A stretch of 48,207 bases of DNA from assembly GCA_027619975.1 (NCBI GenBank), contig JAQCGX010000028.1:1-48207 (forward strand), read 5' to 3'. Below are positions 1-48,207 of the stretch, piece after piece (position 1 is the first letter of the stretch; every line of letters begins with the position of its first letter). Made by a program: the position numbers and the translations under genes. The notes beneath the pieces were generated by a model. It had not been told where the DNA came from. It searched no databases and saw only the letters and a program-made list of their open reading frames with translations. This DNA comes from Nitrospinota bacterium (GTDB lineage Bacteria; Nitrospinota; Nitrospinia; Nitrospinales; VA-1).

Positions 1-2
1 CT

Positions 3-19
3 ATTTTTAGAGATGCCCT
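3..19 (-). repeat. 17-bp dispersed repeat, copy 1
   Basis: On the + strand this reads ATTTTTAGAGATGCCCT. The identical 17-mer recurs at 141-157, and its reverse complement AGGGCATCTCTAAAAAT is at 39796-39812 and 48137-48153. The two copies here are direct repeats flanking the palindromic element at 20-93. It behaves like the terminal sequence of a small non-autonomous element; that role is inferred. Confidence 0.75.
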
Positions 20-93
20 AAAGTCAATGCGGAAGTGCGGAATTTAATTCCGCCTTTCCAGCCCGTGCGGACAGGCTGGAAAGCCTGTCCTAC
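20..93 (+). repeat. Palindromic dispersed repeat, copy 1
   Basis: About 74 bp with two nested inverted repeats: GCGGAA/TTCCGC around 38-53, and CTTTCCAGCC facing GGCTGGAAAG around 54-83. A near-identical copy in inverted orientation lies at 21875-21949, with only a handful of mismatches, mostly within the second stem. No coding potential is visible. The structure fits a REP/MITE-type dispersed element. It sits directly against the 17-bp repeat at 3-19. Confidence 0.8.
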
Positions 94-140
94 TAAAATA
101 AAAGACGCTTCTTTGAATTGGCGATTCGGTGCCGTTGTCA

Positions 141-157
141 ATTTTTAGAGATGCCCT
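141..157 (-). repeat. 17-bp dispersed repeat, copy 2
   Basis: Exact copy of the 3-19 sequence in the same orientation, 138 bp downstream. It ends 24 bp before the recJ start codon, so it may lie in the recJ promoter or leader region. Confidence 0.75.
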
Positions 158-181
158 TAATTTTCAACCAATGGCTTTCTA

Positions 182-1930
182 ATGATTTCCCTCCTGCAAA
201 AAAAATGGCAACTCCAAGAGCCATCCACGGAACTCGTCACCGAGCTTTCGCAAGCGCTCAGCATTTCTCCAGTCCTTGCCGGACTCCTCATCAATCGCAA
301 GATAACCGATGCCGATGAAGCGCGAAATTTCATCGCTGCCGATCTGACCCAACTGCACGATCCTTTTCTAATGAAGGGAATGCAAAAAGCCGTGGACAGA
401 GTCGTCCAGGCGATTGAAGCGTGCGAGAAAATCACCGTATTTTGCGATTACGATGTGGACGGCGTATCCTCCGCCGCTTTCTTGATTCACTTTTTCCGCG
501 ATCTCGGAGTCGCTGTCGACTATTACCTTCCCGAGCGCATGGCCGAGGGATATGGACTCAACGCCGATGCCGTCCGAAAAATTCGGGCCGGAGGCAGCGC
601 CCTGATGATCACCGCCGATTGCGGCATCACCGGCAACCTTGAAGTTAAAATAGCCAACGAACTGGGACTGGATGTGATCGTGACGGACCATCACCAGGTC
701 GGCGCCGACGGTCTGCCGGACTGCGTGGCCGTCCTGAACCCGCATCAGCCGGATTGCAACTATCCGTTTCGATTTTTGAGCGGCGTGGGCATCGTCTTCA
801 AGCTGGCCACGGCGGTTCGCTCGGCCCTGCATCATCAGGCCGGATGGGGAAAAAGCCGCTTGCCTAATTTAAAACGGCATCTCGACCTGTTCACCCTTGG
901 CACCATCGCAGATGTCGCACCGCTGACCGGGGAAAACCACATTCTCTGTTCGCATGGGTTGAAGGTCATGGCCCAATCCGCCAAGCCGGGAATGGTTGCG
1001 CTCAAAGCGGTTGCCGGAGTCGATGGGAATGTTGACGCCCGAACGGTCGGGTTTTCCCTCGGACCACGTCTAAACGCCGCTGGCAGGTTGGGCAGGGCCG
1101 ACGCCGGTCTTCATCTATTGACCTCCACCAATCTGGATGAAGCTATGGCCATGGCCCGTGGCATTGAAGAAATCAATACCGAACGCAAGGAAATCCAACA
1201 GTGGACGCTGGAGGAAGCGGAGTACCTGATTGACCGGCAAGTAGATCTGGAAAATGACCGGATCATCGTCATGGCTTCGGAAAATTTTCATGCGGGAGTG
1301 ATCGGCATCGTCGCCTCCCGCATAGTCGAAAAATATTTTCGTCCCACCGTTCTCATCGCTCTGGCGGGCGGCACGGGCAAAGGATCTGGAAGAAGCATCC
1401 CAAAATTTAATCTGTTCAAGGCATTCTCGGCATGTACGGAGCATTTTATCCAGTTCGGCGGCCACGCTTACGCCGCAGGCCTGCACATCGAAGAGAAAAA
1501 TGTGGAACCTTTCCGGCAATCCATCAATGCCATTGGCCACCGCTTTCTTAAAGAGGACGATTTGATTCCCGATTTACGAATCGACGCGTGCCTGCAACTG
1601 GCGGAAATCAATCGCAATTTTCTCAAAAGCATTCAACGGCTGGAACCCTTTGGGGCGGAAAATCCCTTACCGGTATTCATGGCACTGGGAGTACGCATTA
1701 AAAACCTGCGCACCATGGGGAAGGAGGCAACCCATGTTCGCTTCCGGGCCACTCAGGGAGCGGGAAAAATTGATGCGATAGGGTTTGGCATGGCAGAGGC
1801 CCTTTCCTCGATAGACACGGTGACGGAGCTTGTGGACATCGCCTTTGAGATCCACATCAACACCTGGAACGGTCAGAACAAGGTAGAATTGCAATTGCAG
1901 GACATTCGCCGCACCGGGAACGACGAATAA
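182..1930 (+). CDS. recJ: Single-stranded-DNA-specific exonuclease RecJ
   Basis: Cytoplasmic 5'-3' ssDNA exonuclease of recombinational and mismatch repair (RecF pathway), DHH phosphoesterase superfamily. At 582 aa it has the usual full length. The metal-binding motifs are visible in order: DYDVDG at residues 89-94, TADCG near 145, DHH at 169-171, and the DHHA1 signature GGHAYAAG near residue 425. The C-terminal OB-like region is present. The ATG at 182 gives the conventional N-terminus. The gene is followed after 54 bp by an unrelated membrane protein gene. A pair of 17-bp repeats lies immediately upstream. No disrupted motif is seen. Family assignment is firm; the repair role is known from the family. 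Confidence 0.96.
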   Translation: MISLLQKKWQLQEPSTELVTELSQALSISPVLAGLLINRKITDADEARNFIAADLTQLHDPFLMKGMQKAVDRVVQAIEACEKITVFCDYDVDGVSSAAFLIHFFRDLGVAVDYYLPERMAEGYGLNADAVRKIRAGGSALMITADCGITGNLEVKIANELGLDVIVTDHHQVGADGLPDCVAVLNPHQPDCNYPFRFLSGVGIVFKLATAVRSALHHQAGWGKSRLPNLKRHLDLFTLGTIADVAPLTGENHILCSHGLKVMAQSAKPGMVALKAVAGVDGNVDARTVGFSLGPRLNAAGRLGRADAGLHLLTSTNLDEAMAMARGIEEINTERKEIQQWTLEEAEYLIDRQVDLENDRIIVMASENFHAGVIGIVASRIVEKYFRPTVLIALAGGTGKGSGRSIPKFNLFKAFSACTEHFIQFGGHAYAAGLHIEEKNVEPFRQSINAIGHRFLKEDDLIPDLRIDACLQLAEINRNFLKSIQRLEPFGAENPLPVFMALGVRIKNLRTMGKEATHVRFRATQGAGKIDAIGFGMAEALSSIDTVTELVDIAFEIHINTWNGQNKVELQLQDIRRTGNDE

Positions 1931-1984
1931 ATTTCCCAACACTCACCCTTTCCATCCCTCGCTCAAAAAAATGAAAGACACCTT

Positions 1985-2758
1985 TTGTTAAACCGACGTG
2001 CCAAAACAGGCAGCATAATTTGTATCGTTGCCGCTGGAATTGCGGCGGCCTTCTTTATTCCGCCCATCGCTCAAGACCCCGAATATTTCAACTTTGCAGA
2101 TCACAGAACTCTATGGAGCATTCCTAATTTTGGCGATGTCGTCTCCAACATTCTATTTTTATTGGTCGGCATTCTTGGGTTACTTGCTCTTCGGAGACAT
2201 TGGAAAGATAAAACCCGGTTCACTCATCCACTCGAAGCCATCCCTTTCTGCGTCGCGTTTACAGGTCTGATACTTCTGGCCCCCGGTTCATCTTATTTCC
2301 ACTGGACACCCGCCAACGATACACTCATTTGGGATCGACTGCCGATGACTCTCGTCTTCATGGCATTTTTTTCTATTATTATCGCAGAACGGATTCACCT
2401 GAAAGCCGGTTTGTATCTTCTGCCAATTTTAATGGTTGTGGGAGTCGGCAGTGTCATTTACTGGGATGTCACTGAATCTGCTGGGCACGGCGATCTTCGG
2501 CTCTACGCTCTGGTGCAGTTTTTACCTGTACTGATGATTCCTGTCATTCTCATCCTTTTTAACCCCGTATACACCGGGGGCCGACATCTGGTTGCCGTGA
2601 TTGTCGGGTACGGACTGGCAAAAGGTTTCGAGTTGCTGGACGGATGGGTTTATGCTTTCACCCATCACCTCATGAGCGGCCATACCTTGAAACATCTTGT
2701 CGCGGCGATTGCCGTTTTCGGCCTGGTAAAGTATATTCGGGTTCGGCAGAGGATTTAA
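1985..2758 (+). CDS. Ceramidase-like seven-helix membrane protein (CREST-type)
   Basis: A 257-aa integral inner-membrane protein with about seven hydrophobic helices. Scattered polar signatures resemble the alkaline ceramidase/CREST hydrolase superfamily: an SSYFHW element near residue 102, WDRLPM near 115, and a C-terminal HTLKH near 233. In that superfamily such Ser, His and Asp residues form a zinc hydrolase site, so an amide or lipid hydrolase role is plausible but unproven. The best start is TTG at 1985; the ATG at 1971 is out of frame and stops after six codons. No clear Shine-Dalgarno is visible, so the true start is uncertain. The gene stands alone between recJ and ychF. Confidence 0.7.
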   Translation: MLNRRAKTGSIICIVAAGIAAAFFIPPIAQDPEYFNFADHRTLWSIPNFGDVVSNILFLLVGILGLLALRRHWKDKTRFTHPLEAIPFCVAFTGLILLAPGSSYFHWTPANDTLIWDRLPMTLVFMAFFSIIIAERIHLKAGLYLLPILMVVGVGSVIYWDVTESAGHGDLRLYALVQFLPVLMIPVILILFNPVYTGGRHLVAVIVGYGLAKGFELLDGWVYAFTHHLMSGHTLKHLVAAIAVFGLVKYIRVRQRI

Positions 2759-2926
2759 CCCCTTTTACGCCTTCTTTGCAAAATAATTTGCTCATTGCCC
2801 ATACTGGTTATAAAATGGTATCTCCCTTAATATTCCCGCCTGATCCGGGTTATTGAGTACGCGTTGGACTCCTGCCTTGTTGAGCCGGAATCGCTTTTCT
2901 AAAATTATCATTCAAAAGAGGAAATT

Positions 2927-4024
2927 ATGGGATTCACCTGTGGCCTGGTCGGCCTGCCCAATGTGGGTAAATCGACGATTTTCAACGCCCTCACGCACGC
3001 CGGTGCGGAATCGGCCAACTACGCTTTCACCACCATCGAGCCCAACAACGGCATGGTCGCCGTTCCCGATCCGAGGCTGGATGTGATCTCACAACTAGTC
3101 ACCGCGAAAGTAACCGTCCGCACCACGTTGCAGTTCGTGGATATTGCCGGGCTCGTCAAAGGAGCCTCCAAGGGCGAAGGGCTTGGCAATAAATTTCTCG
3201 GGCACATCCGCGAAGTGGACGCCATTGCGCATGTGGTCCGTTGTTTTGAAGACGAAAATATTCCACACGTCAGCAACAAAGTGGACCCGCTTTCAGACAT
3301 CGAAGTCATCCAGACGGAATTGATGATCTCCGACATGGAAAACCTGGAACGCAGAATTTTAAAGATCGCAAAACTCGCCAAAAGTGGCAACAAAGAAGCC
3401 AGTTTTGAATTGAGAATGATCGAACAACTTTTAAAAATTTTAGGCGACGGCAAACCGGCTCGCACCCTCGAAACCCACAGCGAGGACGAAGCCCGGTTCG
3501 TCAAATCCCTCAACCTGATCACGGCGAAACCCGTTCTTTATGTCTGCAATATCGCCGACCCTTCGGAGTCAGAAAACGCACATGTCTTAGCCGTCCGCAA
3601 ACATGCGGCTGAGGAAGGAGCGGGAGTCGTGTCTCTGGTCGGTAAATTAGAACAGGAAATCATGGAAATGGAAGACCCTGAGGAACAGAAAATGTTCCTG
3701 GAAGAATTGGGCTTTCAGGAAACCGGCCTCGACCGGATGATCCATGCCGGATACCAGTTGCTGGATCTGGTCACCTATTTCACCGTTGGCGAAAAGGAAA
3801 ACCGTGCCTGGACCCTGAGAAAAAATTCCAAAGCGCCGCAAGCGGCAGGCGTGATTCATTCGGATTTTGAAAAAGGATTCATCCGCGCGGAAGTCTACAA
3901 TTATGACGACCTGGTCAAATACAAATCCGAAGCGGCGGTGAAAGAAGCCGGGAAACTGCGCATCGAAGGAAAAGACTACGTTTTCCAGGACGGCGACATC
4001 GCCCACTTTAGGTTCAATGTTTAA
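2927..4024 (+). CDS. ychF: Redox-regulated ATPase/GTPase YchF
   Basis: Universally conserved P-loop NTPase of the Obg family that associates with ribosomes and, in E. coli, prefers ATP. At 365 aa it is full length. The G1 loop GLPNVGKST lies at about residues 8-16, the G3 DIAG near 74, and the C-terminal TGS domain ends in the typical HFRFNV. The G4 position, NxxE in well-studied YchF, reads NIAD here, a conservative change that still lacks the GTP-specifying NKxD. AGGAAATT precedes the ATG. A possible weak promoter (TATAAA near 2809) lies upstream. The function is known from the family; nothing in the neighbourhood adds to it. Confidence 0.96.
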   Translation: MGFTCGLVGLPNVGKSTIFNALTHAGAESANYAFTTIEPNNGMVAVPDPRLDVISQLVTAKVTVRTTLQFVDIAGLVKGASKGEGLGNKFLGHIREVDAIAHVVRCFEDENIPHVSNKVDPLSDIEVIQTELMISDMENLERRILKIAKLAKSGNKEASFELRMIEQLLKILGDGKPARTLETHSEDEARFVKSLNLITAKPVLYVCNIADPSESENAHVLAVRKHAAEEGAGVVSLVGKLEQEIMEMEDPEEQKMFLEELGFQETGLDRMIHAGYQLLDLVTYFTVGEKENRAWTLRKNSKAPQAAGVIHSDFEKGFIRAEVYNYDDLVKYKSEAAVKEAGKLRIEGKDYVFQDGDIAHFRFNV

Positions 4025-4058
4025 TGATTTTCAAAACTCGCTAGTTTTATAAGGCTCA

Positions 4059-5024
4059 TCACCACCCAGGGACCAGCGACCGCGGTTGTTTCCCCGCCAG
4101 GGCATCGAGAACGTTGTCGGCAACCAACAGGGCCATGCAGTTTCTGGTATCGGTGCTTGCGCTGCCAATATGCGGCAAAAGCATCAGGTTGTCGAGTTCG
4201 GTCATGCCTTCGGTCAGTTCCGGTTCGTTTTCGTAAACATCGAGCGCCGCCCCGGCCAATTTTCCTTCCCTGAGCACCGCCACCAGCGCCCGGTCATCGA
4301 CCACTTTTCCCCGTGCGGTGTGGATCAGGTACGCAGATGGTTTCATCATCTCCAACTGTGCTTTGCCGATCATGTATTTGGTTGCGTCCGTCAACGGCAC
4401 GTGCAAGGTGACGAAATCGGACTGCTTTAAAAGTTCATCGAGAGAAACGAATTCCGCATTCAGCTCTTTCTCCACATTTTCCGGCAAACGATTTCTCTGA
4501 TGGTACAAAACCCGCATATTGAATCCGAGCGCACGCCGGGCCACTGCTTTGCCGATTTCCCCGCAGCCGATGACGCCCAGGGTTTTTCCGTACACATCGC
4601 CCCCTAGAAACAATTTGGCCTGCCAGCCTTTGAATTTTCCCTCACGAGTATAACGGTCGGAGGGAACTATTTGCCGCGCCACGCCAAGAATCATGGCCCA
4701 GGTCAAGTCAGCGGTGGTTTCATGCAGAACGCCGGGCGTGTTGCTCACCCAGATTCCCTTTTGACGGGCGTGAGCCACATCGATATTGTTGAACCCCGCT
4801 CCGTAATTGGCGATTATTTTCAGATTCTTTCCACAATCGATTATGTCCGGCCCGATTTTATCCGATAGGTAAGTGACCAGTGCCGCGCTTTCGGCGAAGG
4901 ACCGTTTTAGATCCTCCTGGGTGGGCGGAGTCTCTGTATTATTGACTCTCAATTCGCAATGGGGATATAGTTTTTCCAGGGCAATTGCCGGGAAACTATT
5001 TGTGACGGTGACGATAGGTTTCAA
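4059..5024 (-). CDS. D-isomer-specific 2-hydroxyacid dehydrogenase (hydroxypyruvate/glyoxylate reductase-like)
   Basis: Cytosolic NAD(P)H-dependent oxidoreductase of 321 aa. The Rossmann motif GVIGCGEIGKAVA is central (around residue 150), followed by the catalytic triad: Arg in HTARG, Glu in YENEPE, and His in PHIGSAS. The upstream segment NYGAGFNNID is typical of the glyoxylate/hydroxypyruvate reductase branch. No ACT domain is present, so this is not a full-length SerA. The most likely substrates are glyoxylate, hydroxypyruvate or a related 2-keto acid; substrate choice cannot be read from sequence. It is convergent with ychF (34 bp apart) and divergent from the radical SAM gene downstream. 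Confidence 0.88.
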   Translation of the reverse strand: MKPIVTVTNSFPAIALEKLYPHCELRVNNTETPPTQEDLKRSFAESAALVTYLSDKIGPDIIDCGKNLKIIANYGAGFNNIDVAHARQKGIWVSNTPGVLHETTADLTWAMILGVARQIVPSDRYTREGKFKGWQAKLFLGGDVYGKTLGVIGCGEIGKAVARRALGFNMRVLYHQRNRLPENVEKELNAEFVSLDELLKQSDFVTLHVPLTDATKYMIGKAQLEMMKPSAYLIHTARGKVVDDRALVAVLREGKLAGAALDVYENEPELTEGMTELDNLMLLPHIGSASTDTRNCMALLVADNVLDALAGKQPRSLVPGW

Positions 5025-5032
5025 TGGAATCC

Positions 5033-5140
5033 GAGTCCTTTCAATCCCACAAGTGGGTTTAATTCCCTGTAGCTTGCTGTGACTTTTAAATAAAAATCCT
5101 TGTCGAAGTCTCCGTCCGCTTGCGGCAGAGTCCTTTCAAT
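5033..5140. repeat. 13-bp direct repeat pair in a divergent intergenic region
   Basis: GAGTCCTTTCAAT occurs at 5033-5045 and again at 5128-5140. A short hairpin CCCAC-AA-GTGGG directly follows the first copy (5046-5057). The region (5025-5194) separates divergent genes, so these could be regulator sites. No promoter of good quality was recognised. Confidence 0.4.
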
Positions 5141-5194
5141 AACAATCGTGTTGATTAATAGACATGAGTTTAAAAGAAAAATCTTCTTAATCCC

Positions 5195-6628
5195 ATGAAA
5201 ATATTATTTCTCGTTCCCCCTGAAACCCATTCCATTGAATCTTCGGTCCCCAAGGCTCTGGAAGGCGGAAAAGGCTATTATCCCAAACTGGGACTGCTTT
5301 ACGTTGCCGCCTATTACGAACGGGCCACCGGAGACAGGCCGGTTTTCATCGACTGCCCGCCGGAAAAAGTATCGATCTCCGATTTGCGTCATAGGATTCG
5401 GGAAATCAAGCCGGACATGGTAGCGATGAGCATCATGACTTTTAACCTGCTCGACGCTCTCCATGCGGCGAAGGTTTTAAAACAGGAAGATCAGAATATA
5501 AAAATCTGTCTGGGGGGGCCGCATGTCAATTTATATCCCCAGGAAACGCTCAATCTGCCACTGATTGATTATGTGGTTTTCGGAGAAGGCGAACCTATTT
5601 TCACCAAACTAACCCAGGCTCTTGATGCCGAAGGGCCGGAGTCAGATGCTCTTAAAAATATCAAGGGATTGGGGTGGAAGCGAGATAACATCGCCCACGT
5701 CAATCCTAAAGAAACGGAACTTCTGGATCTGGACACCCTGCCAAATCCCGCCCGCCATCTCGTAGATATCGGGCAATACGCACATATCATCGGCGAAGGT
5801 CGGCAGTTTTTCACCATACAGGCCACCAGGGGATGCCCGGCGGCCTGCTCGTTCTGCGATATCCGCAAGACCACCTTCAGGTTTCGATCAGCGGAAAGCG
5901 TGGTCGCCGAAGTGGAAGACCTGGTCGAGCAAGGGGTGGATGACCTGTTTTTCGTGGACGACACCATCACCATCAACAAAAAGATCCTTCTTGAGATCTG
6001 CGATCTCATCGTCAAGCGGGGAATCAAAATAAACTACAAAATTTCCGCCCGCGTGGACACCGTCAATGAAGAGCTTCTTCGAGCGCTCAAGCGTTCTGGA
6101 TGCTACCGGATTCATTACGGCATCGAATCGGCCACCCCCCGTCACCTGAAATACCTGGAAAAAGGGCAGACTCTGGAAAAAGTGGAACGTGCCTGTAAAA
6201 TGACCCGCCAAGCGGGAATTGGCTTTTTCGCCTACATGATGATTGGCATCCCGCACGAAACTCGCAAAGAAATGTTTGACACGGTGGCTTTGGCCAAGCG
6301 GTTGAAGCCGGATTACGCGCAATTCTCCATCTGCACGCCCTATCCCAAAACCGAACTGTATTTCCAGATGCTGAAGGAAGGGATCATTTCCAATGATTAC
6401 TGGCAGGAGTTCGCGGAAAATCCTACCCCTGACTTTAAAATCAAGTTCTGGAACCGGCACTTCACCGAAGAGAGTCTCCGGGAAATTCAGGACCAATGTC
6501 ATTCCCGGTTTTACCGCCAACCCACCTACATCATGAAACAAATCGCTAAAGTAAGATCCTGGGAAGACTTCTCGGCTAAAGTCCGCATGGGAACCAAGAT
6601 CCTGACCAGCCGTCTCAGCTTCGGTTGA
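5195..6628 (+). CDS. B12-binding-domain radical SAM protein
   Basis: A 477-aa cytosolic protein. An N-terminal cobalamin-binding-like Rossmann domain (residues 1-130; starts MKILFLVPPE, with a GGPH element near 108) is followed by a radical SAM core. The [4Fe-4S] motif CPAACSFC (C-x3-C-x2-C) lies near residue 214. The canonical B12 DxHxxG motif is not obvious, which is common in this large family. The family includes methylases and ring-forming enzymes of lipids, hopanoids, cofactors and natural products. No biosynthetic partner lies nearby, so the substrate is unknown. The ATG at 5195 is the natural start. The gene is divergent from the dehydrogenase at 4059-5024. Confidence 0.88.
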   Translation: MKILFLVPPETHSIESSVPKALEGGKGYYPKLGLLYVAAYYERATGDRPVFIDCPPEKVSISDLRHRIREIKPDMVAMSIMTFNLLDALHAAKVLKQEDQNIKICLGGPHVNLYPQETLNLPLIDYVVFGEGEPIFTKLTQALDAEGPESDALKNIKGLGWKRDNIAHVNPKETELLDLDTLPNPARHLVDIGQYAHIIGEGRQFFTIQATRGCPAACSFCDIRKTTFRFRSAESVVAEVEDLVEQGVDDLFFVDDTITINKKILLEICDLIVKRGIKINYKISARVDTVNEELLRALKRSGCYRIHYGIESATPRHLKYLEKGQTLEKVERACKMTRQAGIGFFAYMMIGIPHETRKEMFDTVALAKRLKPDYAQFSICTPYPKTELYFQMLKEGIISNDYWQEFAENPTPDFKIKFWNRHFTEESLREIQDQCHSRFYRQPTYIMKQIAKVRSWEDFSAKVRMGTKILTSRLSFG

Positions 6629-6749
6629 GAACCCCGTTCAAGCCGCCCCCCCTATTTTCCCGCCTGCATGTTTGATGATGATCCACTTGAAAAGTTGCTG
6701 TAGAATCAAAGAATAAAATTATCGACTCTCGTTTCATCAGGTGCGCCAC

Positions 6750-7388
6750 ATGTTGAAGATCCACGAAATATTTAAAAGCATTCAAGGGGAGTCTTCCCAT
6801 ACGGGGCTTCCGTGCGTGTTTGTCCGCCTCACAGGATGCAATCTGCGTTGCACCTGGTGCGATACGGAATACGCTTTCTATGAAGGAAAAGGCATGACGA
6901 TCGAGGATGTGGTCGACGCTGTCGACCAGTTTGGAATCTCCCTGGTGGAAATAACCGGGGGAGAACCTTTGATGCAAAAAGAGGCCATCCCTTTAATGCA
7001 AACGTTACTGGGAAAAAATTACACCGTCATGCTGGAAACAGGAGGCGCTCTCCCTATCAATGAGGTCCCTGAACAGGTGGTCAAAATCATGGACCTGAAA
7101 TGTCCCGGTAGCGGAGAAGAATCCAAAAATAATTATGAAAATCTCCGGCATCTGACGTTAAAGGACGAAGTGAAATTCGTTATCCTCGACCGCGAGGACT
7201 ATGACTGGAGCAAGAAAATCCTTAACGAATATTCCATTCACAAAAACGCCCAGGTATTGTTTTCCCCCGTTTATGAAAAACTCGACCTCAAAGACCTGGC
7301 TCAATGGATCCTTGAGGACAACCTGCCCGTCCGACTGCAAACCCAACTTCACAAAGTGATCTGGAGCAAGGATGCTATCGGCGTATAG
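6750..7388 (+). CDS. queE: 7-carboxy-7-deazaguanine synthase QueE
   Basis: Radical SAM enzyme of queuosine (preQ0) biosynthesis that contracts 6-carboxytetrahydropterin to 7-carboxy-7-deazaguanine. The 212-aa form starting MLKIHEIFKS is chosen because it matches the family N-terminus (IQGES then GLPCVFVRLTGC). An in-frame GTG nine bases upstream would add only three residues. The cluster motif CNLRCTWCDTE places the cysteines at 30, 34 and 37, in the usual C-x3-C-x2-C spacing. A GGEPL motif follows. queC, queD and queF are not in the window. Family assignment is strong. Confidence 0.93.
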   Translation: MLKIHEIFKSIQGESSHTGLPCVFVRLTGCNLRCTWCDTEYAFYEGKGMTIEDVVDAVDQFGISLVEITGGEPLMQKEAIPLMQTLLGKNYTVMLETGGALPINEVPEQVVKIMDLKCPGSGEESKNNYENLRHLTLKDEVKFVILDREDYDWSKKILNEYSIHKNAQVLFSPVYEKLDLKDLAQWILEDNLPVRLQTQLHKVIWSKDAIGV

Positions 7389-7466
7389 CCTCTGGTATCC
7401 CGCCGCCCTGAATGATAGCTTGCAACATTCAGCCATCGTTTCCTGATCCCTGCAAACTTGGATCCC

Positions 7467-8606
7467 ATGCCATCTCCAAAAATAATTCAACGCATTCAAC
7501 AGTCGCTTTTGGAATGGTACCAAAGAGAAAAGCGTGATCTCCCCTGGCGCAACACGGACGACCCGTATCACATCCTGGTTTCGGAATTCATGCTCCAGCA
7601 AACCCAGGTCAAAACGGTGATTCCCTATTACCAGCGCTGGCTGAAATCTTTCCCCACCACCGAGACCCTTGCCGGAGCCCGTGAACCCAGAGTTTTGAAG
7701 CACTGGGAAGGCCTGGGTTACTACTCACGTGCACGAAACCTGCACAGGTCGGCAAAATTGATGGTGAATGAATTTAACGGCAACGTTCCCGACAGCTGGG
7801 ATGAAATTTTAAAGCTTCCGGGAGTCGGGCGCTACACCGCCGGTGCGGTCCTCAGCATTGCATTCAACCGCAATGTTCCAGTTCTCGACGGCAATGTGAA
7901 GCGGGTGTTGTCCCGGTTGTTCTGCCTCATGGAAAACGGAAGTTCCTCCGCATCAGAGAATCGACTCTGGCAGGTTGCAGAGAAAATGGTTCCTTCTCGC
8001 CTGCCGGGGGATTTCAATCAGGCGCTCATGGAACTTGGGGCAACGGTCTGCCTGCCGCAAAATCCACTGTGTCTTCTGTGCCCGCTTAGTAGTGCTTGTC
8101 TTGCTAAAAAAGACAACGTTCAGGGAAATTTTCCACCTGCCAAAGTAAAAGCCATCTCTAAAAAAATTGAAGTCAGCGCGGCGGTGATTCACCGTAACGG
8201 GAAAACTTATATCCAGCAAAGGCCGCAGAAAGGGCTCATGGGAGGACTATGGGAATTTCCCGGCGGAAAAATTGAGAAAGGAGAAACTCCGGAAGAATGC
8301 CTGAGTCGGGAAATTGTTGAAGAGTTGGGAGTTCAAATTAAAATTAAGGAAAAGATCCTGACCATCAAGCACAGCTACACCCAGTTCAGGGTCACCCTGC
8401 ATGTTTTCACCTGCACCCTCCTATCCGGGAAAATCCGCGCCACCTGTTGCGAGCAATGGAAATGGGTTTCTCCTCAAAACATTAATAAATATCCTTTTCC
8501 AGCGGCCAATGTAAAAATACTGGACCATTTAAAAACCAATGGCCTCAACGGTCATAAATTAATTCCTGCCAGCCGGGGAAGAAAAAAGGAATCCCGGCAA
8601 ACCTGA
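7467..8606 (+). CDS. mutY: A/G-specific adenine DNA glycosylase MutY with C-terminal NUDIX domain
   Basis: Base-excision repair glycosylase that removes adenine opposite 8-oxoguanine. The ATG at 7467 gives 379 aa; a TTG at 7458 is an in-frame alternative. The HhH-GPD fold carries EFMLQQTQV (catalytic Glu) and LPGVGRYTAGA followed by the catalytic Asp in PVLDGNVKR. The [4Fe-4S] loop has the exact C-x6-C-x2-C-x5-C spacing (CLPQNPLCLLCPLSSAC). The C-terminal third is a NUDIX-fold 8-oxoG recognition domain with the box starting GGLWEFPGGKIEKGE and ending REIVEELGV. The intact NUDIX box (REx2EE) is well preserved for a MutY recognition domain. Confidence 0.96.
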   Translation: MPSPKIIQRIQQSLLEWYQREKRDLPWRNTDDPYHILVSEFMLQQTQVKTVIPYYQRWLKSFPTTETLAGAREPRVLKHWEGLGYYSRARNLHRSAKLMVNEFNGNVPDSWDEILKLPGVGRYTAGAVLSIAFNRNVPVLDGNVKRVLSRLFCLMENGSSSASENRLWQVAEKMVPSRLPGDFNQALMELGATVCLPQNPLCLLCPLSSACLAKKDNVQGNFPPAKVKAISKKIEVSAAVIHRNGKTYIQQRPQKGLMGGLWEFPGGKIEKGETPEECLSREIVEELGVQIKIKEKILTIKHSYTQFRVTLHVFTCTLLSGKIRATCCEQWKWVSPQNINKYPFPAANVKILDHLKTNGLNGHKLIPASRGRKKESRQT

Positions 8607-8675
8607 CCCCAGTCTTATATAATAAGTTGCATGTTTTGCGGACATTAACCTGTTACCCGTTTATTTAAAATATCG

Positions 8676-9818
8676 ATGTCAAATTCCATTGAAATTTCAC
8701 CAGGTGTCAAGGCGACGCTGGTCGGCGCTTTTGTCAACCTGGTCCTTGTGGTCGTCAAGTTCATAGGCGGAATCCTTGGTCACAGTACGGCGCTGGTAGC
8801 AGACGCCATGCATTCGTTATCCGATTTATTGACCGACGCCATTGTTCTCGCCACCCATAAAATCGGTCAGCTTCCAGCGGATTCCAACCATCCCTACGGC
8901 CACGGGCGGGCCGAAACCATTGGCGCCACGATCGTCGGTAGCGTTATCATTCTGGCGGGAGTCTGGGTGGGCTACGATGTCTGGAAAGTCCTGACGAGCG
9001 ATTTCCAGCCCATTCCCGCCTGGCTGGCCGCCGGTGCAGCAACGCTTTCCATCATCGCCAATGAAGGCATTTTTCATTATACCCGCAGGATAGGAGAAAA
9101 GATCAATAGCCCGGCGGTGATCGCTAATGCCTGGCATCATCGATCCGACGCCATCTCTTCAATAGCGGCCTTGATCGGAATTCTCGGCGCGCATTACGGC
9201 TACCCTCTCATGGACCCTCTGGCTGGCGGGGTGGTTGCCCTCATGATCCTCAAAGTAGGCTATGGTATTCTCTTGGAAGGATTGCGGGATCTCATGGACA
9301 CGAGCTTGAGCGCAGATCAAACCCAGGAGATTCAAAAGATCATTGACGGCATCCCCGAGGTCATTAAATTCCATGACTTGAGAACGCGTACCCTGGGCGG
9401 AGAAATCTTTATGGACGTCCACATATTGGTGGACACCGATTTAACGGTGACCGAGGGACACGCGGCGGCGGAAAAGGTGCGAAGAAAACTGGTCAACGTC
9501 TTTGACAAGGTGCAAGATGTTCTGGTTCACGTCGATGGCGAAGAAGACCAAAAACTCCTGCCCCTCTATACCGTCACCCGCAAGGACCTGGAAAAAATTG
9601 TGGACCCTGTAATTGCCGCATCGAAAGTGCAATTGAAAAGAACCCGAATGCGGGTTCATCATCTCACCGGAACCAACGTCATAGAATTATTCGTTCAGGT
9701 CGATCCCCAAAAAACCATCGCCGAAATTCATGCCCTCACGGATGACCTCACGCACCGTTTAAAGTCCGCGCCCGAAATAGACGATGTCCGGATTTTTGTA
9801 GATATCAATGCCGATTAA
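8676..9818 (+). CDS. Cation diffusion facilitator (CDF) family metal exporter
   Basis: A 380-aa inner-membrane protein with six predicted helices in the first 210 residues and a long cytosolic tail. The metal site is visible in helix 2 (HSLSDLLTD) and helix 5 (HHRSDAISS), the HxxxD and HxxxD pair typical of zinc/cobalt or iron/manganese transporters. The HPYGHGRAE loop is a CDF hallmark. The C-terminal domain appears extended by a second unit that resembles the first (both contain VRRKL/LTHRL plus DDVRIFVD or DVLVHVDG), so the cytosolic part may be a tandem duplication. Metal specificity cannot be decided. The 3' end overlaps the convergent gene by 14 bp. Confidence 0.93.
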   Translation: MSNSIEISPGVKATLVGAFVNLVLVVVKFIGGILGHSTALVADAMHSLSDLLTDAIVLATHKIGQLPADSNHPYGHGRAETIGATIVGSVIILAGVWVGYDVWKVLTSDFQPIPAWLAAGAATLSIIANEGIFHYTRRIGEKINSPAVIANAWHHRSDAISSIAALIGILGAHYGYPLMDPLAGGVVALMILKVGYGILLEGLRDLMDTSLSADQTQEIQKIIDGIPEVIKFHDLRTRTLGGEIFMDVHILVDTDLTVTEGHAAAEKVRRKLVNVFDKVQDVLVHVDGEEDQKLLPLYTVTRKDLEKIVDPVIAASKVQLKRTRMRVHHLTGTNVIELFVQVDPQKTIAEIHALTDDLTHRLKSAPEIDDVRIFVDINAD

Positions 9819-10164
9819 CCGGGTTACATAGGTAACTCAACACCATACTCAATTTTTCGAGGGCCTTCTGCTTCTCGGTTTCTTCCTGCTTCAAAGCCTC
9901 CTCGGTTGACGCGGGTTTTTCAGGCAAATCCACATCGTCGCAACTTTTCAATTCTACAAAAGCACCTGGGGGAAACGGAAGATCCTTCCTAACTTCAGGG
10001 CGGAACTTTTTTTGAGTGAATTGGGCATTCTTACAGGGGGGATCGGCTGGCTTCAAGCCCATCGCCTTTGCCGTTGTGATGGGTTTAGGCACGGTATCTG
10101 CGAAAACATGCGTAGGAGAAAAAACCAGAATGAACGCGGTAATAAAAAATAGTCGCCTAATCAT
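9805..10164 (-). CDS. Small exported protein of unknown function
   Basis: 119 aa with a clear signal peptide (residues 1-22, cleavage after VFA). The mature part is proline- and charge-rich with only two cysteines (PPCKNAQF and KSCDDVDL), which could form a disulfide. A glutamate/lysine-rich helix (residues 85-110) follows. I recognise no family. The 3' end overlaps the CDF gene on the opposite strand by 14 bp. The signal peptide and codon-like composition support a real gene. Confidence 0.6.
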   Translation of the reverse strand: MIRRLFFITAFILVFSPTHVFADTVPKPITTAKAMGLKPADPPCKNAQFTQKKFRPEVRKDLPFPPGAFVELKSCDDVDLPEKPASTEEALKQEETEKQKALEKLSMVLSYLCNPVNRH

Positions 10165-10498
10165 TTCATGATTCCTGAAATTAATTTAAACGTTCATTAG
10201 GAAGTTTCTGTCAGTGTTAAGTTAATACGATTGTTCACAATTAAAAAAGAAGGACGTCACAACCCATTGTGATCTGCGCAACACCTCCACCAACAGCGGA
10301 AAACTGACTGTCCCGGCAAACCATGTTTACTGCGAACTACCTGTAATATGCGGTTTTTCAGCGACTTTTGACAGCCTTTCTGAATTACCATCTCTTAAAA
10401 ACTAAGCAAAACATAACCTACTTCTAACTCCTCCCTAATAAGGGTGCTGTTAAATAGAGACAGTAAAACCAATGAATCATTTAAATATGGAGTTTACA
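10165..10498. other. Intergenic region between divergent genes, with short palindromes
   Basis: About 330 bp without a gene. It contains a TCACAA-CCCA-TTGTGA palindrome at 10257-10272 and an ATTGT-TC-ACAAT palindrome starting at about 10230. Both use the same half-site and could bind one regulator. A TTGACA hexamer sits at 10368-10373 but no convincing -10 follows at 17 bp. Confidence 0.35.
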
Positions 10499-10741
10499 AT
10501 GTACGTACAGGAATATTTAGATACACAGGGTCTGCTGGATCAATTTTGGAGTGAATTTTATAACTCGGGGAACAACCATCAGCACCACGCGGTAGAAAAT
10601 TTGCTGAGAGGTTTCCGAAAAATCCTTGATAGCTCTTCTAAAACTGCCGCCGCCATCGACATGGATGATCCCCTCGATGCAATCATCTACTATGCAGAAA
10701 AAGAAGGTTATATGGAAATCGCCCAGCTCCTCAGCATTTGA
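10499..10741 (+). CDS. Small acidic protein of unknown function
   Basis: 80 aa from the ATG at 10499, chosen because GGAG sits six bases upstream (10489-10492). Upstream in-frame ATGs at 10472 and 10487 lack such a site. The protein is probably all-helical and cytosolic: MYVQEYLDTQGLLDQFW at the start and DDPLDAIIYYAEKEGYMEIA near the end. No membrane segment or cysteine is present. I recognise no family. A strong hairpin follows the stop codon. Confidence 0.55.
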   Translation: MYVQEYLDTQGLLDQFWSEFYNSGNNHQHHAVENLLRGFRKILDSSSKTAAAIDMDDPLDAIIYYAEKEGYMEIAQLLSI

Positions 10742-10792
10742 GGAGCGTCCCCAGCCTCTTTCCCCATTTCAGAATCATCTCTTCCTCCCACA

Positions 10793-10823
10793 TGAACCGT
10801 CATGGACATGACGGCGCGGTTCA
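10793..10823. terminator. Hairpin between convergent genes, possible bidirectional terminator
   Basis: CCGTCATG-GA-CATGACGG is a perfect 8-bp inverted repeat (10797-10814), with an alternative longer pairing TGAACCG (10793-10799) with CGGTTCA (10817-10823). It lies in the 93-bp gap between the small + gene and the - strand cupin gene. No long T tract follows on either side, so intrinsic termination is uncertain. Confidence 0.4.
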
Positions 10824-10834
10824 TTGAATCCGGT

Positions 10835-11212
10835 TCAATCTTTAAAATACGTATCGTGGTCGGAAAAAACCGGCGGGCTGTGGAAGTTTAAAAGATCGAG
10901 ACCTTCATCTTTGGTAATGAACTGGTGCAGGGTGCTGGGAGGAACGCGGAAAAAGCAGCCTTTCTTTAAAATATACTCGGTGCCGTCTAACACCGCGACA
11001 CCAGACCCCTCCAGCACATAATAAAGCTCTTCGCCTGCTTTATGATAACTGGTTTTCTTGATCTGTCCGGGCCGCATTTTTACCCGATAGGCGGAAAATT
11101 GACAGCACGCCTTTTTGGGCAATAGTTGATCGATACAAATGCCCTTGAGTTCAAAAGAGGGCGCCTCTTCCGGCGGCAGAAAAACCACTTGTTTTTTGGG
11201 GTCCATCCTCAA
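10835..11212 (-). CDS. Cupin-domain protein
   Basis: 125-aa single-domain cupin. Motif 1 resembles the conserved form (KTSYHKAGEELYYVLEGSGVAVLDG), with His and Glu residues able to bind a metal. Motif 2 (PPSTLHQFI) supplies a second His. Such small cupins act as metal-dependent dioxygenases, isomerases or sensors; the substrate cannot be read. It starts 16 bp after the end of the deoxyhypusine-synthase-family gene, so the two are probably cotranscribed. No signal peptide is present. Confidence 0.82.
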   Translation of the reverse strand: MRMDPKKQVVFLPPEEAPSFELKGICIDQLLPKKACCQFSAYRVKMRPGQIKKTSYHKAGEELYYVLEGSGVAVLDGTEYILKKGCFFRVPPSTLHQFITKDEGLDLLNFHSPPVFSDHDTYFKD

Positions 11213-11228
11213 ATCCTTAAGCGGGTCA

Positions 11229-12323
11229 CTAGACTATTTTCAGTTCCTGCAGAACATCGCCGGACCAGTTCAGGTGCAATTTTTTGCGGTCCTTGTAAAA
11301 CCCTTTTTGATAAGCATGACCGTAGATCAGGGGAAGCGATACGCTGGGTTCGACAAACGCCATGGCAAAATTGGCTTCTTTGTTGACCTTGCCCCAGGAT
11401 TGCGCTTCCGCCAGGGTACTGCCGCTCAAGCCGCCCCAATGCGGAGAATCGGTGGTCACTTGCAAGGCGTACTTGTGGCCGCCCGTGTACTGGTCAAAAA
11501 TGTAGGACATGACGATGGAATCGTTGATATAGTTTTTGGGAACTCCGCCCGCCACATAAAACGCCGCCGTTCCAGGGGACTGAACCACGAGTTGCGTCAG
11601 TTCATAATTATCGCGAATAACATCGATGGTGATGGGCGTTTTCCCCGCTTTTTTGGACATATAATAATGCTCCATCAGACCAATACCGATGCTGGAATCG
11701 CTGATGGCCGGGCAAAATATGGGGACGCCATTTTTTCTCGCGGCGACCAGAATGGAGTCCTCGTCATCAATGGTTTCCGACAATTTGTTGATAAACTCCC
11801 GGCTTGAGTACTGCCGGGGCTCCAGGGTTCCCGCGAATCGCCCGATCAGGGAATCATATTCGGCGAACAGTTCCTCATCGACATAGGTGTCATAAATCCG
11901 GTTGATGAACAGCTCCCGTAATTTCGTGTCATCCGCGTTGGGACTGCCATAATAATGCCCGCCTCCCAATGCCGCATAAAAATCCTGATAAAGAACCGCT
12001 CCCGTGGATACGATCACGTCCACCATATTGTTATGGATCATATCGCGGATTATTTTTCGTAAGCCTGCGGCGATCAAAGGCCCGGCGAGGCCCAGCATGA
12101 TGGTGGGCCGCTCGGGGTCGGTCAGCATTTTTTTATACACGTTGGCGCAAAGACCGATATTGCGTGCCTGAATGGAACTGCCGCTGAAAGAATCCACCAG
12201 GTCGGCCACCGTTTCGATCTTTTCAAAATCGATCGGGGCAATTCGTGTGTGGAGAAGATCTTGTTTCTTCTGTTTTTTTATGTCACCCATGGTTTTGCGG
12301 TCTAGTGAATCTTTGTAAGCCAT
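11229..12323 (-). CDS. Deoxyhypusine synthase family protein
   Basis: 364-aa NAD-dependent aminobutyl-transferase-fold enzyme. The start at 12323 is chosen because GGAG lies six bases upstream; a TTG four codons earlier overlaps that site. The catalytic-lysine region is intact: TLAEAQSWGKVNKEA aligns with the SWGK motif whose Lys forms the enzyme-imine intermediate in eukaryotic DHS (Lys at residue 312 here). The N-terminal cofactor region has VSTGAVLYQDFYAALGG. In eukaryotes and archaea the family modifies eIF5A; bacterial homologues act as homospermidine-synthase-like enzymes or have unknown targets. No eIF5A-like gene is present, but efp lies 10 kb away. A cupin gene follows. Confidence 0.9.
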   Translation of the reverse strand: MAYKDSLDRKTMGDIKKQKKQDLLHTRIAPIDFEKIETVADLVDSFSGSSIQARNIGLCANVYKKMLTDPERPTIMLGLAGPLIAAGLRKIIRDMIHNNMVDVIVSTGAVLYQDFYAALGGGHYYGSPNADDTKLRELFINRIYDTYVDEELFAEYDSLIGRFAGTLEPRQYSSREFINKLSETIDDEDSILVAARKNGVPIFCPAISDSSIGIGLMEHYYMSKKAGKTPITIDVIRDNYELTQLVVQSPGTAAFYVAGGVPKNYINDSIVMSYIFDQYTGGHKYALQVTTDSPHWGGLSGSTLAEAQSWGKVNKEANFAMAFVEPSVSLPLIYGHAYQKGFYKDRKKLHLNWSGDVLQELKIV

Positions 12324-12471
12324 ATTTTTCTCCAAAAACTAAAGGGGGATAGAGCGCGTCATAATATCTGTATGCCCGCTAAAGGTCAAGCCAGCGGTCA
12401 TGGGGCAAAACGGAAAACCTTCAACCTGCCCAGGAAAAACCCTGGGAGGAGTCTGGTTTGAGGGTATTTTT

Positions 12472-12909
12472 TCACATACGGGTGCAGAGTTCGCCGGAAT
12501 GGGTCTTCGTATCAACCTTGGCGATGGCCTCCTGAATTTTCCCCGCTTCATCGATCACATAGGAAATACGCGACGCATACTGGTCATCGGGATTCTGCAC
12601 CGCATGATAAGCCAGGGCGATCTCGCGATTGACATCGCAAAGCAATTGAAACGGAAAGGAATATTTTTCTGCAAACGCTTTGTTATCCGCTACACCATCC
12701 AAGCTGACACCCAGAATGACGGTGTTTTTATCTTCAAACTTTTTATAATCATCGCGGAACCCCTGCCCTTCCATCGTGCATCCGGGCGTGTCGGCTTTAG
12801 GGTAAAACCAAATCACCACTTTCTTGCTGCTAAAATCTTTCAAACTGACTTGTTTGCCGTGGTGATCCTGAACTGAAAAATCCGGCGCTTGTGTTCCCAC
12901 ATCCAGCAT
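12472..12909 (-). CDS. bcp: Thioredoxin-dependent peroxiredoxin, Bcp/PrxQ type
   Basis: Thiol peroxidase that reduces H2O2 and organic hydroperoxides in the cytosol. The start at 12909 (MLDVGTQAPDF) is preceded by AAGGAGAC and gives 145 aa; in-frame upstream codons to 13002 lack a ribosome site. The peroxidatic cysteine lies in TPGCT (about residue 45). The resolving cysteine usually five residues on in PrxQ is absent: the segment reads CTMEGQGF. The enzyme is therefore probably of the 1-Cys type, or resolved by another cysteine or partner. It lies downstream of ispD in the - strand run. Confidence 0.92.
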   Translation of the reverse strand: MLDVGTQAPDFSVQDHHGKQVSLKDFSSKKVVIWFYPKADTPGCTMEGQGFRDDYKKFEDKNTVILGVSLDGVADNKAFAEKYSFPFQLLCDVNREIALAYHAVQNPDDQYASRISYVIDEAGKIQEAIAKVDTKTHSGELCTRM

Positions 12910-13042
12910 GGTCGGTCTCCTTATAAATAATTTGATGACTTCAAGTATTTTTTTTAACATAAATAATTTTGCGGAAGATATTACTTGGTTAGATGCAGGC
13001 AAATGAAGATGGAAGCAAAGTTTCCGTTTTCAACAGCAGGAG

Positions 13043-13741
13043 TCATGGTTCACCTTCTGCCGCCCGTCTGTTTAAAATAGCCTCTCCCAGAATGAGATCC
13101 TCCTGGCGGGTGATCTTGATGTTCATCTCCGATCCTTCGATGATTTTCACCTTTTTGCCAGCGTACTCTAATAGAGAACCTTCATCGGTTCCATAATAAG
13201 AGTCCTGCACCGCCTTTTGAAACGCTTCGTTAAGAACGGCATATTGAAACGCCTGCGGCGTTTGAACACGCCATAAGCCACTGCGGTCCACGGTCTTCTC
13301 CACAAACCCATCGGCATCCGCTAACTTGATCGTGTCATTCACCGGAATGGCGGTGATGGCCGCGCCAAAGTTTTTAGCGGCTTCGATGGCTCGTAGGATC
13401 ATATCCCCCGTTACAAAGGGACGCACGCCATCATGAACGAGGACCACATCCGTATCCGCATCGAGAGCCTGAAAGCCGTTATAGACGGAATCCTGACGCT
13501 CCTTGCCTCCGACAACAATTTTTTTTACGATGTCGTAACCCAGCAACCATTCTTTTTTGGCGGCGGCGGAATCTTTTTCCGGCACCACTAGAATCACCGA
13601 ATCCACTTGCCCCGAGGCTTCAAACGCCCTGAGCGTGTGGTGAAGAATCGGCTTTCCTTGCAACAATAGGAACTGTTTTGGGATCGCAGAGCCCATGCGG
13701 GTTCCCTGACCGGCGGCAGGAATGATGGCAGAAATTTTCAT
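13043..13741 (-). CDS. ispD: 2-C-methyl-D-erythritol 4-phosphate cytidylyltransferase
   Basis: Third step of the MEP isoprenoid pathway: MEP plus CTP gives CDP-ME. The length of 232 aa is typical. The nucleotide-binding loop AAGQGTRMGSAIPKQF is at residues 9-24, VHDGVRPF is near 104, and a C-terminal GSEMNIKIT segment is typical of the family. No IspF fusion is present. The gene starts 49 bp after radA, an adjacency seen in several lineages. The start ATG is at the natural family position. Confidence 0.95.
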   Translation of the reverse strand: MKISAIIPAAGQGTRMGSAIPKQFLLLQGKPILHHTLRAFEASGQVDSVILVVPEKDSAAAKKEWLLGYDIVKKIVVGGKERQDSVYNGFQALDADTDVVLVHDGVRPFVTGDMILRAIEAAKNFGAAITAIPVNDTIKLADADGFVEKTVDRSGLWRVQTPQAFQYAVLNEAFQKAVQDSYYGTDEGSLLEYAGKKVKIIEGSEMNIKITRQEDLILGEAILNRRAAEGEP

Positions 13742-13790
13742 GGCTGCAATTAGTGACGTGAGAACTGGGTAAACTCAAACATATAATTTT

Positions 13791-15170
13791 TTACGGAAAA
13801 ATGATTTCAAACGCCTGGGTTAAATCTTCTACAAAACAAAGTTCCATACTGCTTTTGGGCACGGACTTGCTTTTCTTCGCCGCATAGGGAACGACGCAAC
13901 GCTGAAACCCCATCCGTTCCGCTTCCATGATCCTCGGTTCCAGTTGATTGACAGACCGCACTTCACCTGTCAAACCGACTTCGCCGATCATGACCGTTTG
14001 CAGGTCGATCATCTGGTTTTTAAAACTGCTGGCGATGGCCGCCGCAATCCCAAGATCAATCGCCGGTTCGGATACTTTAATGCCGCCGGCTATATTAACA
14101 AAAATATCCTCACCCTGGAATTGCAGGCCGAGGCGCTTTTCCATGATCGCGACCATGAGGGTCATGCGGTTCTGATCAAACCCGGTCGCCATGCGCCTGG
14201 GCATCCCGATTGAGGAGGAGGAACATACCAGGGCCTGAACTTCCACCAGAAGAGTGCGACTGCCTTCCAGGCTTGAGACGATAACAGAACCGGGGCAGTG
14301 CGGGGGCCGCTCGGAAAGAAAAATTTCCGATGGATTATCTACCGTGACTAATCCCTCCGGCCGCATTTCAAAAACACCGATTTCCGGGGTGGCCCCGAAA
14401 CGGTTTTTGATCGTTCGGAGCAGGCGATAGGAATGGCTTTTTTCGCCTTCAAAGTAGATAACAGTGTCCACTATGTGCTCCAGGGCTTTTGGCCCGGCAA
14501 TGGCCCCGTCCTTGGTGATATGGCCTATCAGCAAGGCGGACAGCGACCGTTTTTTTACATCCTGAAAAATTTTGAAAGCCACTTCCCGAACCTGGCCAAT
14601 GCTACCGGGGGCGGAGGACAATTCCGAGGTATAAAAAGTTTGAATGGAATCCAGTACCAAAACCGCAGGGTCCACCCGGTCGATCAATCGTTGGACTTCC
14701 TCAATGCAGATCTCCGGGCTGATAAGGAGGTTGTCCGACAAAGCGTTGAGTCTCTCGGCCCTTAACTTTATCTGCGCGGGAGATTCTTCTCCGGAAACAT
14801 ATAGGACTTTTCTCCCTGAACGGGCGATACAACCCATGCTTTGTAACAGCAGAGTGGATTTGCCAATTCCGGGGTTGCCCCCGATTAAAGTCAGGGACCC
14901 TTCCACCATCCCGCCCCCCAAGGTACGGTCGAATTCGCTGATCCCCGTGGTCCAGCGATTTTGATTCAGGGATTCGACAGATGTGATCGGTTGCGCACCG
15001 CCATCCCGTTTCCCGCCGGGTGCGGCCAGAGAGTTTAAATTTTTTCGTCCGCCGCGAATCAGTTCCTCGGAGAACGAATTCCATTCTTCGCATTCAGGGC
15101 ATTTCCCCAGCCACTTGGGCACGCGGTAACCGCAGGTTTGACAAACGTATTCCGATACAGGTTTGGCCAT
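13791..15170 (-). CDS. radA: DNA repair protein RadA
   Basis: RecA-like ATPase that promotes branch migration in recombination. The 459-aa length is full. An N-terminal C4 zinc finger (CQTCGYRVPKWLGKCPEC) is followed by the Walker A GGNPGIGKST (about residue 100), the RadA-specific KNRFG motif near 255, and a C-terminal Lon-like domain. It starts with ATG at 15170. It sits between the exported coiled-coil gene (147 bp upstream) and ispD (49 bp downstream). Confidence 0.96.
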   Translation of the reverse strand: MAKPVSEYVCQTCGYRVPKWLGKCPECEEWNSFSEELIRGGRKNLNSLAAPGGKRDGGAQPITSVESLNQNRWTTGISEFDRTLGGGMVEGSLTLIGGNPGIGKSTLLLQSMGCIARSGRKVLYVSGEESPAQIKLRAERLNALSDNLLISPEICIEEVQRLIDRVDPAVLVLDSIQTFYTSELSSAPGSIGQVREVAFKIFQDVKKRSLSALLIGHITKDGAIAGPKALEHIVDTVIYFEGEKSHSYRLLRTIKNRFGATPEIGVFEMRPEGLVTVDNPSEIFLSERPPHCPGSVIVSSLEGSRTLLVEVQALVCSSSSIGMPRRMATGFDQNRMTLMVAIMEKRLGLQFQGEDIFVNIAGGIKVSEPAIDLGIAAAIASSFKNQMIDLQTVMIGEVGLTGEVRSVNQLEPRIMEAERMGFQRCVVPYAAKKSKSVPKSSMELCFVEDLTQAFEIIFP

Positions 15171-15316
15171 TTGGAAGAAAGCATAAAAAGTGTTGTTGAG
15201 TTGCTCCCTTAGGAACTATGAATTCCCGAAGCCCGTGCATTATAAGGCACGGATAGTTCAGGGGAAGGGAAAAAGCTTAATCTCAAAGCTGGCCGGAACC
15301 TGAAATGCCGGTTTTC

Positions 15317-16693
15317 TTAACGGGGAGGGGTGGGAGAGGGACTCTTTTCTAAATTAGACAACGTTTTCCGAATGGCATCATTTCTCGAAATATTCACATT
15401 GGCCTTTCGGGACAATTCTTCCAGTGTTTTTTTAGTTTCCGCCTGGTCCTTGAGCGACTGCCTCTGAGCATTTTTAATTTCTTCCTGGGCTTTCAAAATC
15501 TGGGCCTGAGTGTTTAACACCTGACTCTGGGCCTGCTTGATATCCCCTTGTCCGGCCATTATCTGAGTCAGTTTTCCTTGTTCAGCGGCCATGACTTTCA
15601 AAATATCAATCAATTTTGTCAGCTTCTGGTTAGAAGCTTCCACACCGGCCAACCCCCCTTCGATGGTCTGCAAGGACTGCCCCACGCTTTGAAGAGACTG
15701 GTTCATCGCATTGCTGTGAGTGGCAAGTGCAGTGGATGAGCTGATGAGTTTGTTGATTTTTTCTCCACTCAGGGCATTATCACCCTTTATTTGTTCAAGA
15801 TTTTGCTGAACTTTAGATAGAGAATCTATTTGCAGGACCAGAGCATCTTTAAGTTTAAGGACATTATTGTTTGTCGCATCCACATTTAAAGAAAGACGCT
15901 CAACGTTTCCCCGTGTTGCTTCTCCCTCTTTCAGACTCATTTGCAGTACTTCCACCAATTTTTGATTTTTAGCCTCTATATTTGCCAGGCCTGCAAGCAA
16001 GGTCTCTTTATTTTCTTTATTTGATTGAGACATTCCGGTGAGGAGTTGAGTACTGGTTTTTTCATTTTGCTGCACGATGGTGGGGATTAAGTCTGCTTTG
16101 ATGACTTCTTTCTGAGCGTTCAATTGCTCAACAACTTTACCAAATGACTGGTTGTTGGACTGGACCAACTCCTGGAAAGACCCTTTATTCAAATTAGCGA
16201 TTTTATCCATGTCCCCGGCCATATGGCCTTTCAACTGATCGAACTGAGTCGCGAGGTTGGCTTGAAATTTTTCATTGGCTATTGTTTGCTGGCCTAGCTG
16301 GGAGGTCACTTGATCATTAATTTTACTCAATTGCTGATTGACGCTTTTGACAATATCCGATTTGATTTGATTTTCAATATCCGCCAATTTTCTATTGGTG
16401 GCCTCCAAACGCCCGCTGACTTCCGCCTGACTTTGCTCAACGCTGCCCTGAAGATTGGGTATTAAACTTTTAATTTCATCGATTTGACGAAACAAATTCT
16501 GCTGGGTGTTTTCCAAGGCCTGCAGCTTGCCCTTTTCCAGGGTGACCAACCGGGAGTTGATTTTCTTTATATCCCTGAACATCCTTCTCCAGTTTTCCTC
16601 GTCATTATCAAAAATTCCTGCATAAGCGGTTGCAGAAGCAAATAACAGACTTAAAAAAATGATGCCAATCCGTTGGAGTTTTTGATTTTTCAT
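15317..16693 (-). CDS. Exported long coiled-coil protein in the Tol-Pal locus
   Basis: 458 aa with a signal peptide (residues 1-25, cleavage after AYA) and then almost unbroken predicted coiled coil to about residue 440, rich in Gln, Asn, Leu and Lys, ending SPSPTPPR. The first mature stretch, DNDEENWRRMFRDIKKIN, is the only non-repetitive part. No TPR is visible. It lies directly downstream of pal, where many bacteria carry cpoB/ybgF, whose N-terminus is a short coiled coil. A coordinating role in Tol-Pal is inferred from position only. A strong hairpin separates it from pal, so it may have its own promoter. Confidence 0.7.
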   Translation of the reverse strand: MKNQKLQRIGIIFLSLLFASATAYAGIFDNDEENWRRMFRDIKKINSRLVTLEKGKLQALENTQQNLFRQIDEIKSLIPNLQGSVEQSQAEVSGRLEATNRKLADIENQIKSDIVKSVNQQLSKINDQVTSQLGQQTIANEKFQANLATQFDQLKGHMAGDMDKIANLNKGSFQELVQSNNQSFGKVVEQLNAQKEVIKADLIPTIVQQNEKTSTQLLTGMSQSNKENKETLLAGLANIEAKNQKLVEVLQMSLKEGEATRGNVERLSLNVDATNNNVLKLKDALVLQIDSLSKVQQNLEQIKGDNALSGEKINKLISSSTALATHSNAMNQSLQSVGQSLQTIEGGLAGVEASNQKLTKLIDILKVMAAEQGKLTQIMAGQGDIKQAQSQVLNTQAQILKAQEEIKNAQRQSLKDQAETKKTLEELSRKANVNISRNDAIRKTLSNLEKSPSPTPPR

Positions 16694-16777
16694 TAAGAAT
16701 GATGTCGGTTGGAAAACAGGGTGTTTAAAGTTGAACCCTCAACTCTGAGGGAATCCGCTCCTGTGGGGAAAATAGAT

Positions 16778-16806
16778 AGATCGCAACGGAAAGTCCGTTG
16801 CGATCT
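16778..16806 (-). terminator. Rho-independent terminator after pal
   Basis: AGATCGCAACGGA (16778-16790) pairs perfectly with TCCGTTGCGATCT (16794-16806) around a 3-nt loop. Read on the - strand the hairpin is followed by ATCTATTTTCC, a modest T-rich tail. It lies 48 bp beyond the pal stop, so it likely ends or attenuates the tol-pal transcript. Confidence 0.65.
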
Positions 16807-16853
16807 CATTCTATCTAAATTATCACGTTGCCTCTATGCTACAAAAGGACAGC

Positions 16854-17564
16854 TTATTCGGCAACCATAAAGTGTGCCCTTCGATTCTGCCCCCAGCAAC
16901 CTTCGTTGGTTTCACCGCAAAAGGGTTTTTCCTCACCATAACTGATGACATGCAATCTGTTCTCAGGAATCCCGAGAGAAGCCAAATAGCTTTTGGTAGA
17001 GGCCGCACGGCGTTGCCCAAGCGCGAGGTTATAGTTATTGGTCCCTCTTTCATCACAATGCCCTTGAATCTCTACCTTGACGCTGGGATGTTGTTTCAAA
17101 AAATCCGCATTCTGTTTCAAAACACCTTTGGAACTCGAATCCAGATCATATTTATCAAACTGGAAATGGATGTCTTTCAACTCGGAAGTGGGGCGAAAGG
17201 AATACAACCTGGCTTCCTGAATGCCTTGATCCAACCCGGATCCAGTGCCGTCTTTGGCGAAAGGATTGTAGGCTCCATCCTCTCTGGATATAATGGGCGC
17301 ACCGTCAACGGCTCCCGATTCGGTCAGATTTTCCTCGCGGACAAAACCGGACTCTTCAGACCCGGCTCCATCAGACGAAAAATCCTGCTCCGGTGCAAAC
17401 CCTTGTGTTGCATCTGAGCCTTCAGCAACTTCCTCTAATTCACTTTCCGCAACAGAACCCATCGATTCAATTTCCGGAGGCATGAGCTGTTTTGAACAAG
17501 ATACCACAAATGATAACACTACAAAAATCCCCAAAGCCCTGATCCAAAGTTTTTTTCCTGACAT
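16854..17564 (-). CDS. pal: Peptidoglycan-associated lipoprotein Pal
   Basis: Outer-membrane lipoprotein that binds peptidoglycan and TolB. The start at 17564 (MSGKKLWIR) gives 236 aa; six more in-frame codons lie upstream to 17582. A lipobox VVSC places the lipidated Cys at about residue 23. An acidic, low-complexity linker (to about residue 120) is longer than in E. coli Pal. The C-terminal OmpA-like domain contains IHFQFDKYDLD and GHCDERGTNNYNLALGQRRA, with the diaminopimelate-binding Asp and Arg. Two extra cysteines occur near the end (PFCGETNEGCWG), as in many Pal proteins. It is the last gene of the Tol-Pal set. Confidence 0.95.
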   Translation of the reverse strand: MSGKKLWIRALGIFVVLSFVVSCSKQLMPPEIESMGSVAESELEEVAEGSDATQGFAPEQDFSSDGAGSEESGFVREENLTESGAVDGAPIISREDGAYNPFAKDGTGSGLDQGIQEARLYSFRPTSELKDIHFQFDKYDLDSSSKGVLKQNADFLKQHPSVKVEIQGHCDERGTNNYNLALGQRRAASTKSYLASLGIPENRLHVISYGEEKPFCGETNEGCWGQNRRAHFMVAE

Positions 17565-17701
17565 AATTTCCCTCGTTTTCATTTAATTAGACACTCTTAA
17601 TTGTATTTTTAATAATTAATCCGGCTACTTTGATAAAAGTATTGCTAAACAACCAAAAACCCGCAACTTCAAAAAGTATTATCAATCCGCAATTCCAGCG
17701 A

Positions 17702-17730
17702 ATTATAATTCCCAATAAGAATTACACTAA
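17702..17730 (-). promoter_or_regulatory. Candidate sigma-70 promoter for pal
   Basis: -35 TTAGTG (17725-17730), 17-bp spacer, -10 TATAAT (17702-17707) on the - strand, about 140 bp upstream of the pal start. The -10 is perfect and the -35 poor. Confidence 0.35.
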
Positions 17731-17769
17731 TTGTACAAAATTTTCAGCCCCTTGGCAACAGCAAACTAT

Positions 17770-17783
17770 TTGATTTATATCAC
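17770..17783 (-). promoter_or_regulatory. FNR/CRP-like palindrome
   Basis: On the - strand this reads GTGAT-ATAA-ATCAA, one mismatch from the FNR-type consensus TTGAT-N4-ATCAA. Its centre lies about 80 bp upstream of the inferred pal transcription start. A single site in AT-rich DNA can arise by chance. Confidence 0.25.
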
Positions 17784-17897
17784 AATATTCTTTTTGCTTC
17801 AGCTGAACGGGCGTTAATCACCAAAAATATAAAAGTTTATGGTAAGTACACGTAAATGTAAATTTCACGCAACATTACTTGATTTTTCTTCTATTTT

Positions 17898-19229
17898 TTA
17901 CTTTCGAGTGTAAGGAGACCAGGCCGGGCTGTATCCCCCACCCTTGACAAACGTCAATTGTCTGGGTTTTCCTCCATTCACCGGTTTGGCGAAAATCTGC
18001 AATTTTTCTTCCTGCTTATGCCGATAAACAATAAATCGACCGTCTGGCGACCAGGCGGGCTGTTCGCTGCTTCCTGGACCAAAAGTAAACTGCTCACTTT
18101 TTTTGGATTCGAGGTCGTAAATTTTTATTTGAAATTGTTTACCGACACGGGAGGTGAAGGCAATTTTATCGCCATTGGGAGACCAGGCAGGGTCGTCATT
18201 GTAACTGGAGCCAAAGGAAACTCTTTTGACGCCACCTTCGTCTCCGGACTTCACGGACATGATATAAATTTGCGGGGCTCCTGTTCCGGAACGGTCGGAA
18301 GTGAATGCAATCTGTTTTCCGTCGGGCGACCAGGTAGGGGAGGTGTCGATATTAAAATGACGCGTCAAGCGTTTGAGACCAAAATTTTTCTCTAATACAT
18401 AAACCTCCGAATTACGGTCCTTGCTCAAAACCATCGCAATGCGTTGTCCGTCGGGCGACCAGGCCGGAGCGGCATTGAGACCGGGCAGTTTTAACAGGGT
18501 TCTTCTTTTTTGCCCGGAGGCGGAAATCATCATCAGATCCGGGTTGCGTGCCGCATAAGACGTATACACAAGCCAGCCCCCGTCCGGTGACCAGGCCGGG
18601 GTAAGAATAATACTTTTTTCATCCGTAATCTTACGCAACCCGTGGCCATCAAAGTCGATGGTATAAATTTCCTTGCTGCCATCAATCTGAGATAAAAATG
18701 CGACTTTTGTTTCTGCGATGCCCCGTTTCCCCGTCAGTTGCAATACGACTTCATCGGCAAACTGATGAATGGCTTTTCGTAGAAATTTCCGGGTCGATGT
18801 ATATCGCTTCTCTAACAGAAACCGTTCGTTAACCGTGTCATAAAGTCGAAAGGTGACATTGAACGATTTATCCAGCGGATTGATTTTATACTGCGTCTTC
18901 AACAACCATTGGGTGCCCATTGCATTCCACCCGGAATAATCCACCGTTTTTCGATTCTGCTCCAAAAGCGCCATATCTTTATAAACATCCTGATCGATCA
19001 CGACAAAATGCTCAGAAAGTTTTAAATCATTTTGCAGAATACTGCTGGCTTCCCTCCCCAATGCTTCGGGGTCTTCATATTTTTCCTCTAAGCTAAATTC
19101 AGGAATGGCAATATTTACTTTTTTACGGGTTTCCTTCTCCAGTTCAATACGAATTTTAGGTTCGGCAAAAACCATCGCTGGAAAAATTTGCAACCAAATA
19201 AACACAGTCAGTATGAGTTTAGGAATCAT
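17898..19229 (-). CDS. tolB: Tol-Pal system periplasmic protein TolB
   Basis: Periplasmic beta-propeller protein that shuttles between TolA and Pal during envelope constriction. 443 aa with a signal peptide (residues 1-22, cleavage after VFA). The N-terminal alpha/beta domain spans about 30-160. It is followed by repeated propeller blades each carrying PAWSPDG or PTWSPDG, at least six copies down to PAWSPYTRK at the C-terminus. The start lies 10 bp after the tolA stop, indicating cotranscription. Length and repeat number are normal. Confidence 0.96.
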   Translation of the reverse strand: MIPKLILTVFIWLQIFPAMVFAEPKIRIELEKETRKKVNIAIPEFSLEEKYEDPEALGREASSILQNDLKLSEHFVVIDQDVYKDMALLEQNRKTVDYSGWNAMGTQWLLKTQYKINPLDKSFNVTFRLYDTVNERFLLEKRYTSTRKFLRKAIHQFADEVVLQLTGKRGIAETKVAFLSQIDGSKEIYTIDFDGHGLRKITDEKSIILTPAWSPDGGWLVYTSYAARNPDLMMISASGQKRRTLLKLPGLNAAPAWSPDGQRIAMVLSKDRNSEVYVLEKNFGLKRLTRHFNIDTSPTWSPDGKQIAFTSDRSGTGAPQIYIMSVKSGDEGGVKRVSFGSSYNDDPAWSPNGDKIAFTSRVGKQFQIKIYDLESKKSEQFTFGPGSSEQPAWSPDGRFIVYRHKQEEKLQIFAKPVNGGKPRQLTFVKGGGYSPAWSPYTRK

Positions 19230-19239
19230 GTCAGCCTTT

Positions 19240-20433
19240 TTATGGGGTATATTTAAATTGAATGTCTATGCCAAGGTATGAAGATTCTATTTCTTTCGGA
19301 AAGGGTGGAAACGGTTCGGATTTTAGAATGGCGCTTAACGCCAGATTATCGAGCAACTCCACCTTTGAACTCATTTGGAGTTCGGGCCGGTCTATATTAC
19401 CCTTGCGGTAAATATTAATGGAAAAAACAACCAGTTTATTATGATCTTGTCCTAAAGGATTCTTCCAGTTTCTAAAAACCTGTTCTTTAATCATCCCTCC
19501 GTACTGGGCCAGAGCGTCCGCACTGGGCTCCCCTTGATTTGCAGACTGGACAAAAGCCTTGCCGGGAGAGACAACAACTTCCACATGTACCTGCTCGGGA
19601 GCGTTTACTTTGCGGATATCGCTTTCGAACGCCTTGGATGATGATTGGCTAGCCACAATATCCGTTTTAATTTCCTTTGGTTCATAATTCAGAGATTCAA
19701 GTTTCTGAAGGATAGGATCATACGCTTGGAATTTTTCCGGGACCGGCGTTGGTTCCTGTGGTTGAGTTTCCAGCGGCTCATTAGCCTCAGAAGGCTTAGA
19801 TTCAATCTTCGCCAGCTCTTGCAAAAGGTCCACCGCCGATTTCCCATCCTGCTGTTTTTCCAATTCCTTCATCTTAAAATTTTCAAATTGATCCAGGGAG
19901 TCTTCTATAGGAAGAGGCTCTACGTTACTTGGTTTGAACTCCAACTTTTTGTTTTTCAACGCATTCAATTCGTCAAAAGTTTTCTCTTGAATGGGCTGAC
20001 TTGTTTTTATCACGGGTTTCTTGATAGAAACTTTAGGAACCAACATGGCAAGTTGGTCCAGCTCCTGCACGACCCCCGAAGGCTTTTTATTCAATTGATT
20101 CAGCTGGTTCAGCATCTTTTTCGATTTGTCGGGAGGAACAGGCGGCATCTTTAATGCCTGCCGTATCGGCTCCATTTCCTTGGGAGGAGGAACGGGCTTA
20201 GGCTCAGGAGTGGATTTTTTCTGCAGCTCCCTTTTCTGAGCGAGTTTTTGCACGGCTTTTTTGTGATTAGTGGAAACATCAACCAATTCGACCACAAATG
20301 CGGGAGTGATGATGATTTCTTTAAAAGTGGATTTGGGAAGAAAAATGACAACTGTCATTAACAACAGGTGGGCAAAGACAGATGCCACCAGCATTTGGTT
20401 AAAATCCCACGACTTTGCGATTTGCAACTTCAT
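19240..20433 (-). CDS. tolA: TolA/TonB-type energy transducer
   Basis: 397-aa inner-membrane protein with a single N-terminal helix (about residues 15-36), a long proline-, lysine- and glutamate-rich periplasmic region (40-280) and a C-terminal domain (IKEQVFRNWKNPLG to the end) of TolA/TonB fold. It couples the TolQR motor to the outer membrane. Its middle region has KPVPPPKEMEP and repeated LNQLNQLN segments rather than the long Ala-Lys helix of E. coli TolA. Its ATG overlaps the tolR stop (ATGA), indicating translational coupling. Position between tolR and tolB makes TolA more likely than TonB. Confidence 0.9.
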   Translation of the reverse strand: MKLQIAKSWDFNQMLVASVFAHLLLMTVVIFLPKSTFKEIIITPAFVVELVDVSTNHKKAVQKLAQKRELQKKSTPEPKPVPPPKEMEPIRQALKMPPVPPDKSKKMLNQLNQLNKKPSGVVQELDQLAMLVPKVSIKKPVIKTSQPIQEKTFDELNALKNKKLEFKPSNVEPLPIEDSLDQFENFKMKELEKQQDGKSAVDLLQELAKIESKPSEANEPLETQPQEPTPVPEKFQAYDPILQKLESLNYEPKEIKTDIVASQSSSKAFESDIRKVNAPEQVHVEVVVSPGKAFVQSANQGEPSADALAQYGGMIKEQVFRNWKNPLGQDHNKLVVFSINIYRKGNIDRPELQMSSKVELLDNLALSAILKSEPFPPFPKEIESSYLGIDIQFKYTP

Positions 20434-20831
20434 GATCCCGAAGGGTCAGTGACCATACCTATATTTTTGACACCCGCCCGTTTAATGGTTGCCATCACTC
20501 GCATGACGAATCCATAGTCGAGCTCCTTATCGGCTCGCAAATACACACCGCCATTTTTGTGTTGCTGAAGATATTGGTTAATATTCTGAGTCAGATCCAC
20601 CAGATTGCCCACCTCCTCCTTATCCCAGAATATCTTTTTATTGCTTTGCAGGGATACTGTTGGAATATCCTCGGTTTTTACGGGGACGATCGACTCCTCG
20701 GGCAATTGAAGATCCACTCCATGTTGCAGCAAGGGCGCCGCAATCATGAATATAACAAGGAGCACCAGCATAACGTCTACAAAGGGGGTGACGTTGATTT
20801 CCGCCATCATGGGTCGCCGCCTGTTTAGCAT
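20430..20831 (-). CDS. tolR: Biopolymer transport protein TolR/ExbD
   Basis: 133-aa inner-membrane protein with one N-terminal helix. The conserved motor sequence INVTPFVDVMLVLLVIFMIAAP (about residues 11-33) contains the proton-path Asp in FVDVML. The C-terminal periplasmic domain begins around residue 45. The start is preceded by GGAGAG on the - strand. It overlaps tolA by four bases and follows tolQ by 36 bp. Sequence alone does not separate TolR from ExbD; the neighbouring tolB and pal decide it. Confidence 0.94.
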   Translation of the reverse strand: MLNRRRPMMAEINVTPFVDVMLVLLVIFMIAAPLLQHGVDLQLPEESIVPVKTEDIPTVSLQSNKKIFWDKEEVGNLVDLTQNINQYLQQHKNGGVYLRADKELDYGFVMRVMATIKRAGVKNIGMVTDPSGS

Positions 20832-20867
20832 CCTTGTCTCTCCAAATTCATGTTGTTTAAACCTGTA

Positions 20868-21629
20868 TCAGGAAAAATCAAATGTTCTGTCACGCGCCTG
20901 TTCCCGCATGAAGTTTTTTTCCACCATATAGATATAATCATGCGAAAAATCATCCATCGAACTTGTAAACAGTCGGATTTTATCGCTGAGATAATTATAG
21001 AAAATGACTGCCGGAATAGCCGCCGCCAGGCCTGCCGCCGTGGCAATCAGCGCCTCCGCGATACCCGGAGCCACACCGCCGATACTGGCGGACCCCTGCA
21101 TCCCAATCGCCCGAAAGGAGTGCATGATGCCCCAGACCGTCCCGAACAAACCGATGAAGGGAGCCGTACTGCCGGTCGTGGCTAAAAAATCCAACCCCTG
21201 CGATAACCGGGTAATTTCCCGATTGATGGCCTTGTTGAGAACCAGGCTGATGCCTTTAATGTCTTTGACGGAAAGAGGCTCTCCATGCGTAGATGGCGAT
21301 TCTCCTCGTCGATCCCGTTCTTTTTTCGCCATATCTTGAAAAAGAAACAGCTCCCGGTAGCCGCTCAAAAATACTCGGGCAATGGGACTGTATCGAAGTT
21401 CTCTGGAAAAATTATAGATGTGTGTCAGGTTCTCGGATTTGGAAAAATTGGATAAAAACTTCCTGTCTTCTTTTTTCGCTAATTTGTACACAAAAAATTT
21501 ACTCAGGATGATGGCCCAGGAAATCATTGAAAATATCAAAAGAATCAATAAAACACCCTTTGCCATAGTGCTGGATTGCATCACCAACTCAACAATACTT
21601 AAGGAATTATCTGTTACTGAGTTTTCCAC
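20868..21629 (-). CDS. tolQ: Tol-Pal system motor protein TolQ
   Basis: 253-aa inner-membrane MotA/TolQ/ExbB protein with three helices: about residues 25-45, 150-172 and 180-205. The stretch TTGSTAPFIGLFGTVWGIMHSF and the later GIAEALIATAAGLAAAIPAV are the family signature, including the helix-3 Thr of the proton path. It starts with GTG at 21629, with AGAGG upstream. It is the first gene of the tol operon; a near-consensus promoter lies 78-106 bp upstream. A MITE-like element ends the upstream sequence. Confidence 0.94.
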   Translation of the reverse strand: MENSVTDNSLSIVELVMQSSTMAKGVLLILLIFSMISWAIILSKFFVYKLAKKEDRKFLSNFSKSENLTHIYNFSRELRYSPIARVFLSGYRELFLFQDMAKKERDRRGESPSTHGEPLSVKDIKGISLVLNKAINREITRLSQGLDFLATTGSTAPFIGLFGTVWGIMHSFRAIGMQGSASIGGVAPGIAEALIATAAGLAAAIPAVIFYNYLSDKIRLFTSSMDDFSHDYIYMVEKNFMREQARDRTFDFS

Positions 21630-21706
21630 GAGGTACCTCTGGACGGATTCAAGGGAGGGGAATCAAACTATAAATCTTTAAAATTCAACAAAATTATAGA
21701 GTTTTA

Positions 21707-21735
21707 AATATAATTTAAACCTTTTTAGTTGTCAA
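21707..21735 (-). promoter_or_regulatory. Strong sigma-70 promoter of the tol operon
   Basis: On the - strand: -35 TTGACA (21730-21735, perfect), 17-bp spacer, -10 TATATT (21707-21712, five of six). Transcription would begin near 21700, leaving a leader of about 70 nt before the tolQ GTG. Confidence 0.75.
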
Positions 21736-21821
21736 ATCAAATACATCGCCAAATCCTGCCGACAACCGCAAATGAAGTTGACTAGCAGGTTGCTGAAAAA
21801 GAGAAAAATCCGTCAGCGGGT

Positions 21822-21871
21822 TAAGTTTTACAGGTTTTTGCTTTTAATAAGTTTTACAGGTTTTTGCTTTT
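21822..21871 (+). repeat. Tandem duplication, 24-bp unit
   Basis: The same 24 bases, beginning TAAGTTTTACAGG and ending GCTTTT, occur at 21822-21845 and 21848-21871 (period 26). The copies look identical, so the duplication is likely recent. It lies within the MITE-like element, left of the nested palindromic repeat. Confidence 0.8.
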
Positions 21872-21874
21872 AAG

Positions 21875-21949
21875 TGGCACAGCCTTTCCAGGCTGTGCGC
21901 ACAGGCTGGAAAGGCGGAATTAAATTCCGCACTTCCGCATTGACTTTAA
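21875..21949 (-). repeat. Palindromic dispersed repeat, copy 2 (nested)
   Basis: Inverted copy of the element at 20-93. Its main stem pairs CCTTTCCAG (21883-21891) with CTGGAAAGG through a central TGTGCGCACA, forming a near-perfect 32-bp palindrome. A second inverted repeat GCGGAA/TTCCGC follows. It lies inside the 21782-22045 element, so it was inserted into or carried by it. Confidence 0.8.
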
Positions 21950-22204
21950 GGATAGGTCGCCTGTGCTACTGGTTTTCTTAAATTAACAGGAAACTTGAAT
22001 TTAACATTTTAAGATCCCAAAAATAGTTTTTCAGCAACCTGCTAGCGCCAATAACTTGCGATTTTTCAAACCATTTATTGAAGTATGGCCCACTTCGTCC
22101 TGCAGATACGATCTATCTCACAATCCTCCCGATATCCATATAAATCATTATAATTCAAATACTTACACATAAATAAACTATAAACCCTTGAGAAGGAGAA
22201 TTCC

Positions 22205-22347
22205 TTAGATAGTCACAATTCGAACGCTTCTGTGGAATTGTGAGGCCGGAACGGAGGGGAAAGCCAAGATGCGAAGCCAAAATTCGCCTGCGCAAAAGCG
22301 CTTGATGGTAAAAATTTAGGAATCGAAGTTTCCGGAAAAAGGCTGGA
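22205..22347. other. Hairpin-rich non-coding region, candidate structured RNA
   Basis: Three consecutive perfect hairpins: TCACAATTC (22213-22221) with GAATTGTGA (22235-22243), 13-nt loop; GCGAA (22271-22275) with TTCGC (22283-22287), 7-nt loop; and GCGC-AAAA-GCGC (22290-22301). On the + strand a weak GU-containing stem (TCCGG/CTGGA, about 22330-22347) is followed by GTTTTAGTTTTTT, resembling a terminator. No known riboswitch or RNA family was recognised. It lies between the efp stop and the MITE-like element. Confidence 0.35.
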
Positions 22348-22350
22348 GTT

Positions 22351-22923
22351 TTAGTTTTTTACCCGTTCCAGATAGTCTCCAGAGGTTGTGGAGACTCTAA
22401 CAAGTTCTCCGATCTGAATAAATTGCGGAACGTTGACCACCAGGCCGGTTTCCAGGGTCGCCGGTTTTCCAGACCCGGAGGCTGTGGCGCCTTTCAATGG
22501 CGGGTCGGTTTCCGTCACCTCAAGGTCAACGGTCTCTGGAAACGAAATCCCGATAGGCAGTTCATCACAAAACTCGACCTGAACACGGGCATTGGGTAGT
22601 AAAAACTTTTTAGCGTCCTCGACGAACTTTTCATCAAAAAAACTCTGTTCATAAGTCTCACAGTTCATGAAACAATATCCAGAGGCATCGCTATACAAAT
22701 ATTCCATTTCAGATTGTTCTATAACTACGCGTTCTATGGCCTCATCGGCGCGAAACTTGACCTCGGTTTGAGTTCCATCCTTGATCTTGCGAAGCTTTGC
22801 TTGCATAAAAGCTCTTTTATTTCCAGGGGTCCGGTGCTCTGCCGACATGACCCGGTACAAATTATCATTGTACTTAATGACAAACCCAGGTCGAATTGCG
22901 TTACCATTCACATAAACTGCCAT
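22351..22923 (-). CDS. efp: Translation elongation factor P
   Basis: 190-aa three-domain EF-P that relieves ribosome stalling at polyproline. All three domains are present; the C-terminal signature GKPATLETGLVVNVPQFIQIGE is typical. The domain-I loop reads HRTPGNKRAF: the tip residue that is Lys34 or Arg32-equivalent in well-studied EF-Ps is Asn35 here, with Lys36 next to it. Thus classical EpmA lysylation or EarP rhamnosylation at the tip is not expected. YeiP-type is less likely by overall similarity. The ATG is preceded by AAGGGTGA. Confidence 0.94.
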   Translation of the reverse strand: MAVYVNGNAIRPGFVIKYNDNLYRVMSAEHRTPGNKRAFMQAKLRKIKDGTQTEVKFRADEAIERVVIEQSEMEYLYSDASGYCFMNCETYEQSFFDEKFVEDAKKFLLPNARVQVEFCDELPIGISFPETVDLEVTETDPPLKGATASGSGKPATLETGLVVNVPQFIQIGELVRVSTTSGDYLERVKN

Positions 22924-23085
22924 CGCTCACCCTTTGTGGAAAGGCTCGGCCTGTAAAAAAGGCAAAGACTAATTTTTCAGTTAATTCAAATTAATTCCTG
23001 ATTATATCCGCGCATCATCTGGAATCAAGTAAAATAAAAAAACCGGAAAAATCAATCCAGTGTCCCGCTCAGCCCGTTAAATCTG

Positions 23086-23751
23086 ATGAATTGTCCTTTA
23101 TGCAACTCACAATCCAATTTTTTTCTCGCCGGAGATAAAAGAGAATACTGGGAGTGTTCCATTTGCCGATTGATCTTTGTCCCTGAAAAATATTTCATCC
23201 CGGAGAAAGAGGAAATCGGGCATTATCTGAAACATGAGAACAGTTTGGATAACGAAGGCTACGTTCAAATGTTTCAGGAAAAAATTCAGATCGTCCAGCA
23301 TGTCTGTCAGGGAGTGCAAACCATCTTGGATTATGGCTGTGGCTACGAACCTGTTTTAAAAACCCTGCTGACACACGAAGGCTATACCGTCTCAGGATAT
23401 GATCGTTATTTCTTTCCCGACTCAGATTTAAGCGGCGCATTCAACCTCATCCTATCCACCGAAACGTTTGAGCATTTCAAGGAGCCGGAAAAAGAAGTCG
23501 CTCGTTTGGCCACGCTTCTCAACCCTGGAGGCTATCTGGGTGTCATGACCCGACAGGTTCCGCAAAAAAATAACCTTCCTTGTCGTGAGTCCTTCGATAA
23601 CTGGTACTATAAAAGAGACCCGACGCACATTGCCTTTTATTCCAGCAAAACTTTTGCATGGATCGCCGATATTTTGGAAATGGACATCATTTTTAATAAC
23701 GAGAAAGACTTCATTGTGCTACAAATGAAATCCCACAAGATCCAAATTTGA
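23086..23751 (+). CDS. Class I SAM-dependent methyltransferase with N-terminal zinc ribbon
   Basis: 221 aa. Cysteines at 3, 6, 24 and 27 (CPLC and CSIC) form a probable zinc ribbon. A short linker leads to a Rossmann methyltransferase with motif I ILDYGCGYEPVL and motif post-I VSGYDRYF. A later LSTETFEHFKEPEKE (motif IV region) resembles the Methyltransf_23/12 group. Proteins of this build often modify sugars or nucleotides. It lies between efp and ettA with no functional partner, so the substrate is unknown. Confidence 0.82.
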   Translation: MNCPLCNSQSNFFLAGDKREYWECSICRLIFVPEKYFIPEKEEIGHYLKHENSLDNEGYVQMFQEKIQIVQHVCQGVQTILDYGCGYEPVLKTLLTHEGYTVSGYDRYFFPDSDLSGAFNLILSTETFEHFKEPEKEVARLATLLNPGGYLGVMTRQVPQKNNLPCRESFDNWYYKRDPTHIAFYSSKTFAWIADILEMDIIFNNEKDFIVLQMKSHKIQI

Positions 23752-23813
23752 AACCGGTCTGTGGCAATTCCACTCGTCAACAATACCCCTTAACTTATAT
23801 ATAAAGAGGACTC

Positions 23814-25487
23814 ATGGCAGGAGAATATATTTTTACAATGCAGGGGCTTTGCAAAACTTACGGCACCAAAGCCATTTTTAAAGACATCCACCTTTCATTT
23901 TACCATGGCGCCAAAATTGGCATCGTTGGGGAAAATGGGTCCGGAAAATCGACACTCCTCGGGATCATGGCAGGAGAGGACAAGGAATTCGAGGGCCAGG
24001 CCGAATCCATGAAGGGCACCCGAATCGGTTACCTTCCCCAGGAGCCGGTTCTGAATCAGGATAAAACCGTGCGCGAAAATGTCGAGGAAGCATTCAGCCA
24101 TATTCAGCAAATGATTCAGGAGTTCAATGACATCAGTGCCCGGCTTGCGGAACCCATGGAAGACGACGAGATGCAAAAAGCGCTCGACAAAATGGGCCGC
24201 CTGCAAGATGAAATAGACGCCGTGGATGGCTGGGAACTGGACCGCCAGGTCAATGTCGCCATGGATGCATTGGTTCTTCCCGCCGACGATCAAATCGCCT
24301 CGACGTTATCCGGCGGTGAGGCCCGGCGAGTGGCACTCTGCAAACTGCTTCTGCAAAAGCCCGACATGATTCTGCTGGACGAACCCACCAACCATCTGGA
24401 TGCAGAGACCGTGCAATGGCTGGAAGAAACCCTCGCCAATTTTCCCGGCAATGTGATCGTCTCCACCCACGACCGCTACTTTCTTGACAACATCACCAAA
24501 TGGATTCTTGAACTGAATAATGGCAAGGGAATTCCTTTTGAGGGAAATTATACGTCCTGGCTGGAACAAAAAGCCGCCCGCTTACAGCATCAGGAAAAGA
24601 GCGCGTCCAGCATGCACAAACGCCTGCAAAAAGAACTGGAATGGTTGCGCACCAGCCCCGGCGCGCGAAGAAAATTAAATAAAGCGCGGGTGCAGAATTA
24701 CGAAAATATGCTCACCAATAAACAGGAGATTCAAGAGAACTCTCTGGAAATTCAAATTGCCCCCGGCCCCCAGCTTGGCGAAAAAGTCATCGAGATCAAT
24801 GGCGTAACTAAAGGCTTTGGCGACAATCTGCTGATTGAAAATCTTTCCCTGTCTATTCCGAGAGGCGCCATCGTCGGCCTGATCGGGCCTAACGGGACAG
24901 GAAAAACCACGCTATTTCGAATGATTGTCGGAGAAGACAAGCCGGATGCTGGAACGGTTGAATTGGGATCAACGGTGAAATTATCCTACGTCGATCAGCA
25001 CCGTCACGAACTGGATGCAAACAAAACTGTGTTTGAAGAGATCACCGACGGCACCGACCACATTGAAATCGCGGGGAAAACGGTCAACTCAAGATCCTAT
25101 GTGGGCCGCTTTAATTTTAAAGGCACGGACCAGCAGAAAAGTGTCGCCAACCTGTCCGGCGGAGAACGCAACCGCGTGCATCTGGCAAAGCTTCTGCGCC
25201 GGGGGGGGAACGTTCTCCTACTGGACGAGCCCACCAATGACCTGGATGTCACCACCCTCAGCAACCTGGAAAATGCCATTTTGAACTTCAATGGCTGTGT
25301 CCTGGTGATCAGCCATGACCGTTGTTTCCTGGATAGAATCTGCACGCATCTCCTGGTGTTTGAAGGCAACAGCAAGGTGCGCTGGTTTGAAGGAAATTTT
25401 GATGAATACAGGGAAAAACACAAGCAGGAACTGAAGGGCAAAGAGGAAAACCGCCGGTCGAAATACAAAAAACTAACGATTCATTGA
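23814..25487 (+). CDS. ettA: Energy-dependent translational throttle protein EttA
   Basis: Soluble ABC-F ATPase that binds the ribosomal E site and gates the first elongation steps according to ATP level. 557 aa with two ABC domains: Walker A GENGSGKST (near 40) and GPNGTGKTT (near 360), signatures LSGGEARR and LSGGERNR, and Walker B LLDEPTNHLD and LLDEPTNDLD. The P-site interacting linker with the RTSPGARRKLNKAR segment lies between the domains, as in EttA. Full length, with AGAGGA before the ATG. Confidence 0.95.
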   Translation: MAGEYIFTMQGLCKTYGTKAIFKDIHLSFYHGAKIGIVGENGSGKSTLLGIMAGEDKEFEGQAESMKGTRIGYLPQEPVLNQDKTVRENVEEAFSHIQQMIQEFNDISARLAEPMEDDEMQKALDKMGRLQDEIDAVDGWELDRQVNVAMDALVLPADDQIASTLSGGEARRVALCKLLLQKPDMILLDEPTNHLDAETVQWLEETLANFPGNVIVSTHDRYFLDNITKWILELNNGKGIPFEGNYTSWLEQKAARLQHQEKSASSMHKRLQKELEWLRTSPGARRKLNKARVQNYENMLTNKQEIQENSLEIQIAPGPQLGEKVIEINGVTKGFGDNLLIENLSLSIPRGAIVGLIGPNGTGKTTLFRMIVGEDKPDAGTVELGSTVKLSYVDQHRHELDANKTVFEEITDGTDHIEIAGKTVNSRSYVGRFNFKGTDQQKSVANLSGGERNRVHLAKLLRRGGNVLLLDEPTNDLDVTTLSNLENAILNFNGCVLVISHDRCFLDRICTHLLVFEGNSKVRWFEGNFDEYREKHKQELKGKEENRRSKYKKLTIH

Positions 25488-25539
25488 TCCGCAGAAACCT
25501 GTAATCCCTTGCTTCACTATGAGAGAACGATCGCAACGT

Positions 25540-26012
25540 CTAATTGGCGAACTGGCGGATATAATGAATCGCCTGCCAGATCTCTTCATCGGAAAGGTCG
25601 CTGTAGGCCGGCATGGCCGTGTTGGGAGACCCTTTTCTGATGACCCAGAATAACTGACCGTCGGGCAAATCCTTCATGGTTTGAGAACAGGTAAAATCTC
25701 TCGGTTTGGGAGTCAGTGCGCCTCCTATGAGTCCTTTCCCATCTCCTTGCGGTCCGTGGCATTGGGCGCAGGCAAGCGGCTTCGCATTTTTCTGATAAAG
25801 CGATTTCCCCTCGCTTATATTTTCAGAAGTGGATGCGATAGGGTTGCTCTGATTATAAATATCGGCGGGTGCCTGCTTGGTTTTCCTTGGCTGGGAGCAA
25901 TCTCCAGCGAAAACAGGGGTATCCTGCCCTCCGGCCAATAATACTGAAGAAATTATTAAAAACCCGAAAAACTGAAAAGAAAAATTCCGCCGGAATTTTT
26001 TTTACTTACCAT
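25540..26012 (-). CDS. Monohaem cytochrome c, 5' end interrupted by an A8 slip
   Basis: Class I-type cytochrome domain with haem motif CAQCH and distal Met in AMPAYSDL. The open frame in this sequence runs only to 25938 (TTG). A strong ribosome site (AAGGAGA, complement of 26019-26025) precedes an ATG at 26012, whose frame runs through eight As (complement of 25996-26003) and stops. Adding one A would join MVSKK to a signal peptide (FSFQFFGFLIISSVLLAGG) and the cytochrome. So this is a frameshifted gene, a slippage-expressed gene or an assembly error. It is the last of four paralogues in a row and shares the extra cysteines DCSQ and DFTCSQT with its neighbours. Confidence 0.8.
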
Positions 26013-26089
26013 GTTGACTCTCCTTTTATCAGGATGAAATCCGGAAAAATTTATTTAAAGTCCGGCTGATCCTTCATGCCCGACCCGTG

Positions 26090-26602
26090 CTATTTTGCCA
26101 GCTTTCGCAGATAAAGAACCAATTGCCAAACCTGTTTCTCTTGCAACTCCGTAAATGCCGGCATTCCCGTTCCCGGAGATCCGTTTTTGATGATCCAGAA
26201 CAACTGACCATCTGGAATTTCCTGCATGGTTTCAGCACAAGAAAAGTTCCGGGGTGGAGGGTTCAATCCCTGTGCCATCATTCCAAATCCATTGCCCTCC
26301 ACGCCATGACAAATTTTGCAGGCCGTGGGCTGTGCCTCCACGCGAAACAAAGATTCCCCTGCATCCAGATTTTTTTGCGTGGGTTCCAACGGATTCTTCA
26401 ACCGATAAATATCTTCAGGCGCCTGGGCCGTCACCCTCAGTTGCGGACAATTTCCTTTGCCGCCAAAGCCCATGCTGTGATGATGCATTCCCGGCCCTTT
26501 GCCATGCCGCATCATCATGGGGCCTGCCAAAACCTGCGCCGCCATTGCCAATATAAAAAATAAAATCAGCAAAGAAAAAATGGATTTAAGAAAAACTTTC
26601 AT
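26090..26602 (-). CDS. Exported monohaem cytochrome c
   Basis: 170 aa from the ATG at 26602 (MKVFLKSIFS), which begins a signal peptide ending VLAG; the in-frame extension upstream to 26671 would hide it. A His/Met-rich mature start (MMMRHGKGPGMHHHSM) could bind metal. The haem motif is CKICH and the distal ligand Met lies in GMPAFTEL. Two further cysteines, GNCPQLR and NFSCAET, align with the neighbouring paralogues and may form a disulfide. It is the third gene of the four-cytochrome array, 20 bp after the previous one. Electron-transfer partner unknown. Confidence 0.88.
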   Translation of the reverse strand: MKVFLKSIFSLLILFFILAMAAQVLAGPMMMRHGKGPGMHHHSMGFGGKGNCPQLRVTAQAPEDIYRLKNPLEPTQKNLDAGESLFRVEAQPTACKICHGVEGNGFGMMAQGLNPPPRNFSCAETMQEIPDGQLFWIIKNGSPGTGMPAFTELQEKQVWQLVLYLRKLAK

Positions 26603-26622
26603 GAGCTTGAATCCATTTCCCT

Positions 26623-27228
26623 CTATTTGAATTTTTTGGAAAATTGCCGGATGAAAAGTACCAATTGCCAAACTTCCGTATCACTCAAAGCCCCGAACGA
26701 TGGCATTTTGGTACCCGGCGATCCGTTTTTAATAATCCAGTAGATTTGTCCATCGGGGATGTCATCCATCATATAATAACAAGTGAAGTTTCTCGGCTTG
26801 GGAGTCAATTGTTCAAAAATTACGCCCAAACCATCCCCGCCATAACCATGACATACCTTGCAAGCCGTAGGCCCAGCATCAATTTTAAACAGCGTCTCGC
26901 CTGCCCGCAGATTTTCCGAAGTCGGTTCCAGAGGATTTGTCATCTTGTAAAAGGGCTCAGGAGCCTGGGGGGTGTTTCGCTCCTGAGGACAAATACCCTG
27001 GAGAGGTTCTTCCAAGTCCACGGGATTTTTGTGGGGCATTCCCTCACGCACCACCTTTCGAATCATCCCGTTGGGAAATTCCTTTTCCTGCCCCCCCAAA
27101 GTCTGCTGATTTTCTTTCCACTCCGGTTCCACCGCAAATACCGATGATCCAGGCAAGGAGAGAATTGCAAAGGTCGCTAAAAATAATGTAAAAATCCACA
27201 CCTGCCGTCTTTGAACTTTGTTAACCAT
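26623..27228 (-). CDS. Exported monohaem cytochrome c
   Basis: 201 aa, starting at an ATG preceded by AAGGAG. The signal peptide covers about residues 1-33 (hydrophobic FTLFLATFAILSLPG, cleavage near VFA). An 80-residue N-terminal extension precedes the cytochrome domain. The haem motif is CKVCH, the distal Met is in KMPSFGAL, and the shared cysteines are CPQERN and NFTCYYM. The conserved core (QAP, PLEPTSENLRAGE, PRNFTC, PDGQIYWIIKNGSPGT) matches its two neighbours. It is the second gene of the array. Confidence 0.88.
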   Translation of the reverse strand: MVNKVQRRQVWIFTLFLATFAILSLPGSSVFAVEPEWKENQQTLGGQEKEFPNGMIRKVVREGMPHKNPVDLEEPLQGICPQERNTPQAPEPFYKMTNPLEPTSENLRAGETLFKIDAGPTACKVCHGYGGDGLGVIFEQLTPKPRNFTCYYMMDDIPDGQIYWIIKNGSPGTKMPSFGALSDTEVWQLVLFIRQFSKKFK

Positions 27229-27262
27229 TTATGTCAACTCCTTTATAGATTAAGGGAGGCAG

Positions 27263-27697
27263 TCAATCCTGCGAAAAAGTTCGGATGAAGTGAATAACAT
27301 TCCAGCCTTCCTCCTCTGAAATCACATTCCCAACCCGGATGGGCATTCCCGTTCCGGGGCTGCCATTCCTCAAGACCCACATCAATTCTCCGTCCGTACG
27401 CAACTCCTGCCATTTTTTATTAGTGAAGTTGCGGGGAGAATGACCGGGAACCCTCACTCCAGTCCCGTCCTTGCTGTGGCAGGTCACGCACAATCCCTTG
27501 CCGAAATATATTTGTCTTCCGGCTTCTATTCGCTCAGGGTCCGCTGGATAAGGATTCTCGATCTCCTGAACCTTTTCCAGAATTTCTTTTGGAACCCTCG
27601 GCTCGTAAATACTTGAATGAAACGCAAACGCGGTTGGCAAACCTGTAAGGGCCGGAAGAATTAAAGCACCCAAAATATATCCTGCCAGTTTTGTCAT
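27263..27697 (-). CDS. Exported monohaem cytochrome c, divergent paralogue
   Basis: 144 aa with a signal peptide (residues 1-25). The haem motif is CVTCHSKDG and the distal Met lies in GMPIRVG. It shares GSPGTGMP, PRNFTN and a C-terminal WNVIHFIRTF with the other three. The two extra cysteines are missing: the second position is Asn in NFTNKK. GAGGAAAG precedes the ATG. It is the first cytochrome of the array, 34 bp ahead of the next. A strong hairpin lies upstream. Confidence 0.88.
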   Translation of the reverse strand: MTKLAGYILGALILPALTGLPTAFAFHSSIYEPRVPKEILEKVQEIENPYPADPERIEAGRQIYFGKGLCVTCHSKDGTGVRVPGHSPRNFTNKKWQELRTDGELMWVLRNGSPGTGMPIRVGNVISEEEGWNVIHFIRTFSQD

Positions 27698-27724
27698 CGA
27701 AAACTTTCCTCAAACATATCGATC

Positions 27725-27767
27725 ACCCGCCCACCTTCTTTAGCTTGCAGGAAGAAGGCGAGCGGGT
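27725..27767. terminator. Long hairpin upstream of the cytochrome array
   Basis: ACCCGC (27725-27730) pairs with GCGGGT (27762-27767), and CCTTCTT (27734-27740) pairs with AAGAAGG (27752-27758), with a symmetric 3-nt internal loop and an 11-nt apical loop. It lies 28 bp upstream of the first cytochrome start, downstream of the DUF1264 gene. No T tract follows on the - strand, so an mRNA-processing or attenuating element is as likely as a terminator. Confidence 0.5.
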
Positions 27768-27892
27768 ATGGTGTTATTGTCTCTTTAAAATCGTCACTTA
27801 CCAAAAGACCCCGCCGTTTCAGAAATTCCCAGCTTCTTGAAGATTTCATCTGTCAGATGGGCGATGCTTCCGGAAGAACTGGTTTCTTTTTC

Positions 27893-28426
27893 CTATTTGG
27901 CGATTTCTTTACCCATTTGCCCATGCAGCGCTTCCCAATGTCCGATGGATTGAGCGATCATGACCGAACCGTCAGGAATAGGAGCCCCTTTAGGCCAAAG
28001 GTGAAAAATGATGCCATCGGTCTCGCTCACATACTCCGCCAAACCCTTCTGCTCTTTAGGGTCCGTGGGGTTGAGAATAACAACACGCCCGGTTTCAATT
28101 TCCTGCTTATGGTCATGCCAGTTTTGCAGGTGAGACCATTCAGGAATCACCGACCGCGCCAGCTTTTTAGAAACCATGTATTCGACTTCCGTCATGCGGG
28201 CATTTTCATCCGTGGATTCAAACAAGATGCATTGGATGATATCTGCATTGATCGGTTTGCAATAATGATGAAAAGGACCGATCACTTCCCCATCCATAAT
28301 ATGCGGAGCCGATACATGTATCGTGTATCCCTTGAGAGGATTCGGAGGGGCATCCCCGGCTATGACTGGAGACGAAATAAACCCTGCAAGAACCAATACC
28401 AGAAAAATTACTTTAATGTTCACCAT
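27893..28426 (-). CDS. Exported DUF1264 (oil-body-associated-protein-like) protein with in-frame amber codon
   Basis: 177 aa to an amber codon, with a signal peptide (residues 1-23, cleavage after VIA). The family signature is clear: HHYCKPINADIIQC, DENARMTEVEYMVSKK and WHDHKQEIETG, with His and Cys residues conserved in plant OBAP1-type and bacterial DUF1264 proteins. Biochemical function is unknown. After the TAG (27893-27895) the same frame continues 30 codons, including SIAHLTDEIFKKLGISETAG, to a TGA at 27794-27796. That tail looks coding, so the protein may be truncated by a nonsense mutation or extended by readthrough. It lies at the head of the cytochrome array on the same strand. Confidence 0.82.
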   Translation of the reverse strand: MVNIKVIFLVLVLAGFISSPVIAGDAPPNPLKGYTIHVSAPHIMDGEVIGPFHHYCKPINADIIQCILFESTDENARMTEVEYMVSKKLARSVIPEWSHLQNWHDHKQEIETGRVVILNPTDPKEQKGLAEYVSETDGIIFHLWPKGAPIPDGSVMIAQSIGHWEALHGQMGKEIAK

Positions 28427-28794
28427 TTTTGTTACCTCCTTTATTTGTGTTACCCCTAATAAGGACGATCAAAAATTAAACAAAATATTCCAGCAACTTC
28501 CTCGCCCCTTTCCCGGGGAAAATCAAACTCGCTCTCGTGATCTATAAAATATTGCCAACAACTCTTTATTTATTTTTTCCGACTAACAAAATAATAAACC
28601 CCTAAAGCCTTCTTGACCACACTACTTTAATGATTCTACGGAAATAATAAAAAGAGAAGTTACTTATTGACGATTCTGCTATGAAGTTTTACGCAATCAG
28701 GAGAGGTTTCTGAAATTTGAAAAGCCGCACGGAGTGCTGAAGAAGATGCTAATAGATCAATATGTTGAGGAAATTTCTTAGGGAGTGGGCCGAA
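28427..28794. other. Intergenic region, no feature recognised
   Basis: About 370 bp, AT-rich, between two - strand genes. A ribosome-site-like AGGAGGTAAC (on the - strand) precedes the DUF1264 ATG. Otherwise I see no ORF, strong promoter, repeat or stable hairpin. Confidence 0.5.
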
Positions 28795-29337
28795 TCAGGA
28801 AACTGGACCACGGATCAGGCGCAGAAAAGCATCGGCGCCACTAATTTTGTCTTGATAAGTTGCACCGCCCTCATCTTTCAAGGAGACAACGACCGCTTTA
28901 CCGCTTTTTTCCTTATTGGTCCAGGTGCTCCACCCGGCCCCGGCAGGAAACATGCTGTCCATATAGATTTTATCGCCATCTTTGTCTACGTTTCGTTTAC
29001 GACGCTCATAAAGAGTCTGGGCTTCTTCAGGCGTGGGCAACCGCCAGTCGGAGTATCCGGCAAAGTTTTTATTGTTCATGCGTTGCGAATATTCCTGGGC
29101 GGTGTACCAATTGACCCATTTGCCTTCCCGTTGCCAGGTATCTTCTTTCATCCACATCAAGTTCGTTTTTGCATCCAAAATGGTGCCATCGCCAAAATCT
29201 TTGAACCGTTTGTCAACCGATTGGGCGACGGGTTTTTTATCTTTCAAACCAACGGCCAGAACCGGCGTCGCGCAAAGCAACACCACCAAAAATATTGAAA
29301 GCGCCTTTAGGGTCTGGAACCTTGAGGGATGTTGCAT
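28795..29337 (-). CDS. Exported DUF1566 (Lcl C-terminal-like) protein
   Basis: 180 aa from the ATG at 29337, preceded by TTTGGAGG; a TTG 12 bases upstream overlaps that site and is rejected. The signal peptide covers about residues 1-30 (cleavage after VLA). The mature part is a DUF1566 domain: DGTILDAKTNLMWMKED, then AGYSDWRLPTPEEAQTLY, and a C-terminal FLRLIRGP. DUF1566 resembles C-type-lectin-like/FGE folds in surface and periplasmic proteins; function is unknown. A good promoter lies upstream. It precedes the DUF1264-cytochrome genes on the same strand. Confidence 0.85.
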   Translation of the reverse strand: MQHPSRFQTLKALSIFLVVLLCATPVLAVGLKDKKPVAQSVDKRFKDFGDGTILDAKTNLMWMKEDTWQREGKWVNWYTAQEYSQRMNNKNFAGYSDWRLPTPEEAQTLYERRKRNVDKDGDKIYMDSMFPAGAGWSTWTNKEKSGKAVVVSLKDEGGATYQDKISGADAFLRLIRGPVS

Positions 29338-29401
29338 GTGAACCTCCAAACAAATTCTTTAACCAAGAATCAAGATTATTGATAGGGGTTGGGATCGCTT
29401 C

Positions 29402-29430
29402 ATTTTACAATCTTCCGGCAGGCAAATCAA
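29402..29430 (-). promoter_or_regulatory. Sigma-70 promoter for the DUF1566 gene
   Basis: On the - strand: -35 TTGATT (29425-29430), 17-bp spacer, -10 TAAAAT (29402-29407). Transcription would start about 58 bp before the ATG at 29337. It is back to back with the + strand promoter at 29445-29472. Confidence 0.55.
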
Positions 29431-29444
29431 ATGGGCAAATCGTC

Positions 29445-29472
29445 TTGACAGAACCCCTCCATCCGGTAGAAT
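29445..29472 (+). promoter_or_regulatory. Sigma-70 promoter for the exported methyltransferase gene
   Basis: -35 TTGACA (29445-29450, perfect), 16-bp spacer, -10 TAGAAT (29467-29472, five of six). A start near 29479 leaves a 24-nt leader with AAGGA before the ATG at 29503. Confidence 0.7.
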
Positions 29473-29502
29473 AAATAAAAATCCCCTTTAAGGAACACTC
29501 CC

Positions 29503-30150
29503 ATGATACCACTTTGCCGACCTGTGCATCCTTCGATTTTCAGAGGAATCTGTATTCTGGTCTTTCTCCTTCTGATCCCGGCTCAGGGGATTGCCAAAGA
29601 GAAAGATAAATCCCGATGGGACGGTAAATACGACACGGAGACCTACATTTTCGGGAAAACTCCCATCCCTTTTCTGGTAGAAAACTTACACCTGCTCCCG
29701 AAAGGGAAAACCCTCGACATCGCCATGGGCGAAGGACGCAACGGGGTCTATCTGGCCGCCAAGGGGTTCAATGTTCTGGGGCTGGATATTTCGGAGAAGG
29801 GACTGCAAAAAGCCCGGCAACTGGCTGAGTCTCAAAATGCGAAAATCGAAACCCAGGTCGTCGATCTGGAAACGCATACCCTTGAAAAAAACGCCTACGA
29901 CCTCATCATCTGCACCTACTATATGCAACGGGATCTGTTCCCCCAGTTTATGGAAGCCCTCAAACCCGGTGGCATGGCCCTGGTCGAAACCTACAATATG
30001 GATTATCTGAAATACGCGAAGTTCAACCCCAAATGGCTTCTTGAAACCAACGAGCTTCTCGAAATTTTTAAAGGGTTTAAGATCATCCGCTACCAGGCCT
30101 TCGACGATGGCGAGATCGCCTATTCCAGCATTCTCGTCCAAAAACCTTGA
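29503..30150 (+). CDS. Predicted exported SAM-dependent methyltransferase (TehB-like)
   Basis: 215 aa. Residues 1-31 form a signal peptide or anchor (FRGICILVFLLLIPAQGIA, cleavage after GIA). The rest is a complete class I methyltransferase: RWDGKYDTETYIFGKTP at the front, motif I LDIAMGEGRNGVYLA, acidic residue in VLGLDIS, and DLIICTYYMQRDLF. Cytosolic TehB/thiopurine-methyltransferase relatives lack a signal. SAM is not normally available in the periplasm, so the export signal is odd; the protein may be membrane-anchored facing the cytosol. A BASS transporter gene follows after 11 bp, indicating an operon. Confidence 0.8.
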   Translation: MIPLCRPVHPSIFRGICILVFLLLIPAQGIAKEKDKSRWDGKYDTETYIFGKTPIPFLVENLHLLPKGKTLDIAMGEGRNGVYLAAKGFNVLGLDISEKGLQKARQLAESQNAKIETQVVDLETHTLEKNAYDLIICTYYMQRDLFPQFMEALKPGGMALVETYNMDYLKYAKFNPKWLLETNELLEIFKGFKIIRYQAFDDGEIAYSSILVQKP

Positions 30151-30161
30151 ACCCACTTTAA

Positions 30162-31169
30162 GTGAATTCCACTGAGAAGTTTTTTCTCACCCTAGCGAAT
30201 GCGTTTCCCCTTTGGGTGTTGGCAGGCGCTGTTTTAGCGCTGTGGGAACCCGCCACCGCGATGTGGTTCCAGCCCGACTGGATACCGATGTTCCTCGGCA
30301 TCATCATGCTGAGCATGGGGTTGACGCTGAGCTTAAGCGATTTTCAGCAAGTACTGAAAATCCCCCGCTCCATTCTTCTCGGCGTGAGCCTGCAATACAT
30401 CATCATGCCCGCATTGGGCTACGGGTTGGCCAAGGCCTTCAACCTGCCCATCGATTATATGATCGGCATCGTGCTGGTGGCGTGCAGTCCGGGAGGCACC
30501 GCATCCAATGTGGTTTGTTTCATTGGCCGCACCAATGTCGCCTTATCTGTCAGCCTGACCACATTTTCTACCTTACTGGCGGCACTCATTACGCCCGTTT
30601 TGACAACTCTATTGATCGAGTCCTTATCCAGGGACCTGACGGGAACCGCCATTCAGGTGGATACTCTTGGATTATTGCTCAACACCCTGAAAATCGTGAT
30701 CCTCCCCGTCCTGCTGGGAGTTTTCCTGAATCATTATTTTCACCAGGCGGTCAAAAAAATAAATCCCTACACGCCCCTGCTGGCCGTGCTTTCCATCGTG
30801 TTCATCGTGGATTTTATTCTGGCCGCAAAAAAAACCGCCATCATGGAAACCGGGTTGCATTTGTTGATCGTCATCCTCTCTCTGCATGTACTGGGATTTT
30901 TACTAGGCTACCTGTTATCTCGTATGCTGAAATTTAAGGAAAAAGACGCGCAAACGGTTTCCATCGAGGTGGGGATGCAGAACTCCGGGTTGGCCACGGA
31001 GCTTGCTCGCAGTAATTTTCCGGGCTATGCGCTGGCCACCGTTCCAGGAGCGATCTCGGCACTGACGCATTGCATCCTGGGAAGCATCGTCGCGGGGCTG
31101 TGCCGGATCAAGGCAGGGAAAACCGAAAAACTGACTCTCAAACCAAAGGAAAGCGAAGCCTCGGGGTGA
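30162..31169 (+). CDS. Bile acid:sodium symporter (BASS/SBF) family transporter
   Basis: 335-aa inner-membrane protein with about ten helices. Family signatures: MLSMGLTLSLSDF (residues 50-62), VACSPGGTASNV (near 107) and a C-terminal VSIEVGMQNSGLA (near 268). These carry the sodium-site residues of the fold. Prokaryotic BASS members move organic anions such as pyruvate, pantothenate or bile acids with sodium; the substrate here cannot be read. The start is GTG at 30162, 11 bp after the methyltransferase stop. Cotranscription with it is likely. Confidence 0.9.
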   Translation: MNSTEKFFLTLANAFPLWVLAGAVLALWEPATAMWFQPDWIPMFLGIIMLSMGLTLSLSDFQQVLKIPRSILLGVSLQYIIMPALGYGLAKAFNLPIDYMIGIVLVACSPGGTASNVVCFIGRTNVALSVSLTTFSTLLAALITPVLTTLLIESLSRDLTGTAIQVDTLGLLLNTLKIVILPVLLGVFLNHYFHQAVKKINPYTPLLAVLSIVFIVDFILAAKKTAIMETGLHLLIVILSLHVLGFLLGYLLSRMLKFKEKDAQTVSIEVGMQNSGLATELARSNFPGYALATVPGAISALTHCILGSIVAGLCRIKAGKTEKLTLKPKESEASG

Positions 31170-31185
31170 TGGTTTCACCTCCGGT

Positions 31186-31842
31186 TCAGGAAGAGGATAA
31201 AGGATGTTTTTTTTCAGGCCGCGCTTCGATAACCCAACCGATGGCAAATAACGAAGGCCATTGATGGCACGCAAAAGAAAAAATAAGACGCTTCCACTTC
31301 GATGAAATCACCGGCATTTCCGGAACCATCTCGCTCACATCATAACCGTTGGTTTCGATGAATTCCCTCCCTGTACGCAGGGTGAAAAACCGCAAATGGG
31401 TCCGGTCAAGAATTCCTTCGTCCTGATACTCCCACCGACCGAAAAGCAGGCCCATCCGGTTCGAATAATAAGCTACATTGGGCAATGAAATTAAAACTTT
31501 TCCTTTATCTTTCAGGAGCGCGCGCGATGTTTCCAGAACCTTCTCGGGAGCTTGCAGGTGTTCTAAAACGTCTGCAAGAACTACTACATCATATTGGTGA
31601 GCGTGTTGATCAAATGCGAATGTTTCAATATTTCCTTCATATAAATTTTTATAATGGGAGCGGGAGGCCGTCATTCGACGGATATTAATATCCATTCCAT
31701 CCACGCGGCATCCTTTTCCAGTCAGAACGGGGGCCAATTGCCCTTCGCCGCACCCCATATCAAACACATGGCTTCCGGCATCAATGAAGGAAGCGATTTG
31801 ACGGAATTTATTCTCTATCAGATAGGAGTCTAACTTGGCCAT
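31186..31842 (-). CDS. Class I SAM-dependent methyltransferase in a glycan gene block
   Basis: 218 aa, cytosolic. Motif I HVFDMGCGEGQLAPVL is followed by VDGMDINIRRM and YDVVVLADVLEHLQAPEKVL, the Methyltransf_23-type pattern seen in surface-polysaccharide and lipid methylases. It begins 25 bp after the NeuB-like gene, so the two are probably cotranscribed with the flippase. A glycan or glycolipid substrate is inferred from that context. The C-terminus is basic and proline-containing. Confidence 0.82.
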   Translation of the reverse strand: MAKLDSYLIENKFRQIASFIDAGSHVFDMGCGEGQLAPVLTGKGCRVDGMDINIRRMTASRSHYKNLYEGNIETFAFDQHAHQYDVVVLADVLEHLQAPEKVLETSRALLKDKGKVLISLPNVAYYSNRMGLLFGRWEYQDEGILDRTHLRFFTLRTGREFIETNGYDVSEMVPEMPVISSKWKRLIFSFACHQWPSLFAIGWVIEARPEKKHPLSSS

Positions 31843-31867
31843 GACATTCCCAAAAACCGGACCGGTC

Positions 31868-32917
31868 TCAAATCATTTCCCAGGTGATTAATTCTTCGGC
31901 GCAAATTTTAGACTTGGCTTTCTTGCCGATGATGCGCTCCAAACCGTCGGGCGGAATTCCCGTGCCCGGTCGTTTCACCGCCACCATATCGGAAGAAATG
32001 ACCGTGCCCGCCTCGATGTCCACGCGGGCCACCAGGCTTCTGCGCGCCGATTGCTTGACCGGCACCTCCGAAGGCTGAAGTTTTCTTTTTCCATCGCCTA
32101 AAATTTTTCCAACAGAAACCGTCGCCTGTTTCAATTGCTTTAGCTCTTCGGGCTCCATCGATAGGGCGTTGTCGGCACCGGGTAGATTTCTATCGAGGGT
32201 GAAGTGTTTTTCGATCATCACCGCACCCAGAGAGGCCGCGACGATAGCCGACAAGTTGTCGGTGGTATGATCCGAGAGTCCGACAGGAACCTTGAAGCGG
32301 GTTCTAAGTTCCGCCAGGCAGTGCATATTCATTTCTTCATAGCGGGACGGGTAGTTGGAAACACAATGCAAAAGTACGATGCGGTCGTTTCCCTCGCCGC
32401 GAACGGCATTCACGGCCTTTTCAATTTCACCGACGTCTCCCATTCCCGTTGACAACACAACCGGAAGATGTTTTCGCGCCACCCGCTTTATAAAATCGAG
32501 ATAAGTCAAATCGGGCGATGCCACCTTGATCGCCGGCACGCCAAGCTCGACCAGCATGTCCAACGATGCTTCGTCAAACGGCGTCGAGAACAACGGAATG
32601 CCAAGCTCCTCGGCATAGGCAAACAATTCCTCATACTCTTCAGGTTTCAACTCCGAACGTTGGAAAAATTCGTACAAAGGAATTTCCTTTTTAGGGTCCG
32701 CCGGGTCATTGGCTAGGAATCGTTTGGAATACAATTCTCCTGCCACGAACGTCTGCAACTTGACAGCATCGGCGCCATTGGCAGCAGCGGCCTGAATCAT
32801 ACGCTGGCACAGAGCGACATCGCCATTATGATTGAAGCCTATCTCGGCCACAATCAGCGGCGGATGACCGGCTCCCATCGGTTGACCGCAAAATTCAAAT
32901 TCATGCGTAACACTCAT
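31868..32917 (-). CDS. N-acetylneuraminate/nonulosonate synthase family protein (NeuB-like)
   Basis: Cytosolic PEP-dependent aldol condensation enzyme making a sialic-acid-like nonulosonate or related 2-keto-3-deoxy acid. The start at 32917 (MSVTHEFEF) gives 349 aa; a longer in-frame start would overlap the flippase end. The TIM barrel has VAEIGFNHNGD, ADAVKLQTF, STGMGD, LSDHT and EKHFTLDRNLPGADNALSMEP; the last is typical of NeuB. A C-terminal SAF antifreeze-like domain (SLVARVDIEAGTVI to the end) is present. No CMP-sugar synthetase (NeuA) or epimerase (NeuC) is in the window, so the exact sugar is open. Confidence 0.9.
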   Translation of the reverse strand: MSVTHEFEFCGQPMGAGHPPLIVAEIGFNHNGDVALCQRMIQAAAANGADAVKLQTFVAGELYSKRFLANDPADPKKEIPLYEFFQRSELKPEEYEELFAYAEELGIPLFSTPFDEASLDMLVELGVPAIKVASPDLTYLDFIKRVARKHLPVVLSTGMGDVGEIEKAVNAVRGEGNDRIVLLHCVSNYPSRYEEMNMHCLAELRTRFKVPVGLSDHTTDNLSAIVAASLGAVMIEKHFTLDRNLPGADNALSMEPEELKQLKQATVSVGKILGDGKRKLQPSEVPVKQSARRSLVARVDIEAGTVISSDMVAVKRPGTGIPPDGLERIIGKKAKSKICAEELITWEMI

Positions 32918-32951
32918 AACTTTAACGCCTCCACACGCCTGCTTTCCATTT

Positions 32952-34454
32952 TCACCGCGCCTGCACAAAACACCGAACCCACGGGTCCAGGCCGGGATAA
33001 ATATTGACGATTAAATGACGGTGATCCTGAGTAAACGGTTTCCGCCAAACTAAAAGAATAAAAAACGCTAGCAGATAGACCACCCCATTCCATATCAGAT
33101 GCGAACCTGCAACTTGCGACAGAATCAAAGTCGGAGCGATCGCCGCTATCGAAAACATGAAACACTTGCCGATGACAGGAAACACGGGCCGGATATCCAT
33201 CTCCTTTTGAATCACCAGCAACTGTCGCACTACCATATACACCATAACCGATCCCGTGGCCACCACCGCTCCCATCACCCCATAAATTGGAATGCAAATC
33301 AGGTTCAGCCCGACATTCAGGATACTGCCTTCCACGGTGGAGCGCATGGCCGTGTCCCTGCGGTGCAGAACGAAAAGCGTGGATACAGTAAAATTGGTCC
33401 CCAGCACCACACTGATTCCCAGCAACACAATATAAAAAGAAAGAAGGGGAGCGGCATCAGAGAATGCATCTCCATAAACAAAGGTGATCAGCGTCTCGGC
33501 GTTAAAAAAGACAAACACGTAAATGGGAACGGTCAGAAACGCGGAGAACCCAACAATCTCGCACCAGGACCGGGACAACCCACCTTGCGACTCACGCGCA
33601 TAAGCTTCCGAAAACAGCGATAACGCCAGAGGGCCGATTCCCGCCAGCACAAAGGCCGCCATGCCCCCCAGACTGGTGACCAGATGATAATAACCAATGC
33701 TCACGGGATCGACATGAAAATAATTCATGAGCAGAACGTCGCTTTGCGTCATCAGCCCAAAGCTCAACAAACTGATCCAGTACGACACCCAGGCCAGGTG
33801 CTTCATCTCCTGCCACTTCGGGACCGCGCTCTCGCCTTTGAAGTCCTGCACCGATAAAAATAAATACACGATCACATTCAGGCTCACCGACAAAATATAG
33901 GCGTACAACACACCGACAATGCCGTGATCCATAGAAATAAAAATTCCAAGAAAGACCAGATTGAGAAGAGCGCTCCCCGTTTCCACAAGAGAGACGGTTT
34001 TGAATTGCAGCCGGGTCATGAACAAAGTGCTTAAGAAGGACTCCAGCGTGATGCCGCCAAAATACAGAATGAGGGCCGCCCGGTAACTCAGGAGTTCCGG
34101 CATGTGAATGAAATTAAAGTAGATGGGAAGAAAATAATAAAGCGCACCGCAAAACACCAGGGACGAGACCAAACGAACGCTCAACAGCCGCCGCACCAGA
34201 AAGCGTGCCTGTCTCCCGCTCGGATCCTGTACATTGATTTCAGGCAGTTTTTTGTTGATCAGCGTTTCCAGGCCGAATTGATTCACCAACCGCACAAACG
34301 CCGGAATGACGAGCAGGGTGGCGTATACCCCCAGTTGTTCTTTTCCCAGATAGCGCGTGATCAGAATGGAAACCGCAAATAAAATAACTTGCACGCAACC
34401 CTTGCCGAAAACGGTCCAGAAAATATTAGTGAGGAATCGATGCAAGGAGGACAA
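32952..34454 (-). CDS. Polysaccharide/oligosaccharide flippase (Wzx/MATE-like)
   Basis: 500-aa inner-membrane protein with about 14 helices, polysaccharide synthase/export family. The N-terminal ITRYLGKEQLGVYATLL segment is typical of Wzx-type flippases, and the C-terminal half has GTNFTVSTLFVLHRRD before the last helix bundle. It would flip lipid-linked sugars across the inner membrane. It is first in a three-gene - strand block with the NeuB-like synthase and a methyltransferase; the glycosyltransferases are missing from the window. Confidence 0.9.
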   Translation of the reverse strand: MSSLHRFLTNIFWTVFGKGCVQVILFAVSILITRYLGKEQLGVYATLLVIPAFVRLVNQFGLETLINKKLPEINVQDPSGRQARFLVRRLLSVRLVSSLVFCGALYYFLPIYFNFIHMPELLSYRAALILYFGGITLESFLSTLFMTRLQFKTVSLVETGSALLNLVFLGIFISMDHGIVGVLYAYILSVSLNVIVYLFLSVQDFKGESAVPKWQEMKHLAWVSYWISLLSFGLMTQSDVLLMNYFHVDPVSIGYYHLVTSLGGMAAFVLAGIGPLALSLFSEAYARESQGGLSRSWCEIVGFSAFLTVPIYVFVFFNAETLITFVYGDAFSDAAPLLSFYIVLLGISVVLGTNFTVSTLFVLHRRDTAMRSTVEGSILNVGLNLICIPIYGVMGAVVATGSVMVYMVVRQLLVIQKEMDIRPVFPVIGKCFMFSIAAIAPTLILSQVAGSHLIWNGVVYLLAFFILLVWRKPFTQDHRHLIVNIYPGLDPWVRCFVQAR

Positions 34455-34605
34455 GAGAAATCACGAATCGGTTGAGTGGCAGGAAGGCACGACCTTAAAA
34501 GGAAAAGGAAACTTTAGAACCACCGGTTCCCATTTTCCCTTGTGTATTATACACTACCCCCTCATATATCAACCAACCGATAATTGCAAAAGGAGTTTAG
34601 CGTCA

Positions 34606-34887
34606 ATGCCAGTTTTCAATGTATTGATCGTGGCGGAATTCCACGACATTCAGGAACACGATCAAAAGGATGTTTTGTTGCGCCTGGAAGAACACGGCTT
34701 TGAGAAAATCCCCACCGTTGCCAATGTCTGGGAGATGAAATGCGACGCCGAAGATGAAACCGACGCTAAAGACAAAGCCATTCAGGGCATGACCAATATT
34801 TGCCGCACCCACCCTTTTGAACTCAAAATGGTGGTCCATGCGGGAACCTCCCAGATCCTTAGAAGAAAGAAAAAATTTGAGTCTTGA
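34606..34887 (+). CDS. Small conserved-looking protein of unknown function
   Basis: 93 aa from the ATG at 34606, chosen because AAAGGAG lies about ten bases upstream; the longer in-frame reading from 34357 runs antisense to the flippase gene and is rejected. The fold looks alpha/beta: MPVFNVLIVAEFHD, ELKMVVHAGTSQIL at the end. Two cysteines (MKCDAE and NICRTH) and an acidic centre are present. No membrane segment. I recognise no family. It precedes the SPASM radical SAM gene by 58 bp on the same strand. Confidence 0.6.
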   Translation: MPVFNVLIVAEFHDIQEHDQKDVLLRLEEHGFEKIPTVANVWEMKCDAEDETDAKDKAIQGMTNICRTHPFELKMVVHAGTSQILRRKKKFES

Positions 34888-34945
34888 GTAGAAAGTAGGG
34901 TCATTCCCGCCCTTCAGTGCTATGATAAAAAGATAAATTCCTACA

Positions 34946-36196
34946 ATGACAAGGAATTATCCCACGCAACCAAAAAAACCTTTTAATTTAACAGGTTATG
35001 GGTCAGTTGGGGGTTTTGTCATACACTTTTGGGGCCAGCCCATGAATATTATATTGAACAGTTATTGCAATTTAAAGTGCAATTACTGTTTTGCGGACGA
35101 ATACATGGAAGAAACCGTGAAAACGCCGGGAAAATCCATGGAATACGATTTTTTTCTCGATCAACTCCTGCCCAAAATCAGGTCGCACCCCGTCATCAAT
35201 TTTTTAGGGGGCGAACCCACCCTGCACCCAAAATTCAATGATATCTTTCAGCAAACGCTGGATGCGGTCAATCCTTACACCTCCCTCAACGTTTTCACCA
35301 ACGGGTTGATGCCGGACAAGGTCCTCGACCTGATGGTAAAAACCGCCAGCATTGAAGGCTCGGTCAAGCGGAATATCTATTTCGCCATCCTTTTGAATTG
35401 GCAGACTCTGGAAAACATCAGCAAGAAAAACCATCAACGGTGTAAAGAGGTTGCCGAACAGCTGATGAGGACCAACGGCTACAGCGTGATCTTCAGTATC
35501 AACGTGTATTCCAAGACTCAGGATTTATACACCCAGTGCGCCGAGATCGATGCGATTTACCAAAAAGTGGGCCTGCCCAAAGATCAGAAATACAAGATCC
35601 GGGTCAGTCCGGCCTTCCCCATTGTCGGCGAAGCCAATAACATCTACCTCCCCATCCGGGATTTCCCCAAAGTGGGAAAAAGCATGCTGAAAATTTTAAA
35701 TGACTTTCCGCAACTTTGTTTTCGTTTCGACTGCTCGTTTCCGCCGTGTTTTCTGGATGAGATTGAGGAAGATCAATACCCTCTGGTTGAACGCATTTTC
35801 TTTCATGGCAGCAAACAACTTCCTGAGATGACAACATGGAAAGATCAGGATCTTTATTTCGGCTGCGCCGATGGCAGCCCGATGGATATCGATGGGCAGG
35901 GGGACTGTTTCAACTGTTTTCCCTTCCACAACCTCAAACTGGGAAATGTTAAAAATTTTAAAGAGGTGAATTCCATCGCCCTCGCCAAAATGGGCTCCAA
36001 GTTTCTGACCACGGTGTTTGAAAGCACCGAGGTGAAGGAGCCATGCCGATCTTGCCCGCATCACATGGTGCGATGCTCTAGCGGCTGTTTCGCCTACAAT
36101 TTTGTGGACCCGGATGACGGCAACGCCAAAATGACGAATAAACAGGAACCCGCCGTTAAAGAATCCGGTTCGTATGGAATTCGTTTGCAATCATGA
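34946..36196 (+). CDS. Radical SAM protein with SPASM-type C-terminal cysteines
   Basis: 416 aa, cytosolic. The radical SAM cluster motif CNLKCNYC (C-x3-C-x2-C) lies near residue 45, followed by NFLGGEPTLHPKF. The C-terminal third holds further cysteines in two groups, GDCFNC and CRSCPHHMVRCSSGC, the pattern of auxiliary clusters in SPASM/twitch enzymes such as anSMEs and RiPP maturases. No peptide precursor or sulfatase is visible nearby, so the substrate is unknown. Its last 41 bp overlap the convergent parvulin gene. Confidence 0.85.
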   Translation: MTRNYPTQPKKPFNLTGYGSVGGFVIHFWGQPMNIILNSYCNLKCNYCFADEYMEETVKTPGKSMEYDFFLDQLLPKIRSHPVINFLGGEPTLHPKFNDIFQQTLDAVNPYTSLNVFTNGLMPDKVLDLMVKTASIEGSVKRNIYFAILLNWQTLENISKKNHQRCKEVAEQLMRTNGYSVIFSINVYSKTQDLYTQCAEIDAIYQKVGLPKDQKYKIRVSPAFPIVGEANNIYLPIRDFPKVGKSMLKILNDFPQLCFRFDCSFPPCFLDEIEEDQYPLVERIFFHGSKQLPEMTTWKDQDLYFGCADGSPMDIDGQGDCFNCFPFHNLKLGNVKNFKEVNSIALAKMGSKFLTTVFESTEVKEPCRSCPHHMVRCSSGCFAYNFVDPDDGNAKMTNKQEPAVKESGSYGIRLQS

Positions 36197-36548
36197 ACAG
36201 GTGATAACCCTCGTGGGTTTTAACCGGACCGTTTGCGACTTTACTCACTATGGATTTATTATCCAATCCAGCACTGATGATGTTATAGAGTTCCTCGTTT
36301 TCAAGCTTTTTGAAACCGCCACGCGGCACTCTGGGGTCGGCGATGTTCCACCCCATCTCCAGCCATCCCAAACTACCGCCATCATCCTTGGTCGGGCATT
36401 TGCTGTATTTTTCAGCCAGGCTCATAAACATTTTGACCCGACCGGTCCCAGACTTTGAGGTATTGATCGTTTCCTTTAAAAGCTCCGCCACTTCTATATC
36501 GTCCACCAAAATATGTCTTACCTGAACTTGAAAAGATGCACCTGCCAT
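36156..36548 (-). CDS. Parvulin-type peptidyl-prolyl isomerase, cytosolic
   Basis: 131 aa from the ATG at 36548 (MAGASFQVQVRHILV), where a purine-rich GAGGGAAAAAG lies upstream; the extension to 36674 has no ribosome site. A single PpiC-type rotamase domain: RHILVDD, EKYSKCPTKDDGGSLGWLEMG, then a gap-filled end and VKTHEGYHLFMI. No signal peptide, so it probably acts in the cytosol, unlike PpiD or SurA. Its 3' end overlaps the radical SAM gene by 41 bp on the other strand. Confidence 0.82.
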   Translation of the reverse strand: MAGASFQVQVRHILVDDIEVAELLKETINTSKSGTGRVKMFMSLAEKYSKCPTKDDGGSLGWLEMGWNIADPRVPRGGFKKLENEELYNIISAGLDNKSIVSKVANGPVKTHEGYHLFMIANEFHTNRIL

Positions 36549-36622
36549 ATTCTTTTTCCCTCTTAAAGCGCTTAAACTGAAATCAAAGCCTCTGCACCCG
36601 GCAGGAGCTATTATGAACTCAC

Positions 36623-36649
36623 TTGATCTACTGGAAGTTTTCCTATAAT
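36623..36649 (+). promoter_or_regulatory. Candidate promoter for maf
   Basis: Perfect -10 TATAAT at 36644-36649 with TTGATC at 36623-36628 (15-bp spacer, shorter than ideal). It lies about 90 bp before the maf start in the divergent gap. Confidence 0.4.
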
Positions 36650-36738
36650 AAAGTAGTTTGGAATGAATTTCCATGCAGGATCTCTATTGCCAAACCAGAA
36701 GGCAATTTCATTATACGCATATTAGGACCCACCTGGGT

Positions 36739-37317
36739 ATGACACATCCAAAAAATAAAGTCATTCTGGCGTCTCAATCTCCACGCCGGATGGAACTTTT
36801 AAAAAAGATCGTTGCAGATTTCGAGATTATCCCCAGTTCAGTGGAGGAAATTTTGCAACCCGGCCTCAGCCCCAGGGAGAACGCCATCGCCATCGCGCGC
36901 CTGAAGGCCGTGGATGTCGCCCGCAGTCACCCCGGCCACTACGTGATCGGCGCCGATACCATCGTCGTGCTTGATGATGAAATTATCGGCAAGCCCAAAG
37001 ACGCGGCGGATGCCTGCAATATCCTCAAACGCCTGAGCGGCAGACGGCATCAGGTGATGACCGGCGTCGTCATCGTCAATTCCGAGCGAGTGGAAGATGT
37101 CGGGGTATCGGAAGTGGATATCCGTCCTCTGAACGAGGAGGAAATCTCCCGCTATGTTGCAACCGGAGAACCGCTGGACAAAGCCGGGGCTTATGCCATT
37201 CAAGGCGAAGGCGCTTCCATCGTCGCGTCCTATTCAGGGTCCTATTCCAATATTGTGGGACTGCCTCTCGACACAGTTAAAGCCATGCTGGAACAGGGAG
37301 GCTACAAATTTGGCTGA
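36739..37317 (+). CDS. maf: Nucleoside triphosphate pyrophosphatase, Maf family
   Basis: House-cleaning pyrophosphatase that removes non-canonical or modified nucleotides such as dTTP, UTP or m7GTP depending on subgroup. The ATG at 36739 gives 192 aa and the family N-terminus (LASQSPRRMELL); upstream in-frame codons from 36673 would add 22 residues not typical of the family. VIGADTIVVLDDEIIGKPKD and the C-terminal YAIQGEGASIVASYSGSYSN with VGLPLD are Maf signatures. Full length. Confidence 0.95.
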   Translation: MTHPKNKVILASQSPRRMELLKKIVADFEIIPSSVEEILQPGLSPRENAIAIARLKAVDVARSHPGHYVIGADTIVVLDDEIIGKPKDAADACNILKRLSGRRHQVMTGVVIVNSERVEDVGVSEVDIRPLNEEEISRYVATGEPLDKAGAYAIQGEGASIVASYSGSYSNIVGLPLDTVKAMLEQGGYKFG

Positions 37318-37529
37318 CATTTTTTCTCCCGGCGTGAAACGACCCGCCCTGAAAATATCCTTGACTTATTGAATCCTATTCAAAAATCTAAATCAGGGAA
37401 AACGCAAAATATTCCTTGCGGTCCATTGATTTATAAGACTAAAATTTGTAATACCTTTAACAGTCTTTTTAGGTTGAAAGGTTTCGATTAAATTTTCTGA
37501 TGTAAATTTTGAAGGAAGGTTTTTCGGTA

Positions 37530-37736
37530 ATGATTGATATCCGCGGGTACTGCAAAAAATGCCAGGCGCCGATTTTTCTGAATCGGACAGACGATGTCTA
37601 TGGAAATGACATCGTCACCCTCAACTGCTGGAACGGTCATTACCAGTGGATCAACATTGAAAACCTTGCGACAGACCTTCCGGTCGAAACCAGAGAAGAC
37701 CTGGTGACCCACATCGGCTTTTTTTCCATCCCATGA
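37530..37736 (+). CDS. Small protein with a Cys-x2-Cys motif
   Basis: 68 aa from the ATG at 37530 (MIDIRGYCKKCQAPIF), with AAGGAAGG just upstream; a TTG at 37509 overlaps that site. One CKKC pair near residue 8 and a third Cys (NCWNGH) with a His could bind zinc. It ends HIGFFSIP. The stop overlaps the ATG of the next gene (ATGA), so the two are translationally coupled. I recognise no family. Confidence 0.7.
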   Translation: MIDIRGYCKKCQAPIFLNRTDDVYGNDIVTLNCWNGHYQWINIENLATDLPVETREDLVTHIGFFSIP

Positions 37737-38533
37737 ACGTCCCGCGTGGCACAAAATTTCTAGCGCAACTCGGGTTCATCCTTTTTCTTTCCATCCCCTC
37801 TCTCTTTGCGGCACCGCCTGAATCATCCTCACCGACACCACCTCTCGATATGGTTTATATCCCCGCAGGCTATTTTCAAATGGGAACCGCAGGGGGAAAG
37901 AATGACGAAAAACCCATGCATTTCGTATTCACACCGGCCTACTTCATCGACAAGTATGAAGTCAGCAACGAAAAATATATGGAATTCGTGCGTGCCACCG
38001 GGCATGAAAAACCACTGCTCTGGCAGAATGTTAATTTCAACCAACCCGATTTTCCTGTCGTGGGCGTCAGTTGGCACGACGCCATGGCCTATGCCAAGTG
38101 GAAGGGCGGACGTTTGCCCACCGAGGCCGAATGGGAAAAAGCCGCGCGGGGAAACGACGGTCGTCTGTGGCCCTGGGGAAGTGTGTGGGACAAGGGATTT
38201 TTCTTTTACTTCGTAAATATTTTTGGCGACCAGGACAACTACCCTCACACCGCTCCCGTCAACTATTATCAGTCCGGCGCCAGTCCGTTTGGATTACTCA
38301 ACACGGCAGGCAATGTCTGGGAATGGTGTCTGGACTGGTACGATGCAGACTATTACCGCATGAGCCCGGAAATCAATCCCGAAGGCCCAATAAAACCGGG
38401 CAAGATGAAAGTCCTGCGCGGCGGTTCCTGGATCAATGATATCGACGGAGTGCAGGTGGTTCACCGCGCCCGTAATTCCCCCGGCATTAAAAATAAAATC
38501 TACGGGTTCCGAACGGTCCACCCGGTCCCGTGA
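37733..38533 (+). CDS. Exported SUMF1/FGE-fold protein lacking the FGE catalytic cysteines
   Basis: 266 aa with a signal peptide (residues 1-27, cleavage after LFA). The FGE-sulfatase-like domain is complete: YIPAGYFQMGT, GGRLPTEAEWEKAARGN, NVWEWCLDWYDADYY, and KVLRGGSWINDIDG near the end. The C-terminal cysteine pair needed by true formylglycine-generating enzymes is absent; the only mature-part cysteine is in WEWC. So it is more likely a binding or structural relative (NirV-like). It overlaps the genes on both sides by four bases, forming a coupled trio. Confidence 0.88.
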   Translation: MNVPRGTKFLAQLGFILFLSIPSLFAAPPESSSPTPPLDMVYIPAGYFQMGTAGGKNDEKPMHFVFTPAYFIDKYEVSNEKYMEFVRATGHEKPLLWQNVNFNQPDFPVVGVSWHDAMAYAKWKGGRLPTEAEWEKAARGNDGRLWPWGSVWDKGFFFYFVNIFGDQDNYPHTAPVNYYQSGASPFGLLNTAGNVWEWCLDWYDADYYRMSPEINPEGPIKPGKMKVLRGGSWINDIDGVQVVHRARNSPGIKNKIYGFRTVHPVP

Positions 38534-39771
38534 CCCTTCCCAGCGAAAGCCCAGCGCCTGACAAACGCGTCATCGCCTCCTGGGCGCTTTACGACTTCGC
38601 CAATACTATTTTTTCGATGAATGTCATCTCCCTCTACTTTGCCCTTTGGGTGACGGTAGACCACGGGGGACCCGACATTCTTTACAGCGTCGCCCTTTCA
38701 GGGTCCATGCTGGCAGTGGCCCTCAGTGTTCCGGTGTACGGCGCGATCTCCGATCAAACCGGGCGAAGACGTATTCCCTTGACAATATTGACCTTGGTTT
38801 CAGTGGTGGCAACCGCCTGCATCGGCCAAACTGATCATTTGTTGACCGGGATATTTTTTTTCGTCATTGCTAATTACTGTTACCAGTCGGCCCTGGTATT
38901 TTACAATGGGATGCTTCCCTCTGTAGCGCGGGGGTCGCACGTCGGTCTTGTTTCAGGATATGGAGTGAGCCTGGGGTATCTCGGCTCCATTGCCGGCCTG
39001 CTCCTGGTCAAACCGTTTGTCGAGGCAGGAGGACGATCGGCGGCTTTTATCCCCACCGCCGCCCTGTTTCTCATTTTTTCGATTCCCTGTTTTCTTTTCG
39101 TCAAAAACCCGGAAGTTAATACACATAAAAAAGTTCAAATCGGCCATGCGTTTCACACTCTCAAGCAAACCCTGGCAAATGCCAGTGAATACAAACTCCT
39201 GCTGAAATTTATCCTCATTCACTTTCTCATTCTCGATGTGGTCAACACCGTGATCGCGTTCATGTCCGTGTACGCCAATAAAGTGATGCATTTCACTGAT
39301 GCTGAAATCACCACTTTTTTGATCTCATCAACCGCCGCCGCCATGATCGGATCGTATCTCATCGGCTGGATGGTCAAGCATAAAGGAACCGGGTGGTGCT
39401 ATGCGTTGGTCTTGTGGTTGTGGGTGGCGGCTCTTTCGATCGCGATTTTGAGTCAAAGTCAACTCGTCTTCTGGCTGGTCGGCCCTCTGGCCGGTATGGG
39501 GATGGGCGGGGTGTGGGTGGTCAGCCGCGCCTACATTGTGGAACTCTCGCCGCCGGAAAAACTGGGTGAATTTTTCGGGTTGTACGGGCTGGCGGGAAAA
39601 GCCGCTTCTATTTTAGGCCCGCTCCTGTGGGGAACCGTCGTCTGGATTTTCCAGGACACACAAACTTTCAAATACCGCGCCGCCTTAACCGCGCTGCTGT
39701 TGATTACAATAGGAACGCTGTTTTTGTTCCGCTCCCTCCAGAGACAAATCGCTCAAAAAGACACCTATTAA
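38530..39771 (+). CDS. MFS transporter, UMF1 (Atg22-like) family
   Basis: 413-aa inner-membrane protein with 12 helices. The start is GTG at 38530, overlapping the previous stop (GTGA). SWALYDFANTIFSMNVISLYF near the N-terminus is the UMF1 family hallmark. The loop-2 sequence GAISDQTGRRRIPL is the MFS A-motif. Helix 8-9 has GGVWVVSRAYIVELSP. Substrates of bacterial UMF1 members are unknown; yeast Atg22 exports amino acids. Coupling to the exported SUMF1-fold protein suggests a shared job. Confidence 0.9.
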   Translation: MTLPSESPAPDKRVIASWALYDFANTIFSMNVISLYFALWVTVDHGGPDILYSVALSGSMLAVALSVPVYGAISDQTGRRRIPLTILTLVSVVATACIGQTDHLLTGIFFFVIANYCYQSALVFYNGMLPSVARGSHVGLVSGYGVSLGYLGSIAGLLLVKPFVEAGGRSAAFIPTAALFLIFSIPCFLFVKNPEVNTHKKVQIGHAFHTLKQTLANASEYKLLLKFILIHFLILDVVNTVIAFMSVYANKVMHFTDAEITTFLISSTAAAMIGSYLIGWMVKHKGTGWCYALVLWLWVAALSIAILSQSQLVFWLVGPLAGMGMGGVWVVSRAYIVELSPPEKLGEFFGLYGLAGKAASILGPLLWGTVVWIFQDTQTFKYRAALTALLLITIGTLFLFRSLQRQIAQKDTY

Positions 39772-39795
39772 ATTTCAGGAATCCGCTTTAATTAA

Positions 39796-39895
39796 AGGGC
39801 ATCTCTAAAAATGGTTCCGGGCCATGAGCGGGCCTTATGAAATAAAGGTCCGCGAGTTGCCAGACATAAAAATATCGAATTATTAGAGACACCCT
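39796..39895. mobile_element. 100-bp MITE-like element
   Basis: Left end AGGGCATCTCTAA (39796-39808) and right end TTAGAGACACCCT (39883-39895) are inverted repeats matching at 11 of 13 positions. The left 17 bp are identical to the repeats at 3-19, 141-157 and 48137-48153 (in one orientation or the other). The interior has no ORF. No clear target duplication is visible. The remnant gene at 39915-40211 starts 19 bp away. Confidence 0.6.
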
Positions 39896-39914
39896 AAAGG
39901 TTTAACGGAACAGA

Positions 39915-40211
39915 TCAAGGAAAATACGCCTTGAGAACGTACTGCTGGATCATGCGTTGCGTGTTAAAGAAAGAACCATTCAGCGCAATGGCGACCATGG
40001 GAATCTTAAGGTCAGCCGCTGAACCGATGGTATCTCCCGCAAGAATTCCAAGTCCTCCCGCATAGGTGGGAATTTCGGGATCGATTCCGATTTCCATGGA
40101 AAAATACGCGATCTTTACGTCATTGGTTAACATTTTTTCCTTCGCTATTCTGGTTAAAAAATAAATCAGTGAATCGGATGAATCTTTGCCTTCATGATAT
40201 GGGAAAATCAA
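39915..40211 (-). pseudogene. Alpha-glucan phosphorylase remnant with internal deletion
   Basis: 98-aa ORF. Residues 31-75 ([19 protein letters not shown], then [18 protein letters not shown]) match the N-terminal part of GT35 alpha-glucan phosphorylases of the GlgP/TIGR02094 type. Residues 80-96 ([17 protein letters not shown]) resemble the extreme C-terminal RMV-x-EY segment of the same enzymes. The pyridoxal-phosphate core of several hundred residues is missing, so the ORF seems to be an N-to-C fusion by internal deletion. It lies 19 bp from the 100-bp MITE-like element. No catalytic activity is expected. Confidence 0.8.
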
Positions 40212-40305
40212 GCTACAGGCATAAATTTTTTGGCGGTTACTGAAAAACTGAAAATTCGATTATTTAAAATGTCAACAGGTGCCCCCGCACATAAAACGAA
40301 ATCGG

Positions 40306-40334
40306 TTGACAACCGGGAACCGAATGTTTAGGCT
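40306..40334 (+). promoter_or_regulatory. Candidate promoter for the SurA-like gene
   Basis: Perfect -35 TTGACA (40306-40311) followed at 17 bp by a weak -10 TAGGCT (40329-40334), about 60 bp before the ATG at 40395. Confidence 0.35.
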
Positions 40335-40394
40335 TGAATTTATTCCAGAAATTGTTCACAAATTCCAGAATTTCACTTTATGCAAGGGGTTCAC

Positions 40395-41408
40395 ATGTTC
40401 CGCTATGGTTTTATGAGGCAATTGGCAGTTTTGGGTTTCGTATCGCTCCTGATCGCAGGCGCGTCGTCTGAAGTTTTCGCCCATTCAGGGCACAAGCACG
40501 ACGACAAACCTCCCATCAGCCTGCCTGACGTGACCGCCAGAGTCAATGACACGGATATCAAGCGGGATATCATCCTGACAGAGCTCAACAAAGTCATCCG
40601 CAATTACAAGGCCAAGGGAATGACTCTCAAACCCGACCAGATGAAAATTGTAGCGAAAAAACTGATCGACGATGAAATCGGCCGCACACTTTTGCTGCAA
40701 AAGGCGGAAAAAATCGGTATCTCGGTAACTCCCGAAATGGTGGCTACGAAATTAAATCAGGTCAAGGGAACTTTTAAGTCGAACGCGGTGTTTGAACACA
40801 AGCTGGCGGACCAGGGGATGAGCCTCGATCAATATCAGGAGGAATTGCGAACCGACCTGATCATGGATCAAGTCATCAAAAAGGAAGTGGAATCAAAGAT
40901 CCAAATTGACGAAACGGAACTGCAAGCCTATTACGATAAAAATATTGACCAGTTTCGCACTCCAGAAAAGGTGAGGGCAAGCGTCATCCTGCTCAAGTTG
41001 TCGCCAGACAGCAGTGCGGAGCAGGAACGCAAGGTCCGGCAAAAAATGGAATCGATTCTGGAACAGATCAGTGGAGGAACGGATTTTTTCGGATTAGCTG
41101 AAAAACTCTCGCAGGACAGTTTAGCTCCCAAGGGAGGCGACTTAGGATTCTTTGCAAAAAATCAGATGCTACCGGCCTTCAGCGAAAGAGCCTTCAAATT
41201 ACAAGTGGGCGAGGTGAGCGAAATTTTTAAAACCAAACACGGGTTTCACATCCTGAAAGTAACGGATAAAAGCCCCGCTGTGGATCGCTCATTTAAAGAA
41301 GTGAAAGAAAGTATCCGCGACACCCTGGTTGAAAAGAAAAGCGTTCAAGCTACCAAGGCTTACGTGCAAACGCTTAAAAAACAGGCCGACCTGAAAACCT
41401 ATTTCTAG
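40395..41408 (+). CDS. Periplasmic SurA/PpiC-like peptidyl-prolyl isomerase
   Basis: 337 aa from the ATG at 40395, preceded by AAGGGG; the ATG at 40380 would overlap that site. The signal peptide ends near EVFA, followed by an HSGHKHDDK stretch that may bind metal. The N-terminal SurA-like chaperone region (about 40-190, TELNKVIRNYKAKGM) leads into one parvulin domain: VRASVILLKLSP, AEKLSQDSLAPKGGDLGFF and FKTKHGFHILKV. SurA of E. coli has two parvulin domains, so this is the shorter PrsA/SurA-like form. It would assist outer-membrane protein folding together with the Tol-Pal envelope genes. Confidence 0.88.
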   Translation: MFRYGFMRQLAVLGFVSLLIAGASSEVFAHSGHKHDDKPPISLPDVTARVNDTDIKRDIILTELNKVIRNYKAKGMTLKPDQMKIVAKKLIDDEIGRTLLLQKAEKIGISVTPEMVATKLNQVKGTFKSNAVFEHKLADQGMSLDQYQEELRTDLIMDQVIKKEVESKIQIDETELQAYYDKNIDQFRTPEKVRASVILLKLSPDSSAEQERKVRQKMESILEQISGGTDFFGLAEKLSQDSLAPKGGDLGFFAKNQMLPAFSERAFKLQVGEVSEIFKTKHGFHILKVTDKSPAVDRSFKEVKESIRDTLVEKKSVQATKAYVQTLKKQADLKTYF

Positions 41409-41453
41409 GCAAAGTAGGAAGTTCTTTTTCCGCCTTTTGCTTTATACTTTTTC

Positions 41454-41978
41454 TTAATGGGACTTTGTTTCCGAAGCGATTCTATCCATCAAGGCGAAGA
41501 AAACGCCGCTCAGAACAAATGCCATGTGAATAGTCACCTTCCACAGGAACATTTCGGTGTTGCCCTCGGTGGGTTCAGAAGGAATCTCAACAAAAGTTTT
41601 AAGGAGGTCGATGGCTGAAATGGCGACGATGGCTCCAATGACTTTCAACTTCAGTCCACCAAAATCAACTTTCCCCATCCAATCCGGCCGGTCCGCATGC
41701 TCGGCGACATCTATTTTTGAAACAAAAATCTCATAGCCTGAGAAGATAATCATCATCAGTAAAGATCCGACCAGGGCCATATCGATAAGGGTCAGAATAC
41801 CGATAATAATGTCACTTTCAGTAACGGATATGACGTGGAGCGATAAATGAAAAAGCTCCTGAACGAATTTTATCAGGAGTAGCAGGACGCTGACGATCAA
41901 CCCCAAAAAAAACGGGGCTAAAAGCCATCGGCTCCTAAAAATAATAACTTCTAATAAGTGTTCGACTTTACCGGACAT
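41454..41978 (-). CDS. UPF0114 (YqhA) family membrane protein
   Basis: 174-aa inner-membrane protein with four helices. HLLEVIIFRSRWLLAPFFLGL at the N-terminus, DMALVGSLLMMIIFSGYE in the centre and KLKVIGAIVAISAIDLLKTFVE identify UPF0114, a family without known function. It lies 30 bp after the small 65-aa gene on the same strand, probably in one transcript, and converges on the SurA-like gene. Confidence 0.9.
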   Translation of the reverse strand: MSGKVEHLLEVIIFRSRWLLAPFFLGLIVSVLLLLIKFVQELFHLSLHVISVTESDIIIGILTLIDMALVGSLLMMIIFSGYEIFVSKIDVAEHADRPDWMGKVDFGGLKLKVIGAIVAISAIDLLKTFVEIPSEPTEGNTEMFLWKVTIHMAFVLSGVFFALMDRIASETKSH

Positions 41979-42008
41979 CGGATGGGTCTTCTACAGGGAA
42001 GGAGGTCA

Positions 42009-42206
42009 TTATTTCTCGGTTTTCGTCTTTTCTTTTTTCTTGCCGGATTTTCCCTTATTGAGTTCATTGAGCTTTCGCTTCACGACTTTCCCTTTATCTT
42101 TATCAAAATCCATCTTCAAATAAACCGTATTAGGAAACAACTTGAAAACAACGCCGTCTTTTTTCTTGCCTGCAAAATCAACTTTAACCGTATCTCCAAC
42201 TTTCAT
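42009..42206 (-). CDS. Small basic protein with an SH3/KOW-like start
   Basis: 65 aa. The first half (MKVGDTVKVDFAGKKKDGVV) looks like a KOW or Tudor-type beta-barrel strand pattern; the second half is a lysine-rich tail (KGKSGKKKEKTKTEK) that could bind nucleic acid. GGAGGATTAAAG precedes the ATG. It lies 30 bp before the UPF0114 gene. No family is recognised beyond this. Confidence 0.65.
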   Translation of the reverse strand: MKVGDTVKVDFAGKKKDGVVFKLFPNTVYLKMDFDKDKGKVVKRKLNELNKGKSGKKKEKTKTEK

Positions 42207-42318
42207 GATCTTTAATCCTCCTGCACCTTTAAGGGTGAAAACTGAATATCCAGTAACGCATTGGGACTAAGGAGGGTAGAGGAAATCTTTTTGCGAGTCA
42301 ATTATTTCTTCAAATAAG

Positions 42319-42344
42319 ACCCACCGTTGGGTTCTTATAAACCC
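42319..42344 (+). promoter_or_regulatory. Two overlapping, mutually exclusive hairpins upstream of priA
   Basis: ACCCA (42319-42323) can pair with TGGGT (42328-42332), or GGGTT (42329-42333) can pair with AACCC (42340-42344). The stems share bases, so only one can form. They lie about 45 bp before the priA ATG. Attenuation is conceivable but not shown. Confidence 0.25.
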
Positions 42345-42388
42345 GGTTCTCTGGTAAACTTGCTTGCAAATAACTCTGATTTATCGAA

Positions 42389-44902
42389 ATGAACCTGACT
42401 TTGACAATCGAACCGCCCTCCCCGCCACCACCCTCCAGAGATCAAAAAATCTTTGCCCAGGTCGTATTGAATTTACCGCTACGGGAACCGTTCACCTATG
42501 CCGTTCCAGAGCCATTCATTCCCCTGCTTGAGCCGGGGATGCGCGTTTTTGTTCCTTTTGGCAGGCGCAAGCTCACAGGTTATGTGGTCTCCCTGTCCGA
42601 TCACTGCGACCCGGCACTCACTTTAAAAAATATTGAAGATGTCCTCGACACAGCTCCGGTTCTCTCTAAGGAAATTCTGTCTTTGACCCGGTGGATCGCG
42701 GACTATTATCAGTCTTCATGGGGGGAAGCTGTCAAGGCCGCCCTGCCAGCGGGATTGGAGGATGAAGGCCGGGAACTCCTGACGCTTTCTCCTGAGGGTG
42801 CGGAAGCCCTGGCCGCTGGAGAAATGAAAGACTCCCTGGAAATCATCCTGAAAACAGTTCAAGAACGAGGGCAGATCACGCCAAAACAAATCCAGCGACT
42901 TTTGCTGAAAAAATTCAGCGCTCATGCACTGGCCCGGTTGAAACAAAGCGGGTGGGTCCGATCGCAATTGCAAATCAAGCGGAGTACCGTCGGTTACCAG
43001 TACGAAAAGCTGGCACGGCTGGTCACACCGGCCCCGGATGGACAGGAGGTGGATAAACTTCTCGCTCGCAGTCCCAAACAAAAAGAGGTTTATGCCTTGC
43101 TCATTGAGGGAGAAAAAACCCTGAAACAACTGGCCGCGAAAATTCCGTCCTATGCCGCGCCTTTTAAAAAGCTTCAAGAAAAGGGACTGGTGGACGTGGT
43201 GCCGATCAAGACTCAACGCCAGGACGACTCTGACACCTCCGGTTCCAGTGGAGGAACAGAAGCCCCCTTGCCTCTCACCCAGGACCAAAAACGAGCCTAC
43301 GAGGAAATAAAGCGCTCGCTGGATGATTACGAGTATCAAACCTACCTGCTGCATGGTGTTACCGGCAGCGGAAAAACCGAGCTTTATATTCGTTGCATTC
43401 AAACGGCGCTGGATTTGAAAAAAACAGGAATCATGATGGTTCCTGAAATATCTCTGACCCCGCAAACGGTGTCGCGGTTTCACAAACGGTTTGGCAATAA
43501 TGTAGCGATTCTGCACAGCGGGCTGTCGCAAAGAGAGCGTTATCAGGAATGGAAAAAAATTCAGGAGGGCCGCGTGTCCATCGTGGTCGGGGCGCGTTCC
43601 TCCATCTTTGCGCCGCTCAAAAATCTTGGTGTCATCGTCATCGACGAAGAACACGATTCTTCCTACAAGCAGGATTCCAGCCCACGCTACCATGCCCGAG
43701 ACACGGCCATCGTCCGCGCCCGATCGGAAAAGGCGGTGGTGATTTTGGGCTCCGCGACCCCTTCCCTCGAATCTTTATCCAACACCGAGTCGGGAAAGTA
43801 CCGCTACCTGTCACTGGACAAACGAGTTCAGAACCGCCTGCTTCCTGTCGTGCAAATCATCGACATGCAAAAAGAAAAAGATGAAAGTAAAAATTTCACC
43901 ATTCTCTCAGGAAAACTCAAAACGGCAATCCGTCACCGGCTCGACCGGAAGGAGCAGGTGTTTCTGTTTCTCAACCGCCGCGGGACCGCCAACTACGTTT
44001 TCTGCAAGGAATGCGGATTTGTATTCGACTGCCATCATTGCAGCGTGACACTGACCTTTCATGGCAAGGAAAATCGGATCCGATGTCACTATTGCAATTA
44101 TACCGCCCGCGTCCCGACAACCTGCGCCGACTGCCAGGGGGAAGTGATCAAGTTCAGCGGATTCGGCACGCAACGGCTGGAGGATGAAATCCACCGCTTG
44201 TATCCTGAAGCTAAAATCCTCCGCCTCGACCGGGACACCGCCCGCGATCGATCCGCCTTCGAGTCCATGCATCGGGTAATGACGGCAGGAGAAATCGATA
44301 TCCTGATCGGAACGCAGATGATCACCAAAGGCCACGACTTCCCCAACGTCACCCTGGTGGGTGTAGTGCACGCCGACCTGTCGTTAAACATTCCCGATTT
44401 CCGCTCCGCCGAACGATCCTTTCAACTGCTCACCCAGGTGGCGGGCCGAGCCGGACGCGGCGAGGTTCCGGGGCAGGTGCTCATCCAAACCCATGAGCCT
44501 TCGCATTATGTGTTTGATTATGTGCAGACGCATGATTTTAATAACTTTTATAAAAAAGAAATCGTTTCCCGAAAGCAATTAAACTATCCTCCGTTCACAC
44601 GCATGGCGGCCCTGGAAATCGAAAGCGAATCAGAAACCAGAGGCGAAACGGCGGTGGAGAAAATAAAAACGATTTTGATGAGAATGATTGGGCGCAACGG
44701 CGATATAGAATTGCTTGGGCCTTCCTGCGCGGCCCTGTACCGGATCAAAAATAAATTCCGCTGGCACATTCTGCTGAGGGCAAAAAAATCCCAGACCCTG
44801 CAAACCCTCCTCAACCAGTTCAGGGACCGGCAGGAATTAAAATCACCTTTTATGAACAAGATCAAACTATCCATTGATGTGGACCCGGTCAATCTTTTAT
44901 AA
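42389..44902 (+). CDS. priA: Primosomal protein N', replication restart helicase PriA
   Basis: 3'-5' DEXH helicase that reloads the replisome at stalled forks. 837 aa, on the long side because of an N-terminal proline-rich stretch (EPPSPPPPSRD) and a linker. Visible are the 3'BD domain (about 30-130), Walker A GVTGSGKTELY near residue 325, DEEHDSSYKQ (motif II), the eight-cysteine zinc region (CKECGFVFDCHHC then CHYCNYTARVPTTCADC), and VAGRAGRG (motif VI). ATG at 42389 is the natural start. Confidence 0.96.
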   Translation: MNLTLTIEPPSPPPPSRDQKIFAQVVLNLPLREPFTYAVPEPFIPLLEPGMRVFVPFGRRKLTGYVVSLSDHCDPALTLKNIEDVLDTAPVLSKEILSLTRWIADYYQSSWGEAVKAALPAGLEDEGRELLTLSPEGAEALAAGEMKDSLEIILKTVQERGQITPKQIQRLLLKKFSAHALARLKQSGWVRSQLQIKRSTVGYQYEKLARLVTPAPDGQEVDKLLARSPKQKEVYALLIEGEKTLKQLAAKIPSYAAPFKKLQEKGLVDVVPIKTQRQDDSDTSGSSGGTEAPLPLTQDQKRAYEEIKRSLDDYEYQTYLLHGVTGSGKTELYIRCIQTALDLKKTGIMMVPEISLTPQTVSRFHKRFGNNVAILHSGLSQRERYQEWKKIQEGRVSIVVGARSSIFAPLKNLGVIVIDEEHDSSYKQDSSPRYHARDTAIVRARSEKAVVILGSATPSLESLSNTESGKYRYLSLDKRVQNRLLPVVQIIDMQKEKDESKNFTILSGKLKTAIRHRLDRKEQVFLFLNRRGTANYVFCKECGFVFDCHHCSVTLTFHGKENRIRCHYCNYTARVPTTCADCQGEVIKFSGFGTQRLEDEIHRLYPEAKILRLDRDTARDRSAFESMHRVMTAGEIDILIGTQMITKGHDFPNVTLVGVVHADLSLNIPDFRSAERSFQLLTQVAGRAGRGEVPGQVLIQTHEPSHYVFDYVQTHDFNNFYKKEIVSRKQLNYPPFTRMAALEIESESETRGETAVEKIKTILMRMIGRNGDIELLGPSCAALYRIKNKFRWHILLRAKKSQTLQTLLNQFRDRQELKSPFMNKIKLSIDVDPVNLL

Positions 44903-44938
44903 ACTTCTCATAGTTAAAACTTATTTAGAAAGCCGAAC

Positions 44939-45526
44939 ATGAAACTTTTTCGATCGCTGTATTACTGGGTCCTGCACCTGGCCGCCACCCCTTACGCCGT
45001 ACCGGCCTTGTTTGCCATTTCGTTCATCGAATCCTCGTTCTTCCCGATTCCCCCGGACGTTTTGCTCATCGCCATGACCGTTGCCGTTCCTGCGTTGTGG
45101 ATTCGATACGCAGCTTTATGCACCGGCGCTTCCGTGCTCGGCGGAATGTTTGGCTATCTCATCGGCTGGAAATTCATGGATGTCATCGGCTATAAAATTC
45201 TGGAGTTCTACCATTTGCAGGATAAATTTGAAAAAATTGGCGAACTGTATAAGCAATACGAAGCCTGGGCGGTAGCGGGCGCAGGGTTCACGCCGATCCC
45301 TTACAAACTTTTCACCTTGGCCGCCGGGGCGTTTAAAATCGATTTGCCGACCTTCGTTTTCGCATCGACCCTGGGACGGGGGGCGCGGTTTTTTGTGATC
45401 GGCTACCTCATCTATAAATTTGGACCCAAGGTCAAAGTGTTGATCGAAAAATATTTTGGCTGGTTCACCCTTTTCTTTTTCGTTTCATTGTTTCTTGGCT
45501 TTTACCTGTTAAAATTTGTTCTTTGA
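44939..45526 (+). CDS. YqaA/DedA (SNARE-associated) family membrane protein
   Basis: 195-aa inner-membrane protein with five or six helices. FIESSFFPIPPDVLLIAM (near residue 30) and the later TPIPYKLFTLAAGAFKI with TLGRGARFFVIGYLIYKFG are the family signatures. DedA relatives scramble phospholipids or carry polyprenyl phosphate and need the conserved Glu/Arg seen here (IESSFF and GRGARF). It starts 36 bp after priA and ends 18 bp before cutA, so cotranscription is likely. Confidence 0.92.
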   Translation: MKLFRSLYYWVLHLAATPYAVPALFAISFIESSFFPIPPDVLLIAMTVAVPALWIRYAALCTGASVLGGMFGYLIGWKFMDVIGYKILEFYHLQDKFEKIGELYKQYEAWAVAGAGFTPIPYKLFTLAAGAFKIDLPTFVFASTLGRGARFFVIGYLIYKFGPKVKVLIEKYFGWFTLFFFVSLFLGFYLLKFVL

Positions 45527-45544
45527 TGAGGGGAGCTTGTGCGC

Positions 45545-45871
45545 ATGGAACAACAACACATCATGGTTTTCGTCACTGCCGGGTCCGAAGAAGAAGCGGA
45601 CAAACTCAGCCGCGGACTGGTCGAGGCAAAACTGGCCTTCTGCGTGAACGCCCTGCCAGGAGTCAAATCCACTTACTGTTGGGAAGATAAACTCTGCGTC
45701 GATGAGGAAATTCAGCTCATCATCAAAACCCGGTCCGAAAAATTCGAAATGCTGGAAGCCTGGGTGCGCAAAAACCATAGTTACTCTGTCCCGGAAATCA
45801 TCGCCCTTCCCATCATCAAGGGATCGGAACCTTATCTGAAATGCATCGACGACTGGGTCTCAATAAAATGA
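45545..45871 (+). CDS. cutA: Divalent-cation tolerance protein CutA
   Basis: 108 aa from the ATG at 45545, with GAGGGGAG upstream; a GTG two codons earlier is in frame. Trimeric ferredoxin-like CutA1 fold: VEAKLAFCVNALPGVKSTYCWEDK, EIQLIIKT and HSYSVPEIIALPI are family signatures. Implicated in metal tolerance, though the mechanism is unsettled. Its stop overlaps the msrP start (ATGA), so the two are translationally coupled. Confidence 0.95.
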   Translation: MEQQHIMVFVTAGSEEEADKLSRGLVEAKLAFCVNALPGVKSTYCWEDKLCVDEEIQLIIKTRSEKFEMLEAWVRKNHSYSVPEIIALPIIKGSEPYLKCIDDWVSIK

Positions 45872-46833
45872 GCCACGTAAAATTTTCCAAAGGCTGGGAA
45901 ATTTCCGGCAATCTGGCAACACCGGAATCGGTCTACATGAACCGCCGAAAGTTTTTGCAAGGCGCCGCCCTGACCACGCTTGCCACCACGGCTCTGCTCA
46001 GCGGTTGCACATCGCGCCCACCGGACCCTGATGCCGAAATCGCTCTCAGCGAAATCGAAAAGAAAATTTATCCGGCGCAGCGCAATGAAAAATTCCAACT
46101 CGACCGCCCCTTGACATCGGAAAGAATCGCCGCGTCCTACAATAATTTTTACGAATTCACCAGCGTCAAGGAAGACGTCATCGTTCACGCGCAGGCTTTG
46201 GCTAAACGTCCGTGGGCCGTCGAAGTTTCCGGCCTCGTGCGCCACCCAAAAACTTTCGATGTCGATGACCTGTTAAAAAACCTGCCGATGGAAGAGAGGC
46301 TGTACCGCTTGCGTTGTGTCGAAGCCTGGGCGATGGCGGTTCCGTGGACGGGTTTCCCGTTGCAAGCGTTGCTCAGGCAGGTGGAGCCGTTATCCCAGGC
46401 CACGCACGTTAAGATGACCACGTTTTACAAACCGTTCGTAGCCCAGGGGCAGTTGGCCTTCTGGGAACCCTGGCCCTACATTGAAGCTCTGACCGTTCCC
46501 GAAGCCATGAACGACTTGACCTTCATGGCCACCGGCATCTACGGGCATCCCCTGCCGAAACAGCACGGCGCGCCCATTCGCCTGGTGGTGCCGTGGAAAT
46601 ACGGGTTCAAAAGCATCAAGTCGGTGGTCAAAATCGAGCTGGTGGATTACCGTCCCGCCACGTTCTGGAACACCTTGCAAGGGTTGGAATACGACTTCAC
46701 CGCCAACGTCAATCCCAAAATTCCGCATCCGCGCTGGCCGCAGTCCAGGGAGAAGATGATCGGCACCGAAGAAGTCCGCCCCACCCTGCCCTTCAACGGT
46801 TACGGCAAACACGTCGCGCACCTGTATACTTAA
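45868..46833 (+). CDS. msrP: Protein-methionine-sulfoxide reductase catalytic subunit MsrP, probable Tat lipoprotein
   Basis: 321-aa molybdopterin enzyme that repairs oxidised methionine in periplasmic proteins. The start at 45868 overlaps the cutA stop and gives the family N-terminus (TPESVYMNRRKFLQG). NRRKFLQG is a twin-arginine signal. The signal ends LLSGC, a good lipobox, so the protein may be lipidated; E. coli MsrP is soluble. The molybdenum-binding Cys is in YRLRCVEAW. KYGFKSIKSVVKIEL is typical of the C-terminal half. The haem partner MsrQ is not in the window. Confidence 0.94.
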   Translation: MSHVKFSKGWEISGNLATPESVYMNRRKFLQGAALTTLATTALLSGCTSRPPDPDAEIALSEIEKKIYPAQRNEKFQLDRPLTSERIAASYNNFYEFTSVKEDVIVHAQALAKRPWAVEVSGLVRHPKTFDVDDLLKNLPMEERLYRLRCVEAWAMAVPWTGFPLQALLRQVEPLSQATHVKMTTFYKPFVAQGQLAFWEPWPYIEALTVPEAMNDLTFMATGIYGHPLPKQHGAPIRLVVPWKYGFKSIKSVVKIELVDYRPATFWNTLQGLEYDFTANVNPKIPHPRWPQSREKMIGTEEVRPTLPFNGYGKHVAHLYT

Positions 46834-46937
46834 AGATCACCGGATCGGGGATAATGGCTTAAATTTTTGCTTTTCAAGAGCAACTCGCATACCATTATTT
46901 GTTCGAGCAACCACTCTATTTCAGGAGCCAATCGATC

Positions 46938-47405
46938 ATGGAAACAGCCACTTTCGGCGCAGGATGTTTCTGGGGCGTAGAACTAAATTTCAGCAATATC
47001 GACGGCGTCACAGCCACCTCTGTGGGTTATTGTGGCGGCACTGCACCCAACCCGACTTATGAGATGGTGTGCACCGGGCAATCAGGCCATGCGGAAGTCG
47101 TACAGTTGGAATTCGACGCATCCAAAGTAACCTATGAAACTCTTCTGGAAGCCTTTTGGAACCTGCACGACCCGACCACGCTCAATCGGCAGGGGCCGGA
47201 CACCGGCACGCAATACCGTTCGGCTATCTTTTTTCATAACTCGGCACAGGAAACTACCGCCAGAGAATCCAAAGAAAAACTTCAGCAGTCCGGCAAATTT
47301 TCGAGAGACATCGTCACCGAAATCGTCGCCGCGCCTCAGTATTACCGGGCGGAAGACTATCACCAAAAGTATCTGGAAAAACGCGGCATGAAAAACTGTC
47401 ACTGA
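46938..47405 (+). CDS. msrA: Peptide methionine sulfoxide reductase MsrA
   Basis: 155 aa from the ATG at 46938, with AGGAG upstream; the in-frame ATG at 46899 would add 13 residues before the family start. GCFWGVE (residues 8-14) is the catalytic motif. NPTYEMVCTGQSGHAEVVQ and GTQYRSAIF are conserved. The end, EKRGMKNCH, offers a resolving Cys. It repairs Met-S-sulfoxide in cytosolic proteins, complementing MsrP 105 bp upstream. The pairing suggests an oxidative-stress theme. Confidence 0.96.
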   Translation: METATFGAGCFWGVELNFSNIDGVTATSVGYCGGTAPNPTYEMVCTGQSGHAEVVQLEFDASKVTYETLLEAFWNLHDPTTLNRQGPDTGTQYRSAIFFHNSAQETTARESKEKLQQSGKFSRDIVTEIVAAPQYYRAEDYHQKYLEKRGMKNCH

Positions 47406-47429
47406 TTAAAATTTATAGGGCCACTTAAA

Positions 47430-48113
47430 ATGCAACGCGATTACGAAACTCTAAAAATCAAACCGGGCGCAACATTTGCAGAAGTCAAACGCGCCTATAA
47501 AAAACAGGCGATGGAGTGGCATCCCGACCGCTTTCCCGGCGACGATGAAGCCCAGCAGATAAAAGCCACCAAAAAGTTTCATCAGATCACCGAAGCCTAC
47601 ACGCGCATTGAGATCTGGCATAGCAAACGGGAACAAGGCCAATACGCCGACCAGCAGCCGGATTACTCGTCCTACGGTGGCGACCCGATGGGCGACGACG
47701 GTGGGTGGCGGGACGAAATCCGGCAGGACCTGCCGCAGTTCATCACCCGCACCTGGCGCAACGGCGACAAATACGAGGGCATGGGCATCAACCAAATGAT
47801 GCACGGAATGGGCATCTTCACCTTCGCCAACGGCAGTGTTTTCACCGGGCAGTTCCGGTCCGGCACGATGACTGGGCAAGGCAAATACAATTTTGCCAAC
47901 GGTGATGAATACACTGGCGGAATGATGGATAACCAGTTCCACGGGCAGGGGAAGATGACCTTCGCCAACGGCAGTAAATATATGGGCCATTTTGCCCAGG
48001 ACAAGTTTCACGGCGAGGGCGTGTTCGTCACCCCCGAGGGCAAAGTGCATGCCGGCCAGTGGGAATACGGCAACCTGATGACCGAACCCGAATCGCCTTT
48101 CGACAGGTATTGA
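47430..48113 (+). CDS. J-domain protein with C-terminal MORN repeats
   Basis: 227 aa. Residues 4-62 form a DnaJ domain with the Hsp70-activating HPD at 31-33 (EWHPDRFP). A linker (63-105, YADQQPDYSSYGGDPMG) leads to four MORN repeats of 23 residues (about 108-200) and a partial fifth; each has the pattern NGDKYEG or NGDEYTG with HGxG. The repeated TTCGCCAACGGCAG at 47823 and 47960 shows recent unit duplication. The HPD motif means it can recruit DnaK; MORN repeats often bind membranes or act as scaffolds. The 3' neighbour is a dispersed repeat. Confidence 0.88.
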   Translation: MQRDYETLKIKPGATFAEVKRAYKKQAMEWHPDRFPGDDEAQQIKATKKFHQITEAYTRIEIWHSKREQGQYADQQPDYSSYGGDPMGDDGGWRDEIRQDLPQFITRTWRNGDKYEGMGINQMMHGMGIFTFANGSVFTGQFRSGTMTGQGKYNFANGDEYTGGMMDNQFHGQGKMTFANGSKYMGHFAQDKFHGEGVFVTPEGKVHAGQWEYGNLMTEPESPFDRY

Positions 48114-48136
48114 ACTTTCAATGCACGAATAACTTC

Positions 48137-48153
48137 AGGGCATCTCTAAAAAT
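48137..48153 (+). repeat. 17-bp dispersed repeat, copy 4
   Basis: AGGGCATCTCTAAAAAT, identical to the left end of the 100-bp element at 39796 and the reverse complement of the copies at 3-19 and 141-157. It is probably the left end of another element that continues beyond the window. Confidence 0.75.
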
Positions 48154-48207
48154 TAGTTTATTACAGGAAATCGAACATTGTACAAGGATTTCTTATATCG
48201 GTGGCAC

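Follow-up and report, generated by a model that had tools for sequence, protein, structure and literature searches.

Organisation of the cytochrome array

The window, by which we mean the whole 48,207-nucleotide stretch of Nitrospinota DNA analysed here, carries four consecutive ORFs on the minus strand at positions 25540-27697, flanked by an ABC-F gene and a gene for a DUF1264 protein. We designate these ORFs CYT1 (25540-25938, with the frame open to 26001), CYT2 (26090-26602), CYT3 (26623-27228) and CYT4 (27263-27697). A single CXXCH motif is present in each product, and all four score above the Pfam cut-offs of both Cytochrome_CBB3 (PF13442) and Cytochrom_C (PF00034), which bears out the tandem array of four monohaem cytochromes proposed in a first-pass annotation of the sequence. 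A search of the window's own genome (hereafter the host genome) with CYT3 recovered CYT2 (E 2e-49), CYT1 (E 3e-41) and CYT4 (E 2e-13), all far beyond chance. Beyond CYT4 on the same strand lie the genes for the DUF1264 protein (27893-28426) and an Lcl_C (DUF1566) protein (28795-29349), both exported. CYT2, CYT3 and CYT4 likely belong to one operon, judging from the sequence, because the gaps separating them are only tens of bases long. A scan for promoters and terminators gave results close to the shuffled expectation.

Clear signal peptides were recognised by eye at the starts of CYT2, CYT3, CYT4 and the DUF1264 and DUF1566 proteins. The proposal that all four cytochromes are exported thus holds for CYT2-CYT4, but in the present sequence no signal peptide is in frame with CYT1. 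Its ATG (26012-26010) has a good ribosome-binding site upstream, but the hydrophobic stretch that precedes GDCSQ, the h-region of the signal peptide, is shifted by one base relative to the frame of this ATG; a run of eight A residues (26003-25996) lies between the two. This apparent frame break (25996-26012, minus strand) could reflect slippage, a genuine mutation or a fault of the assembly, and the sequence does not distinguish these options. We rejected the idea of CYT1 being a decayed pseudogene, as all invariant residues of the domain are kept and the differences from its orthologue in a same-genus relative (locus L038) fall mostly at third codon positions.

Downstream of its signal peptide, CYT2 contains a His/Met-rich stretch (26455-26525, GPMMMRHGKGPGMHHHSMGF), which is perhaps a copper site. 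Similar segments occur in CYT2-type relatives, and a His/Met/Cys-rich one in another subfamily. Elsewhere in the window (45841-47405), an MsrA-like gene follows a gene whose Oxidored_molyb product resembles MsrP by eye, and the two are perhaps a methionine repair pair.

The four cytochromes had been regarded as products of local duplication. Their common origin is supported, but recent copying was rejected. The orthologues of CYT1, CYT2 and CYT3 in L038 are 70, 80 and 83% identical, respectively, whereas the paralogues share 46-59% identity; in a tree of 69 domains, which rests on few columns and leaves many forks unresolved, CYT1-CYT3 fell into three separate groups, each with members from other genera. 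The paralogy of CYT1-CYT3, as read from these comparisons, is older than the split of the genera, and CYT4, distinguished by a PRVP N-terminus, is an older, separate family rather than a recent copy of the others. The gene order EFP, methyltransferase, ABC-F, cytochrome array, DUF1566, methyltransferase and BASS is kept in many Nitrospinota. Several of their arrays additionally carry a stand-alone trihaem gene or a tetrahaem fusion, both of which are absent from the window. The array in L038 includes a gene for a dihaem protein of the MauG/MbnH family (6877-7902), which the window also lacks.

The cysteine pair and the protein fold

Two cysteines in addition to those of the haem motif are found in CYT1-CYT3, at positions -43 and +27 relative to the first haem cysteine, and CYT4 possesses neither, in agreement with the first-pass annotation. 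The first cysteine had been described as part of a CPQ motif near the mature start. This motif does occur in CYT2 and CYT3, but it is CSQ in CYT1, the only one of the three in which the site appears by eye to lie near the likely mature start; owing to extra N-terminal segments, it is found ~24 residues in for CYT2 and ~50 residues in for CYT3. The second cysteine belongs to an FTC motif in CYT1 and CYT3. The Asn noted in the fourth protein is indeed present, CYT4 reading FTN at a site where its relatives mostly have FTD.

In an alignment of 57 relatives, C5, Q7, R9, C48, C51, H52, R71, F73, C75, G85, Q86 and M100 were invariant, which gives the family signature CxQxR ... CxxCH ... RxFxC. A profile search yielded 344 related haem domains, comprising 206 with both extra cysteines, 131 with neither and seven discordant ones; the profile was built from members with the pair and biases these counts towards it, albeit the all-or-none pattern still stands. 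Exactly four cysteines are present in 205 of the 206 domains carrying the pair. On inspection by eye, two discordant domains look like broken frames (L069 and L013), three owe their cysteine to a signal peptide or lipobox-like sequence and not to a CxQ motif (L206, L207 and L065), and two are unrelated multihaem domains (L063 and L064). The cysteine pair marks out a distinct cytochrome family, to which CYT1-CYT3 belong and CYT4 does not. The all-or-none co-occurrence is what a disulfide predicts, and Cys5 and Cys75 likely form a structural one.

The AlphaFold2 model of CYT3 has a mean pLDDT of 92.6, and Foldseek matched it to c552 and c6 structures, in agreement with a cytochrome c fold. Residues 11-20 of the model show little secondary structure at a mean pLDDT of 95, in line with an N-terminal arm packed against the domain. 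Motif and fold suggest that Met100, invariant in the 57 sequences, serves as the sixth haem ligand.

The Cys-pair family is a variant of ordinary c-type cytochromes. It resembles cytochrome c552 of Thioalkalivibrio (9vr0 and 7o9u) in its single CXXCH, distal Met motif and fold (TM 0.78 to 9vr0); in contrast, the aligned c552 lacks the invariant CxQxR...RxFxC pair, and the tandem paralogues and the association with CYT4 and DUF1264 are not features of c552. The nearest sequences and folds in the PDB also include the monohaem subunits of alternative complex III (6lod and 6f0k) and a dihaem protein of Kuenenia (6h5l), but the aligned chains are without the second cysteine of the pair, and we recognised no genes for complex III at the loci of the family. 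Cytochrome 579 of Leptospirillum (NF033864) was the closest NCBIfam match of CYT4-type proteins (75-101 bits); nevertheless, the curated cut-off is 280 bits and the proteins of the window score 39-75. SorB and SorU, the cytochromes of sulfite dehydrogenases, are likewise periplasmic carriers, and members of the family in Nitrospirota adjoin SorA and SorB. CYT1, however, reaches only 21.5 bits against the SorU model NF052248 (cut-off 100), and SorB was not among the NCBIfam matches listed for CYT1-CYT4. A plasmid search retrieved only cytochromes of ~34% identity, mostly cytochrome c/FTR1 fusions among the matches listed.

Distribution and gene neighbourhoods

The host genome encodes four further Cys-pair members outside the array (contigs C53, C10, C17 and C36) and an nxrAB operon for nitrite oxidoreductase (NXR), with nxrA, nxrB, TorD-like and nxrC-like genes on contig C17. 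We saw no Cys-pair gene next to nxr in this genome; a location of the array or the family beside nxr was thus rejected for the host, which counts against its members being carriers for NXR. In a scan of named genomes with one peptide pattern, the family was found mainly in Nitrospinaceae, and also in Nitrospirales and Ca. Nitrotoga, among the best 80 of 302 loci. Every one of the 64 genomes in the window's order (Nitrospinales-like) gave one or more matches at E 1e-12, and four of the other 13 genomes of the phylum had matches, all weak; these counts include CYT4-type matches, and the cysteines were checked in part of the matches. Nitrite oxidation within Nitrospinota has been assigned to the class Nitrospinia only (PMC10839748).

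Among 296 sampled Nitrospirota genomes, the Cys-pair domain was detected in 67 and NxrB in 66, with both present in 47 (Fisher, p 2e-23). The mismatches, namely 20 genomes with the domain and no detected NxrB and 19 with NxrB and no domain, count against a link with NXR, albeit some of them may stem from the frequent loss of NXR genes during MAG assembly (PMC12342949). In Gallionellaceae, the corresponding numbers were 14 and 13 of 150 genomes, with 11 having both (p 2e-12). Such associations within phyla are inflated by shared ancestry, and the occurrence in three separate lineages is the stronger point. Besides Nitrotoga, the gammaproteobacterial sample (274 genomes) contained one true member (G620, locus L220). 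None of the 289 alphaproteobacterial genomes had one, except an apparently misbinned MAG labelled Emcibacteraceae (G082); its Cys-pair cytochromes lie within a full Nitrospinaceae gene order (L109), because of which the contig is likely misbinned. A MAG labelled Deltaproteobacteria (G083) also carries a Cys-pair cytochrome (L149), and the other matches in its phylum (Deltaproteobacteria/Myxococcota) are without the pair. The direct searches covered Nitrospinota, Nitrospirota, Gallionellaceae, samples of Alpha- and Gammaproteobacteria and the phylum of G083. Within the lineages sampled, the family occurs almost only in nitrite oxidisers. Its presence follows that of NxrB, and the other Alpha- and Gammaproteobacteria are almost devoid of it. 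In the 69-domain tree, the Nitrotoga copy nests among tetrahaem copies of Nitrospira, which suggests that the domain was transferred between phyla.

Both the gene cluster and the cysteine pair are conserved outside the host genome. In Nitrospirota and Nitrotoga, the Cys-pair domain usually comes last, after three other haem domains, in a tetrahaem protein of ~470-550 residues. Tetrahaem fusions ending in this domain were also seen in Nitrospinota (L045, L047, L057, L069, L071 and L074), with stand-alone monohaem copies adjoining. Genes for a DUF1264 protein, a CYT4-type cytochrome and a Cys-pair cytochrome occur together in all three lineages: the order DUF1264, CYT4 type and tetrahaem gene was found in three loci (L202, L203 and L204), and CYT4 and DUF1264 genes adjoin the tetrahaem gene in one Nitrotoga (L146). 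This recurrence, for which we found no earlier description, lends support to the proposal of an undescribed periplasmic electron-transfer set. The DUF1264 neighbour named in the first-pass annotation therefore recurs in three lineages, whereas the DUF1566 neighbour, albeit kept in Nitrospinota, was not seen beside Nitrospirota or Nitrotoga copies. In nine loci (L118, L126, L132, L199, L204, L206 and L208-L210), the tetrahaem gene has SorA and SorB-like genes next to it, as does the array of one locus in Nitrospinota (L116). The named Nitrotoga loci carry SodC, a Cu/Zn superoxide dismutase (5/5), and catalase (4/5), and monohaem Cys-pair copies of Nitrospira sit with cytochrome P460, SelO and MsrA (L200 and L201). 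These neighbours could point to stress functions.

Possible roles of the Cys-pair cytochromes

A high-potential cytochrome c has been predicted between NXR and the oxidase (PMC3578206, PMC6050957 and PMC6606698). On the sequence evidence, we consider, with a probability of roughly 0.55, that CYT1-CYT3 serve nitrite oxidisers as periplasmic electron carriers of high potential and contain a structural disulfide; respiratory electron transport is the probable function of the family. The three proteins would be soluble periplasmic monohaem cytochromes c of a family typical of NXR-bearing bacteria of the Nitrospira, Nitrospina and Nitrotoga kind. The covalently attached haem, its iron bound by CXXCH and the invariant Met, would make them high-potential carriers, and the N-terminal arm (CxQxR) would be tied by the disulfide to the loop preceding the PDGQ helix (RxFxC). 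Electrons that NXR withdraws from nitrite, joined in some species by those from the sulfite dehydrogenase SorA, would enter the Cys-pair cytochromes and pass on to a terminal oxidase or to reverse electron transport. The paralogues differ in their N-terminal segments and probably also in their partners, and CYT4 and the DUF1264 protein would be parts of the same gene module. We favour this reading as the best explanation of the family itself, the co-conservation of its cysteines, the fold, the nxr genes of the host, the distribution and the gene module, from which we infer the disulfide, the potentials and the partners. A bolder version, in which Cys-pair cytochrome, CYT4 and DUF1264 protein form an electron-transfer module dedicated to nitrite oxidisers with NXR of the Nitrospira, Nitrospina and Nitrotoga type, is tentative and seems to us rather unlikely. 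In this version, the module would have become fused to a trihaem protein, travelled between phyla together with the lifestyle and expanded in Nitrospinota, and it would be the missing acceptor of NXR electrons.

The neighbourhoods also bring to mind functions other than the main respiration. The proteins could take part in handling oxidative, nitrosative or copper stress, given the superoxide dismutase and catalase genes next to the Nitrotoga tetrahaem gene, the P460, SelO and MsrA genes next to monohaem members in Nitrospira, the His/Met-rich segments of the CYT2 type and the MauG/MbnH-family gene in the L038 array. We regard this as unlikely, since the stress-type neighbours vary by lineage whereas CYT4 and DUF1264 recur, and up to 19 matches per genome (CYT4-type included) fit carriers better. 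Alternatively, the module may serve sulfite oxidation, with the Cys-pair cytochromes and CYT4 accepting electrons from a SorAB sulfite:cytochrome c oxidoreductase. Such a role agrees with the many Nitrospirota loci in which SorA-SorB genes accompany the tetrahaem form and CYT4, and with L116, where they adjoin the array, and Nitrospirota SorA matches subunit A of the solved enzyme (2blf) at E 1e-134; one SorA encoded next to a tetrahaem gene scores 589.5 bits, just below the NCBIfam cut-off of 600. Nevertheless, the host genome has no match to Nitrospirota SorA at E 1e-40, so that SorAB was rejected as a universal partner, SorA of this type was found in only 27 of the 77 genomes of the window's phylum, at ~35% identity, and the Nitrotoga copies adjoin SodC and catalase. 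As sorAB is moreover largely limited to Nitrospira lineage IV (PMC12342949), we judge a dedicated role in sulfite oxidation to be quite unlikely.

The cysteine pair itself might act as a redox switch that alters the haem potential or the binding of partners. The pair is invariant and coupled, and monohaem cytochromes with a disulfide are known, for example c6A and c5. However, four cysteines and strict co-occurrence are equally expected of a structural disulfide in the oxidising periplasm, and the neighbours that recur include none that we recognised as a dedicated thiol reductant. Nothing specific favours a switch over a structural disulfide, and we hold it to be very unlikely.

In the main texts of the open literature searched, we found no earlier description of the Cys-pair family, its cysteine signature or the DUF1264-CYT4 module. 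The distribution of this variant of c-type cytochromes is unusually informative. The signature is a possible marker of nitrite oxidisers where the multi-copy nxr genes fail to assemble, and this fits with a 2025 study that listed unspecified cytochromes c among the genes diagnostic for nitrite-oxidising Nitrospirales (PMC12342949). How NXR passes on its electrons has long been an open issue in the study of nitrite oxidation, and a simple signature tracking NxrB in separate lineages provides named candidates for this exit.
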